Positions 1-64,000 of a DNA stretch of 64,000 nucleotides are shown here, in pieces. The number at the start of each line of letters is the position of its first letter. Position 1 is the stretch's first letter. The notes under the pieces are model-generated. The model saw only the letters and a list, made by a program, of their open reading frames with translations, had not been told where the DNA came from and did not search any database. The stretch spans positions 7,564,001 to 7,628,000 of the forward strand of contig OY294049.1 in the NCBI GenBank assembly GCA_958510825.1, given 5' to 3'. Position numbers and translations under genes: made by a program. This DNA comes from Brachypterus glaber (taxonomy: Eukaryota; Arthropoda; Insecta; Coleoptera; Kateretidae).

Positions 1-80
1 GAAATTTTTATAAATGTCACTAAATCGAAACATTTGACGACTAATTTGTTACACACAACAATATTAACTATACATATGTA
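1..80. repeat. Dispersed repeat, window-edge copy
   Basis: The first ~80 bases match, in inverted orientation, the stretch at about 41322-41415 (shared blocks include CACTAAATCGAAACATTTG and GACGACTAATTTGTTACAC). The copy is cut by the window edge. No coding capacity is visible. A second block of similarity between the same neighbourhoods lies at 1036-1125. Confidence 0.6.
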
Positions 81-477
81 TATCTATATATAATATGCGG
101 CATAAGCTCATAATCACACGCATTTTGCGTGTTCTTATAGGCCCATAAGCGGTCTTTTTTTTTCTTTTGGGTTGGCAACAGACAAAAGTCTATCTCTTGA
201 AGTTTGTCGTGCAATTGTGAACGTCGGTTTAAAGTTTAATTTTCTACAAAATTTTGTATTTAGGTTATGTTTTACCGTGTTAAAATTGTGGCTTGTGGCA
301 GTGGAAAAGAGAAGAAATGACTATAAAATATATCAAAATAATATTCGTTCTTAGAATTTTAAACATGGCGAAAACTGTAATGCCAATTCGAAACAAAAAT
401 CCCTAAATGAGTCATCAATTTAAATGTAAGTTTTTTAAAATTTTAGAGCAAAATAGAAAAAATTGTATAAAGCACTC

Positions 478-580
478 GTTTCATAACACGTTTTTAGCGC
501 ACTAGTACTTTAGAAAATTCACCGCAAGCGGCTCGTTTTCTAAACTTGTACTCGTGCGCTAAAAACATTGGTTATGAAAC
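478..580. repeat. Short hairpin element with GC-rich apex
   Basis: Two AT-rich arms (478-517 and 536-580) pair imperfectly around an 18-base GC-rich centre at 518-535. Both arms contain the GCGC/TTTTTAGCGC block and a TTTCATAAC end. The same architecture, with unrelated arm sequence, recurs at 18508-18645, 30247-30360 and 33555-33680. Confidence 0.6.
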
Positions 581-1035
581 TAGTACTTTAATATATTATT
601 ATGTTTCGTTTATTAAAAGTCCGATGACGTTTCAGGTAAAGTTGTTTAAAAACAAGTCGTGTAGTTATTATTTTATTATATACACTCCACACTGGATGGT
701 ATATTGCATTTTTTCAAATACTCATGAGCAAGTAAAAATTATTTAAAACGCAAAACAAATAAAAAAAGTAAAACAAATAGTGGTCAGGGGATGGGATTCG
801 AACTCGAGGCAAAAAAAGTGTTAAAATATTAGATCTTGGTTTTACCAACTAGTAGTTGGTAAAATAGTAGTTGGCAACTACGATATTGACGACTTTAATT
901 TCTTAGTGCTCTTAGTAAACATTATTTTCTCGTCAAGTTGTGTTTTGTTTTTCAAAAACAATAATCTTTCTTTCACAGAACTTAATTTTTCTAAAAATTT
1001 AGAGTCCATCGTTTATTTCGTCTTGATTTAAATGT

Positions 1036-1125
1036 GACATCAGATAGACAGACGGACAGACGGATATTTTCAAAATTTCTTATGTTGCACGAAACATTTG
1101 TATCCAAGAATTTCTGTCCAGGAAG
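1036..1125. repeat. Dispersed repeat with GTCTGTCTGTC-type core
   Basis: This segment has an inverted match at about 41571-41656 (shared AATTCTTGGAT, AATATCCGTCTGT and run of GACAGACGGACAG-type sequence). Similar GTCCGTCTGTCTGTC cores occur at about 5470 and 34145. Order relative to the other shared block (1-80) differs between the two loci, so they are not one collinear repeat. Confidence 0.5.
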
Positions 1126-1129
1126 TTTT

Positions 1130-2500
1130 TTGGCCATTTTGGATGATTATGGTATACTCTTTTAGTGCCTGCGTGCTCTCAAAAGTATAATAAAACAAAA
1201 CTTTTTCAACTCGATTTTCAATTTCATAAGGTATTTAAAATTAAATTCTTGTTAGTAATTGCATAAACCGTAACTAACCCTTAAAAACCTGAAAATTTCT
1301 TTTTTATTTGTGGGTGAAAATCAAGTGCGTATGTTAAAAAACAGAACACGTATAAAGATAGGATCAAAATATATTTGAACGGTTTTCAGTATTTGCTGAA
1401 AGAGTAGCTTACAAATGAGATCGTGTATGATAGGCAGAAAAAATAAAAAAAAGGAAATCGGCGTTTTTGCAAGAATAAAATGCCTTTGAAACGACCGCTT
1501 TAAACTTCACAATTTAAAGTTCAAAGATCGATGATCGATGGTTAATAAAATCATCCTTTTATGTTCCATCATTTGTTTATTATTTCTATATGCCTAACTA
1601 CACTGAGAATTCATTACCTTATTAAATACAGTAAAACCATCCAATTTGCTACCTGCGTTTAACTTGCAACAAAATGCAATTGCCTAAATTCGACCCTGTG
1701 CCGCTCAATCGGTAAGCGAGCGCGGCCTGTGAGTTTCATGTTTTGTTTGCTACGCTGAATTCGAATAAAATAACGAAGATTTTAAAAATAAAATGCCGCG
1801 CCATTAGGATGGTCCAAAATTTTATTTTATTTCTATCTTTCTAAAAATGTGTTAAATGGCTTGTTTTGATTATGTCGATGTAGAACAATATCTATAACTT
1901 AAAAATTCAAAATGGTGGAGTCAATATGGCACATTACTTTTTAAACCTTAACTGTATTTGCACGAAATTAGGGCTAACTTTTTTGCAAAGTCATAAGTTT
2001 TAGAGAAATAATTAAAATTAAAGCATTTAATATATTATCAAACTTGACAATACATTAAAACCCCATTTTCGTGAAAAACTTTAGTCGAAGATCATTAGCC
2101 ATCTTTAAAATAAACTAAAATTTTTAATCATCCTTAATTATCCTTAGATATGTCTAGAAATATACTATTTCAAAAAATTAAGGGAATAAAAATATTTTAA
2201 AAATGTAATTTAGTGATACTAGATTCCTGCTATTTCTTTAGTTTTACAAAATGTTTTGGTAATTTTTTAGTTTTAACCATTATTCAGTTTTGGAGCAGTT
2301 TCTTTATATGATTTTTTTTCTTTATATAAGTTAAAATCGGCTCTAAGATCAGAATAAAAAGAGCCATAAAACTGAAATAAAAAATCGTCTAAATTAAGCG
2401 CCTGTTAAGAATTTTATTTATATTCCTACCAAATCTGTTTGTGTTTTAAAATCAATGAATACAAAATAAAAACCCTATATTTAAATAATTATTTTACTAA
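1130..2500. other. No recognisable feature
   Basis: AT-rich sequence with stops in all frames. I see no gene, RNA or clear repeat structure here. Confidence 0.5.
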
Positions 2501-2505
2501 ACTCC

Positions 2506-3078
2506 GTCCAGTTATGCAAGATAGTAAGAAGCGACGCGGCCTGTTTTACACCACAGAGCGCATAAATAGCATAATTATGCATAAATCGTAGTATATCGAA
2601 AATTTAACAGATGTCGGTACTGTTTTCTTGGAAACGGCCTATCCAAATACTCGCATAACAAGCATAGTACATAAGAATGCGATGCCAGGATTGGCTTGAT
2701 TTGTCGTCATGTATTTTGTAATGGTTAAAATGCGAGTCTCTGGATAGGCCTTAAGTTGTAATTGTAACCTAAAAATTTGAAGTTTTCCTTGTGTTCAATA
2801 TAATTTATGTTTGCACAATATGTAGAATATGCTAATTTAGTGTGAGTGTATGAAGAATAAACCAAAAAAGTACCTTTTTCAACACCATTAAAAATAACAT
2901 TAAGTATAACCATTTTTTTATGTAACTTTCTCTTCTTTTATTAGCTTTAACGACCGTCAATCATTGTCACAGACAAAAAATGTCACAATATTTTATATGT
3001 TAAAAGGTACGAGTTTTTAACCAATGGTGTAGCTTAAAAATAGCGGGAATTTTAAACTACTATCTTGCATAATTGGAC
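2506..3078. mobile_element. TIR element (MITE-like) with a nested smaller one
   Basis: Inverted ends of about 21 bp (2506-2526 and 3058-3078; core ATGCAAGATAGTA, one CAG/CAA difference) bound a 573-bp non-coding segment. Inside, 2636-2750 is a second unit whose ends, GGCCTATCCA...CTCGCAT and its complement, face each other. A diverged relative of the inner unit lies at 16281-16421. The outer AAGATAGTA-type end recalls the MITE family at 35295-35507. No transposase is encoded. Confidence 0.6.
2636..2750. mobile_element. Nested 115-bp TIR element
   Basis: The end GGCCTATCCAAATACTCGCAT at 2636-2656 is matched in inverse at 2730-2750 with a few mismatches. It sits within the larger TIR element and shares its end pattern with 16281-16421. 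Confidence 0.5.
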
Positions 3079-3539
3079 TGACTATAATAAAATTAAGTCC
3101 GAAAAGCAATATGAATATGAAACACAATAATTAAATTTAACTTGCTACAGCAAAATTTTAATATAAACAAGAATTGTAATTGTATACGTTTCTAAACTTC
3201 ATATTTAGTAATTTGAAGCTGTAACAACAAAGTAAATGCCTAATATAGTATAAGTACCTACATAACGATAAAACTGAATTTAAATAATTTAATAAAAAAA
3301 AATAATTATTATTATAGGATATGATAGTTGGGATTTTTCCTAGAAAAACTGAAAGTGGTTTTTATTAGTTAATTACCGTAATCGCCCTAAAGCAGTTTTC
3401 GTCCGCGTATCATACACTATTTTTTATTCGAATTGTCGTTTGACTTTAAACGTCATCAGTTTTATTATGAAACAATCAACCAACGTAGATCAATTTACTT
3501 TTTCATCATCATCATCAAACGTTTTGTACCTATTTATCA

Positions 3540-4201
3540 TACAAAAAGTGAAGTTCTTAAACTTTTATCGAATAAAAATATGGTTTGGTTATACTTTTAT
3601 ATTTTTATTATATTACAGTACACGTCGGAAAAAAATCTGTTTAATATAATATTTTTTTATCTGTATAATATACAGTGCGTACATTACGTCTGGAACCACT
3701 CGATTATCTTTTCAGTTATAACTTAGTAAAAAAAAACTCTCGGACAGGTCGATTTTTATTTTTTTATTTTGCAAATTTTGGTGTAAAAAAAGTTTGGACA
3801 GGTCGATTTTTATTTTTTATTTTGTAAATTTTGGTGTAAAAAAAGTTATCAATATTTTCACCCCCTTGCACCCTTCCATCACAATTTTCTTGGCTATTTG
3901 AAAAAAAAATGGAATGGGTGGGTGGAAGTGTGTTAAAATTGTGATAACATTTGGTTAAACTAAAAATTGCAAAATTAAAAATAAAAATCGACCTGTCTGA
4001 GCATTTTTTTAAAAGACTTATAACTGAATCAGGTGATTCCAGACTTTTTGTAATTGTAATGTACATATTATATTATACAGATAAAAAATATTATATTAAA
4101 CTGTTTTTTTTTCAACGTATACTGTAATATAAAAAATATATAAAAGTATAACCAAACCATATTTTTATTTTGAAAAAAGTTTAAGAACTTCACTTTTTGT
4201 A
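3540..4201. mobile_element. Long imperfect inverted repeat (foldback element)
   Basis: The outer blocks at 3540-3593 and 4147-4201 are inverse complements (shared AAAAAGTGAAGTTCTTAAAC and ATGGTTTGGTTATACTTTTA). Pairing continues inward through an ATAATATTTTTTATCTG block and a GACAGGTCGATTTTTATT block. A third GGTCGATTTTTAT-type arm follows at 4370-4490, so the locus is compound. The short ORFs here are by-products of the repeat. Confidence 0.65.
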
Positions 4202-4369
4202 CTAATTCAAATAGCCACCCATTTTTTATAAGCCCTTTGCTAAATAAGGCTTTATTATACACCCTCAAAAAGCTTAATAAATAAACTTTTCAACGATGTC
4301 ACAAGGGGTAGGTTGCTGTTTGAAGAAAAAAGTTGTAATGGGGGGTGTAAGGGGGTGACAATTTTGATA

Positions 4370-4490
4370 ACTTTTTTACACCAAAATTTACAAAAAAAAA
4401 ATAAAAATCGACCTGTCCCACCGTTATTTTTTAGAAGACTTAGTTTTACCTGAAAGTTAATCGGGTGATTCCAGAACAAATGTACGCACT
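4370..4490. repeat. Extra arm of the foldback family
   Basis: Contains AAAATCGACCTGTCCCACC and GGGTGATTCCAGA, matching in orientation the right arm at about 3980-4045. It suggests a second, partly deleted copy abutting the first. Confidence 0.5.
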
Positions 4491-4499
4491 CGATTTTTT

Positions 4500-5935
4500 T
4501 TTTATTATTTAAATTAGTTTATAATTTTGGCGAAGGCGCCTATAACGCAAATATAGAGGTAATTAATTTTAAATTTTTCGCCTCAGTATTTTTCCGAGTA
4601 TTTTTTCTAAATTATTTTAATATCATCATACATACTATGTTTTAAAAGCCTAATTCTCTAAAATATATTTATTATAGTGATATTACAGTCTTTATTGCAT
4701 CAATAGCTATTTTACATCATTTTGATAGTATTCTTCACACGGATAAATTTTAGGTTTCATGTAGATTTATTTTATGGCCTGGCAGTTTCTTAACCAGTTT
4801 AAGTTGGCGGCTCTGTAAATGGGGAAAAGACCCCTTAGCTTTGAAACGCAACATTTCTCCAGATAACTTTAATTTATTCAAAAAGCGTTTCATACAGAGT
4901 ATGCAAGTCGACGAAATATATAAAAATGGTTAAATATAATAAGTCGTTTTTATCTGTAAATGTAAATTTTATATTAAAAAGAAAAGGATAATTATCTTAA
5001 AAGTTAATTAAATATTAAAGTTGTCTCTTTAGAAAAATCTCTTTAAAACTCCTAGAAAATTAGCCTTTTGCTAAAAAAATATATTCGTCAAAAAAAAAGG
5101 GACGATGAAGGTGGAACCCATTTATGACTTCTTTGGATAAAAAGCCCAAACATTTTAAGCGCGCTAGAAGGGCCCTTTTTCTCTAGAAGAGATTGCTTAT
5201 TCGGCTAAAAAAGAAGACTTTACACTTCTTTAGTCCTGTTTTTAGTCAATTTTTTAAACTTTAACATCAAGTCGCGCCGGATAAATATAGTTCGTTTAGA
5301 ATAAAATTAGGTGAGTGGTCTATTGGGACCCTTAAAGTCCCAAAAATAAGTCTGGCACCCTAATCAGTGATTAGTGATTAGTAATCACCATTTTACTTTC
5401 CCCGAGTAAAGTCATGCGTTCTCGACGATTTATGTCCAAAACAGATAATTTCCGTAAAAAAAAAATAATTCTGTCTGTCGGCCTGTCTCTTTGTTTAGGA
5501 AATTTATAACCACGATAAGTCGAGAACGCTCTAATTTAAAGTCTTTAAATTTGGACCATATCTTTTACATATATTTTTTTAAATTTTACATTTTTTCGTT
5601 TCGCGAGAAAAAAGAATGTTTGAACCTAGCTCTACAGGGTAAGTAAGCTTTAGTTGGCAGTAGTATTTTTTTAAATATAATTAAATTATAGAAATAATTA
5701 TTTATGAGATAAATAATATTATATGGTTAAAAGATATCACTTGTAAAACTTGTTTGAAACTTCATTAAAGTAGAAAAGTATTTGCTTAGGGTTGCTTGGG
5801 CTGTTTAAATATTTAATGTGTTATACTATAACAGTAAAGAGTCTTTACTAAAGACTTACATAGTTTTAGTTGTTGTTTTAGATCCAAACCACATACAACT
5901 TCGCTTTAATAGATATAAAAGTAAAAACCAAATGA
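4500..5935. other. No recognisable gene
   Basis: AT-rich non-coding DNA. I note only a GTCTGTCGGCCTGTC-type core near 5470 shared with other loci and a small local duplication of GTGATTAGT near 5370. Confidence 0.5.
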
Positions 5936-5957
5936 CTTAAAGTATAGTGAACATATG

Positions 5958-5985
5958 TAATAATAATAATAGTAATAATAATAAT
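5958..5985. repeat. TAA microsatellite with duplicated flank
   Basis: A short (TAA)n array in which GAACATATGTAAT occurs on both sides, at about 5948 and 5986. Confidence 0.6.
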
Positions 5986-6046
5986 GAACATATGTAATGC
6001 TTCGTATTTCATAGTATACTCTTCAGTTAACTATCCACTATAAAAA

Positions 6047-6377
6047 TTCTCGGCTGGGATCATTGTTAAAAACGTTCTACTGTACAAGTAAAGCAAAACC
6101 GTGACAACAATAATATGTTTTAAGCTTTCAGTTACGAGACACGGTTTTTTTTACTTGCATATTTCTTAATTTTGTAAGCGTCACATAAATTTAAAGTTCT
6201 CGGCTGGGATCGTCACATAATTTTGGGACACTTTTGCGTCACATAACAACAACGATCCCAACCTAGAACTCAATGATCCCAGCCGAGAACTTTGTTGATA
6301 TCGTAAGCGTCACATATTATCATGGTTTTGCTTTACTTGTAAAGTAGAACTTATTTAACAAAGATCCCAGCCGAGAA
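6047..6377. mobile_element. Compound foldback element with TTCTCGGCTGGGATC motif
   Basis: Outer ends TTCTCGGCTGGGATC at 6047 and its complement ending at 6377 are followed by ~50 bp of further inverse similarity, including a CAAGTAAAGCAAAACC block. The end motif recurs inside, forward at about 6199 and inverted near 6250 (diverged) and 6275, with GCGTCACATAA spacers. About five copies lie within 331 bp. No ORF of note. Confidence 0.65.
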
Positions 6378-6451
6378 CTTAATGCGAGCGTTACATAAAC
6401 GTTGAGATTGGAAATGTCTTATGGTTCGAAACCCATGAATTTTTATCACAA

Positions 6452-6815
6452 TTGTCACGATTTTTGTTGGGATTTTACTCACGATTTCCTCACAATTGTC
6501 ACGATTTTTGTTGGGATTTGCCTCACGATTTCTCCCGATTTCCTCACAATTATCACGATTTTTGTCACAATTGTCCCGATTTTTGTTGGGATTTTTCTCA
6601 CGATTTCCTCACAATTGTCATGTTTTTTGTTGGGATTTTTCTAACGATTTCTCACGATTTTTTCACAATTGTCACAATTTTTGTTTGGATTTTCCTCACG
6701 ATTTTTCACGATTTTGTTACAATTGTCACGATTTTTGTTGGGATATTCCTCACGATTTCTCACGAGATTTTCCTCAGGATTTTTCACGATTTTGTCAAAA
6801 TTGTCGAGATTTTTG
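6452..6815. repeat. Minisatellite, CACGATTTTTGTTGGGATTT-type unit
   Basis: Degenerate head-to-tail repeats built from TCACGATTTTTGTTGGGATT, CCTCACGATTTC and TCACAATTGTCACG modules, spaced 40-60 bp. The array starts about 75 bp after the foldback element at 6047-6377. Up to 163 codons stay open only because the repeat lacks stops; I do not call a gene. Confidence 0.75.
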
Positions 6816-7290
6816 GACAAAATGATAAAAATTTGCTTTACGTAATACTTGAACGTTCCCTAATAAGTAATACTTATATCCTAGAAAAATCTGCTCTTGA
6901 AGCTCTTATAATAAAAGTCATTTATTTCTATGTTAAGTATTAATCAAAGAAGAATAAGACTGCTATTAGTATTTGAATAGGCGCCAAAAATTTTTCGGAT
7001 AGTTAATATAATGAATTGTTTTACTTTTTACATTTTTTTCCTTCGTGTTAACTACACATTCCTGCTGAATTATAAATTAAAATAGAACTTACAACATCGT
7101 GTTCTTCAAAAACTTTTTCAATGTAATTTAAACACATTTAAATTAAATTATAAACCAAGAGTGCTTAAAAACAAAAGTGCTGCACTAAACTGAAGTTTAA
7201 ATATTTAAAATAGAAAAACATTTACTTTTATAAAATATGTTTGTTTTTGTTTATTTTCATAATATAGCGAAACCTAACTTACCTGTTATA

Positions 7291-8591
7291 CCTGGTGAGT
7301 TTCAGTCCATAGACCCCCCCCTAAAAACAAGTTTTTTAAAATTCGATCAAAGAAATTTTTTGTAGCTTATATTTCTTAACAAGGACTACAAAATGGGGTA
7401 CAATTTTTTTTCTACGATCTAATAGAAAAGTTAACATTTCTACAAAAACAAATGAAGTTTTCAGACCGCAAAATAACCTATTTGTTAGCATTTTACTTTT
7501 CTGCTCGTTACCATGACAGCAAGCGAAATATTGAATTTTGCGCGCTAGAGTGTAGGCAACCGGCATGCCGCGGCAAGTCAATTGGAAAACAGCTGTCAAG
7601 TATAAGTAAGCTAAAAGATGTTGTGTTACGCCATTTTTTTTAATATAACATTATTATTTATTTTAAATCAAATCTTAATTTAGTATGCTAAATATTTGTG
7701 TGCTAAATAATTGTTATAAAGGAATTATGGAAAGTTACAGTAATGAAGATTTTACTTTTTAACCACCAGATTTGCAAAAAAATGTAAGTGCTGGTACCTT
7801 ACAAGGCCTTGTAAGGTTATAAATTTACTGCCTGAAATTAATTTAGTTATTTATTTTAGATCGTAGAAAAAGCTTTGTTTGTGTTACGAGCGCAAAATGT
7901 GATTTCTGCTTTCGCATGATTGCCAATTCCACGTTTAAACAGTCAGTCACTTTACGCTCTTAATGCAAAAATAACTATTTTGCACTTCCGGTTTTACCAC
8001 AAACTAAGGCAACTCAATTTTTTATAATGACACCCCCTGTATATTTTTTAATTTTTAAATTCAGAAACAGTTTTACATAAAAAAAACCTTAAATGAAATT
8101 TTCATTCATTTTTTATTTATTAAAAAAAACTTATTTAACTAAATTTCCGGCAAAAACAAAAGTGAAAAAAAAACTACTCCATTTTGTAGCTTCTTTAAAA
8201 GTGCACCAAGAAGGTAAGAGCGTCGAAGGGGGTTTCCATTTAAAAAAATAAGTTATGAAGGAGAAACCGTTAAAAAATTACCAAATGGTTTTTATATAAA
8301 ATTTGTATTTTTCCCACATTTAGTATAAATAAATTATATTTTATTTATAAAAAAAATTATCTTGTATGTTAATAAAAAAATTAAATAAAAACTTACTAAA
8401 AAAGTCTATTTTTTTTGTTTTGATCTAAAAAAAAATATAGAAGGAGTGTCATTAAAAACATTTTCGACGAAACTGTGCAAAAAAATAATTTTCTATGCCA
8501 TTTTGTAGCCATTGTTGATAAATACAAGCTATAAAAAACTGCTTTGATCAGATTGGAAACAGCCTAATTTTATGGACTGAAATTCACCTGG
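7291..8591. mobile_element. 1.3-kb non-autonomous TIR DNA element, TA target
   Basis: Ends CCTGGTGAGTTTCAGTCCATA (left) and the complement of CCTGGTGAATTTCAGTCCATA (right) face each other and are flanked by TA on both sides. Inverse similarity continues about 130 bp inward and includes CTACAAAATGG. The interior has no transposase-like ORF. TA duplication suits the IS630-Tc1-mariner superfamily, but without a transposase that is only inference. Confidence 0.65.
7796..7817. repeat. Perfect 22-bp palindrome
   Basis: ACCTTACAAGG followed directly by its exact inverse complement, within the TIR element at 7291-8591. Confidence 0.7.
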
Positions 8592-9378
8592 TATACAAAA
8601 TTCTATAAAAACGTAAAAATTCAATTATTTTTTATATGCAATAATAATGTACTGTTTTACTGCAACACTAATTAATATTTAGGACTTATTCTAGATAAAC
8701 ATTTAAAATGGACTTATTCTAGATAAACATTTAAAATGGACTTTATAGAAACAGCAGCAAACATCAAAGCTGCTTACTTGCATTAAACTTATGTGCAGTT
8801 TTTGAATGGTGAAAAGTATACTTCCCAGCTATTAGCATTATCTTGTTACAAATTAATTAACATTTAAAGTAAAAAATTGGATAATAATAATAATCATGTA
8901 TGTTAATAAAAAAATAAAATAAAAACTTACTAAAAAAGTCTATTTTTTTTTGATCTAAAAATAAAAAAATATAGAAGGAGTGTCACTAAAAAAAAATTGG
9001 ACGAAACCGTCCAAAAAAAATAATTTTCTATGCCATTTTGTAGCCATTGTTGATAAATACAAACTATAAAAAACTGCTTTGATCAGATTGGAAACAGCCT
9101 AATTTTATGGACTGAAATTTACCTGGTATACAAAAATTCTATAAAAACATAACAAGTCAATTATTTTTTATACGAAATAATAATGTACTGTTTTACTGAA
9201 ACACTAATTAATATTTAGGACTTTTTCTAGATAAACATTTAAAATGGACTTCATAGAAACAGCAGCAAACATCAAAGCTGCTTACTTGCATTAAACTTAT
9301 GTGCAGTTTTTGAATGGTGAAAAGTATACTTCCCAGCTATTAGTATTATCTTTTTACAAATTAATTAACATTTAAAAT
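8363..9378. repeat. Tandem duplication of ~0.5 kb
   Basis: Unit 1 (8363-8896) and unit 2 (8897-9378) are nearly identical, with small indels and substitutions. Each contains the right end of the 7291-8591 TIR element plus ~280 bp of outside flank. Unit 1 has an extra 27-bp duplication (GGACTTATTCTAGATAAAC... twice near 8682-8736). The duplication therefore post-dates the TIR insertion. Confidence 0.8.
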
Positions 9379-9379
9379 G

Positions 9380-10260
9380 GAAAATTTAATAAAATGTATT
9401 ATTTAGTATTATATTCAATTATTGTAATTATTATTATAATAATTATAATTATTAAGCATATTAAGGTAAAAAATTATGAACATCTAAACTTAAAGAATGA
9501 AAATTGTAATAAAAATATAATTAAATTGTCATTACATGTAATGTAATGTAGTTGTATAGAATTACATAAACGAATAAGTGAAAAAAACTTTTTTGCCCAC
9601 GAAAGAGTAAAATAATTAAACAAAACTTAAGGTTTGAAGATAAATTTAATTTCGGTAAAACTATTGAATCAAAACACTTTTTTTGAGTCTTCCCTGTAAT
9701 TGGTCATAATTTTTTATTAACATTCGTAATCTAAAAGTTGTTTTTATTGGTAAATAAATTTTCGTGAAAAATTCAGTGGTAGTAGATTTTAGATTTAATC
9801 TTTTTTTAATGTTTTAGCGAATTTGACCACACAAAGAAAATTAGTTTTGTAATGTGAGATAAACTGGAAACATAGTCGTAGCAGTGGGATAATGACGTGA
9901 GAATTGCTGTAATTCAACATGGTGTGTAATACTGATGGCTTAAATCTCTCCAAAGTACAGGCTATAAGTGTAAACCAGACATATAGCCTGACATTAACCA
10001 AACAAGGGTCAAATCAGACAACAATGTATACAATATATAGAGCAATATTTACAAAACTTTACTCATAGTAAAACTTCTGTACAATGGTATACTCAAATTT
10101 ATTTTAATATAACTAACAGTAATTTTTTTAAGTTTTCGCCCTGATATTTGTAGATATAAAAAGTGAGTAAAGATTATTATTTATTAATAATTATAACTAT
10201 ATTAAAAAGACCGTAGATTAGACAATTTAAATCTGCAGCAAAAACATTTTTTAAACAAAA
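9380..10260. other. No recognisable gene
   Basis: AT-rich DNA with small ATAATTATTA palindromes near 9430. Nothing I can assign. Confidence 0.45.
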
Positions 10261-10275
10261 TTGTTGTGTGGATGT

Positions 10276-10280
<5 letters not shown>

Positions 10281-10315
<35 letters not shown>

Positions 10316-10318
10316 TAA
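10281..10318. repeat. (TAA)n microsatellite
   Basis: About twelve TAA units. Together with 10462-10494 it brackets a ~145-bp segment with facing AATAAA-type ends (CATTTATTCC and GGAAATAAAG). Confidence 0.9.
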
Positions 10319-10458
10319 TAAAGCATTTATTCCGGCATATAAGCCATATCACATAGGAATATTAGATGTAATGTTTGTTTTTTTCTTTTTTTAATTATTT
10401 ATATTTTTGTGACATTTATTCTTTGTAAATATGACATTTTCCTAAACTTATGGAAATA

Positions 10459-10461
<3 letters not shown>

Positions 10462-10494
<33 letters not shown>
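10462..10494. repeat. (TAA)n on the minus strand, 3' flank of Dong/R4 element
   Basis: A TTA/TAT array directly against the 3' end of the non-LTR element (which reads TTTATTTCAAA then TAA repeats on the minus strand). It is target-site microsatellite or element tail. Confidence 0.9.
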
Positions 10495-10495
<1 letters not shown>

Positions 10496-10593
10496 TTGAA
10501 ATAAAACCCGACAGGTTCACCTCGTCTTCCGATGACCGAGGCGACGTGCGGGGAAATTGCGGCAACTGCTCTCCACGTCCGTGGAGTAAGCCT

Positions 10594-12765
10594 CTACCGT
10601 GACCGGTTATCGTGTGCTCTGAGTAAATTAAGAGACCCAAGGATTACTGCTTTCTGCATGCGACCAGCCAGAATTTCGGCTGAGTCGCGACATGTCGGTA
10701 TGGTTTTGAGGTTAGAGAGAAAGCTGTCATTTATACCACCAAGGGATCCAACAATAAGCACCACCAGTTTTATAGAGTGGTCTGGATACAGTCTGCGGAG
10801 TTGAAAAAGAAGATCCTGATATTTTGTCCGCTTGTCCTCCTCCTTCAAAACAATGTTTCTTTCGGCTGGGGCCGAGAACTCAATAACAAACATTGTTTTG
10901 GCATTGTGGTCGAGGAGGACGATATCTGGCTTATTGGAGAATGAATAGTTCCAATATATGCGGCATCTATCATTCTCCACCACGGACTCAATATCAGCTG
11001 GAGCATAGGGCAATACTGGTGTTTCGTCTAACCCATACGAGTGCCTGAGAAAGTAATAAAGCACTCGTAAGGCCGCGTTATGTCTGCGAATATATGCCGA
11101 GACCGCATATGTGGAACATGCAGAAAGTAAATGCATGATGGTCTCTGGCATTTTTCGACAGGCCCTGCAGTTGGTATCAGGAACCTGCATTCCCATAACG
11201 CGACTCCGGTAGACTAATGTGTTAAAAACGCCATCTTGGCAAGCAAGTATGAATCCCTCGGTCTCCGACTTTAACCCACCTGACCTAAGAAAGGAATATG
11301 TCAGTCTTTTGGATAAGCCAAGGTCTTCTATGGTCTTAAAGAAGATTCCATGCATTGGCTTATCCATGTGTGACTGCAGAAGCATCGAATACTCTGCAGT
11401 TTTGATGTGGGTTTTTAATTGAACGGGACCCAACTCAGTTACAGAGTTTGGGTTTTCCCGTTCAAAGTCGAATATGAGACCGAGTTCTTCAGCTGCTCTC
11501 GATGCTGCCCTGAAGATAAAGGCTCCAACTCCGGCTACCTCGTGGTCATAAACTAACCGTAGCAGGGGGTCTTCGCTCCTTATGATCTTACAGGCTGTAT
11601 CCAAGGCCACTCTATTGTGAAGATACTCCAAACCTAAGAGTCCACGACCACCCCGATTTCGTGGGAAATATAGTCGTGGAACGGACGATCTCGGATGCAA
11701 GCTTCTAAAAAGATTCATAAGCTTCCGAGTAGAACGGTCAAGTTGGCGCAACTCATCTACTGTCCACTTGATGGTTCCAAATGAGTAGAGTAGAATTGGA
11801 ACAGCAAGCATGTTTGTGGCAGACACTTTATTGGGTCCAGACAGTTCTGATGACCAGATCTGTCGGAGGCAGTGTCTGTACTTGCTGCGGAGAGCGTCTT
11901 TAACAGATCTTACTTCCTGGGTATGACTTTGTTCCATACCCAGATAGGTGTACCTCTCTCCGGCATCTAGATGATGAAGGATGCTTCCGTCTACGAGTTG
12001 CGCATCTTCGCCGATTTCTACTGATCGTCCTCTCTTGAGATGTACCAGTGCATATTTATCCATGCCAAATTCCATGCCGATAGCGCGTGTATACTCCTGT
12101 ACCACCCGTAGGAGCTGATTCAGATCTCTTTCTCCTGAGGCATAGAGTTTAAGGTCATCTATATAAAAAAGATGTGAGACCTTATGCCTCCTATTTCCGA
12201 GTGGACCGCAACTGTAGCTGCGAGTATTTCTTAGAGCAACGGACAGAGGAAGTAGTGAGATGCAAAAAAGGAGAGCACTAAGGGAATCTCCCTGAAACAC
12301 GCCTCTTCTAATTGTTACCAACCCTGTTCGAACTTTACTATTACCACTGGATATGGTAAAGCTAGTTCTCCAAAGTGGCAACAATTCTTCCATGCATCTC
12401 ACTACGGGCTCTGGCACCGCAAGGCATCTTAGCAAGTAAATAATCAGCTCGTGCGGTGTTGTATCAAATGCCTTGCGGTAATCGATCCAGGCCATTGAGA
12501 GATTTCGCTTATACTGTATGGAGTCCTGCGTGATGCATCTATCTATCAGCAGGTTCTCCTTACAGCCAGCGACACCTCTCTTTGACCCCCGTTGCTCATA
12601 TATAGATTGAAATACTCGGTCAGCAGCCTGGAGTACTCGCATGTATATGATGCGTGTAAACACCTTATAGCACGCGTTCAAACACGTTATCGGCCTGTAG
12701 ATTTTGGGCATGGACAAATCTCCGTTCTTAGGTATTAGCACTGTGCGACCTCCCCATTTAGCCAA
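10594..12765 (-). CDS. Dong/R4-like RT and restriction-like endonuclease (723 codons)
   Basis: Continuation of the element's polyprotein. It opens with WGGRTVLIPKNGD (RT), then RPITCLN, the AWIDYRKAFD motif (~92-101), RRGVFQGDSLS (~153-163) and the catalytic FYIDD box at ~200-204. After the thumb region comes the zinc motif C-x2-C-x8-H-x4-C at ~533-550 and a PD-(D/E)xK-type nuclease core (KPD at ~612-614, VIEF at ~627-630, K-rich segment after it). These are the hallmarks of R2/R4-type elements, which nick the target and prime reverse transcription there. The start as given is a TTG with an in-frame stop just upstream, showing that this is the 3' side of a frameshift, not a separate gene. Confidence 0.82.
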   Translation of the reverse strand: MAKWGGRTVLIPKNGDLSMPKIYRPITCLNACYKVFTRIIYMRVLQAADRVFQSIYEQRGSKRGVAGCKENLLIDRCITQDSIQYKRNLSMAWIDYRKAFDTTPHELIIYLLRCLAVPEPVVRCMEELLPLWRTSFTISSGNSKVRTGLVTIRRGVFQGDSLSALLFCISLLPLSVALRNTRSYSCGPLGNRRHKVSHLFYIDDLKLYASGERDLNQLLRVVQEYTRAIGMEFGMDKYALVHLKRGRSVEIGEDAQLVDGSILHHLDAGERYTYLGMEQSHTQEVRSVKDALRSKYRHCLRQIWSSELSGPNKVSATNMLAVPILLYSFGTIKWTVDELRQLDRSTRKLMNLFRSLHPRSSVPRLYFPRNRGGRGLLGLEYLHNRVALDTACKIIRSEDPLLRLVYDHEVAGVGAFIFRAASRAAEELGLIFDFERENPNSVTELGPVQLKTHIKTAEYSMLLQSHMDKPMHGIFFKTIEDLGLSKRLTYSFLRSGGLKSETEGFILACQDGVFNTLVYRSRVMGMQVPDTNCRACRKMPETIMHLLSACSTYAVSAYIRRHNAALRVLYYFLRHSYGLDETPVLPYAPADIESVVENDRCRIYWNYSFSNKPDIVLLDHNAKTMFVIEFSAPAERNIVLKEEDKRTKYQDLLFQLRRLYPDHSIKLVVLIVGSLGGINDSFLSNLKTIPTCRDSAEILAGRMQKAVILGSLNLLRAHDNRSR

Positions 12766-13886
12766 GAGTTAAATATTCTTGCCAAATGCTGGTGGGTTGA
12801 GGAAAATTTTTTCCACCAGAAGTTATTTATTCCATCTGGGCCAGGAGCGGCGAAATTCTTTGAGCCTTCAAGTGCTCTCTGAACTTCTTCCTTAGTGATT
12901 TGTTGGTCGGGTACATCTCGTTCAGCGACTGGCGGTTGAAACTGTCTACAGTAGGTTTCGAACTGTACCAGCGCTGGCGTATCTCTATTGAGTGGATGGG
13001 TTTCCTCATATAGTCCCCTCCAGAAGTCTTCAACTTGATCGACAGTCGGCGGGTTCTCAACAACACGCTGAGGCGGTTGGAACAGGCGAGAGGGTTTTTC
13101 GCGGAATTGCTTGTTTTCCGCATATCCTTTCGCCCGCTTCACTAGTGCCTTTTTTGCAGCTACTAGCATCCGTATCCTGTCAAGGCAATGCTGCTTGATG
13201 GTGGTCAGTATTGCCTTGTTAATTGTGTGATGGTGGCGTCTAATTGTGGTTACTAATTTGCGCACTCTTGGTGTGAAGGGCCTATTGGCTTTCATATATT
13301 CCATCACACATTGGATACGGGATGCGTGTTGTCTCGCCGACTGGATCTTGCCTTCCATCTTTTGTATTCGCCGCTCAGTTTTCTCAGCAAAGGACAACGC
13401 AGTATTACGTTGTTCCTGCTGAAAACCTTGAGCAGCTTCAAATACAGCGCAATTAATGCGCCAGATGTCGGCATCTTCCGGAAGGGTATCCTGAAGAACT
13501 GCATCCACTCGTGCCAGATCTTGTGGTTTTGGAGGCTTTATGCTGTTAAGAGCCTTCCTGGTGCTTATCCCTTCTTGAAGCGGTGGTATATTGACTCTGT
13601 CATCCGCTGCCTGAGCCGCCGGGAGATCTCTCACTCCTTCCACCGGCTCAGCCAACGGAGGCGGAGCTCTGACGTAACCTTTTTTGCGTAGATGGGATAC
13701 ATAATCCCTTAGATTTTGGGCGGAAAAGGCAGCATGCTCTGGATGCATTTCACACCAAAGACCATGCATTCGCCTCATGTATCCTATACGCTCAGGTTCG
13801 CTTCTCTCTCGGCAAAGCAGTAAATCATCCCTGAGTCTGTCATTCCACTCAAAGCATTCCTGTTCATTGCGGTCGTCATCGGGCAT
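12735..13886 (-). CDS. Dong/R4-like ORF, N-terminal part (383 codons)
   Basis: This frame gives the N-terminal half of the non-LTR polyprotein. The first ~280 residues are basic and coiled-coil-like, with no recognised domain. Near the C-terminus, the AAPGPDGI segment is the early RT motif (fingers) of non-LTR reverse transcriptases, followed by FNSWL, where the frame stops (NGEVAQC). The RT continues in the other frame at 12765, overlapping 31 bp, so a small indel, not a designed junction, separates them: normal relatives have one ORF. About 270 bp of 5' region precede the ATG at 13886; part of it is open in another frame, so the true start is uncertain. Likely inactive. Confidence 0.75.
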   Translation of the reverse strand: MPDDDRNEQECFEWNDRLRDDLLLCRERSEPERIGYMRRMHGLWCEMHPEHAAFSAQNLRDYVSHLRKKGYVRAPPPLAEPVEGVRDLPAAQAADDRVNIPPLQEGISTRKALNSIKPPKPQDLARVDAVLQDTLPEDADIWRINCAVFEAAQGFQQEQRNTALSFAEKTERRIQKMEGKIQSARQHASRIQCVMEYMKANRPFTPRVRKLVTTIRRHHHTINKAILTTIKQHCLDRIRMLVAAKKALVKRAKGYAENKQFREKPSRLFQPPQRVVENPPTVDQVEDFWRGLYEETHPLNRDTPALVQFETYCRQFQPPVAERDVPDQQITKEEVQRALEGSKNFAAPGPDGINNFWWKKFSSTHQHLARIFNSWLNGEVAQC

Positions 13887-14155
13887 ATCCTCTGTTTGGG
13901 CCCCACCACCTTGCCTTTGGCCTCTATCCGAATGAGGCCGGTTGTGGGGGCCCTCTCTTCTGGGTTTTGGAACCAGAATGTTGGCCCTATCGGATGGTTA
14001 GTCCGAAAAGGACACGGTGACACTGAGGAGAGAAATGTGCTTCTCCTTCCGGGTACGCTATGGCTGTCATCCGATTTTATACCCCTTGTTGCTCGAGGGA
14101 AGTGGTGTCGCAACGACTCACCAAAGACCTTGGGATGTAGTGTGGCCTCCTCTGC

Positions 14156-14240
<85 letters not shown>
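14156..14240. repeat. (TAA)n microsatellite (minus strand), 5' flank of Dong/R4 element
   Basis: About 27 TTA units on the plus strand. Read on the element's strand it is (TAA)n immediately upstream of the element. Confidence 0.92.
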
Positions 14241-14241
<1 letters not shown>

Positions 14242-14740
14242 AATATTAATTAATTAATTAATTGATCAGGATTAATAAAATCATAAGTAACCTAATTGCT
14301 GTACTTGCAAGCCTACACACAGATCAGTAATTACTTAAAACAAGTAAGTACGTAATATTTAGTTCAAGTGGCTCTAAAGATTGTAACTAAATACGTGAGC
14401 ATGTTAAGTACTTAAATCAAATATTATGCTTAACTGCTGTTAATTCATTTTCTTAGACCAGTAGGTTAAAACACGTAAAAGTGCTTGGTTTAAATAATAA
14501 AATTTCTTGTATTCAGTTTTAAATAAAAACTAAAGTTGGTAGATATGTATTCAAAATACTAAAAACAATTAAAAATTGTGCTATTACTAATTTTTTGGAA
14601 ATATACATGTATATTATACATACATACATACATAATTATTATTAAATTAATGTTTTTTTTTTAATTAGTCAAATATGTTTATATCAAGTATTTTTATATT
14701 TGCAACAATTATTTAACAGAAGTATTACTTTATATATTTA

Positions 14741-15009
14741 ATGGGAGGCATAGCGTAGTGGCTAGCGCGTATGTATAGCAAGTCTACTATCGTGAGTTCG
14801 ATTCTCACTGGCGCCGATTAGCCTTGTTCAGTTAATTAATAATTGAAATTTGGCGAAGGCGCTAAGTGAAACGGACATTCCCTAGAAACTGGTTCGAAAG
14901 TCAGTATAAGCCTGTAGTTCCCTCTACTACTAGCCCACACAAGTCCTGGACTTAGGGGATGCTTGATTAAGTAGAATAGTACGAGGTTAAACAAACAAAC
15001 AAACAAACA
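14741..15009 (+). mobile_element. tRNA-derived SINE, copy 1
   Basis: The head carries a Pol III A box (TAGCGTAGTGGCTAGCGCG) and B box (GAGTTCGATTCTC), then the family body: TTAATTAATAATTGAAATTT, GGCGAAGGCG, GGTTCGAAAGTCA, CCTCTACTACTAGCCCACAC and AAGTCCTGGACTTAGGGG. It ends AATAGTACGAGGTTAAAC with an (AAAC)n tail. Copies 2 and 3 are at 30719-32035 and 46481-46745. It is non-coding and would use a LINE's enzymes. Confidence 0.85.
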
Positions 15010-15560
15010 TATTGGGATTTTTTTTCTGTGTGTAATACACGGCTCGCAAATAAGATTCCTTCGGAAAAGTCGTTCTTTCAGGCACAAAATTGACTATTAT
15101 TTAAATCAGTAGGGGAAGGAGCCCTAAGATTACGAACTGGGTAAGATGACGAATCGTCTATAACAAGCGAACACCAACAGATGAAGCAACCGTTGCAGTC
15201 TGTGGTAACTACCTGACTAGAGCGCCAAATAAGAGCGCTAGTCATTTCTTCCAAAACGAAGTTGATCGACGTAGAAGCCTTTGTTTAAATGTGTGATTCC
15301 TTATCATTTCGACTATAGCGACTTTAGCGAATAAAATTTTATGGGTGAGTAATGGCCTGAAATTTCTATATACACTGTTAACATTATTATATTTTAAATA
15401 CCTTAAATTAAAATTAAGTTTCAAATTAAATTTTTTAAAGAATTATTATTATTATTTAAATAATATCAGTACAGGCGGATAAAATAATGAATACCAAACG
15501 CGGATAAGAGGACGATATTATAATATACATACATAATATCGATGTAGATGTTTTAAATGA
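15010..15560. other. No recognisable gene
   Basis: AT-rich non-coding DNA between the SINE and the degenerate zinc-finger segment. Confidence 0.4.
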
Positions 15561-15564
15561 AAAG

Positions 15565-15713
15565 GACTGTCTAATATGCGGGGATATTGGTAAAGAAAAT
15601 GAGGTGTTGTTTTAGTGCTTTAGCAGCAAATTATTGGTCCATGCTTACTGCAATGTAATGAGTTCGAAATAAGCCAAAATAAAGATTTGGGTTTGTGATT
15701 TTTGTGAAAATTA
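15565..15713 (+). pseudogene. Degenerate PHD-like zinc-finger fragment
   Basis: In one frame the segment reads C-x2-C, then about fifteen residues, C, then H-x2-C and finally W-x-C-x2-C (CLIC...VHAYC...WVCDFC), the spacing of a PHD finger with one cysteine missing and two in-frame stops. Such fingers are common in insect transposon proteins, including LINE ORF1. It is too short to assign. Chance resemblance is possible. Confidence 0.35.
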
Positions 15714-16280
15714 AAATACCCTTCATTATCCTAACAAGTTCTAAGCTATTTTCCTATTATTTTTTATTTTGTTTTTAATAAAGGCTTTTTTAGGTTTTTT
15801 ATTCTTCCTCAACTTACCTTCTCCTGATGGCAAGATGCTTAATTTTGCATTTTTTTATTATTTTTTAAAAAAGAAAATAAATAATTAAAGCATAAATTAG
15901 ACAAACTATTATTCAAGTTACCACCTTCTAAATAAAAAAAATCATTTAAATAAACCCTACATATTTTATACAAACCATCAAAGCATATCTTCGTCAACTT
16001 AGGGCCCCTTTCCCTACATTTGACAGAGCAGAAAATCGTGTAAAACAAAACAATAAAATAATTAGAACCTCTAATATACAACGGTATATTTTCGTCATAT
16101 ATTAATTAATGTTAAGTCAGAATATGTCTATAAGCAGGATCCTTGTCAGCAACTATTAATATGACATGTCCCTAAGGAATATTGTGACAGAAAATTTAAT
16201 ACAATATGCTTAAACTAACGCCAAAAAAGGCCTTGCTTATGTTAAAATTTATTAGGTAAAGAAAACAGTTATAGGTTGTA

Positions 16281-16421
16281 AAGGGCATATCCACAGGCTC
16301 TTATGCGAGCCTAACATAACGTTATAAGCCTGCCCACAAGATACATGACGGCACATCAAGCCAGTCACGACATCGTATGTTATGTATTATGCTAGTTACG
16401 CGAACCTCTGGCTAGGCCTTA
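16281..16421. mobile_element. Small TIR element related to 2636-2750
   Basis: Left end AAGGGCATATCCACAGGCTC and right end CTCTGGCTAGGCCTTAA face each other with a GCGAG/CGCGAAC block. Both resemble the GGCCTATCCAGAGACTCGCAT end of the unit at 2636-2750, more diverged. Confidence 0.45.
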
Positions 16422-16613
16422 AATTAAAAAAAAATCGAAAAATGTTGAACAAAAGGCCGTATTTGCTTAATTCTTTTATGAAAAATTAATTTTATTTATT
16501 TTAAAAAATACATCTAAAAACAAAAAAAAATTATAGGGACAAAACATGACGAGAAAATACCATTATATACCCTACCAAACTTTAAGAATAATAACAGAAA
16601 AACAGCGTAGAGA

Positions 16614-16761
16614 AAGGGGCGGATTTATTTCATTTTAAGGGGGGGCATCCATAAGGTTAAAAATTGCGCAGTCACCAAAAATATAATTTTGAAGGTATTT
16701 CTATGCTAATATATCTCGCTGGGGGGGGGGCATGGCCCTCCTTGTCCCCTAAATCCGCCCT
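16614..16761. mobile_element. 148-bp MITE with 9-bp target duplication
   Basis: Inverted ends GGGGCGGATTTA / TAAATCCGCCC, flanked on both sides by GCGTAGAGA (16605-16613 and 16762-16770). The interior has two G-runs (GGGGGGGC and GGGGGGGGGG). A 9-bp duplication would suit Mutator-like elements, with hAT (8 bp) as the alternative. No protein is encoded. Confidence 0.7.
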
Positions 16762-17084
16762 GCGTAGAGATATGTCTATGAACTTGCACACCGGAGCTTT
16801 TCTAAGTGCTCTAGGTTTATGCGAGTGTTTGACCAACAATTCTTAAAGTGGTCTCTATTCTCCCCTTTCTCCTTTTATAGAAATTGGACGAAATATTATT
16901 TCTGCTAGCTAAAGCAAGTAGAATCAAACTTTGACAAATTACGATAATACCGCATAGAGAGCAGCCTTTTCTCGATGTCACGAAAAGAGCAGCCGTACTT
17001 CGTCACAAGTCTCCATGTCACAACGAGAGCATCCATAGGTAATATACAGTCGGCCACAAGTCTCGGTACCACATGACATAAAAA

Positions 17085-17190
17085 AAAAGTCTTCCACAGC
17101 GGAGACTCAAACCCCCGCTTTAGCCCAGACGAATTTTAATTTAAAAGTACTGAATGCCTTAACCAGTCCGGCTACTGCCTACCCCAAGTG
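17085..17190 (-). mobile_element. tRNA-like SINE fragment, second family
   Basis: On the minus strand, GTAGCCGGACTGGTTAAGGC resembles an A box of the Ser/Leu tRNA type, and GGGGGTTTGAGTCTCC resembles a B box ~50 bases later, followed by a T run. It shares nothing with the 14741 SINE body. It could also be a decayed tRNA pseudogene. Confidence 0.5.
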
Positions 17191-17556
17191 GTTAAGAATA
17201 ATTAAAGTTATTTTTTTGTTGGTTTTTGTAATAAATTAATTAATTTCAGGGAAGGTAGACTTGAATAATTTTGATTTATGTTGCAGTTCTAATTCTAATT
17301 AATTAATATTTTCAAACCAACTTACTAAATAAATACTATACAAGGTGATCGATTTATCATGATAATCCTTTATATTTTAATGATTAAATTATGTATATGG
17401 TGTACATGGTGTATATATATTTAATATGTTTCGTTAATGGTGGTTTGATACATTATGTAAAAGTTCGTTAAATATTCTATTCGACCAAATATTTTTATCT
17501 TTTTCAAAATATTTTTGATAAAGTGTTGAAAATGAAAATTTTCATCAAGATGCATA

Positions 17557-18024
17557 CAGGGTGATCAATAACTGCCATGCCAAAATTTAAGACGTGATTC
17601 TTCATAAAAAAAATATGAAAAAAGTTTCTATAAAGGTTGGTCCGGAAATGAGCCCTAAGGAAGCTACGGCCCTTCAAATATGATATATTGAATGAGGAGC
17701 AAAAAAAAGCATCAATAAAATTTTAATGCTGCAGGGTGATTCTTCATTTAAAACTGAGCCAAAAAGTATTCTTCACCAAAACACCTAAATTAAATTTAAC
17801 AAAAAAATAATTTAACATAAACTTATTGCCTTTATTAATACTAGTATACATGCAAAAGCTCGTCACTCTAGCTTAACGGATACCAGTACCTTATTTTTAT
17901 TACGATTTTAAAGGGCCGTAGCTCCCTTAAAGCTCATTTGTGGACGAACCTTTATAGGATTTTTTTTATATTTTTGGATGTAATCACCTCTTAAATTTTG
18001 GCGTACCAGTTATCGATCACCCCG
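17557..18024. mobile_element. 468-bp foldback MITE, CAGGGTGATC ends
   Basis: Ends CAGGGTGATCAATAACTG and its near complement (GATCACCCCG at 18015-18024) are flanked by TA. Arms pair for ~130 bp, including CCAAAATTTAAGA and a GGGCCGTAGCT block. The CAGGGTG end type is shared with 45647-46352. Confidence 0.75.
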
Positions 18025-18507
18025 TATCCTAAAGAAATCAAATAATTTTTTTTGCACGACCAAGACTAAAACCTAATTTTACGCTTTCATTATCGGGATT
18101 AAACTTGCCGTTTTTCTCCCTAGGGAATAAAAATCACGGCAACCTTGATAATATTAAAATATTATACTTACTATGTGCTTTGCTGGTTCAAAAATTAGGT
18201 TTGGTGGTGTTTTTGTAATAAATTAGCGATTCAAACCAATTTATTTGATTTTAACAAAGAAAACCTTTAAAAATAACATTGTTATAACAATTTATACATA
18301 ACTTAAAATTTATCATCTTCGTCCATTTTTTTGACGTTTGTATCAACCATATTAAAAAACAATTGAAATTGCGATAGCCATCAAACTGACTTTTCGCAAT
18401 TTACAGGCATCGTGATTAAATTACGAAAATAAAACAACTGATTTTAGACGCATGGTTTTTAATTTTAATTTTATCTACCTACCTAAATTATGTTTGGTCC
18501 TGCAAAA

Positions 18508-18645
18508 AATAGTGTATATACCTCAGGACTAAACTTGACTGTTTTAGTCCCTTGCATTTCTGTTTCCCTCGCTCGCTACGCTCGCTCACTAATGCAGCGG
18601 GACTAAAACAGCCAGTTTAGTCCATTGGTATATAAATAACTATTT
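18508..18645. repeat. Hairpin element with CGCTCGCTACGCTCG apex
   Basis: Arms carry GGACTAAAC...GTTTTAGTCCC and the exact-type inverse GGGACTAAAAC...GTTTAGTCC. The apex is CpG-rich (CTCGCTCGCTACGCTCGCTC). Non-coding. Confidence 0.7.
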
Positions 18646-18850
18646 AATGATTAATTTTATATTATAATACAAAAAGTAAATTATACTTTTAAACTAATTT
18701 TAAATTATACAAATTAAAATTTTAAAAGAAAATCTAAGAAGATCGCATTAAAATTGTAAATTCAGCACGATTTTTTTTAAGTTTAAAATTATATTGTGCC
18801 TTTGCTCTCTGCCTCCATTGTGTTCCCTAAACATATCAAATATAGGGGGA

Positions 18851-19582
18851 AATACCCATGAATGGGATACATTATTGAATGGGACAGTGCCGTTTTCTGA
18901 ACTATTATTTAATAATTTTGAAAGATATTTTATTGGCGAAAGGCAAAAGGAAATTGCTTGAATTTGGTTTATGTAATAGTTCAGAACAACACAAAACATA
19001 TACCAAATAATCGAATATTAAGGTAAAGGTAAATATTTTTAGCCAACTATTTTACTTCATATTTCATTTCTATTTATCTCTAATATATAAGAATTTGCTC
19101 TTAAAGGACAGAACGTGTCTACTAGACACTGTCTAGGATACTACCTATAGAACAATTTAAATCAATTAGAACTCAAAACAAACTAATATTTGATACTGAC
19201 TCAAGGAAACATGAACCAAAGTATTTAAAGTAAATTCTATGTACAAAAAAAGAATGTAAGACTTTAACAGCTTTGTTATGAAATGACATTATAGGTTTAT
19301 TGTTATTAGTAGTAAAGATAATAATACCTATTTTTATGATTTGTTATCTTTAATAGCAATTTTGTATTTGTGTCCTATTAAATAACACCGTGTTCTTGAA
19401 TGGGACAATTATGTTTTTTTTTAATGCTTGTAGTTTTGGTAAAAATAAATATTATTCATGTTTAATACTTGGACTGTGTTCTTTTATTTCCAAATATAAT
19501 ACCTAAAAAAAATTACGTATAAAAGATTAAAAATAAAATTTTGGCAGCCGTTTAAAACAAAAATGTCCCATTCATGGGTATT
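18851..19582. mobile_element. Possible TIR element, AATACCCATGAATGGGA ends
   Basis: A 17-bp sequence at 18851-18867 has a perfect inverse at 19566-19582. TTGAATGGGACA also occurs inside, near 18882 and 19396. The interior is non-coding. No clear target duplication was found, so the call is tentative. Confidence 0.45.
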
Positions 19583-19815
19583 ATTGTTTAAAACTTTTTA
19601 ATATATCTAACAGTTATTAAATTATTAGGAATTGTCCTGATAAATGCACCACCCTGTACTTAAAAACGAACTTATCAAACTGAAGCATTTTAAGTCCGAA
19701 TATGCAAAAAAAAAAGATTTTTCGGTCGACTTCGCCCATAAAACAATACACACCGGTCTGAAAACAATTTTTAGCTCAACTTTCATATAACCCAAGTTTT
19801 TATTTTCATAATTTT

Positions 19816-19820
19816 ATTAT
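19816..19820. repeat. 5-bp target-site duplication, left copy
   Basis: ATTAT before the LTR at 19821, matched by ATTAT at 26545-26549 after the other LTR. Confidence 0.85.
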
Positions 19821-20221
19821 TGAATAATCGGGCTTAGTCGGCGAGCAGTGGACTGATTTTTATGCAGGTGGACGCATTGGGTTCTGGGGATTAAATAACA
19901 CAAATTTACCTTAGATGTCGGCGGGTCTTCTTCCTGATCGATCAGTTCTTCCTGGCTCCTTTGTGTTACCGGGAAAGGACTGGATAGGCACAATGATAAG
20001 CACAAAACCGACGGACGGATTGTCACCGAGCGGCGTTCGATATAGCCAATATCTATCGATATATGAAAACGTCCCGAATTGGACGGTTCAACAGATACTA
20101 CAATACTGATTCCTTCCGCGAACGATACTACTCTATCTCGCGGACAAAATACAAACTAAATCTAAAGAATTCAAATCAAAATATCCCAAAATTAATTAAT
20201 TAATTAAACGAAGATTATACA
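19821..20221 (-). repeat. BEL/Pao LTR (3' LTR)
   Basis: 401 bp, starting TGAATAATCGGG and ending GAAGATTATACA. It contains an AATTAATTAATTAATTAAA stretch near its end, and appears identical to 26144-26544. Confidence 0.95.
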
Positions 20222-20260
20222 TAAACCGCCCACCGAGAACTGCTCGCAGTTCTCTAACAA
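20222..20260 (-). other. Polypurine segment and perfect 8-bp hairpin beside 3' LTR
   Basis: On the minus strand GGTGGGCGG lies 4 bases from the LTR, a plausible plus-strand primer. Just upstream, at 20235-20254, GAGAACTG and CAGTTCTC form a perfect hairpin around a four-base loop. Confidence 0.55.
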
Positions 20261-20363
20261 AACAAAAATTTTTAGAGAAAAAAAAACTAATATCTAAATA
20301 GACAAAATACAACCCAACTTTAGCTAGATCTATGAAACATATAACAAAAAATATAAAATGCAA

Positions 20364-23300
20364 TTATTGTCCTGGTAAAGGACACAACTTAACAAAAGGT
20401 CTTTGTAAAGAACCATTTTGTGTTTTTAATGTAGCGACTCTACATACACCATCTTTACCAGGGTGTAAATGTGTAATTCGGCCTAAGCGCCATTTTAAGG
20501 GTGGAGATAGCTCGTCTTTAATCAAAACCAAACTACCCACATCTAGCGATTTGGACTGATTTGTCCATTTTTGACGTTGCATTAACGTATGAACATACTC
20601 CTGGTGGAACCGTTTCCAGAAGTCTTGCAAAAACCTCTGTAAGAGTTGCCAGCGAGTTAGGCGATTAAGTTTAATGTCTGTGACATTTTCATCGGGTACC
20701 GCAGTCAATGGTTCGAGGGTGAGAAAATGTCCAGGCGTCAAAGGTAACAAGTCATTGGGGTCTGAGCTTAACGGCGTCAGCGGCCGAGAATTCAACACAG
20801 CTTCTATTTGGACTAAAACAGTGTTAAACTCTTCGTACGTCAAAATTTGTGAACCTATTATTCTAGTAAGATGCGATTTTACCGACTTTATTCCCGCCTC
20901 CCAAAGCCCTCCGAAGTGAGGTGCTGAAGGGGGGTTGAATTGCCACTCAATAGCCTCCGTTTCTGCAGCTTGTTTCATAAGCCTATTAAGTTCTTTAAAA
21001 GCTCCGACATAGTTGGTACCGTTGTCACTCCATAGCTTAGAACACCGACCGCGTCTAGCTATAAACCGACGTAACGCTGCTAAGAAACAATCCGCAGAAA
21101 GATCCGAAGCTAATTCGAGATGTACCGCTTTAGTCGCGAAACATACAAACAAACAAATGTACGACTTCGAAGTTTTGGCCCCACGAGTTTTAACTTGCGT
21201 GGTCAGGAACGGACCTGCAAAGTCAGTGCCGGAAATTGAATAAGGTTTTATCCGGTTTAACCGGTCCGGGGGTAAGTTACCCATTAAGGGTTGCAAAGGC
21301 GAAGGGTTTGCGCGAAAGCAAATATGACATTTAGACAAAACACTCCGAATTGCGCGTTTTGCGGACAAAATCCAAAAATTCTGTGCTAATAAAAAATGCA
21401 CAGTTTGTGCGCCTGCGTGTTTATGGTCCAGATGACATTGTTCGATTAACAATAAAGTAAAAATATGATTTTTAGGTAATAATAAACTATGTTTTTTATC
21501 AAACGAAAAACTAGAATTACCAAGACGACCGCCCACCCTGACGAAACCCTTTTCGTCAAGAAACGGTGATAATCTACGAAATTCTTTCGAACAAGGAATA
21601 TTTTTTCTAAGATTTTCAATTTGTACCGATAATGAACTTAATTGAACATGTTTAACCAAAGTCAACATTGATTCTTGCAATTCTTTAGCAGTTAATGCGT
21701 TATAAATTCGATTATTTTTCGATTTTAAATTATGAACAAATCGAATACAGAATGCAAGCACTTTTCTAACTTTGTTTAACAAAGAAAACCGAGCTAAAAG
21801 TAAATCAAAAATATTCTCGTCCTGTGTAGTGATTAAAACGATTTTTCTCTCCTCTGCAGCGATATCTACAGGGGGAGTTATTTCCGAGGAGATAAACTTT
21901 TTATCTGAACGGAGCCATACAGGGCCCGTCCACCAAAGGGCATGATCTATCAGTTCTGAGGGAAAGATTCCCCGAGAACAACAATCCGCAGGATTTTCAA
22001 GACCACTAATATGCATCCAGCATTCAGGGCTTAATCTTTCCTGAATGTAGGTCACACGATTACTAACGAAAGTCTTCCACCGATGTGGCGACGACTTTAT
22101 CCACGATAAGGTTATAGTCGAGTCGGTCCATGCAAAAATGTGGTCAAACGTAATATTATTTTTATAAGTATTTATGACAAAGTTCATAAGTTTAGCTAAA
22201 AGTACAGCACCGCATAATTCTAGCCTAGGTAACGATAACCTTTTTAAGGGCGCGACTTTTGACTTAGCTACGACCAGCGAAGTTTTATAATTTTCCTGTG
22301 AATCTAAATACCGCACGAAAATTACGCAACCGAAACCCTTTTCTGATGCATCAGAAAATCCGTGTAATTCACACGACGAATAATTTTCTGAAAACATGTA
22401 ACGATTAATTTTTACCGACGATAATAAATTTAATTCCGAATTGAATTTTTTCCAGTGATTAACGATTTCTACTGGTAATGGTTGATCCCACGATAAACCG
22501 AGTATCCATAAATGTTGTAATAAATGTTTAACGAGAAAAGTAACCGGCGATAACCATCCCAGTGGATCATAAATACGAGCAAGTTCTGAAAGAATATTTC
22601 TCTTAGTGTATGCTTTTTCCACCACACAAGTTGAAAACGAAAATTTATCTGTGTGCGGAAACCATTGCAAACCAAGTATTTTGACGAAGGGGTCTTGATC
22701 AAACGATAGCAAATTTTGTTGGTGAGATTCCGGAATATTTTCTAAAAGTTCCGGTGTGTTACTTGACCATTTTTTAAGCTCGAACCCACCCCGGTTTAGT
22801 AAATTTATTAATTCACGTTGGAGCGCTAAGGCTTCTTCAATAGTCCGGCAACCACTAACAATATCGTCGACATATATTCCGGACTCCAAAACGGCGGCAG
22901 CGTTTGGAAAATTATGTCTTTCATCGTCAGCTAATTGACGTATAGTTCGCAATGCTAAATAAGGGGAACTCGAAACCCCGTAAGTTACGGTTTCTAAACA
23001 AAAATCTTGTATGGGTAAATCGGGCGAAAAACGATAAACAATGCGCTGATAATTTTTATGCGATTTATCAATAAGAATTTGCCGATACATTTGTTTTATA
23101 TCAGCGACAAAAACGATTTTATGTAATCTAAAGCGAAGTAAAATTTGACAAATATCCGCCTGTAATTTAGGACCAATATACAGGGTGTCGTTAAGTGACG
23201 TGCCGTTATTCGATGCACAATTAGCATCGAAAACTACCCTAAACTTTCCCAACGTACCCCCCGCTCCTACAAAATGATGAGGGATATAGTAAGGGTTGTC

Positions 23301-25517
23301 AAATTCTTTGACATTTTTTATTAATGTCATATGACCCGAATCTAAGTAGTCTTGCATAAATTCATTGTATGCTATTCGCCATTGCGGATTAGCAACAAAA
23401 CGACGTTCCAATGATAATAAACGCCGAACAGCTGATGACCGAGTGTCACCGAAATTGGGGATTATATTTTTAAATGGAAGCGATACGATATAGCGACCTG
23501 TAGAGTCCCTCCCATGCGTTTCGACAAAAGAATTTTCACACGAAATGTCATCCTCAGACATGGGCGTGACCGAAGGTATATTTTCTATTTCCCAAAAATT
23601 TTTTAGAGTTTGTTCTAACGAGTTATCGCTAACGAAAAACGAATGCAAATTTCCAGCGGTTTTAACGGTCGTTTTGCCCATCAATACCCAACCAAAAACG
23701 GTATTAAAGGCTACCGGTTCATTACTTTCCCCGGTAATTTGGCCATTAACCATACTAGTAGCGAAAATTTCCGTACCGATTAACATGTCGATAGAACCAG
23801 GCGTCGCTAACTGTGAGTCAGCTAGCTGTAAGTTTTGAATATGTTTCCAATTTTCAATCGGCAATTTATTTTGAGGCATTTCCGAACAAATTTTCGAAAG
23901 AATGACTGCTTCAAAAGTAACTAAATGCGATGAATTTGTTTTCGAACGAACTGTACAATGTGTAAGCCCCTGTGGCTTCACTGGAAAAGGCCCTAGCCCC
24001 TGGATCGAATTATCCACGCGCAACCTACGAAGGCCCAGCCTATCTACACACGACCGTGTTATTATATTAGCTTGTGAAGCGCAGTCAAAAAGGACTCTAA
24101 TTGTTTGATAATTGCCAAATGCATCTAAGATCTCTACTTGTGCAGTTCCAAGCAGTACAGTCGACAATACCGATGCGTTAGCTAGCAGCGTAGTTTTCGT
24201 AGCCGGGACCGCCTGTGACGTAGAGGGAACGCTGTGCGGTGACTCCGTATCTCGCGACTGGGACGTCGCCGGCAGTGCGCTCGGACTATTGTTAAAATGC
24301 AGGAGCGTGTGGTGTCGAGAACCGCACTCCCTGCAGTTCGAGGAAGATACACACGAATTTGATCGGTGCGAATGCCCTAAACAGTTTAGGCACAAATTAT
24401 TATTTTTAACGAAACAAAAACGTTCATAAGGCGATTTCTTTATAAACAACGAGCAGCGATTAATATTGTGTTGATTCTTGCAAAGAATACACGATGAATT
24501 ATTTACGACAAATGAATTAGGGACTGATGTATGCAACTTTCCCGAATGTAACAAATTTTTCGGTTTGTTACTGGCAAGTGGGGGCGAATTTAAATTAAGG
24601 TTTTTACTGCCAGAATTTTCGACGGTTTCTAATGAGCGACAATGATTTTTCAAAAAACTAATTAAGTCGGTATACGAGGGTAGATCATTACTATTATATT
24701 TATCCTCATATTGCGTGCACAAATTTTTTTCTAATTTTTTAAATACCAAATCGAAAAGTATAAACGACCATTCTTCGGTGTTTAAACCTAATGTATTTAA
24801 TGCAGCAATATTTTCTGTCAGAGTATTAATTAATCTTTGAAGCGATTCTAAATTATCAGGAACGAATTTAGGCAAATTAGTAATTTCATTCCAAAACTGC
24901 ATGGCTAAAATCCTCTTATTTTGATATTTGGACTTTAGTGCGTCATAAGCGATGGGGTATGTATTATTTGAAAGGGGTATAGCTTTGACTAAGGCCAATG
25001 GGGCGTCAGACAAGCTCCCTATCATGTAGTGATATTTTTCAATATTTGTGAGATTTGGGTGGCTATGAATAAGCGAATTATACAAATCAAAGAAAGACGG
25101 CCATTGTTTAAAGTCCCCATTAAATTGTGGCAATGATATTTTGGGAAGTTTAACCTGTTTTGAGCCATCACAACTCTTACTATCGGTTCCACCAAAAATT
25201 TTATTATGATTAATCTGAATTAAAACAACAATATCATCTACATCATGGCGTAATTTGGTTTCCTTTTTTATCTCAGCTGTGCGTTCTGCGGTTTGTTCTT
25301 TTGAAAGAACTTCGATAATTTCGCTAGACAATTTTTCAAAATGTCTGAACAACAAATCCACAGATTTATAACGAATTCTAAAGCTTTCATGCTTAGTGGG
25401 ACTCTCCAATGCGGCAACGCCAATGCTATTTATGCGCTTGATACGCTCAATTATTGCATTTCTATCATTCAATAAAAATTGATATTTTTCCATATTGGAT
25501 GAGTCAGTCCCAAGCAT
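20364..25517 (-). CDS. BEL/Pao gag-pol polyprotein (1,717 aa)
   Basis: One uninterrupted frame encodes all retrotransposition proteins. Residues ~120-290 are the BEL/Pao Gag region (LPKISLPQFNGDFKQWPSF). Cysteine clusters at ~343-400 are zinc-binding. The aspartic protease region at ~455-500 has FDCASQ, with catalytic D478 but C-A where relatives usually have S/T-G/A. RT spans ~740-930 with KFRVVFD, ADIKQMYRQI and YVDD at 882-885. RNase H follows (HGFSDASEKGFG). Integrase has an H-H-C-C zinc site and DDE core segments GTDFAGPF, WSDNGTNY and GLWEAGIKS. The C-terminus is the integrase tail (GSLVLIKDE). The ATG at 25517 leaves a ~0.6-kb leader. All catalytic signatures are present, so the product is probably functional. 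Confidence 0.95.
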   Translation of the reverse strand: MLGTDSSNMEKYQFLLNDRNAIIERIKRINSIGVAALESPTKHESFRIRYKSVDLLFRHFEKLSSEIIEVLSKEQTAERTAEIKKETKLRHDVDDIVVLIQINHNKIFGGTDSKSCDGSKQVKLPKISLPQFNGDFKQWPSFFDLYNSLIHSHPNLTNIEKYHYMIGSLSDAPLALVKAIPLSNNTYPIAYDALKSKYQNKRILAMQFWNEITNLPKFVPDNLESLQRLINTLTENIAALNTLGLNTEEWSFILFDLVFKKLEKNLCTQYEDKYNSNDLPSYTDLISFLKNHCRSLETVENSGSKNLNLNSPPLASNKPKNLLHSGKLHTSVPNSFVVNNSSCILCKNQHNINRCSLFIKKSPYERFCFVKNNNLCLNCLGHSHRSNSCVSSSNCRECGSRHHTLLHFNNSPSALPATSQSRDTESPHSVPSTSQAVPATKTTLLANASVLSTVLLGTAQVEILDAFGNYQTIRVLFDCASQANIITRSCVDRLGLRRLRVDNSIQGLGPFPVKPQGLTHCTVRSKTNSSHLVTFEAVILSKICSEMPQNKLPIENWKHIQNLQLADSQLATPGSIDMLIGTEIFATSMVNGQITGESNEPVAFNTVFGWVLMGKTTVKTAGNLHSFFVSDNSLEQTLKNFWEIENIPSVTPMSEDDISCENSFVETHGRDSTGRYIVSLPFKNIIPNFGDTRSSAVRRLLSLERRFVANPQWRIAYNEFMQDYLDSGHMTLIKNVKEFDNPYYIPHHFVGAGGTLGKFRVVFDANCASNNGTSLNDTLYIGPKLQADICQILLRFRLHKIVFVADIKQMYRQILIDKSHKNYQRIVYRFSPDLPIQDFCLETVTYGVSSSPYLALRTIRQLADDERHNFPNAAAVLESGIYVDDIVSGCRTIEEALALQRELINLLNRGGFELKKWSSNTPELLENIPESHQQNLLSFDQDPFVKILGLQWFPHTDKFSFSTCVVEKAYTKRNILSELARIYDPLGWLSPVTFLVKHLLQHLWILGLSWDQPLPVEIVNHWKKFNSELNLLSSVKINRYMFSENYSSCELHGFSDASEKGFGCVIFVRYLDSQENYKTSLVVAKSKVAPLKRLSLPRLELCGAVLLAKLMNFVINTYKNNITFDHIFAWTDSTITLSWIKSSPHRWKTFVSNRVTYIQERLSPECWMHISGLENPADCCSRGIFPSELIDHALWWTGPVWLRSDKKFISSEITPPVDIAAEERKIVLITTQDENIFDLLLARFSLLNKVRKVLAFCIRFVHNLKSKNNRIYNALTAKELQESMLTLVKHVQLSSLSVQIENLRKNIPCSKEFRRLSPFLDEKGFVRVGGRLGNSSFSFDKKHSLLLPKNHIFTLLLIEQCHLDHKHAGAQTVHFLLAQNFWILSAKRAIRSVLSKCHICFRANPSPLQPLMGNLPPDRLNRIKPYSISGTDFAGPFLTTQVKTRGAKTSKSYICLFVCFATKAVHLELASDLSADCFLAALRRFIARRGRCSKLWSDNGTNYVGAFKELNRLMKQAAETEAIEWQFNPPSAPHFGGLWEAGIKSVKSHLTRIIGSQILTYEEFNTVLVQIEAVLNSRPLTPLSSDPNDLLPLTPGHFLTLEPLTAVPDENVTDIKLNRLTRWQLLQRFLQDFWKRFHQEYVHTLMQRQKWTNQSKSLDVGSLVLIKDELSPPLKWRLGRITHLHPGKDGVCRVATLKTQNGSLQRPFVKLCPLPGQ

Positions 25518-26122
25518 AAATCAACAAAATGGCAAAAAATGAATACGCACAGGTAAGTTAAACGGAACTACCTACCAAAAAAAACTGTAATAAACAATGC
25601 TAATGAGTAAACCCAACAAAAAATGGTTTACTTTATTTCCAAATAAAATCAAGTAAAAATATTTTTCAAAATGTTTCATAGAACTTTTCCAAAGTTAAGT
25701 ACCTAGAACCAATTGTATTTAAATAAATGAAAATAATAATTTGTTTTGTTATAGACTGCCAAACAGTTGTTATTCGATAATAAACAATTGTTTAAACAAC
25801 GAAAGCGATAAAAAAAAAACGAAAGCGATGCGATAATTACGAAGCGATAGTTACGGTATACGAAAGCAACTATAATTAACTACGAATTTAATTAATTATT
25901 ACGAAAGAAAACTATGATAATAGCCGAAAGCAAAATAAATGATTTATAATAATAATGTTTTGTTTACATGCGAAATGTCAAAATTCACGAATTAAATTTT
26001 GAAATCCCGAATATGCACGATCGATGTTGCCAAGGAACCAAAAAAAACGTCCCCTTTTTTAACGGCAAATTCCACGAACCGCACACGAATTTTATCAGCA
26101 AAAATGATTATTTAAACAATAA
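25518..26122 (-). other. BEL/Pao 5' leader
   Basis: About 600 bp of non-coding sequence between the primer site and the gag-pol ATG, with repeated CGAAAGC/GCGATA words near 25800-25930. No conserved signal recognised. Confidence 0.6.
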
Positions 26123-26140
26123 TTCGGCGAAAAAGGTCCA
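26123..26140 (-). promoter_or_regulatory. Candidate tRNA primer-binding site of BEL/Pao element
   Basis: On the minus strand the LTR end is followed by three T residues and TGGACCTTTTTCGCCGAA. It begins with the TGG expected for pairing to a tRNA CCA end. I could not match it to a specific tRNA. Confidence 0.55.
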
Positions 26141-26143
26141 AAA

Positions 26144-26544
26144 TGAATAATCGGGCTTAGTCGGCGAGCAGTGGACTGATTTTTATGCAGGTGGACGCAT
26201 TGGGTTCTGGGGATTAAATAACACAAATTTACCTTAGATGTCGGCGGGTCTTCTTCCTGATCGATCAGTTCTTCCTGGCTCCTTTGTGTTACCGGGAAAG
26301 GACTGGATAGGCACAATGATAAGCACAAAACCGACGGACGGATTGTCACCGAGCGGCGTTCGATATAGCCAATATCTATCGATATATGAAAACGTCCCGA
26401 ATTGGACGGTTCAACAGATACTACAATACTGATTCCTTCCGCGAACGATACTACTCTATCTCGCGGACAAAATACAAACTAAATCTAAAGAATTCAAATC
26501 AAAATATCCCAAAATTAATTAATTAATTAAACGAAGATTATACA
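26144..26544 (-). repeat. BEL/Pao LTR (5' LTR)
   Basis: 401 bp, same sequence by eye as 19821-20221, followed by the target duplication ATTAT at 26545-26549. It carries the element's promoter by position. Confidence 0.95.
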
Positions 26545-26549
26545 ATTAT

Positions 26550-27890
26550 TTAGAGCTTTGGTATCTTTTTAAGACCAAATTTAAAAAAATCTATCGACGC
26601 GTTTTTGAGAAAAACGATTTTCATTTGTTTTGACAAAAAAAAATATAACATATTTAAAAATTATTTTAGATATTCAGATTTTACGTCAAAAAGTGAGAAA
26701 AAGTTTTTATAGACGTTTGGGCTAAATTGCTTTTTAATGGAGCTATCGTACTTTTAAAGGGCATTTTTAGAATATTTATCACTTCATATCTCAGAAACGG
26801 TTTAACTTATTAACATGAAATTTTTACTGAACCATAGAACCAATAAATGTAAACATTAACGTTTTATTAAAATTAAGTTTTTGACTAGGGGCGTAGATAA
26901 TGAGTGCCTCATAATTTATAGAAAAAAATAAGCATTTTTGTAATGTAGTGATCATAAATAATAACTTTATTATTATATCTAAAATATATATTGAAGTTCG
27001 AGTGCGTAATATGTACATGCATGTAACATATGTAACATGTTATAAAAAATTAGAAAATACGTAAACAAAAAACGATCGATCCGAACGATTTTTTTATATT
27101 TGCCTAAATTACTTCTTATTGTGTGTTTAAACAATTTATAAAAAAAAATCAGGGGTCAAAAACAAAAAGATAAAATTTGAAAAAAACCACCGTGTTTTTT
27201 AGTTTTTATTGCCTTTTGTTATAATTTCGTAGAAATGTTTTAAACAGAAAATAACGCTACAATCTATTAAACATAAGCTTCCAAATTAAAAGATAAGTGC
27301 AACTTCTAGAGATTTCGACGGAAAGCTCCAAGCTTTTAGCCTTTCACTCATTCCAACAAGCTGCATTTTGCTTTGATACCGAGAATACTATGAAAAATAT
27401 TATTATATCTATAGCATTTTATTTATGAATATCTTGTCTGTCACACTCAAAAACAATTGGCCAAAACTTTTCTTTGGCTGCTCTGGTTTATTAGTGGTAC
27501 ACCATGGGTCGTGGTGGTTAAAGTATTCAGTACTTAATTCGTCACGCCAGAAGCGTGGATTCAAGAAAGAAGCAAAAAAAAATTCAATTTTTTAAAATCA
27601 AAAATCAGAACAACCCCTTAAAATAATTTAGTACCCGCTTTTCTAAAAAAAAATCAGCGGCACACAGGCGATTTTTTTTAAGATATTAATTTAAAATTGC
27701 TTTTTTAGGTAGGTAAATTAAATTTAGGCACGTCACTGAGCTTTTAATTAGTTATCATTATTTTTTTTATAATTATTTAACAAAATAAATAAATTTTTAA
27801 AAAATAACTCTTATCTGTATATTAAAATTTTATCTTTATTAATTTGACTATACACGGTGTATTTGAAATAGCGTCGGAAATTTTAACAGA
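26550..27890. other. No recognisable gene
   Basis: AT-rich DNA with many poly-A/T runs and stops in all frames. No feature that I can support. Confidence 0.45.
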
Positions 27891-27891
27891 T

Positions 27892-28938
27892 GATTCTACA
27901 TCATAAAATATGACAAAAAGTTCCTATAAACATATGTCTAAAAATGCGTCATAAGGGAGCGCCTTTGAAAGTGGCTAAAAAATCGGTTTTTATTTAATAA
28001 CTCAGGAACCCTTTGAGATATATCAACGGGGTTTTGCACGTCAACTAATCCTACCAAGGCCAGTTTTTATGTGTTATTTTCATGTACTTTTTTCATCCAG
28101 GGGTGTGCGAAACGGGGGGGGCTTATCAGTTTTTTGTCCCAAACTTTTTTCTGTGTAACTTTTTTGCAATTTTATTTTTGTGAATATGATTCCTCAGGTC
28201 AAAATACATAAAAAAGGTACTCTTGTTGTAATACTGTAGGATTAACCGTTTTCGAGAAAAATTCATTTGAAGGTGAAATTCCACGGTTCGAGGACGAAAA
28301 ATTAAATACTAAAATGTTGAAAACCAAAATTTTAATGATGCAGGGCGAATGTACATTAAAAACTAAGAAAAAAACCTCATATACAGGTACTTCCAAAAAT
28401 CAATCCTAATGGAGCTATGGTCTCCTAAATATGCACCATTTTTAAAGGGCTATGGTAGCTTTAAAAGCGTTTTTTCGACCTACATGTATGAAACTTTTTT
28501 TCTTAGTTTTTGATGTAGAATAACATTGCATCATTAAAATTTTGGTTTTCGACATTTTAGTATTTAATTTTTCGTCCTCGAACCGTGAAGTTTCACCTTC
28601 AAATTAACTTTTCTCGAAAACGGTTAATCCTACAGTATTACAACAAGAGTACCTTTTTTATGTATTTTGACCTGAGGAATCATATTTCAAAAATAAAATT
28701 GCAAAAAAATTACACAGAAAAAAGTTTGGGACAAAAAACTGAAAAAGACCCCCCGTTTCGCACACCCCTGATTTAAATAAGTACATGAAAATTACATTAA
28801 AATATGGGCCTTATTAGGATTAATTCACGTGCAAAACCTCGTTAACATATCTCAAAGGGTTCGGGAGTAGCTTCCTTATGACGCATTTTTAGACATATGT
28901 TTATAGGAACTTTTTGTCATATTTTATCATGTAGAATC
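27892..28938. mobile_element. 1.05-kb foldback palindrome
   Basis: Left arm 27892-28387 and right arm 28478-28938 are inverse complements with scattered mismatches, around a centre of ~90 bp. Outermost pairing is GATTCTACATCATAAAATATG with its near complement. Blocks such as CGAGGACGAAAAATTAAATAC and CCCCCCCGTTTCGCACACCCC are preserved in inverse. Short ORFs here are mirror artefacts. Transcribed, it would form a ~450-bp hairpin RNA. Confidence 0.85.
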
Positions 28939-28964
28939 ACGTATTTATCGGTTAATAAAACATA

Positions 28965-29650
28965 GGTATACCACACAGACAAGGAAAGACCTCCAAAGCC
29001 GTTGCGGAATACTGTGATAAATGTGCCTAGCGCATCTGAGATAAACTTGCACATGCGCACTACTATTGTTGTTTTTGACGAGTATTTTTAACCTTAGTTT
29101 TGTGTGTCAAATAAAAATTGTAAAAAAATTCAACAAAAAACAATAAATATCTTCGAAGAAACGTCGAAATAGTTTTTAAAATTATTTTATAAGAGTTTTT
29201 CGAGGTGTGTTTGAGTTTTGGGATTTTGTACATCTACTTTGAGTACACCAGGGATTGACCCTTTGCTCTTCATAAAGCAACAATACAGGTTAGGTTTAAA
29301 GATAAACAAATGCAGCAAAAAAAAACATTAAATTACAGTACTAGTCGAAAAATGAATAGTAACAAACGACGATCTGACAGTACTGACAGTATAAAGTTTA
29401 TACTATAAACAAACTACTAATAAGTCGTCACCCCAGTATTGGTTTGCCATATCTCTATTTTTAAGATTTTTACTGGGGGATTTTTGGAGATAAGACAAAT
29501 GAATACTGGGATGATACGACCGACATCATTTCACAGCGTACTGCGCAAGGTCAGATATATTGCGTTACGTCATTTCGCTGCCCCGTTCTGTCACAAAATA
29601 ATTTTGCGCAGGCTGGACTAATGGTTCTCTTTCCATCTCTATGGTATACC
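28965..29650. mobile_element. TIR element, GGTATACCACACAGA-type ends
   Basis: GGTATACCACACAGACAAGG at left and the inverse of GGTATACCATAGAGATGG at right share about 20 bp of end. The ~640-bp interior has GCGCAC/GTGCGC-rich patches and no transposase. It begins 27 bp after the 1-kb palindrome. Confidence 0.55.
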
Positions 29651-29812
29651 AATTTTCAAGCTCAAATACGTATTTTCATTATTTGACCTTCAAAGTTCAA
29701 GGTCGAATATGAATCTGACATTTTTTTCACTATTTTTATTGTATTCAGCACATCAAAAAACATTGAAAAGCCCTCTTAAACATTCACTTATAATTTTTTA
29801 CATTAGACTTAA

Positions 29813-29941
29813 CTTTCTCTCCGGGAGTGGTCCATATATGGACCAGTACTCCGAGTGGCGACTTGTCATAAGAAGTTCATTCATTTAAGTCAGCTAAAAT
29901 GCGAGGTCAATTTTAAAGGAAAGATCCCCGGAGCGAAAAGG
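29813..29941. mobile_element. piggyBac-like MITE with TTAA target duplication
   Basis: TTAA at 29809-29812 and 29942-29945 flank a 129-bp unit with ends CTTTCTCTCCGGG and the inverse of CCTTTTCGCTCCGGGG. Near the left end, 29829-29844 is a perfect palindrome, GGTCCATATATGGACC. TTAA is the piggyBac target; no transposase is encoded here. Confidence 0.7.
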
Positions 29942-30246
29942 TTAATGCCCTACGATTTGGTTAGTCTTCATGGTATGTTTGTGAATTTGTAAATTTAGAA
30001 TACCCCAATTTTAATGTTAAATTAAAACACCCTTTTAATATACATTGTTGCCAAATTACAAATCGTTTAAGGTGTGAAGGTTGTTAAATGTGGTAATAAA
30101 AGTCTAATTTTTTCATTACCTATGGTTAAACTTACAAAACAAGGAAAATATCAGAACCAGATATTTAATGGTTATTTATAGTACAAGTAAATAAAGACCT
30201 ATTTTATCGGGTGCTATTTTTGCTTGTCGATATAATAGTATATTTT

Positions 30247-30360
30247 TAACCTAATAAGAAAATGAAACATTTCCAACTTGAGATATGCTATTGGTCTGAG
30301 GCGCAGCCTAGGCCAAATTATCATCTCGAAAGTTGGAAATATCATTTTCTTATGAGGTTA
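30247..30360. repeat. 114-bp hairpin with GC-rich apex
   Basis: The arms pair over about 50 bp (TAACCT...AAGAAAATGA...TTTCCAACTT with its inverse), closing on a GGCGCAGCCTAGGCC apex. It could fold as a single RNA stem. Confidence 0.7.
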
Positions 30361-30749
30361 GAACAGTTTTTTATTCACAATAATATAAAACATAAAATGT
30401 TTGGTTATGTTGCTTTCAATGACTATCTTAGCGCACCACCTATGACTTAAAATCTAAAGCTAAAAAAGGGTAAAAAAGAGCTCTTATCTGCCATTGGTGA
30501 TAAAAAAGGTAACTTTTCTAATTGTTTAAAAGGTAAATAAGCATGATATACTTTGAAATTTTACAAAAAGGACATTTTACTGTATGATTGTAAATAAATG
30601 TCTTTATTCACGTGTGCCACAAAAATATTTTACTACAAAAGCCAAATAAATAAATCCATTAAAAATAAACTCAAGAAAATTTCATAAAATGCAAATTTTT
30701 TAGGGATTTCTATCAGTTATGGGAGATTAGCTCAGCGGTCTAAGGCATC

Positions 30750-31638
30750 CCCAGGTAGCGTGTGATGTTATGTTACTAGAATTTAACATCACATTATAGT
30801 AATTTTTTTGATGTTAATGTGTACACGTTACTGTAATGTGAAAAAGTTGATGTTAAATTGAACACGTTAATGCGATGTGAAAAAACTGATGTTAAATCTA
30901 TGTGAAATTTGTGATATTAAATGATGTCCCCAAATGAACTACAACTTACCAACGCGGACATTCTCGATTCCCATTGGTTGTTTTCATCACATGTTCATAT
31001 TGCCACGCGAGTTTTGGTTTTTACAAAGTAATATTTTCTATTGGTGTGAAAAACAGACATACTGAGATTTGTGGTGTGAAATCAAAGAAATAATAGTCTT
31101 TGTGTGAAATGGATCAACTAGGTGTAAGTATTAACAAATTATATTTATAATTAGCTAGGTATAAGTGGTCGAAATAACTGTTTTGACAAAACTAACCTAA
31201 TATTTGTTGTATTATTTTTTTTTATTGCATATTTATTACGAAATGTATTGTTTTTCTCAAGCTTAATAATTAATTATTATTAGTTATTGGATATACCTAC
31301 TTAAATAATAATAAGAATATTACGGAATACTACAATTATATTATTAAATAATTAATAGGTATACCTATGATAACTTTGATATCCCATTGATGTTATCACA
31401 AACACGTTATTTTTGTGACATCCCATTGATGTTATCACAAACACGTTATTTTTGTGACATCCCATTGATGTTATCACAAACACGTTATTTTTGGGACATC
31501 ACACTGTGATGTTAATGAAGTAGGACTTAGGACATCCATGCGATGTCACATCAATGTTAATGCCACAAGTATTGTAACATCACAAGTCACATATTAACAT
31601 GGTTCTAACATGAATGTGATGTTATTTTGCTACCTGGG
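30750..31638. mobile_element. 889-bp TIR element, CCCAGGTAGC ends, inserted in SINE
   Basis: The ends CCCAGGTAGC and GCTACCTGGG are perfect inverses, followed inward by TGTGATGTTA/AATGTGATGTTA-type repeats throughout. A TC on each side is the duplicated target when compared with the intact SINE at 46481. The interior has no ORF but carries three exact-type 39-bp tandem repeats (31381-31497). Confidence 0.85.
31381..31497. repeat. Three tandem 39-bp repeats
   Basis: Units begin ATCCCATTGATGTTATCACA at 31381, 31420 and 31459; the third ends GGGAC rather than GTGAC. They lie inside the CCCAGGTAGC element. Confidence 0.9.
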
Positions 31639-31829
31639 TCGATATAGCATTGACACTGAGCTACTGATCGTGAGTTCAAACCTCACTGGCGCCGATTGCC
31701 TTTTTTAGTTAATTAATAATTGAAATTTGGCGAAGGCGTACTCCCTAGATATATTGGTTCGAAAGTCAATTAAAGCCAGTGGTTCCCTCTACTACTAGCC
31801 CACACAAGTCCTGGACTTAGGGGATGCTT

Positions 31830-31986
31830 GAGATGTTTTGAACTTCATCAGAAGGTCTGGCAGATTCAGGAAGAGGGAGGATAGGCAGCAGGTTGGGTAG
31901 GTAATCTTGGGGCAGACAAAAAGGGCCATTGGGCCTACTTGTCAGGCGTCGGAGCCTACCCACCTTTTACTACTACTACTACTACT
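31830..31986 (+). mobile_element. 157-bp retroposon with (TAC)n tail inserted in SINE
   Basis: Flanked by an 11-bp duplication, AGGGGATGCTT, at 31819-31829 and 31987-31997. It is GC-richer than its surroundings and ends in a (TAC)n run. A long target duplication plus a 3' simple-repeat tail indicates retroposition of a truncated LINE or another SINE; I do not recognise the family. Confidence 0.75.
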
Positions 31987-32614
31987 AGGGGATGCTTAAT
32001 TAAGTAGAATAGTACGAGGTTAAAAATACACATAAATAAGTTGTATACAGTCGCCGGACTTTTAGTATTCATTTACCAGGTGACCGCGACTATTTTTATA
32101 TTAAATCGGCATTTTAAGCGATATTTCACTTACCATCATGTCAACGCTATTACAACACAGTGGCAAATCTATACAAAAAATTATAAAAATTTATTACTTA
32201 CAAAAACATATGTATCGTAGGTCTATAATTAGTTTCCGAGATATAGGCATTTTAATAAATTTTGATTTTTACATTTTTAATTAGATGTCAAGTTTTAACA
32301 CTAGTTTAATTTCAATCATAGGTAAAATCAATTTTAATTAATTTTTCTTTTAATACATTTCTGATAATTGTGCAGCCAGAAAAAACAATCTGATAAAGCT
32401 ACAAAGAAAAAACAAAAGGATATGGTTCAAAAATACAGGAAAAGTAAATATCTTATTTTATAAACTTCCCCATTTTTCAACCCGTCTAAAAAAGATACCC
32501 GTTTCGTATATTTATTATTTAATATGTAACTTATTTTTAAAAATTGTAAATTAAGTGAATAACAAAAGTCCGGCCTCTGGTTATATTATAAAAGCACTGA
32601 AAAACTGGTCCTAG

Positions 32615-33118
32615 TACTGCCCTGCTAAAACAATTTGTCCTATGCAAAAATTCACTTTTGTATTGCTTTACACTAGCCCTGTGTGCCTACTAAAATGAAA
32701 TGTCCTATCTTAAACCAAAATCCTAAAAATTAGACTAAGATGTTTGTCCTATGTGGGAAATTTTTAATGTTTTCTAAATAAAATTGTCGTAACTAGTCTT
32801 TACTAGACGAATAAGTCAGGACTAGGACTAACTTTACATATCTTAGTAATTTGATTGGACTTTTTAGATCATTTTGTACTAACTTTCTCAAATAGAACAA
32901 ATGCATTTAGTATGACAATTTATTTTTATGACAAAAAAAATATATATAAATATATTTTTTTCAAAAGATATCACTTATTTTTGATTTAAATAAATCAGAA
33001 CCCAACGCCATATTTATTTAAACGTATTTCAAAAAGTACAAACAAAAACAATAAAACTGGCCATATCTCAAAACATCTAATTTGCAGATAGGACAACTTG
33101 TCTTAGCCGGGCAGAGTA
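32615..33118. mobile_element. ~0.5-kb TIR element, CTGCCC...GCTAA ends
   Basis: CTGCCCTGCTAAAACAATTT...GTCCTAT at left faces its inverse (ATAGGACAACTTGTCTTAGC...GGGCAG) at right over ~30 bp. Inner non-coding copies of TGTCCTAT are present. The 22-bp-stem hairpin at 42927-42989 has related CTGCC...GCTAAG...GTCCTATCT ends. Confidence 0.65.
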
Positions 33119-33554
33119 GCACTTATTTGGTTTTTAGTATTAAGTAAACCACCCTTGGCAACATTGTTTTAGTAAAAAGGCTCTTAATCTTGGGTATAAA
33201 ATTAGCAAATTTTTGTGGTCTGGTGAAAATTGCTTTTAGCATAACATTCAACTGTTTTTCATGCGTCTACCGAATTTATTGGAGGGTTGAGTTTCACAAT
33301 AAAAACGTTCCAAATAAAATATAGAGGCCTTGTTTTATAGATTACATAATATTACATTTTCTTATTTTTTCTCTGTATTGTATAAAAAGCTCAATTTCAA
33401 AAGAAGCAGTGAGAACATGTAATGCATTTTATAGTTTTTTTTGCAGCTGATGCTGTTTTATTATTTTCTAAGATAACACCGGCCCACAAAAAAAAGTTCA
33501 ATTACTATTAACCAGACTATTTTTTTCTTGTAAGATGAATACGTAATAGTTATT

Positions 33555-33680
33555 AATAATACAAGGGCGAAAATTTAAAATTTTCGATTGATTAGGTTTT
33601 TAGAAGCAGACGGCCTCCGGCTCGAAGGTAATAAACCTAGGAATTCAAAATTTTACTTTTCGCCCTATTATACAATATTT
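33555..33680. repeat. Hairpin element, GGGCGAAAA arms and CG-rich apex
   Basis: AAGGGCGAAAATTTAAAATT...AGGTTT pairs with AAACCT...AAAATTTTACTTTTCGCCCT. The centre, ACGGCCTCCGGCTCGAAGG, is GC-rich. Same architecture as 478-580, 18508-18645 and 30247-30360. Confidence 0.7.
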
Positions 33681-33684
33681 TTTA

Positions 33685-35290
33685 TTCAATTTTTACTAAT
33701 TATAATAAATTATTTTTTAAAATTAGCTTAGTGTTTTGATTAATTTGTGTTAAAATGTGGTTGTTATGAAAACATTAATACTTCTGAAACCGTTTTGTAA
33801 ATATTATTAATGTTGAAGTTGATTTTACAATTGAAATTTTGTGTTTGTGATTTATTTTAGTTGATCAATCCAGATTAACCGGTTCACCATATGTTTTGAG
33901 GTTATGTTATAGTATAAATTTTTATGACAATATGTTCTCTTTCCATAATATGTTCAATTTATTATTTACAAGGATGTTCACGCAATTTTAGCTTTGAAAA
34001 AGCCCCGAAAGAGGGGAGAAATGTTAGCCATAAATAAAGTGACACATTAAACCCTTGCCAACAAATTTTTTATTTTTCTACGTACTTTTGCGTTTCATGG
34101 CGTTTTATGTGAATTAAAATCAATTTTAGCGAAAAAAAAAGTTGTCCGTCTGTCTGTCCGGAAAATATTTTAAGCACAATAATTTAAAAACGGTTTAAGC
34201 TAGAGACTTGGCGTATAGATATGTTACCAAAAGTTCTCGCTCCGGGTCTTTTTTGGTTTGGTTTGGGGGGGGAAGGGGGGCAAATGGGAAAAATTACAAT
34301 AATTTTTCACAAAAAATATTTTTAATTGTTTATATTTTTGTGAAATTTGGTACATAGGGGTTTTTGAGTTTGCTCTCCTCCTCCCGGGGTGAAGTGTAGT
34401 TATTTTTACAATATTTTCGTGAAAATTGGTATATAGGGGTTTTTGATGTCGCCGAAACGAAATCTTATGAGGGTTTAGAGGGTTGAAATTATAACTGGAA
34501 AAATTAAATACTACCAGTAAAATAAATAGTAATAATTTTTTCTATACGAATGTTTTTTTATTAGCAATTCAATAAAGTAGAAAAGTTTATATGTAAATAT
34601 TCTGACAAATATTTCCTAAATACTCTGTACTAAATGTGCTTAGTTTTTGAATTATGGGCATTTTACCGGTAAAAAACAGTCAGTCCGACACTGTGATTGT
34701 CTAAATAGATATAGAGCTCGTTTCGTCTGTAAAATATGTAATAAAAATATACATGTATTGAAACATTTTGTAAGTTACCCAATAAATCATAAAATTTGAA
34801 AGCTTTTGGTATAAAAGTTATATTTAATTAAATCTTGTTCTTAAATGTCAATTTATTTAATTTATCGATGTTTTTTAAGTAGTAGAAAGTTTTAAAAGGC
34901 CAAGTCAAATTTCTAAAGTAAACGAAAAAGTTTAACTTTGTTAAATTTAGGGTTATCTTACAGTAATTCTTTAAATTTTCTAGAACACAATGATACCTCT
35001 TACTCTCTAATGAAATAAACTTTAACATAATTTAATTTTAATTCAGTTCTGTATAATTTTAATCTTTTAATCAAAGCGAAATCAAAGCAACATTTAAAAC
35101 AAGAATTGGAACTGTTCTGTTTATTCCTGCGTAAATCGTGAGTATTTATGTTTTTTTATTTTGTACTGTTAAATTTTAAAGTGGAATTGTTGAACGTGTA
35201 AAGTCAATTTTTTTATAAATTTTAAAGATAGATTGAGCTGGCAAACTATCCTATAGAAAATGCCATTATTGGAATTGGAATTATAATTCC
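33685..35290. other. No recognisable gene
   Basis: AT-rich DNA with a GTCCGTCTGTCTGTCC core near 34145 and two similar AAAATTGGTATATAGGGGTTTTTG-like lines near 34350 and 34425 (a diverged ~85-bp direct repeat). No gene seen. Confidence 0.45.
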
Positions 35291-35294
35291 AGGT

Positions 35295-35507
35295 ATGGTC
35301 TGTTTTTTCAAGCAAGATAGTAAATTAAAAATCGCACAGTGAATATTTTTAAAACAGATTCGAATATTGGATGTGCGAATACACTGCGTAGTTTATTTTA
35401 TAAAACATAGCTATATTCTATAAACAAACATATACTATTCAAACCTGTTGTAAAAATATTTACTGTGTAATTTTTAATTTGCTATCTTGCTTTAAAAAAC
35501 AGACCAT
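35295..35507. mobile_element. 213-bp MITE, ATGGTCTGTTTTTT ends
   Basis: Inverted ends of ~50 bp: ATGGTCTG, then GCAAGATAG, AAATTAAAAAT and CACAGTGA, mirrored at the right with small differences. A partial second copy is at 37201-37345. Confidence 0.8.
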
Positions 35508-36309
35508 GTTCTAAATGCGCCAACTGGCCAATAAAAAGAGAGAATGCCTCAGTTTAGTTAGTAATAATTATTTACTCATTAACTCAGTAAAGCAAAATTT
35601 TATCCACAATTATTTATTTAAACTAATAAAAATGATTGACTAATATTTAACAACGGTTTTCTTTATTTTATTTTTTTTTTGGCTTTCTGTTTTCGTTGCA
35701 TAAATCTTTTATGCACATAAAAAGCCTCGTAAAAAGCTAAACCACCACAAGATAATCTGATTCGCCTGATTTTTTGCTCTTTATGTAATCTAGACGAGAT
35801 CTAGTGTATAAACCCTTTATTTTGTTGGCAACATTGGTTTAACCAGTTAACAAAAACCGTACTTCTGAATTCTTGATTTGTAAATAGATAGTTTAACTTT
35901 TCATGATTTTCCGATTCTTTGTACATCAAGGTTCTGTAAAGTAAGTTACTTAATACTAAAAATATCTTCTTATTTTCCTTTGCTTTTTATTTTTGATTTA
36001 AAATTTATCGATAATATTCATTGGTTTATACACACATAAAAATAATATCTTAATCCAATAAAAATAATTTAAATGAATATAATATTATATATTATATAAT
36101 AATTATATACAATTAATTATATATAAATATAATATTATTCTGTTTCATTAAAATTAAGATTAATTTTCATTCGATAATGACGAAACTTTGATGATTTATA
36201 TCATTTTACTTACTTACATACTTACTTCATCCATACGCTTTCTGTAGGTACCCTTTTGGTGGTAAGTTAAAATTACTTTAATTATAGGGACCAAAAACAA
36301 AAAAGCTAT

Positions 36310-36510
36310 AATTTTCAATTTTTTTTTTATTTTTTTCGTTTTTCGCAAAAAGGAAAATTAAAAAAAAAATCAAAAATTTCAAAACAATTTAATTTAAAAA
36401 AAAATTCAAAAAAAAAATTTAATTTTTTTAAATTTTGTTGAAAAAAAAAGTTTTTTTCAAAAATTGTTCCTTTTTCAAAAAAGGTCTTTTTTTTCGAATT
36501 TTTTTTTAAG
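36310..36510. repeat. A/T homopolymer-rich low-complexity tract
   Basis: About 200 bp of poly-A and poly-T runs with scattered TTTTTCAAAA words. The ORF across it is phenylalanine/lysine-rich junk. Confidence 0.8.
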
Positions 36511-36897
36511 TATTTGGGAAAATGCAATATACGATCCACTGAATATATAATGAAATACGTAGCATTACATATCTTCACGGCTTGTTTTTATCTGTGTCAA
36601 GATTTCGGCTTATTTACTTAGTAGCATGTTTTGAGCCTGTAAGTCGGATATTGTTTCTATCCATGCTTAACTTTTTCTAGCAAGAAATAGTTCTAGCTTA
36701 TTTATGGCCCTTATTTGTTCCTTAAATAACATCAAATGTCGTTTAGTCAAAGGATTTAATTAAATTACTCATTTTGAGTGGAATTTAGGTATGTCATCTA
36801 TCAATAAGTATATTAATAATGGTTGACACACCAATGCAGAACAGGGTCCATTTATAAATAGATCATGGTCTATAATTGATGAATTATTATACTCTTT

Positions 36898-37115
36898 ACA
36901 GTCTTTAACTAGAAGAGTAATTAGTAATTATTGATCACAGATTTTAACTAGAAGTGTAATTAGTAATTATTAATTATAGTCTTTAACTAGAAGAATTATT
37001 AGTAATTTAGTTCCTCAGCTATAAGAGTAATTAGTAATTATTAATTACGGTCTTTAACTAGAAGTGTAATTAGTAATTATTAATTACAGTCTTTAACTAG
37101 AAGGGTAATTTCCAT
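36898..37115. repeat. Minisatellite, ~44-bp unit, five to six copies
   Basis: Degenerate head-to-tail units of TCTTTAACTAGAAG, TGTAATTAGTAATTATTAAT and ACAG. Some copies are shortened (near 37000). Confidence 0.85.
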
Positions 37116-37200
37116 AAAGTTCGTCACGCAAATTGACCAAAATTCATATACTTCGTACCCGGTTTCTCTCGTTATTAAATGCTGTAGAGATTTTATACTT

Positions 37201-37345
37201 TGAATAGTATATGTTTCTGTATAGAATATAGTTATGTTTTATAAAATAAACTAAGCCGTAATTCGCACATCCAATATTCGAATCTGTTTTTTAAATAATC
37301 ACTGTGCGATTTTTAATTTACTATCTTGCTGAACAAACAGACCAT
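37201..37345. mobile_element. Truncated copy of the 35295 MITE
   Basis: Inverted relative to 35295-35507; it retains one terminus (ACAGACCAT at 37337-37345) and the CGCACATCCAATATTCGAATC interior, and stops in the middle at AGTATATGTTT. Confidence 0.75.
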
Positions 37346-37349
37346 AGTT

Positions 37350-39410
37350 ATTATAAGTGTTATATGTTATTTTAAGTTATTATGAGTACAGATTTAGATT
37401 TTAAAATGTATAATGTAAATATGGTGTAAAAAGTAAAAATGCATTAATCATTACAATAAAACCTAAAATAAAAATAATTATTTTTTACACGATATATTCG
37501 GTAAAAGTACACAATATATCTTGGATTATTACCGTAGGTATCAGTAAATTATAACAAATTACAAGATATATCATTTAATTTTACAAGATATATTATTTAA
37601 TTTTACAAGTATACTGTAATTTATTTTACCTTATATATACTGTAATAATAAATTACAGGATATATCTGGATCACAAAAGATGCCACAATTTTCACCAGTG
37701 TATTATGAAAAACTCTTGTACGCTGCGAAGAGTATTTATTAATTATCTTCACGGGTTGTTTCTAGTAGGTACTGATAAGTGAGTGACAGTGGCCTCTAAC
37801 AAAAACCTACTTTAGTGAAAAGCTCGGTTTCCTAGCATTATCTATATTCAATAAGGAGCTTTTGGAACTGTTAATCCCAGATAACTTCAGATGATAATAC
37901 GGTTCTAAGGTTCTCAATTCTTAGTTGTAACTTTGGCAAACTTTCCTCATCATTAATTATAATTACAGCCCTTTTGTCCATTTCGTTTATTAAACGTGCT
38001 TTACGGAAGGATAATAATCTGGCAGATTACGTTAAAAAAAAGCGAAACCAAATTAAGGCAAGTAAACGGCCCATTTCACCGCTATAATTTTGCAGAGTTA
38101 ATTATAATTATTGTACAAATTGTTATATACCTTTCCCTTCGAGTTTGATGTAAGGTGGGTGACCCAATTATTACCATATTCCTTATATTGCCACCACTCT
38201 TAAATTTATTAGTTCGTTCATAGTTGGCACTGCCAAAAAGATTCCTGTAAATATGATGTATAAAAACTTGTAAAATTGTGTTGACTGTCGCAAGCTGAGT
38301 AGCATGGATTATTGCAGGGCAAGAAGGTAATAAGGTAGGCACAAACGTGCACTTTCTTGACCCATATTGTGTTTCACTTAATAAAGAAGCGAAAAGGTAA
38401 TTTTTAAAGATTTTTGTATATGTAGCTGTGTTCCTAATATTTCCACTTGAAATAGTTGAACCAAAAAATCTCAAAAACAAAAAAAAAAAAAACAAGAAAA
38501 GAAAGTTAAAAAGAAATCAGTGAGTTCTGAATATCGGTTCTGCTTTTTATTCGAAGAGAATCGCCTGGCCGATTGAGATTGCTAAAAACGACAAATTGTT
38601 ATTATATTTAAGTTCCCAAATTGTACCTACAAACAGCTTAAATTGTCATTGTGCTAGAATATTTTCTTATTAGTTTGTTAATTAGTTTAAGAGGGTTAAA
38701 AACTTAAAAATATTTAAAAAAAAACACATTATTCTGTAATATAAAACATAAAAAACAAGTAACGGGGTATCACCCTTAGATTTGATGAAAATCCACCCCC
38801 AGAGAGAGGGTTAAACTACCCCCCACGCACCAAAAAAGGTAGTAGATCATAAAGTATCTCAAGAAAAATCGAGTTAAAGGGATCCAGTCAGTTATGTTTA
38901 ATAAAAGTGAGATAGTTTGGTATAAAATTCAATTCAAGTACCCCTAGTTGACCCTTTGTTTAAGAGAATATTTAGCTTCTAGAACAATAAATCTTGCTTT
39001 TTGCACAAGTTCATGACCACAGACAAAAATTTTGAGCACTTATACGTTACATTTTATCAATTCCAATCGAAGTTACAGATGTTTGAAAAAGAGGCTAAAA
39101 AACTCTTTTTTTCCGTCACATTTTAAATCCAGTAAAACATAAAATGCCTTAACATGGCAATAATTGGCTCACCCACCTTACAGTTATTTTTTTACTGCGT
39201 GAATCTAGTAAATTCGGAACGTCATAAAACTCAAATATTTTTTTACCGTGAACAACGTGAAAATTTACTTATAATTAAGTACTAAGACATTGGATCTTCG
39301 TAAAATTTTCAAAGTAATATAAAACTAAATTTTGCCGTTATATACAGTACGTGTGCATAAGATCTCCCATAGTAAAGTGAACTAGAGTTATAAACACGGC
39401 AACAGCGTGT
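37350..39410. other. No recognisable gene
   Basis: AT-rich DNA. Near 37500-37670 there are several AAGATATAT/ATAATTTAATTTTACAA words, a weak short repeat. The longest open frame (38082-38495, minus) shows no domain and I do not call it. Confidence 0.45.
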
Positions 39411-39415
39411 CGAGT

Positions 39416-39436
39416 ATAATAATAATAATAATAATA
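39416..39436 (+). repeat. (TAA)n left of truncated Dong/R4 copy
   Basis: About seven TAA units abutting the 5' truncation point. Confidence 0.85.
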
Positions 39437-40441
39437 GTTGGAGCCTTTATCTTCAGGGCAGCATCGAGAGCAGCTGAAGAACTCGGTCTCATATTCGACT
39501 TTGAACGGGAAAACCCATACTCTGTCACTAAGTTGGGTCCCGTTCAATTAAAAACCCACATCAAAACTGCAGAGTATTCAATGCTTTGGCAGTCACACAT
39601 GGATAAGCCAATGCATGGAATCTTCTTTAAGACCATAGAAGACCTTGACTTATCCAAAATACTGAAATATTCCTTTCTAAGGTCAGGTGGGTTAAAGTCG
39701 GACACCGAGGGATTCATAATTGCTTGCCAAGATGGTGTTTTTAACACATTAGTCTTCAGGAGTCGCGTTATGAGAATGCAGGTTCCTGATACCAACTGCA
39801 GGGCCTGTCGAAAAATGCCAGAGACGATCATGCATTTACTTTCTGCATGTTCCACATATGCGGTGTGGGAATATATTCGCAGACATAACGAGGCTTTACG
39901 AGTGCTTTATTACTTATTCAGGCACTCGTATGGGTTAGACGAAACACCAGTGTTGCTCTATGCTCCGGCTGATATTGAGTCCGTGGTGGAGAATGATAGA
40001 TGCCGCATATATTGGAACTATGCATTCTCCATCCTAAGGCATAAGCAATAAGCCAGATACCGTCCTCCTCGACCACAATGCCAAAACAATGTTTGTTCTT
40101 GAGTTCTGAAGCAGAAGGACAAGCGGACGAAATATCAGGATCTTCTTTTTCAACTCCGCAGACTGTATCCAGACCACTCTATAAAACTAGTGGTGCTTAT
40201 TATTGGATCCCTTGGTGGTATAAATGACAGCTTTCTCTCTAACCTCAAAACCATACCGGCATGTCGCGACTGAGCCGAAATTCTGGCTGGACACATGCAG
40301 AAAGCAGTAATCCTAATTTACTCAGAGCTCACGATAACCGGTCACGGTAGAGGCTTACTCCAGAGAGCGGTTGCCGCAATTTCCCCGCACGTCACCTCGG
40401 TCATCGGAGGACGAGGTGGACCTGTCGAGTTTTATTTCAAA
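39437..40441 (+). pseudogene. 5'-truncated, frameshifted Dong/R4-like copy
   Basis: Homologous to the C-terminal ~300 codons of the element at 10495-14156, from VGAFIFRAASRAAEELG to the 3' end TTTATTTCAAA. The first ~200 residues are open, including the CRACRKMPETIMHLLSAC zinc motif. At IYWNYAFS an insertion shifts the frame, and a deletion removes part of the nuclease region near 40100. It sits between TAA arrays (39416-39436 and 40442-40484), oriented with TAA on the coding strand, as in the longer copy. Confidence 0.85.
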
Positions 40442-40488
<47 letters not shown>

Positions 40489-40510
40489 AAATAATAATAA
40501 AAATAATAAA
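40442..40510 (+). repeat. (TAA)n right of truncated Dong/R4 copy
   Basis: Imperfect TAA array with AAATAA interruptions directly after the element 3' end. Confidence 0.85.
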
Positions 40511-41319
40511 AAAAGTAAAATAAAATTAGCAACGTCTTAACACATATTGGTATTCAAAAAATTAAAATGAATATGAAAAGATAAATATTTTAAGATAAAA
40601 TGGTATCTAAGTATTTTACTGCCGGTAACTTGTTTGAGGTAGTAAAGAAAACAATCATCAGTACAAGTATAGTTATCCGCATGAAAGAAAGTCTCCGACT
40701 AAAGGGGGAGGAATCATTCGCGCTCTCTTCTTTCCTTCAAGAGCGTTATAAGGCGTGCGCAACTCGCATCAGTGAGCATAGACTCACTGCCCCAACTTTC
40801 AATTCAGATCAAGTATTTTTTTAGATAAATGAGCCATAGGCTGCGCCTGTCTCTTAAAGACCCAAACAAACTATTGATGATGATGAAGGCGTGCGTGCCT
40901 ACAACGGTCCTCCCACTTGCACACGCATTCTAATAGTTCCCGTAGCCACAGATCCGTGCGTCAAACTATATAAGGTAAACAGAAGTTTTGATAAAATGGA
41001 AAAAAGTAAATAAATGTATAGAAACAAATAAATAAATGTAAAGAAAGGCAGTACGCGCGTTGATTTGGCAACGTGGTAGCATTATTGTCAGTATACTGGG
41101 CGAATTTCCAGTACTCGCATAGGCGCCGCGTCGAATCTAGCGTTGACGCGAGGTTTTAAATATTTACATTTTTATTTCTTTTTATATTGATTTTTTTAAT
41201 GATTCCATTTAAACAATTAAGGTGGGAAAAAAAGTTATCGATAAATAAACATTAAAAACTTTCGTATTCTTAAAAGATAAAAATCGAATGTCTGTTTTGA
41301 AAAAACACCGATATATAAA

Positions 41320-41660
41320 TACATATGTATAGTTAATATGTATATTCAATATTGTTGTGTGTAACAAATTAGTCGTCAAATGTTTCGATTTAGTGACCTT
41401 TATAAAAATTTCCCTCATAATTCGGCAAAATTATTTCGTAAGCCTATGTTTTTTGTTTATTTTCAACGTTGATGAGTCATAACTGAGTTTACGCTGACTA
41501 CTGATTATTAGTATTATACGGTAGTTTCGAATTTCCCAAAATCGCCAAAAAACGTCATAAACAAAAAATTCTTGGATGCAAATATGTTTCATGAAAAAAT
41601 GAGAAACTTTGAGAATATCCGTCTGTATGCTGTCTGTCCGTCCTATGTTACGTTTTTTGT
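41320..41660. repeat. Dispersed repeat blocks, inverted relative to 1-80 and 1036-1125
   Basis: Two blocks, 41322-41415 and 41571-41656, match the window's first kilobase in inverse orientation (see those entries). A further GTCTGTCCGTCC core is present. Confidence 0.55.
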
Positions 41661-42699
41661 AAACACAATAACTCAAGAACGAATAATCCGATCAACTTGA
41701 ATTTTTCAGGAAAAATCAAGTTCCTCGAGGGGAATATACAGAACGAGAAATCAAAAATTTGCTTCCAGCCGCTACGAAAAACAACGCAAACATTGTTTTA
41801 TTATTTTACATCAAGAACAGCGTCTACAAGCAAAACTCCAGCAGTAACTGCTCCACTGCCACCGCAAGAAAAAAACATTTTTTTTATATAAAATTAGAGT
41901 GTGACACATGGGGGGGCAAGGCATTGTGACAATGTGGGGGATGGGGGAGGGGGGTTCTAAAATCACCTAAAAAAGTGTGACGTATTTTATGGACCACCCC
42001 TTATAATATTACAGGGCTTACGCGCTTTGAATAGTATAATAATTAGTAGGTAGACATATTTTGCCTCTGGATTAGTCTTTTGATAGCTTTGTGTGCAACA
42101 TTTTGTACAAGAATTATTGATCTCACGGGTAACGTTATTAAGATCAAATTCACGATATATTAAACCTTTTATACGTGAATAATATAATTTATAAAATCCC
42201 TAGAATGTATGCATTTTAAAGGATTAAACTCTAATTTATTAGTCTAAAATTAAGTTCTGTGTTTATGTATAATAATAATATAATATTATTGGGAAATTTC
42301 ATAAAACACGAATTTTTGAAAAATTTTAAAATTTTTGGTGTCCCCCGTCGTGTAAAAAATACAAAAAAATTAAATTCTGTGCCAAATTTCATCTCGGAAA
42401 ATTAAAATTAGGTTCTACTTTATTGGAACTTGGCGAAAAAATAAAAACTATAATTTTTTCTTATATTATTTTTTGTTAATTAAATGTGCCGATAAACAAT
42501 GTCATGATAAATTGATACATTTCAGGTTAAAAGTACTAATTTATTTTTTTTTTGAGCCTGAAATATTATATTTACATTTTTCAGACGTTACGACATGGCT
42601 TATTTTGAAAAATTCGTGTTTTATTAAATACCCTAATAATGTAGATTCATATATAAGGTAGAATCATTTTATTGCACCTAAGTGATAAAATTCCATTTA

Positions 42700-42808
42700 A
42701 TTGTTAGGTTAATATGTTAATATGCATGAAACAGTGTTAGGTATAAACTACCTTCAAATGAAGGTCCCTGTATCACTATAAAATAAATAAATAAATAAAT
42801 AAATAAAT
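42700..42808 (+). mobile_element. LINE 3' end with (AAAT)n tail
   Basis: ACCTTCAAATGAAGGTCCCTGTA, then CACTAT and (AAAT)n. ACCTTCAAATGAAGGT can form a small stem. A related 3' end (ACCTTTAAATAAAGGTCCATGTA and an AAAC-type tail) is at 45930-46060, so this is a family terminus; the rest of the LINE is absent. Confidence 0.6.
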
Positions 42809-42916
42809 ATATTTTTTTACTACTAGCGTTAGAAGTCACCATTATTTAGCTAGTTTTTAAGCGAGAAATTATTTTCTTTTATCTAGAGCAATAATAAAAT
42901 AAAATTTTCTACTATT

Positions 42917-42996
42917 ACACTGCCTTGCTAAGCTGAAAGGTCCTATCTGTGTATGTTAAACCTATTTAGATAGGACCTTTCAGCTTAGCACGGTAT
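42917..42996. repeat. Perfect 22-bp-stem hairpin (mini-MITE)
   Basis: Arms 42927-42948 and 42968-42989 are exact inverse complements around a 19-base loop. The outer CTGCC and GGTA continue partly paired. The GTCCTATCT and GCTAAG blocks relate it to the TIR element at 32615-33118. Size and shape resemble a miRNA precursor, but relation to a MITE is the simpler reading. Confidence 0.75.
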
Positions 42997-43256
42997 TCCA
43001 TAGAATTTGAAAGTGCAAATTTTAAAATTGTTTATATGCAATATTTTTGTTATGAAAATTTCATATAATTGTTGATGTCTAAATTTTACATATCTAATTT
43101 AAAATTAATCTATTTTTTATTAATAGCCTAATAAAATTATATTTTACATAGCATAATGCACCCTAAAAAATTAATAAAATTTTTCCAATCGAAACCCTTT
43201 TTTACGAAATTAAGTTACAGTTCGTTTCAAACAAGAAATTCCAGTTATAATTTATG

Positions 43257-43387
43257 TATTATTCCATCAATCTATTTTCTAATCATCGTACAGAGTGATA
43301 TTGGTAAAATGACAGTTTCGGGCTGCTGGCCCTCTTCAGTACCAAGAGTCAACTCTGCACGCTGATTAAGAAAACGTTTTTAGACTT
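43257..43387 (-). repeat. 131-bp direct repeat, copy 1 (ribozyme-bearing)
   Basis: Nearly identical to 43611-43741, offset by 354 bp. The visible differences are in the bases at 43307-43310, inside the ribozyme. The 223-bp spacer is not repeated within the window. Confidence 0.92.
43287..43361 (-). ncRNA. Hammerhead ribozyme type I, copy 1, probably weakened
   Basis: Read on the minus strand it has the same stem I (CGUGCAGAGU with ACUCUGUACG, and UUGGUA with UACCAA), the core CUGAAGA, stem II GGGC/GCCC with CAGCA loop, and GAAA as copy 2. Two changes hit the cleavage region: stem III becomes ACU/AUU, with a C-U mismatch, and the nucleotide at the cleavage site is U rather than C. The triplet is UUU instead of GUC. 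Such a site is allowed by the NUH rule but usually cuts poorly. The predicted cut would lie between 43307 and 43306. Confidence 0.8.
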
Positions 43388-43610
43388 TACTCGCAAAAGG
43401 AATATAGCCATTAGATTGATGTAGACTTGTGCGCCATCTATTTCTAGATGTAGACAACTACTCATACCTCTCCTTATCTGGAGACTTTGAATGGTAGCAA
43501 GTTGAAGACTTGTGTGTCTCAAGCAAATAGTACCACTAACGGGTGGTTAGACGTAAAATTAGTAAGGACAGAAATTTTTAATTTTAAACAAAATTATAAA
43601 AATATTAATT

Positions 43611-43741
43611 TATTATTCCATCAATCTATTTTCTAATCATCGTACAGAGTGATATTGGTAGACTGACAGTTTCGGGCTGCTGGCCCTCTTCAGTACCAAG
43701 AGTCAACTCTGCACGCTGATTAAGAAAACGTTTTTAGACTT
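43611..43741 (-). repeat. 131-bp direct repeat, copy 2 (ribozyme-bearing)
   Basis: Second copy of the repeat at 43257-43387. The arrangement resembles terminal repeats of Penelope-like elements or retrozyme dimers; no RT or GIY-YIG sequence lies nearby. Confidence 0.92.
43641..43715 (-). ncRNA. Hammerhead ribozyme type I, copy 2, complete
   Basis: Minus strand, 5' to 3': stem I strand CGUGCAGAGU, internal loop UGACUC, UUGGUA; conserved core CUGAAGA (43687-43693); stem II GGGC-CAGCA-GCCC; conserved GAAA (43670-43673), whose last A opens stem III; stem III ACU-GUC-AGU; cleavage-site C; then UACCAA, internal loop UAUC, ACUCUGUACG closing stem I. Every invariant hammerhead position is present, all three stems pair, and stem I has the internal loop that in natural type I ribozymes contacts loop II. 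The predicted cut is between 43661 and 43660, after GUC. Family knowledge: short stem III hammerheads occur in Penelope-like elements and animal retrozymes. Confidence 0.88.
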
Positions 43742-44478
43742 ATAAAAAGTCCTTATAATTTATGTGTTGTATTTAAGTAGTTTTGTATTTTAGTGTTAAA
43801 TTTAGAGTTTTTTGTTTTAAATTGTTTTTGTTTCTTTAAGATAAATTAGAAAATAAAAGATTAAAATTTTGGTCTTAGTATTGTAACGTCCGTCATGTAC
43901 CCCGTCATCGCACATTTAATTTTCTCATATACATACATGTACTGTATATTAAACTAAACATAAATAAAATAAAAAAAAATATCTGGTACCAATGCCAATC
44001 ATACTATAATAAAGTTTGAATTTAATCCTCAATCATTTTTTTAATATTCGGGCCAAACATAAAATAGATTTATTCAAGTTCCATTTTTTGTAGCGCCCGT
44101 CATCAAAATTTAAAAAATATAATCTTGTAAACCCTAAATATCAGATAATTATTGTATTTATTATTTTATCCAATACATACAGATAATAAGACAATTACCA
44201 GCTTTATTTTAAATAGATAATCTCAATAATAACCCCAGCGTGGCTTTTACTTTATTGAGTGGATAATTATTTATTTTACCCACTCAACTGTCACAGGTTA
44301 ATTTTCTCATGGGCAATATCTTACTTTACCCACTAGTACCATAAATAACTATTATTTAAGCTCATCTCCACTTTCTATTTTTCATATCAACTTTAATATC
44401 AGTCTTAGTTCTTAAGACTTTTTAAATACTTGATAAAATATTGTACGAATGGTAGTGTCCGTCATTAATGATGACTTA

Positions 44479-45266
44479 TCAGGATTTTGACATAACCTCA
44501 AAAAACACCCGAAAAACTACTGAAACCGCTAAAATCATCTACTCAATACCACTTTCACCCCCTTCATCTAAATTCGTAATTTCGTAACCCCATAATCACC
44601 TCACCTCGGAATACCATTACTTCATAACCTCAAAACCCCGTAACCTCATTAAGTAGAAAAATCTGGTTCGGGAAAACAGAACAATTAAGTGAAATTTTCT
44701 TGTAGAATATAGTAATGAATAAGTAACTGTATAAACATAAAATCCCATCACACCTCCTAACCCCTTCACTCCGTAACCCAATATATTATAACCTCGTAAC
44801 CCCAGCATCCTATTCTGTGGAGAAATCCGGTTCTCAAAATCATAAGAGTTTTATGAGTGAAGTCATGAGTCAAGGTCTACTTCATTATTTTTTTAACCGG
44901 ACTTCTCCACAGAATAGGATAATGGGATTAAGGGGATATAGTATATGGGGTTACGAAGTGAAGGGATTTTGAGGTTATGGTGTTGGGGGATTTTGGGGTT
45001 ATAGAGTTACTTACCTATGACTATGTTCCACAAAAAAAAACTGAAGAATGTTTTCTGTTTTCCTAAACTAGATTTTTCTACTTAATGAGGTTACGGGGTT
45101 TGGAGGTTATGCTGCGGCTATGGTATTATGAGGTTAGGGGATTATGGGTTTCTGGGGTTTTAGAATTAGCAATTTGGGGACAGGGGATGACAGTGGTATG
45201 GCATAGATGATTTTAGAGGTTTCAGTAGTTTTTCGGGTATTTTTTGAGGTTATGTCAAAATCCTGA
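44479..45266. mobile_element. 788-bp palindromic element with TAACCCC-like internal repeats
   Basis: Ends TCAGGATTTTGACATAACCTC and its exact inverse at 45246-45266 begin long, imperfect arms. A second pairing, CATCCTATTCTGTGGAGAA... with its inverse, lies near the centre (44808 and 44892). Both arms are rich in short AACCTC/GTAACCCC words on one side and GGGGTTA/GAGGTTA on the other. Non-coding. Confidence 0.8.
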
Positions 45267-45646
45267 CGTGGGTTAAACGGGTTGCGGATTCAGTTTAAGC
45301 GGGAAAAAATACATAGGAATATCATATTGGAATCCAAGACTCAGAATTTTTTTTGTGGGCCTGTGTAATTAATGCGCTGATTTCTGTCAATGTAGATGAT
45401 TCTTTCATTTATTCAATTTTATTACCCAGTAAAAATTGGACGAAAAAGAGAAGAATAAAACAAAATACTGAAATCAACTGATTTCATTATCTACTAGTAG
45501 GAGATAATTTTATTTTATTTCTTGCATTAAAAACTAAATAGCTTAATAATGTTTTTTCTCAAGCTAGTAGTGAAAAAATAGTATATTCCTATAAATATAT
45601 TCCATTACATACATATCACACCTACAAGATCCTGTAAAAATCTATA

Positions 45647-46352
45647 CAGGGTGCAATTTGAAAACGAGCAGCATTTAATATTTCTTTAACTGATGACACT
45701 ATAAAAATTTGGCGAAACATGTTAATTTACATATTAAGGGGGACAACTTTTAAGCTATTTGTTGTTGTATTACATTCAACCCTCAGACCCCCAAAGCGCC
45801 TACCCCTAATTTTAAATAGCAACCCCAATTCTATCAAAAGAAAATTAAGAAAAAAAATTGAAACATTTTGAAATTTTTGAATTTTTTTTATTGCTTTGCT
45901 AAATGCAATATATCATTTACTGTGAATAGTATGTATGGCTTCTTTTAATTTATAAATTAAATACATTCCGTATAGTATAATTGTAACACTCTTAATGTTA
46001 AAATACCTTTAAATAAAGGTCCATGTAAAGATTATAAACAAATAAACAAATAATAAATATATTCGTGAGGTTAAGTACTTCAGTTTTGACAAAAAATAAA
46101 TAAAAAGAGGTACAACTTATCTAGAATAACATAAGTATTTCAAAAATGGCAAAATAAATGGGGGTTTCTATTTAAAATTTTAGGGGTAGGTACCCAGGGG
46201 GTCAGGGGGTTGAATGTAATTCAACAACAAATAGTTCAAAAGTTGTCCTCCTTGATATGTAAATTGATGTGTTTCGCCAAATTTTCATAGTGTACCTAAT
46301 CACTAATCAGTTAAAGAAGTATTAAATTCTGCTCGTTTTCAAATTGTCACCG
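45647..46352. mobile_element. 706-bp foldback MITE, CAGGGTGCAATTTG ends
   Basis: CAGGGTGCAATTTGAAAACGA and its near complement are flanked by TA (45645 and 46353). The arms pair for about 200 bp, including CAACAACAAATAG and GGGGGTCTG/CAGACCCCC-type blocks. A LINE 3' end occupies the centre (45930-46060). End type is shared with 17557-18024. Confidence 0.8.
45930..46060 (+). mobile_element. LINE 3' end nested inside foldback MITE
   Basis: ACCTTTAAATAAAGGTCCATGTA followed by an AAACAAATAA-type tail, the same terminus as 42700-42808. Confidence 0.55.
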
Positions 46353-46480
46353 TATAGGTTTTTAAATGTTATTGACTCAATAATATTGAGGGTGATTTTT
46401 ACATAGTAGCTACTAGGGTTGCTAACCGAGGGGCAAGCCACTCTTCATTTGCCATAATATCCCCTTTTACATTACGCTTC

Positions 46481-46745
46481 ATGGGAGATTTAGCTCAGCG
46501 GTCAATGGCATCGATATAGCCTGACACTGATCTAATGATCGTGAGTTCAAACCTCACTGGCGCCGATTACCTTTTTCAGTTAATTAATAATTGAAATTTG
46601 GTGAAGGCGTACTCCCTAGATATATTGGTTCGAAAGTCAATTAAAGCCGGTGGTTCCCTCTACTACTAGCCCACACAAGTCCTGGACTTAGAGGATGCTT
46701 AATTAAGTAGAATAGTACGAGGTTAAAAACAAACATAAACATAAA
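46481..46745 (+). mobile_element. tRNA-derived SINE, copy 3 (uninterrupted)
   Basis: A box TTTAGCTCAGCGGTCAATGGC, B box GAGTTCAAACCTC, GGCGCCGATTACC, then the same body as copies 1 and 2, ending AATAGTACGAGGTTAAAAAC with an AAACATAAAC tail. It serves as the intact reference for the interruptions at 30719-32035. Confidence 0.88.
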
Positions 46746-46751
46746 CATTAA

Positions 46752-46893
46752 TCAATATCGTCCATATCGCCTCGAGATCGCCAGATATCGCCTCGAGTTC
46801 GCCCATCTCCTCGAGATCGCCCATCGCCTCGAGATCGCCCGATATCGCCTCGATATCGCTTCGATATCGCCCCCGATATCACCTTATATCGCC
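46752..46893. repeat. Minisatellite built on GATATCGCCTCGA
   Basis: About nine degenerate units of TATCGCCTCGAGATCGCC immediately after the SINE tail. It is much richer in CG than its surroundings and would encode an RSRGD-type peptide repeat by chance. Confidence 0.85.
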
Positions 46894-47617
46894 TCTCAAA
46901 GGAACAAAAACCGCCCATCATTGCCAACTCTGACTCATTAAAATAAAGGATATACATCTCTAAAAAAGGAAAAACGAAACCATTTTGTTTTAGTATTTTT
47001 TTTTTGTATCAAATTATTAAACAACCATAACAGTTTTAGGACACTAAATACCCTTAGCAAATGTAGATACTGGTATACTTAAGAAGTAGGAAAACTATGA
47101 AAATTTTTTTCATTTTATTGTAGCATTTTTAAAAAATAAAGTGCAATTTGTTATCACAGGCGAAATTTTTCCTCTTTTTTTTATAATTTTAGATTCTTCT
47201 GTAATGGCCACTATTTGTTGATCCATATTGAGATCAATCGTAAATTAAAAGGATATTAAGCGTCCTTTAAGCATTTTATAAAGGACAAAGGACAGAAGTA
47301 GAAAATATAGGACGGTTGGCAAACCTAGTAGCTACTATTAAAGTTAATGGAAAAGCGTAGCTCTAATTTTATGAGACAAATGGATGATTAGCAAGCAATA
47401 AACAAAGAGTAAAAATGAAAACTCGTTTATTGTATTTTCCAGGAAAATTCGAAGACAGCAAAATTAAACTTTAAGTAGACAGGTACTACATTGTAGTAAA
47501 TACAATGTTGGGGTGGGATTTAGGCCAAATCATATAACTAGAAATAACGAAAATATAAGGAAGAGAATTAGACTTATCCCCTTACATCATACTTATGAAA
47601 AAGCTAATACTTTTATA

Positions 47618-48041
47618 CACGGAAAAAAAAATTATAGCTAGGAGCGCTATAACACACATACCAAGCAAATTATAATCGCTTATTATATAAATACAAGGCT
47701 TTCTCTTACAATTATGGCAGTCAGTGTAAAAATTTATATGAAATACTTTAATTCTTTAGTGAATAATAAAATATAACAAATAGTATGGCATTTATAGCTT
47801 AAATAGATTTAATTATTGTCCGTGCTAATAATTTTTATAATATAATAAAATTTCTGTAAATTTATAATAGTGCCTGTAATAAATATAATCGTATCTGTAA
47901 TATATATAATCGTTTCCAATTTATTTTTAACATTATTAGTTATTGTGTCCCTTATAATCTATAGCTTAAATCACTATAATTTGCCACTGTTACCAAATAT
48001 CTTATAATGTATAGCGCAGAGCCCACTAATTTCTTTCCGTG
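47618..48041. mobile_element. 424-bp TIR element, CACGGAAA ends, TA target
   Basis: CACGGAAAAAAAAATTATAG at left, inverse of CACGGAAAGAAATTAGTGGG at right, with TA on each side and an inner TATAGCGC block. Non-coding. Confidence 0.65.
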
Positions 48042-48044
48042 TAA

Positions 48045-49165
48045 TATACAAAATAAACAGAAAAATAGCACAATGGGAAAAAATAATCGGATTCGATTTT
48101 ATAACTTTCGTCTGTATTATTAGTAATGTTTTTATTATTTTTTGTTATTTTACTAAAGTTGTTAATTTAACCCTTAGCTACAGACACCGTGTAGATTTAA
48201 CGCCTGATAATATGCAATATTTCTCGCCACTCCGACTAACTGCGGCTTTCCGCGTCTCAGTACCCTTTGGACATTCAGTCCTAAATCCAAGCGAAGAGGG
48301 TGGTATGTTGCACAGTGATTTTTCACGTGTTCATTTAAAATTTGGCGGCGTAAAAAATTCCACATTTCTCAGACATGATGTCTGTAAGTACGAAATAAGA
48401 AAAACAATAGGGTTTACGCATTGCAAAAAAAATACAGAGCTTGTCAAAAGTCCGCTCCCTAACCTTTAACTTTTGAACGGCTTAAGATATTAACTTAAGT
48501 GTATATTTGCTATGCTTAGGGGGCAGAATGGAGACAGGGGGCAACGGGTATATTTTTTAAATGGAAAGGGGGGTCGTGGGATACATCATTTTAAAGCTTA
48601 TAAATTCTCTATTCGACTGTATATTTTTTTTAATTTTTTAAACCTTTTTTACGTTATTTATTTTTCTATTTTTTTTTTTTGCTAAAAAATGCGATTTTTT
48701 TTGTATATTATGTTTTTATAATATTATGTTTATGTTGTTTATTTATGATTTAGTTTTTAATTTTATCTTATAATTTTTTTTTTCTCTTTCCACCAAGTTA
48801 TTTAAATAAATGTTCGTAACAAGTCAAAATTAACAGAATCCAGAGTATTTTAAAAATAGAGGTGCCAAAAATGCTTAAAAAAATATTTTTTTAAATATTT
48901 TCTTAATAAAATATGATTTTTATACATAAAAAAGTTGCTCTTTGTTTCACGCTCTGAGCATCAAAAATAGCAACAATATAATAGTTAATATATTAATATA
49001 GGTATATTAATTAATATATTAATGAGATAATTAATTTATATTTTATTTTCAGTTTAAATTTTGCTATACTTTATTTATATGATTAGGGCTAGTTATTATA
49101 ATAATCTTAATTGCAATATAAAATATTAATAATAATTACCATTACATAATATTATATTATAATAT
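48045..49165. other. No recognisable gene
   Basis: AT-rich DNA including T-rich runs near 48620-48800. The ORF at 48212-48469 has no recognisable domain. Confidence 0.4.
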
Positions 49166-49180
49166 TGATATTGATATACA

Positions 49181-49471
49181 TGGAATAATCATATTGTCAT
49201 AGTTTGTAAAAAACTAAATAGCGCATATTTTGGTATTGTTAAGTTAAAAAATGATTTGAGAGAATCCGGTATACTCAATATGTATTTTGCCTTAGCCTAT
49301 TCCCACTTATCATATAATATAATGTGTTGGAGTAAGGCTACTGAAATTGACAGAGTGTTTAAAGGACAAAAGCGACTAATTAGGATGATGTTTAATAAGC
49401 CTTACAGAGACACTTGCAGAGAATTATTTAGGGAAAAGCAATTGTTTACGGTTACGAATATATTTGTATAA
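49181..49471 (+). pseudogene. LINE A RT C-terminal fragment
   Basis: The frame starts at WNNHI, then VCKKLNSAYFGIVKLKN, ALAYSHLSYNIMCWSKA and FKGQKRLIRMMFNKPYRDTC: the region after the RT palm in Jockey/CR1-type LINEs, where KKL.....L and QKR.IR are conserved. The fragment lacks the catalytic FADD box and ends at the inserted LINE B. Confidence 0.75.
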
Positions 49472-50640
49472 TAATAATAATAATAATATAATAATAATAT
49501 ATTTATTCACCATGCGTACAGTTGTACATGTGGTAAGTCAATGAGTATAAGTTTATAATAATACATTATATTAAATTGACAGGTCTACGCCCGTAAGTCA
49601 TTAAAAATATTGTATTACGAAAAATATTTGCCTAAGTATAAAAATAAGAATAAATATAAAAAATAAATAATTATAAAATTATAAAATATACCAATCTTTG
49701 CACGCATGGAACTCTTTCAAACTATAAATAAAAGAAGTGATTTTATTTTTTGTTTAAATCTCTTACTACAATTTATATTTTTTATAAAATCTGGTAGGGA
49801 ATTATACAGGGAAATACAGTTATATTTTTGTGATTTTTTAAATAAGGCAGTTTTGTGCTTGGAAATGAGCAGTAGTTTACCTTGTCTTGTGTCGCGATTA
49901 TCGCCATGTCTTAAAAATAGGTAAAAATTATTTTTCATAAAACATACACATGTTAAAATATACACAGATATCACAGTTAAAATTCGTTTTGATTTAAAAA
50001 TATCTCTACAACTGACAGTAGGCTATAGGTTAAAAATTAGTCATAATAACCTTTTTTGCAAGATAAAAACTCTAGATGCTTCAGATGCTGAGACCCAGCC
50101 TAAAATATTAAATGATATATGAGAATTTGCAAGAGCAAAGTATACATTTAGAAGTCCGGTAGTGTCAAGTACATTTTTAAGTTTAAGGATTGCAAAATAT
50201 GCGCTGTTTAGTTTCTTAACAATATTTTCGACTTGGAAACCCATTTTAAATTACTATCTAAGGTGGTACCTAAAAATTTGGATTTAAAGGAGAAATTTGT
50301 AATTAGATCCAAATTGAAAGGGGGTTTGACATTGTAGTACTTGATGGTAACTGTTTTTGATACATTTAAAATTAGTTTGTTACGTTCACACCAAGACGAA
50401 AACTCGTTAATTACACAAGGCCTTTTGATATAAACATAGGCAGGTCGTTAATATATAGTAAATTGGCCCAAGTATGGTTCCTTGCGGTACTCCAAAGAGT
50501 ATATTTAAAAAATCTGAAAATACTCCATCCAATAAAACACTTATTGAACGTCCTTGCAGATATGAACATATCCAAATAATTATATTTTTAGGGATATGCA
50601 TGTATCTTATCTTAGTCGCTAGAAAATCTGGTTTAAGGGT
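49472..50640 (-). mobile_element. LINE B, related family, nested in LINE A
   Basis: Minus-strand RT pieces at 50407-50601 (GVPQGTILGPI), ~50245-50400 (INEFSSWCERNKLILN), 50041-50244 (VENIVKKLNSAYFAILKLKN) and 49717-49974 (HGDNRDTRQGKL, KTALFKKSQKYNCISLYNSLP). Stops and a deletion including the FADD box separate them. The 3' end is GGTGAATAAATATA plus a TTATTA-rich tail at 49472-49500. TGTAT occurs at both junctions as a likely target duplication. Confidence 0.75.
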
Positions 50641-50688
50641 ATGTATTTAAGTTTGTTTTATTTGTGAGGAGTTAATTTAATATTTTTT

Positions 50689-50874
50689 TTGCTAAATTCA
50701 GATGTACATTATTATAGTACGAGACAACGACATAACCTTAGAGTTCCCAGACATAAAAACTCTTTTTTCAAAAAATCGCCTTCATATTGTTGCCTTACTT
50801 TTTACAATAAATTTCCAATGGAGATTTCTCCCGTTAGATTAGACAGGGACAAAAGTTTTTCCCAAAAAGGATAG
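50689..50874 (+). pseudogene. LINE A fragment after LINE B insertion
   Basis: Reads YSTRQRHNLRVPRHKNSFFKKSPSYC then FYNKFPMEIS, the C-terminal LINE motif (Y.TR.....P.H....F.KS...Y......N.LP). It parallels LINE B's own 49717-49974 piece. The true LINE sequence then breaks at a hairpin insertion. Confidence 0.7.
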
Positions 50875-50884
50875 AAGACATACA

Positions 50885-51166
50885 TACACTTCCACTTCCA
50901 CCCAACCAAACAAATTCTGTATTTGTTCTTTGTTGAAGAAATACAATATTTACTTGGCCGGGCGAAAAGTGTAACTATATTATTTTTAAAAAAGAAACTA
51001 CTGGCGTCATCTAAATTTTAGTAGAATTATCTTATTCTACAGATTCACATTAGCTATGTTCGTTCGTGCCGCTCACTGCTACACTTTCCGGCCAACCAAA
51101 TAAATACTGTATTTGTTGTATGAAAAACAAATACAGTATTTATTTGGTTGGCTGGAAAGTGTAGCA
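50885..51166. mobile_element. Hairpin-ended insert (MITE) in LINE A
   Basis: Right end: arms 51077-51117 and 51126-51166 form a 41-bp stem with one mismatch and an 8-base loop. Left end: 50892-50972 is a diverged version of the same hairpin. LINE A coding resumes at ~51200 with VEISIELRNIANYNLFKKC. Exact borders were not resolved. Confidence 0.65.
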
Positions 51167-51194
51167 CAAATGAGATAGAGATAGGGTAGACATC

Positions 51195-51325
51195 TTTTGT
51201 TTCATAATTCTAGTTGTAGAGATCTCCATTGAGTTAAGAAACATAGCAAACTATAATTTGTTTAAAAAGTGTGTAAAAGCATATCTCATTAATAAAGTTT
51301 TTTACTCAATTAATGAATTTTTGAC
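51195..51325 (+). pseudogene. LINE A extreme C-terminal fragment
   Basis: IELRNIANYNLFKKCVKAYLINKVFYSINEF then a stop, matching the usual end of Jockey/CR1 polyproteins (K..L...L......YS..E). The MEIS/VEIS pair at the two junctions is a possible target duplication. Confidence 0.6.
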
Positions 51326-51724
51326 TTAAAACTAGTGTTGTTGTATTTCTTTATGTTTTTTTTATTATTCTAATTTATATAATATTATTGTATTGTAGTT
51401 TATTTATTTATATTTTAAACATTATTATTATATACTTTTGTCTTGTAACAGGGTGAGGTGAGGTCGTGCATTTCTTTAAAATTGCGTTAAAAAGATCAAC
51501 GCACAGTGATATCAAATATGACTTGACTTTTCTTATGTTTTTTTTTATTTTTTTTTTGTCATGATTGCTCATAATTTGATCAAAAAAATGTTGCACGGGT
51601 CCGCCAAATTCCTAATGATCTCTTTTATATGTATATGTACCTTTTTTTTAACTGACTTACCATACGTACTTCGTGTATCATTTAATGGTGTAATAAATTA
51701 TTTATTTATTTATTTATTTTATAT

Positions 51725-52230
51725 CAATGTTAAAACTCATTATTTCCATTAAAAAAAGTGTTAATGGTATTTTTAAAATCATTTTATAAAATGATTTTAA
51801 AACTACCGTTAAATTAAAAAAATGGCATAATGCCTTTTAATAAGTTACTCACCACATACAATAGATATATTTGCTATAGTGATTAAATTTAATAATAAAT
51901 ATAACAATTTGGTTAATGTATAAATCTGCTTTTGTTCAATAACAAATAATCTGATTTAGAATGGTAGGAATTATTTAATTTCCCTTGTGGTTTGTAATTA
52001 TCAACCTATAATGTTAAATTATATTTCTGATTTATTGTTAGGGGAAGGTAGCCTATATCGTACCGGTCCGCAAATCGTACTTTTTTAATTTCTCTAACTT
52101 CGAAAACATTTTTGAGACAACTTGTGACTTTCAATAATAGCTAGCTTGGAGACATAACACAATTTGGTCGTTGTAAATTAACCTGAAGGTATAGATAAGG
52201 TAGGTGAAAAAAATTGCCTAAACTGATGTA
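51725..52230. other. No recognisable gene
   Basis: AT-rich DNA with an imperfect ATTTTAAAATCATTTTATAAAATGATTTTAAAA-type palindrome near 51770-51805 and nothing else assignable. Confidence 0.4.
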
Positions 52231-52234
52231 TGTA

Positions 52235-52657
52235 CACTGAAAAAAAGGATCCTTTGCGGTAATGACATATGAAATTAGGCCAAATGCCTCGCACTCTTGA
52301 ATACGTCCAACAGCGCCTTCTTTTAACATGAAAATATAATTCACTTGCCAAGATCTTTCTGATTCTTTAACTTAAATTTTTTTGATCTTGTGTAAAAAGC
52401 AAGTGGTCTTATCTCAAAAGAAAAATTCTTGGGCCAAAGTATTTAAAATTATTAAATTTTTAACAATCCTAAAACAAGATAAATGGTTTTTGCCTCAAAA
52501 GCGCCAGGTCCAAGAGAATTTTAAAAATAATTCAAAAGCGACACTTTTCTTGGGACAAGATAAATACTTTTGTTCGAAGATACACATCTTTTAAGCTAAA
52601 AGAATAACTGCCAAGAGTGTTGACTACTTTGAGCCAAGAACGTCATTTTTTTCAGTG
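52235..52657. mobile_element. 423-bp TIR element, CACTGAAAAAAA ends, TA target
   Basis: CACTGAAAAAAA at left and TTTTTTTCAGTG at right, flanked by TA. Inside, CTTGGGACAAGATAAATAC and similar lines repeat in a loose tandem. The gypsy LTR begins 43 bp downstream. Ends of this type are frequent in insect Tc1/mariner-derived MITEs. Confidence 0.7.
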
Positions 52658-52695
52658 TATCTGCAAGTTTTTCTAAGGATATTTCTCTTCAGTGA

Positions 52696-52699
52696 GTAC
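52696..52699. repeat. 4-bp target duplication of gypsy element, left
   Basis: GTAC, repeated at 62953-62956. Confidence 0.9.
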
Positions 52700-55003
52700 T
52701 GTACCGCGTTTTCCTGTCTAGAATAAGTAAAAACTAAAAAATTATCAGGCGCTGCCCTGGTTACTTATTATAGAAAAGAAAATGTACGGTTGCGATCGGC
52801 TAACTGGCATCAGTACGGGCACAGGGGTTCATGGATTAAAAATTATGATAATAAGCTTAGTTTAACACCTTGGGCGCCAGAATCTTGTAAACATACATGT
52901 GCTTGGCAGTTTATGTGTTAAGATTCAAACACATAAAAAATAATGTACTAGAATATTAATTATCTTTTACAGCATGAGTAAACCTGAAAAATAACTATGA
53001 TTTGAATAGATTTGTATATCTTGTGTTGATTATAATTTAAACAAAAACTCAAATATGTGCTGTTACAATGTTTATTTAAAATGACAAGTAGACAACTTTA
53101 ATTAATCATATTAATTAAAATAAAATTATAAATTACCAAAAGTATGGTGAAAAGACCCCATTGCGAAATATAAAAAAAAATGTGGTGAACTACCCTATTG
53201 CAAAAATGTTAAAATATGTATACCAAAATTATTATGGTGAATAACCTAAATAAAAACAGTAATATAAGGTATGTGTTAATAAGTGAAAAATAGTAATCTA
53301 GGCGTACGGCCCAAAGTTGCAACTTTGTTTACAAACCAACCTAGAATATTCATAATAAAATAGAGCACCTTAATAAATATTAAAATTTGAGAACTTGGAT
53401 ATTTTACCAAAAATAAATATAGTAAACCGCATTTTCATTATTTACACTAAAACTATAAAAACCTGTTAATTAAAGTTGTCCCTGGAACGACCAAATACGT
53501 TGTCCCACTCCCTGATGATGTACGTCACTGTGCAGAACATTTCCTTGTCCTTGCCTTGAGAACTCCTTACAAATTTGAACACGTTTGAAACTCAAACGCT
53601 TGAGGATCCATTGAAACGTTTGTAAACCTCTTGGCTTAAAAACGGTACTGCAATTTACTGAACATCTTGAAAAATCTTGAAAACTCTTGAAAACTAAAGT
53701 GGCAAATTGAAGAACACCTCAATGAAAATTGAAGTTAAAGTTGAAATGGAAAGCTTCGCCATCGATACTCGTAAAATTTGAGATAACGGTAACGTTGTAA
53801 AATATAAAAGCTTCACCAACAATATTCATAAAATTTGGGATAGAGGTATCGTCAAAACATTCGAAGAACGTTAGAACAGAAATGGAAAAGCTTCACCAAC
53901 AATCTAGAAAGAAAGAACAGCGACTTTAGAACTCAGCCATCGATATGAAAAATCGAAATCCGTAATTAGATTTAAAATAAACTTACCCAGTCCAAAACTG
54001 AATTAATTGGAGCAGTAAGTGCTGAATACTAGAATACTCTGCAGCCTGAAGCCTTCATCTGTACGCCTCTAATGAAAATAAAGAAAACAACGTGTTAAAC
54101 ACTTGTAACTTAGGTAACCAAAAAGCGACTTACTTTGAAAGATGAATATTGTGGAATTTCCATTAAAACTGCTTGAACTAATTACGTAGGATTATACTAC
54201 ACTTCATTACAAACTTATTGCAACATTTTTACACAAACATAAACCACGGATGGTTTCACAGAAATCAGATTCTGATTTTACGACCTGAACGCCATTGCTT
54301 GTCGTTTTGAAAAAGAACGCCACTCCCTTCAACTCCGGCAAGGTACAAAACTCCCCCCGTGGCGAAACTTGGAACTACGAACAACAAATCGATTTTGAGG
54401 GTAGGCAACACAAAAAACATCTATTCATAATCCCCATAATACTTGAAAATAAAGAAAAAGAATACTCTAAATAAGTTTAAAATGCCTAGCCATACATCTA
54501 ACAATCGTTTCATATGGTTTAAGAAATGATACGACGAAAATAAACCAACTTGAAGTCATCAGCTGACCATGCAATGCATACTGTATACCTGAATGCGGGT
54601 AGAAGTAAAACTAACCTCAAAATTAGGTAAACAATCTTTGATAATGATTTTATCCGACTTCCAGAAGCTTTAGCTGTGATTAAAAAGGTAAGACTAGCTG
54701 AAAAACATCAGTAGCTAACTCAAGTACTGAATGTAGTAGCTTACTAGACGTTTGTTATTATATTTTAGGCTATCAAAAGTAAACACCAAAAATAAGACAA
54801 ATTCTGTAATAAAAGAAAAATGACCCAGCAAATGGAATCAAGGACCATCGCAAGACTTCCACAAGACCATACAATAAGTCTGTACTCAATCTTATATGTG
54901 CAAATAGAAAGAAATACTAACTTCTGAAAAAATGGTAACATCGTATGATTACGTGACACAGATCAGGTAATCTTTAAAAACAGTGGCAGTCATAACTGCT
55001 ACA
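52700..55003 (-). repeat. Gypsy element LTR (3' LTR)
   Basis: 2,304 bp, TGTACCGCG...CTGCTACA on the plus strand. It includes three AAGCTTCRCCA-headed subrepeats at 53751, 53808 and 53887. A 64-codon ORF at 54765-54959 is duplicated in the other LTR only because the LTRs are identical there; no domain is seen. Confidence 0.95.
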
Positions 55004-55836
55004 CAGCCCTCCTCCGAATAAATAAAAAATATTTATTCCCAAAAATATTTTTTAACCCAGAGTATAAACTCCAATAGTTAACTCTAAATAGAACATTACA
55101 ATATCACAAAGAATAACCCCGTAACCAAAAAAAATTACTCCTAACTTATGCTACTAGCATATTCTGATTCTGTAACCAAAAACTATTAAATTTACTTATT
55201 ATTTATTGTAGCTTTATTCCCCTTTCCGAATATATACAAAAATAAAAATATTTATTTATTTTTCATTGCATTTCTATCCAATTTTTATGAATCAATATTG
55301 AATCAATGTTTATTGAACTTGTTATTGAATGCATTTTTATTGAATTTTTAGTTAAGCCTGATATCTACGCGTACCACACGCCTATTTACTAGGGACAAAT
55401 CCATGAATTGACAAAATCGAGTTATAGTTACACAATCGGGAAGTTACATAATCGGGAAAATTCTTATTAACTAAAATTCAACAACAATGACTTTTTAATA
55501 TCAATAATCCTTATTATTGACACTAAGTCCAAAAACTTTTTAGTCCATAGTTTTGACCGTTATTAACCTTTTAATTTTTCAGGTATTCTAATCAAGATCT
55601 CAATCAAAACTGAAGAACACTCACTCTACACCCATCTACTAAAATGTCGCAGCAATCAGTTCTAGACCTGATCCCTCGAGCATCAAAGAAAATATTTTTT
55701 TTTTTTACAATATTTGACTTTATTTTATTTAAAATAAAATTTAACTATTTACACTTGACTTTTACTCACTCTTAGCTAATATTTACAATTAACGGTTTTA
55801 TTTTTCTTTCTGAAATTTAAAAACTCATGCATGCAG
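55004..55836 (-). other. Gypsy 3' non-coding region with polypurine tract
   Basis: About 830 bp between the pol stop and the 3' LTR with no ORF resembling env. On the minus strand GGAGGAGGGCTG abuts the LTR and is the likely plus-strand primer. Confidence 0.7.
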
Positions 55837-58509
55837 TTATCCGACCGATACATCACTATTCGAACCCAAATATTTCTTAAGATCTTTAACGTGCCAGTCT
55901 CCAATGGATTGACCGTTTTTATCCTGTAACACATAAACCAAATTTGACTTTTTACCTATTATCTTACATAACACGTACTTAGGCGCTAATTTTGACGCAA
56001 AATAATTTACTGCGCTGGAAAGAACTTTATTTCTTTTCCATACCTTCTCACCTATCGTGAACGTTACGTCACGCTTTCTAAGGTTATAGGCTCTTCTATT
56101 TCGCTCGTATGCTTCATGCAATTTAGTTTTTACATCCGCAAAAATGTCTTTTAACCCAACTAAATCCTTAAAATACATTTCCCGAGAATCCGGTTCCAAC
56201 TCAACGTCTTGAGTGGACGAAACTTTGCCATAGTAAGCCCCTGTTAAAGGTACGATTCTTCCAAAATTGAGAAACGCCGGCGAATGTCCGTGGACCTCAT
56301 TAACTGCGGTACGAAGCGCAAGACCTATTTTACCTATATTTTTATCCCATTCCCGGTGATTTTCTTTTATATAAGACCTTATCGCCGTTTCTACCGTTCG
56401 ATTCTGTCTTTCTGTAGGATTTACTTGTGAATGAAATTTGGCATTGTACCAGATTTTTTGAACTTGATAGTCGTCCGCAAGCTTTTTGAAAGCTTTCCCA
56501 GCAAACTGAGTACCATTATCGACAATAATGTACTGCGGTACGCCATATATTAAGAACACCTGATTTTCTATAAATTTTATTACACCTTGAGCAGTAGCTG
56601 TTTTCAAAGGTTGTAAAAGTGTATATTTTGTGAACCAATCAGATACTACTAATAAATAACAAAACCCTCCATTCGATCTAGGTAATGGACCTATAAAATC
56701 TGTTGAAATACACTGCCAAGGGAAACTAATATTCTTTTCTTTACCCATCAACCCATGACGTGCATAATTCGGAACCTTTTGTTCAGCGCAAATTTTACAA
56801 CACTTAACATATTTCAAAATATCTGATCTCATACGTGGCCAAAAATATTCTTGTGATACCCTATTAAAAGTTTTATAAAAACCCATGTGAGCTGCTAAAG
56901 GATCATCATGACATTCTTTCATAACAAGCACCCTACAGAGTCTCGGAACCAACAACTTCCACTCTTTAATATTCGTTTTAATACCTAAATTAGAACGATC
57001 AAATTTATATATTTTATCTTCTACAATTCTATACTCTTTATATTGATTTGGACTCTTCAATATCTTTTCTCTTAATGAAACATAGTACTCATCTTTACCA
57101 TACTGTTCCGAATCAAATGATATTAAATTAACTGACGGAAATACTGGTTTTTCTGGTTCAACTTCTTCAAAAGCCCTACTTAATGCATCTGGAACTACTT
57201 GTAAACTACCCTTACGATATGTAATATTCATGTCATACTGTTGGAGTTTAACCGCCCATCTAGCAATTCTTCCTGTCGGGTCTTTAAAATTTGCTAAATA
57301 CTTTAAACTAGAATGGTCTGTTATAACATTAAACCTAACTCCTTCAATATATCCCCTGAAACGATCAATCGCGAATAAAAGAGCTAAACATTCTTTTTCA
57401 CCGGTGCTAAAATTTCTTTCTGATCTTGAGAGAGTTCTTGAGGCGTATGCAATAACCTTTTCCTTTCCCTCCTGAACCTGTGTTAACACTGCTCCCAAAC
57501 CTACATTACTAGCGTCACATTGTATGGTGAAAACAAGGTCGTACCTAGCACTGGTTAAAACCGGAGCTGAAACAAGAGCTTCTTTTATTTTAACAAACGC
57601 GACTTCAGCTTCATTATTCCATTTAATTGGTTGTTTCTTTCCTAAACCTTTCAGCAAAGCATTAAGTGGTGCTACTAACGTTGCAAAATTTTTTACAAAC
57701 CGTCTGTACCATGAACATAACCCTATAAACCGTTTAATCTCTGTAGTTGTACTAGGACGTTTATAATTTAACATATCCTGTACTTTTTCTATATCTGTGC
57801 GTAACCCTTCTCTATCCAAAACAAAACCCAAATACTTTAATGATTTTCTAAAAAATTTACACTTATCAAAATTTATTGTAAGATTAGCTTCTTTTAAAAT
57901 ACGATAAACCTCTTTTAGCAGACGTATATGTTCTTCAAAACTAGATGATACTATTATTATGTCATCTAAATATACAAAAATATATGGTTCAAAGGCAGCA
58001 CCAAACAATTTATCCATCAATCGTTGTTGCCTTTGCGCCGCGTTAGCCAACCCAAAACACATACGATTAAAGTGAAATAGACCATAGCCAGGTACAGTGA
58101 AAGCGCATTTTTCCTTTGACCTTTCAGTCAGTGGAATCTGCCAAAAAGCTTTTTTCAGATCGATTGTAGAAATATATCTCGCCTTACCAAGCATACTTAA
58201 AATTCTATCAATTTTTGGTAATGGATAAGAATCCTTCTTTGTTTGAGCATTTAATTTTCTACCATCGAAACAAAGCCTATGCGATCCATCAGATTTTTTC
58301 ACTAACAATACCGGACTATTATAATCGCTATTCGAAGGAGAGACTACCCCTTGTGCTAACATATCTTTTAATTCTTTAACTAAAATTTCTTGCATATACG
58401 GAGACATTTGGTATTGTCGCATTTTAAAAGGTTTGTTATCCCCAGTATCAATATCATGTTTCATTATATTTATATCCATTATTTCTGAAATTTCTATTAT
58501 AGTTACCAT
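55837..58509 (-). CDS. Gypsy pol: RT, RNase H, integrase (890 aa), no protease
   Basis: The frame begins almost at RT: KHDIDTGDNKPFK (~17-29) is the usual lead-in. RT motifs include NSPVLLVKKSDGSHRLCFD, STIDLKKAFWQIPL and the catalytic YLDD at 180-183. RNase H: QCDASNVGLGAVLTQ (~330-344), E around 371 and TDHSSLK (~397-403). Integrase: zinc site H534, H541, C571, C574, and DDE at about D604, D664, E700, then a C-terminal tail with HVKDLKKYLG. The annotated ATG overlaps gag by 56 bp and lies in the +1 frame; it falls in asparagine-coding repeat sequence and probably is not a natural start. Relatives carry ~150-300 residues of knuckle and protease here. Confidence 0.93.
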   Translation of the reverse strand: MVTIIEISEIMDINIMKHDIDTGDNKPFKMRQYQMSPYMQEILVKELKDMLAQGVVSPSNSDYNSPVLLVKKSDGSHRLCFDGRKLNAQTKKDSYPLPKIDRILSMLGKARYISTIDLKKAFWQIPLTERSKEKCAFTVPGYGLFHFNRMCFGLANAAQRQQRLMDKLFGAAFEPYIFVYLDDIIIVSSSFEEHIRLLKEVYRILKEANLTINFDKCKFFRKSLKYLGFVLDREGLRTDIEKVQDMLNYKRPSTTTEIKRFIGLCSWYRRFVKNFATLVAPLNALLKGLGKKQPIKWNNEAEVAFVKIKEALVSAPVLTSARYDLVFTIQCDASNVGLGAVLTQVQEGKEKVIAYASRTLSRSERNFSTGEKECLALLFAIDRFRGYIEGVRFNVITDHSSLKYLANFKDPTGRIARWAVKLQQYDMNITYRKGSLQVVPDALSRAFEEVEPEKPVFPSVNLISFDSEQYGKDEYYVSLREKILKSPNQYKEYRIVEDKIYKFDRSNLGIKTNIKEWKLLVPRLCRVLVMKECHDDPLAAHMGFYKTFNRVSQEYFWPRMRSDILKYVKCCKICAEQKVPNYARHGLMGKEKNISFPWQCISTDFIGPLPRSNGGFCYLLVVSDWFTKYTLLQPLKTATAQGVIKFIENQVFLIYGVPQYIIVDNGTQFAGKAFKKLADDYQVQKIWYNAKFHSQVNPTERQNRTVETAIRSYIKENHREWDKNIGKIGLALRTAVNEVHGHSPAFLNFGRIVPLTGAYYGKVSSTQDVELEPDSREMYFKDLVGLKDIFADVKTKLHEAYERNRRAYNLRKRDVTFTIGEKVWKRNKVLSSAVNYFASKLAPKYVLCKIIGKKSNLVYVLQDKNGQSIGDWHVKDLKKYLGSNSDVSVG

Positions 58510-59737
58510 TACTATTATTATTATTTCTAAAATTGTTACTAAAATTACTATTTGAATTTATCTGACAACAGTGCCCTTCTTTACAAACATTTTTACTACT
58601 ACTTGCTTTATTTACACAACTACTTTCCTCTGCAAAACTACTATCTTGAGTTTCTACCACATTTACCCTAGGTACTGATTTCTTATAAATTGCGTTTTTA
58701 TTTGTTACACTTTTTTGTTTCAAAATGTAAGCTTCATCTAACTTTTTACAATACTTTCTGAGGTCTTCAATCGAGTTTACTTCTACTAATGATAACGGAG
58801 TAAAATAATGTGGAAGTATCCTTTCCCTAATTGTTTTCAATTTTGTAAAATCACTAGGATAACGCAAAAGTCTCTTAAATAATGTCTCCATAGCCGCTGT
58901 AAAAACTGAAATTGACTCATCTGGTTTTTGATACTTTGCCCTGATGTCATCCCAAGTATGATCATCTACACTAGCAGACAAAAATTCTTTCTTTAGTAAT
59001 CCTATTAACTCTGACCAATTATTAACTGAACTTTTAACTGACAAAAACCAAGAGAGCGCCGGCTCTTTAAATAAGTCATAAGCTGTTTTAAATAAAATTT
59101 CATCTGAGACGTTTCTACAAACTTTTAAATAATCTACTTTTTCAATGAACGAAAGTACGTCTCCAGTACCGTCAAAAGAAACACCCCATTTATAAACAGG
59201 TACAGGCTTTATAAAGTCCGGGTCTGATCTAGCCGAAGTATTAGCTGCTGCATGAAACGTTGTGTCATTTAAAGAAATTCTTGTCATATTAGTTTCATTG
59301 ACCTTATTCTCATGCGCCGTATGAGCCTCAATCAAATCCGCCTCTAATTCTAAACAAGTGGCTTTAGAAATCTGTAAAAATTTTGTCCTATCTGCTTCTC
59401 TATCCTTTACTTCCGGAAACCTATTTAAACGCTTATTTATGTGCGCTAGATTTGACTTTATACGAATGAGTTGAGAAATTGAGTACTCAAACTCCTCAAG
59501 TTCTTTAACTAAAGTTTTTACAATATCAATATTATCATTAATAGCTTTTACCTCATTATTGAAATTAAACTCCGGATCGACATATTTATTGTCCTCCGTT
59601 TCCCTTGCTATAGCTCTACTCAATGTTTTAATTTTCGCATTTCTATCATTCCTAGCCGTTAAAGACCTAATACGCAATTCATAATTTATTTGCTCTACCG
59701 TCAAATATCTAAGATCCATTTTATTTAAATCTTCCAT
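58454..59737 (-). CDS. Gypsy Gag, truncated before the zinc knuckle (427 aa)
   Basis: Structural protein of the particle. An N-terminal helical/coiled-coil region (~1-150) precedes the capsid-like part at ~183-330 (VYKWGVSFDGTGDVLSFIEK, EPALSWFLSVKSS, YQKPDESISVF). The C-terminus has isolated cysteines (CKEGHCCQ) but no C-x2-C-x4-H-x4-C knuckle, then an asparagine-rich stretch ending NGYKYNET and a stop 56 bp inside pol's frame. Start: the first ATG at 59737 follows a ~0.9-kb leader. The Asn-rich run and abrupt stop fit an internal deletion that joined gag to the pre-RT region out of frame. Confidence 0.88.
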   Translation of the reverse strand: MEDLNKMDLRYLTVEQINYELRIRSLTARNDRNAKIKTLSRAIARETEDNKYVDPEFNFNNEVKAINDNIDIVKTLVKELEEFEYSISQLIRIKSNLAHINKRLNRFPEVKDREADRTKFLQISKATCLELEADLIEAHTAHENKVNETNMTRISLNDTTFHAAANTSARSDPDFIKPVPVYKWGVSFDGTGDVLSFIEKVDYLKVCRNVSDEILFKTAYDLFKEPALSWFLSVKSSVNNWSELIGLLKKEFLSASVDDHTWDDIRAKYQKPDESISVFTAAMETLFKRLLRYPSDFTKLKTIRERILPHYFTPLSLVEVNSIEDLRKYCKKLDEAYILKQKSVTNKNAIYKKSVPRVNVVETQDSSFAEESSCVNKASSSKNVCKEGHCCQINSNSNFSNNFRNNNNSNGNYNRNFRNNGYKYNET

Positions 59738-59764
59738 GATTAAAATTTTAATTTATTACTAAAA

Positions 59765-59935
59765 TTTACTATCAAAAATCTGTCAAAATCTGTCAAAAAT
59801 CTTTCGCAATCTCTCTTTAAATAGTCAATATTCTTTCTAAAAATATTCACTCTCAAAAATCTTTTGAAAATCTTTCAGAAATCTTTCAAAAATCTCTCGC
59901 AATCTCACTCAAAATTTGCAATATTTTTTCAAAAA
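59765..59935 (-). repeat. Short AAAATCTTTC-type repeats in gypsy leader
   Basis: At least six CAAAAATCTTTC/CGCAATCTC words in ~170 bp just upstream of gag. Confidence 0.65.
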
Positions 59936-60027
59936 TACTTGCCCTGTCCGCCACTCTTTTTTAGATTCGGATCGGAACCAAAAACTCCACGATTTATTCT
60001 CGCGTACTACTACACCTTTTTTGTTCA

Positions 60028-60450
60028 CCCTGTATATTTCAGAATTTCACAAACTCAAAAAATCTCTCATCTTTCATCAAACTTTAATCCATTCTATATA
60101 TTTTAGAATTTCATAACCAAAAACCTCTCAACTTTATTTTCTCCTATATATTTTAGAACTAAAATAACTCACTGGCCAAACTTTTCTCTCTTTATTTTAC
60201 TCTATATATTTCAGAATTAAAATAATCAAAACTATGCACCAAAATGTTTGCTTTTCAAAAAAAAATTCTCTCTAACTTTTATTTTTACCCTGTATATTTC
60301 AGAATCAAAAATAACCAAAAACTGTACCACTGCGTCCAATACTTTTTTTATTACGATCCTATATATTTTAGAATTCGAATAAAACTCAAAACTTTACCCT
60401 TTTGGTACTCTCAACCTATCCGTGGTTTCTTTTCTCCCTGTATACACCAA
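60028..60450 (-). promoter_or_regulatory. Seven-fold spaced motif array in gypsy 5' leader
   Basis: CCTRTATATTTYAGAATT-type motifs start near 60028, 60093, 60143, 60201, 60288 and 60357, with a weaker CCCTGTATACACCAA at 60436. Spacing is 50-87 bp and the spacers differ. The position is that of the Su(Hw)-site cluster in Drosophila gypsy, but the motif is not the same. A protein-binding or insulator-like role is inference. Confidence 0.6.
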
Positions 60451-60625
60451 ACTATTTTTTAAACATTGCACACCTATTGTTTAAATCAAATCAACAACCA
60501 TATCCAGTTTTGTCTAAATATCTTAAAAATATCTTAAAAATATCTCAAAAAAAATTTTTTTTTTTTTTTTTTACTTTATATTTTTTTCACAAACTTCAAA
60601 AATTTAAAAGTTAAACTAGCTTAAT

Positions 60626-60645
60626 CCCACGTTATTTGGGCGCCA
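60626..60645 (-). promoter_or_regulatory. Gypsy primer-binding site, Lys-tRNA-like
   Basis: Three bases after the LTR, the minus strand reads TGGCGCCCAA followed by ATAACGTGGG. TGGCGCCCAA-CGTGGG is the complement of an insect tRNA-Lys 3' end, here with a few extra bases after the first ten. Confidence 0.65.
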
Positions 60646-60648
60646 TTG

Positions 60649-62952
60649 TGTACCGCGTTTTCCTGTCTAGAATAAGTAAAAACTAAAAAATTATCAGGCG
60701 CTGCCCTGGTTACTTATTATAGAAAAGAAAATGTACGGTTGCGATCGGCTAACTGGCATCAGTACGGGCACAGGGGTTCATGGATTAAAAATTATGATAA
60801 TAAGCTTAGTTTAACACCTTGGGCGCCAGAATCTTGTAAACATACATGTGCTTGGCAGTTTATGTGTTAAGATTCAAACACATAAAAAATAATGTACTAG
60901 AATATTAATTATCTTTTACAGCATGAGTAAACCTGAAAAATAACTATGATTTGAATAGATTTGTATATCTTGTGTTGATTATAATTTAAACAAAAACTCA
61001 AATATGTGCTGTTACAATGTTTATTTAAAATGACAAGTAGACAACTTTAATTAATCATATTAATTAAAATAAAATTATAAATTACCAAAAGTATGGTGAA
61101 AAGACCCCATTGCGAAATATAAAAAAAAATGTGGTGAACTACCCTATTGCAAAAATGTTAAAATATGTATACCAAAATTATTATGGTGAATAACCTAAAT
61201 AAAAACAGTAATATAAGGTATGTGTTAATAAGTGAAAAATAGTAATCTAGGCGTACGGCCCAAAGTTGCAACTTTGTTTACAAACCAACCTAGAATATTC
61301 ATAATAAAATAGAGCACCTTAATAAATATTAAAATTTGAGAACTTGGATATTTTACCAAAAATAAATATAGTAAACCGCATTTTCATTATTTACACTAAA
61401 ACTATAAAAACCTGTTAATTAAAGTTGTCCCTGGAACGACCAAATACGTTGTCCCACTCCCTGATGATGTACGTCACTGTGCAGAACATTTCCTTGTCCT
61501 TGCCTTGAGAACTCCTTACAAATTTGAACACGTTTGAAACTCAAACGCTTGAGGATCCATTGAAACGTTTGTAAACCTCTTGGCTTAAAAACGGTACTGC
61601 AATTTACTGAACATCTTGAAAAATCTTGAAAACTCTTGAAAACTAAAGTGGCAAATTGAAGAACACCTCAATGAAAATTGAAGTTAAAGTTGAAATGGAA
61701 AGCTTCGCCATCGATACTCGTAAAATTTGAGATAACGGTAACGTTGTAAAATATAAAAGCTTCACCAACAATATTCATAAAATTTGGGATAGAGGTATCG
61801 TCAAAACATTCGAAGAACGTTAGAACAGAAATGGAAAAGCTTCACCAACAATCTAGAAAGAAAGAACAGCGACTTTAGAACTCAGCCATCGATATGAAAA
61901 ATCGAAATCCGTAATTAGATTTAAAATAAACTTACCCAGTCCAAAACTGAATTAATTGGAGCAGTAAGTGCTGAATACTAGAATACTCTGCAGCCTGAAG
62001 CCTTCATCTGTACGCCTCTAATGAAAATAAAGAAAACAACGTGTTAAACACTTGTAACTTAGGTAACCAAAAAGCGACTTACTTTGAAAGATGAATATTG
62101 TGGAATTTCCATTAAAACTGCTTGAACTAATTACGTAGGATTATACTACACTTCATTACAAACTTATTGCAACATTTTTACACAACCATAAACCACGGAT
62201 GGTTTCACAAAAATCAGATTCTGATTTTACGACCTGAACGCCATTGCTTGTCGTTTTGAAAAAGAACGCCACTCCCTTCAACTCCGGCAAGGTACAAAAC
62301 TCCCCCCGTGGCGAAACTTGGAACTACGAACAACAAATCGATTTTGAGGGTAGGCAACACAAAAAACATCTATTCATAATCCCCATAATACTTGAAAATA
62401 AAGAAAAAGAATACTCTAAATAAGTTTAAAATGCCTAGCCATACATCTAACAATCGTTTCATATGGTTTAAGAAATGATACGACGAAAATAAACCAACTT
62501 GAAGTCATCAGCTGACCATGCAATGCATACTGTATACCTGAATGCGGGTAGAAGTAAAACTAACCTCAAAATTAGGTAAACAATCTTTGATAATGATTTT
62601 ATCCGACTTCCAGAAGCTTTAGCTGTGATTAAAAAGGTAAGACTAGCTGAAAAACATCAGTAGCTAACTCAAGTACTGAATGTAGTAGCTTACTAGACGT
62701 TTGTTATTATATTTTAGGCTATCAAAAGTAAACACCAAAAATAAGACAAATTCTGTAATAAAAGAAAAATGACCCAGCAAATGGAATCAAGGACCATCGC
62801 AAGACTTCCACAAGACCATACAATAAGTCTGTACTCAATCTTATATGTGCAAATAGAAAGAAATACTAACTTCTGAAAAAATGGTAACATCGTATGATTA
62901 CGTGACACAGATCAGGTAATCTTTAAAAACAGTGGCAGTCATAACTGCTACA
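60649..62952 (-). repeat. Gypsy element LTR (5' LTR)
   Basis: 2,304 bp, as 52700-55003 apart from two mismatches seen by eye. Subrepeats start at about 61700, 61757 and 61836. It provides the promoter by position; GTAC follows at 62953-62956. Confidence 0.95.
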
Positions 62953-62956
62953 GTAC

Positions 62957-63885
62957 AGTTACCGAATTGTTTTATGTGTAATTACATTCATTAATATCAG
63001 TAAAATTAGCATATAAACAAAACATATACATATTTTTTACTTTATACATTATATTTTTTTATTTTTATGCAAAATACGGAAGTTTGATAAATCGTACATA
63101 ATAATTATGTTGTTTAAATACTTGCATATAATGCTAATTTTTCTTTTAAAATTATGATCATGGAGGGGGTACTTACCCCTATTTCCCCCTTAATCCCCTA
63201 CTGCGTAGGTAAGATAAATAGGAGTAATAGGTATAGATTTTCTGTCAAACTGCGCTTGATTTTAATGCACTAGGTACAAGTTAATGGATATAGACTTAAT
63301 CTGTCTAAGCCTTTACATTAATGGGATTTTCTGAATATAACAGTTACTTTAGCAATAGAGGGTTTGTGTTAAATGTATACACAAGGCGTCAACATTGTTT
63401 TGACTAAAAAAGGAGAATGATCCTTTATTGTGTTGTTATCCGAAAGCCGCGTAGCTGAGATAAATGTAAAAGAAACTAAGTTTCCCTTAGTCCCGTTTAC
63501 ACACAAGCTATCATAAAAACTATATATTTTGCGTCTGTCACTTACTTGGATTCATTTGATTGTTTTTACTATCTGGCATCGTTTTATCCAGAAATGACAC
63601 ATAGATAGGTAACTATTTTATGAATCTAGTGATCTCTCAGCATCAAGCGGGAATCTGATCAAACGTAATTTGATTACACCCAATTGTTTTTATCGTGCCG
63701 GTAACCCTACTAACACGTTTCTTTCTAAGAATATTCTCAGAAGCTTTTAAGAAGGAAAATGTATTCTTAGACACTTCTTAGAATATTCTTATTACTTTTT
63801 AGAAAACGCGTTGTCGCCATTAAAAAGTTACAGATTTAAAAAGTTAAATTATCTAATTTATTCATGATGATAGTGAGCTTAAAGA
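62957..63885. other. No recognisable gene
   Basis: AT-rich DNA. A TCTAAGAATATTCT-type inverted pair near 63725 and 63775 is the only structure seen. Confidence 0.45.
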
Positions 63886-63889
63886 CCAA

Positions 63890-63990
63890 TTTGGAACTTT
63901 TTATATACTATACTAACTTTGGAACTTTTTATATACTATACTAACTTTATATATACTATACTTTTTATATACTATGTATATATAAATATT
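63890..63990. repeat. Short tandem repeat of TTTTTATATACTATACTAAC
   Basis: A ~28-bp unit beginning TTTGGAACTTTTTATATACT is present twice, followed by shorter TATATACTATACT copies. Confidence 0.75.
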
Positions 63991-64000
63991 AGTTACCTAT

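Follow-up and report, generated by a model that had tools for sequence, protein, structure and literature searches.

A short insertion with hammerhead-bearing direct repeats in the beetle Brachypterus glaber resembles an animal non-LTR retrozyme

Animal non-LTR retrozymes are described as tandem type I hammerheads in units of 150-450 bp, low in GC and without LTR, PBS or PPT; they are known from families with many copies, whose arrays range from dimers to long multimers, and have been reported in invertebrates including crustaceans and insects (PMC7229834). The same account gives linear and circular RNAs of 170-400 nt and target-site duplications (TSDs) that, when present, are longer than 4 bp (PMC7229834). 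TSDs of 15 bp have been reported in Nematostella, a tick has yielded a putative retrozyme RNA, and self-pairing above 70% has been given for retrozyme RNA (PMC4918200). Our own literature search on tandem type I hammerheads in arthropods returned no papers.

Here, we describe a locus in Brachypterus glaber (Coleoptera, Kateretidae) that lies in a stretch of 64,000 nucleotides (contig OY294049.1), referred to below as the window. In our assessment, this locus with high probability arose when an animal non-LTR retrozyme inserted once, by the route proposed below. It has the appearance of a small mobile element that inserted recently, and most likely represents the landed copy of an element whose kind is already known. 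A unit that is short, AT-rich and non-coding, a hammerhead that is not minimal, a partial dimer and a long TSD fit the published animal non-LTR retrozymes better than Penelope-like or LTR elements. The features of the insertion and of the surrounding window, which also contains retroelements, are collected in Table 1. A protein search with residues 500-1100 of the BEL/Pao polyprotein matched 1643 proteins; among the best 120, most of them unnamed, the recognizable organisms were beetles, moths and butterflies, with a pseudoscorpion scoring highest, which points to an arthropod.

Table 1. Coordinates of the insertion, its ribozyme parts and retroelement sequences elsewhere in the window
Feature	Positions	Strand	Remarks
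Whole insert, 495 bp	43258-43752	- (RNA sense)	About 1.4 units (partial dimer) of a 354-bp retrozyme unit; exact 13-bp duplications at both ends
Left TSD, TTATAATTTATGT	43245-43257	.	Exact match to 43753-43765
Right TSD, TTATAATTTATGT	43753-43765	.	Exact match to 43245-43257
Copy A direct repeat	43257-43387	-	3' copy in RNA sense; last base, 43257, inside left TSD
Copy A hammerhead, judged broken	43301-43345	-	U at 16.2 (43309), U at 17 (43307)
Unique body, 223 bp, non-coding	43388-43610	-	Longest stop-free frame in insert, 65 codons
Copy B direct repeat	43611-43741	-	5' copy in RNA sense; bears intact type I hammerhead
Copy B hammerhead core	43655-43699	-	Descriptor match, letters checked; sub-threshold RF03152 match over 43656-43699
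Copy B inner stem I, 6 pairs	43694-43699 / 43655-43660	-	
Copy B CUGAAGA	43687-43693	-	
Copy B stem II, GGGC/GCCC, 4 bp	43683-43686 / 43674-43677	-	Loop CAGCA
Copy B GAA	43671-43673	-	
Copy B stem III, 3 bp	43668-43670 / 43662-43664	-	3-base loop
Copy B C17	43661	-	Predicted cut between 43661 and 43660
11 bases between repeat B and TSD	43742-43752	-	5' end in RNA sense; placed by alignment, putative
BEL/Pao polyprotein	20364-25517	minus	
Gypsy-type pol	55837-58509	minus	
RT ORF	10594-12765	minus	

A preliminary description of this DNA had recognized two 131-bp direct repeats 354 bp apart and had given the element a span of 43257-43741. The repeats were confirmed, with 129 of 131 positions identical and two differences, whereas the ends of the element had been missed; the limits of the 495-bp insert, with its 13-bp flanking duplications, are new in this analysis. 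The duplicated sequence is present at exactly two places in the window, directly flanking the insert, and the adjacent bases do not lengthen the match. When 20,000 pairs of 35-base flanks were simulated with first-order models of the surrounding sequence, 13 or more shared bases were found in 8.

These flanks bear on two other explanations of the locus. The layout of repeat, body and repeat with target-site duplications would also suit a small TRIM-like LTR element, with 131-bp LTRs containing the hammerhead, as in plant retrozymes. LTR elements generally have TSDs of 4-6 bp, and their LTRs start with TG and end with CA. The repeats at this locus have neither the initial TG nor the final CA, the hammerhead is of type I and not type III, and the TSD of 13 bp compares with 4 bp in plant retrozymes (PMC4918200), leaving this explanation the least probable of those that we weighed. 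The locus might instead be a fragment of a satellite that carries hammerheads and multiplied by unequal exchange, without retrotransposition, which we regard as very improbable: exact flanking duplications are not expected from unequal exchange, and only about 1.4 units are found here, between exact 13-bp duplications. Hammerheads are nevertheless known in animal satellites, and pDo500 of Dolichopoda cave crickets shares with the locus an insect hammerhead repeat with a unit of a few hundred bp; it differs in being a satellite with a unit of about 500 bp, whereas the locus is a single insertion with TSDs (PMC2837043).

Within the retrozyme insertion favored here, the two ends are not alike. 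In the RNA sense, the 3' end adjoins the duplication, and at the 5' end 11 additional bases stand before the repeat, possibly filler or a diverged piece of the unit. Such asymmetry could be compatible with target-primed reverse transcription of a minus-sense RNA. The motif CTTATAA is present at 43739-43745 and again at 43752-43758, with one occurrence overlapping each end of these 11 bases, and this microhomology may have aided joining of the cDNA end.

The ribozyme parts listed in the preliminary description (stem I of 6 and 10 pairs, GGGC/GCCC, GAAA and a 3-bp stem III) were all seen in copy B on the minus strand. In its predicted fold, the outer stem I has 10 pairs and continues beyond them, and both an internal loop in stem I and the CAGCA loop in stem II are present; in metazoan non-LTR retrozymes, the loops of these two stems make tertiary contacts. 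A strict hammerhead descriptor (at least 6 pairs in stem I, 4 in stem II and 3 in stem III), the limits of which were fixed after the motif was seen, gave one match in the window, copy B, versus 3 in 4000 shuffled windows. With a looser descriptor (at least 5, 3 and 2 pairs, respectively), copy B was again the one match in the window, versus 9 in 400 shuffled windows. The core letters without stems matched at 9 places, both repeats among them, versus 1.73 expected; this bare pattern alone is too loose and discriminates less than a descriptor with stems. When 106 bases were folded, z was -4.75 for copy B and -4.58 for copy A; in neither case did any of 200 shuffles fold equally well. By its descriptor counts and fold z, the copy B hammerhead is beyond chance.

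The lowest-energy fold computed for copy B differs from the catalytic fold. Forcing the catalytic pairs cost 6.3 kcal/mol in copy B and 9.6 kcal/mol in copy A, relative to the unconstrained minimum. Copy B is predicted still to self-cleave. Its stem III stretch, CUGUCAG, is self-complementary except for a central U.U, so that, on this reading of the sequence, two transcripts could pair into a double hammerhead, a form described for newt ribozymes (PMC6155905) and for axolotl (PMC7229834).

Rfam support for the hammerhead is weak. At gathering score, no hammerhead family was matched in the window, the sole match being a tRNA elsewhere, and a search of 601 bases at E<=10 returned 7 matches, none of them a hammerhead. 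When the 48 bases of copy B were compared with 4227 Rfam families at E<=10, the only match was RAGATH-1-hammerhead (RF03152; 17.3 bits, E 0.28), which aligns across the copy B core with stems I-III and C17 and lies far under the family's gathering score of 56.3; the 48 bases of copy A, compared with the same 4227 families, gave no match at E<=10. The preliminary description had named a covariance score below threshold as an outcome that would speak against the ribozyme, and formally this is the outcome obtained. We gave this score no decisive weight, since neither the descriptor nor the TSDs rely on Rfam.

The preliminary description had left open a choice between a retrozyme and a Penelope-like terminal repeat, and had reported no reverse transcriptase (RT) or GIY-YIG remnant nearby. 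The latter statement holds among all 17 stop-to-stop ORFs of at least 70 aa between 37.8 and 47.1 kb, which were searched against Pfam; the lone RT-type match was to zf-RVT at 39386-40051, 3.2 kb from the insert (E 8e-5, 23.6 bits), under the Pfam cut-off of 27.5. Farther away, a non-significant match to RVT_1 (E 0.19) was obtained at 50410-50646. Penelope-like elements share with the locus their tandem type I hammerheads and are suspected helpers of animal retrozymes (PMC7229834, PMC7761336), which gives some weight to reading the locus as what is left of such an element with hammerheads in its terminal repeats, either the tandem pseudo-LTR or a copy with an internal deletion. We consider this reading improbable. 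The Penelope hammerhead is described as a minimal form (PMC7229834, PMC7761336), whereas copy B forms a stem III of 3 bp and its stem I is long and extended. No Penelope-type RT or GIY-YIG match was found in the 20 ORFs searched, out of 30 listed, and no Penelope RT lies between the repeats, where the body measures 223 bp and no frame in the whole insert exceeds 65 codons. Of the two alternatives in the preliminary description, the retrozyme is well supported by the tandem type I hammerheads, the AT-rich non-coding unit, the partial dimer and the TSDs; the Penelope-like element is not, given that the insert has no RT or GIY-YIG match and that the hammerhead is non-minimal.

Several other repeats were noted in the window. 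A strong hairpin at 42923-42993 on the plus strand (MFE -50 kcal/mol for 106 bases, z -9.7, 0 of 200 shuffles as stable) had no Rfam match at gathering score and, as modeled, resembles either a microRNA precursor or a foldback element of very small size. At 44479-45266, a 788-bp imperfect palindrome is 76% identical to its own reverse complement and has matching ends, TCAGGATTTTGACATAACC; no target-site duplication was seen by eye, and its sequence suggests that it is likely a foldback transposon. A minisatellite at 46764-46895 is built on a unit around ATCGCCTCGAG. The tRNA-like Rfam match at 14744-14816 (38.5 bits) was not called by ARAGORN, which found no tRNA in the window, and is possibly the head of a tRNA-derived SINE.

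Returning to the retrozyme insertion, the unit can be compared directly with the metazoan non-LTR retrozymes. Shared features are a canonical type I hammerhead, stem III included, with an extended stem I (in copy B, not in copy A), a low-GC (<45-50%), non-coding tandem unit, here of 354 nt, and a TSD longer than 4 bp, here 13 bp and exact. The GC content of the unit is 0.36, and that of the window 0.318. As a circle, the unit folds at -90.0 kcal/mol, compared with a mean of -64.2 (sd 9.0) for 100 shuffles. The locus differs from the published elements in comprising only about 1.4 units, in having a 3' copy altered at the cleavage site, and in the pairing of the circular unit, 61.6% versus above 70% (PMC4918200). 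Simple patterns revealed no Pol III A or B box and no TATA box on the RNA-sense strand of the unit, and no second copy of the unit was found within the window. The unit was also unmatched in viral and genome contigs, by exact-pattern scans, and in phages; this silence says little, because these collections contain viral, phage and prokaryotic DNA.

By contrast with the preliminary description, in which both repeats were intact type I hammerheads, only copy B retains the core bases and stems. Copy A differs from it by exactly two bases in the RNA sense, G16.2 to U and C17 to U, and all of the other 129 positions agree between the repeats. Stem III of copy A consequently reads A-U, a C.U mismatch and U-A, with the middle pair lost, and copy A matches neither the strict nor the looser descriptor. 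U17 alone is not always fatal to hammerhead cleavage. Because U17 is accompanied here by a broken stem III pair, little or no cutting is expected at 43307. Two cuts releasing a 354-nt RNA had been foreseen; since copy A is altered at its cleavage site, one cut is expected instead, and the 354-nt RNA is not predicted from this locus. The insertion is thus probably unable to release unit-length RNA and would be a landed, non-productive copy.

The position of the two changes raises the idea, which we think unlikely, that they are a scar of the element's multiplication at the cut bond. A reverse transcriptase could have made errors while copying the circle across a chemically unusual ligation junction, or it could have jumped from the end of one self-cleaved linear monomer to the end of the next, adding bases at the join. 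Two ordinary mutations would also explain the changes. Calculated after the fact and for one locus, the probability for two randomly placed changes is 0.00035 that both hit the 3 bases 16.2-17, 0.005 that they lie within 5 bases of the cut bond, and 0.03 that they are that close to each other anywhere. The abstract openings consulted on ligation-site effects and on template jumping with hammerheads named no such pattern. Should errors prove to be concentrated at the cut site in other copies, an insertion would preserve in its sequence the type of template from which it was made, a circle or joined linear pieces.

We propose the following model for the origin of the insertion. A source element elsewhere would give rise to a transcript with the polarity of the window's minus strand, and its hammerheads would cut the RNA into 354-nt units. 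A host ligase would then circularize these units, as suggested by earlier studies of retrozymes in coral, mussel and axolotl. The RT of another element, a LINE or Penelope, may have read the circle, or a multimer, slightly more than once round. The resulting copy of about 1.4 units inserted at an AT-rich site, where the insert and its 13-bp TSDs are seen, through machinery that would have been supplied by such a helper.

In summary, the nearly identical repeats and both TSDs, held together in one short insertion, form the footprint of one retrozyme being moved. The ends of the insertion show what any helper enzyme must do, namely cut the target with a stagger of about 13 bp and copy the unit into cDNA for about 1.4 rounds. 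The lesion at the cleavage site offers an easy test of whether the ribozymes of such copies fail upon arrival or afterwards.
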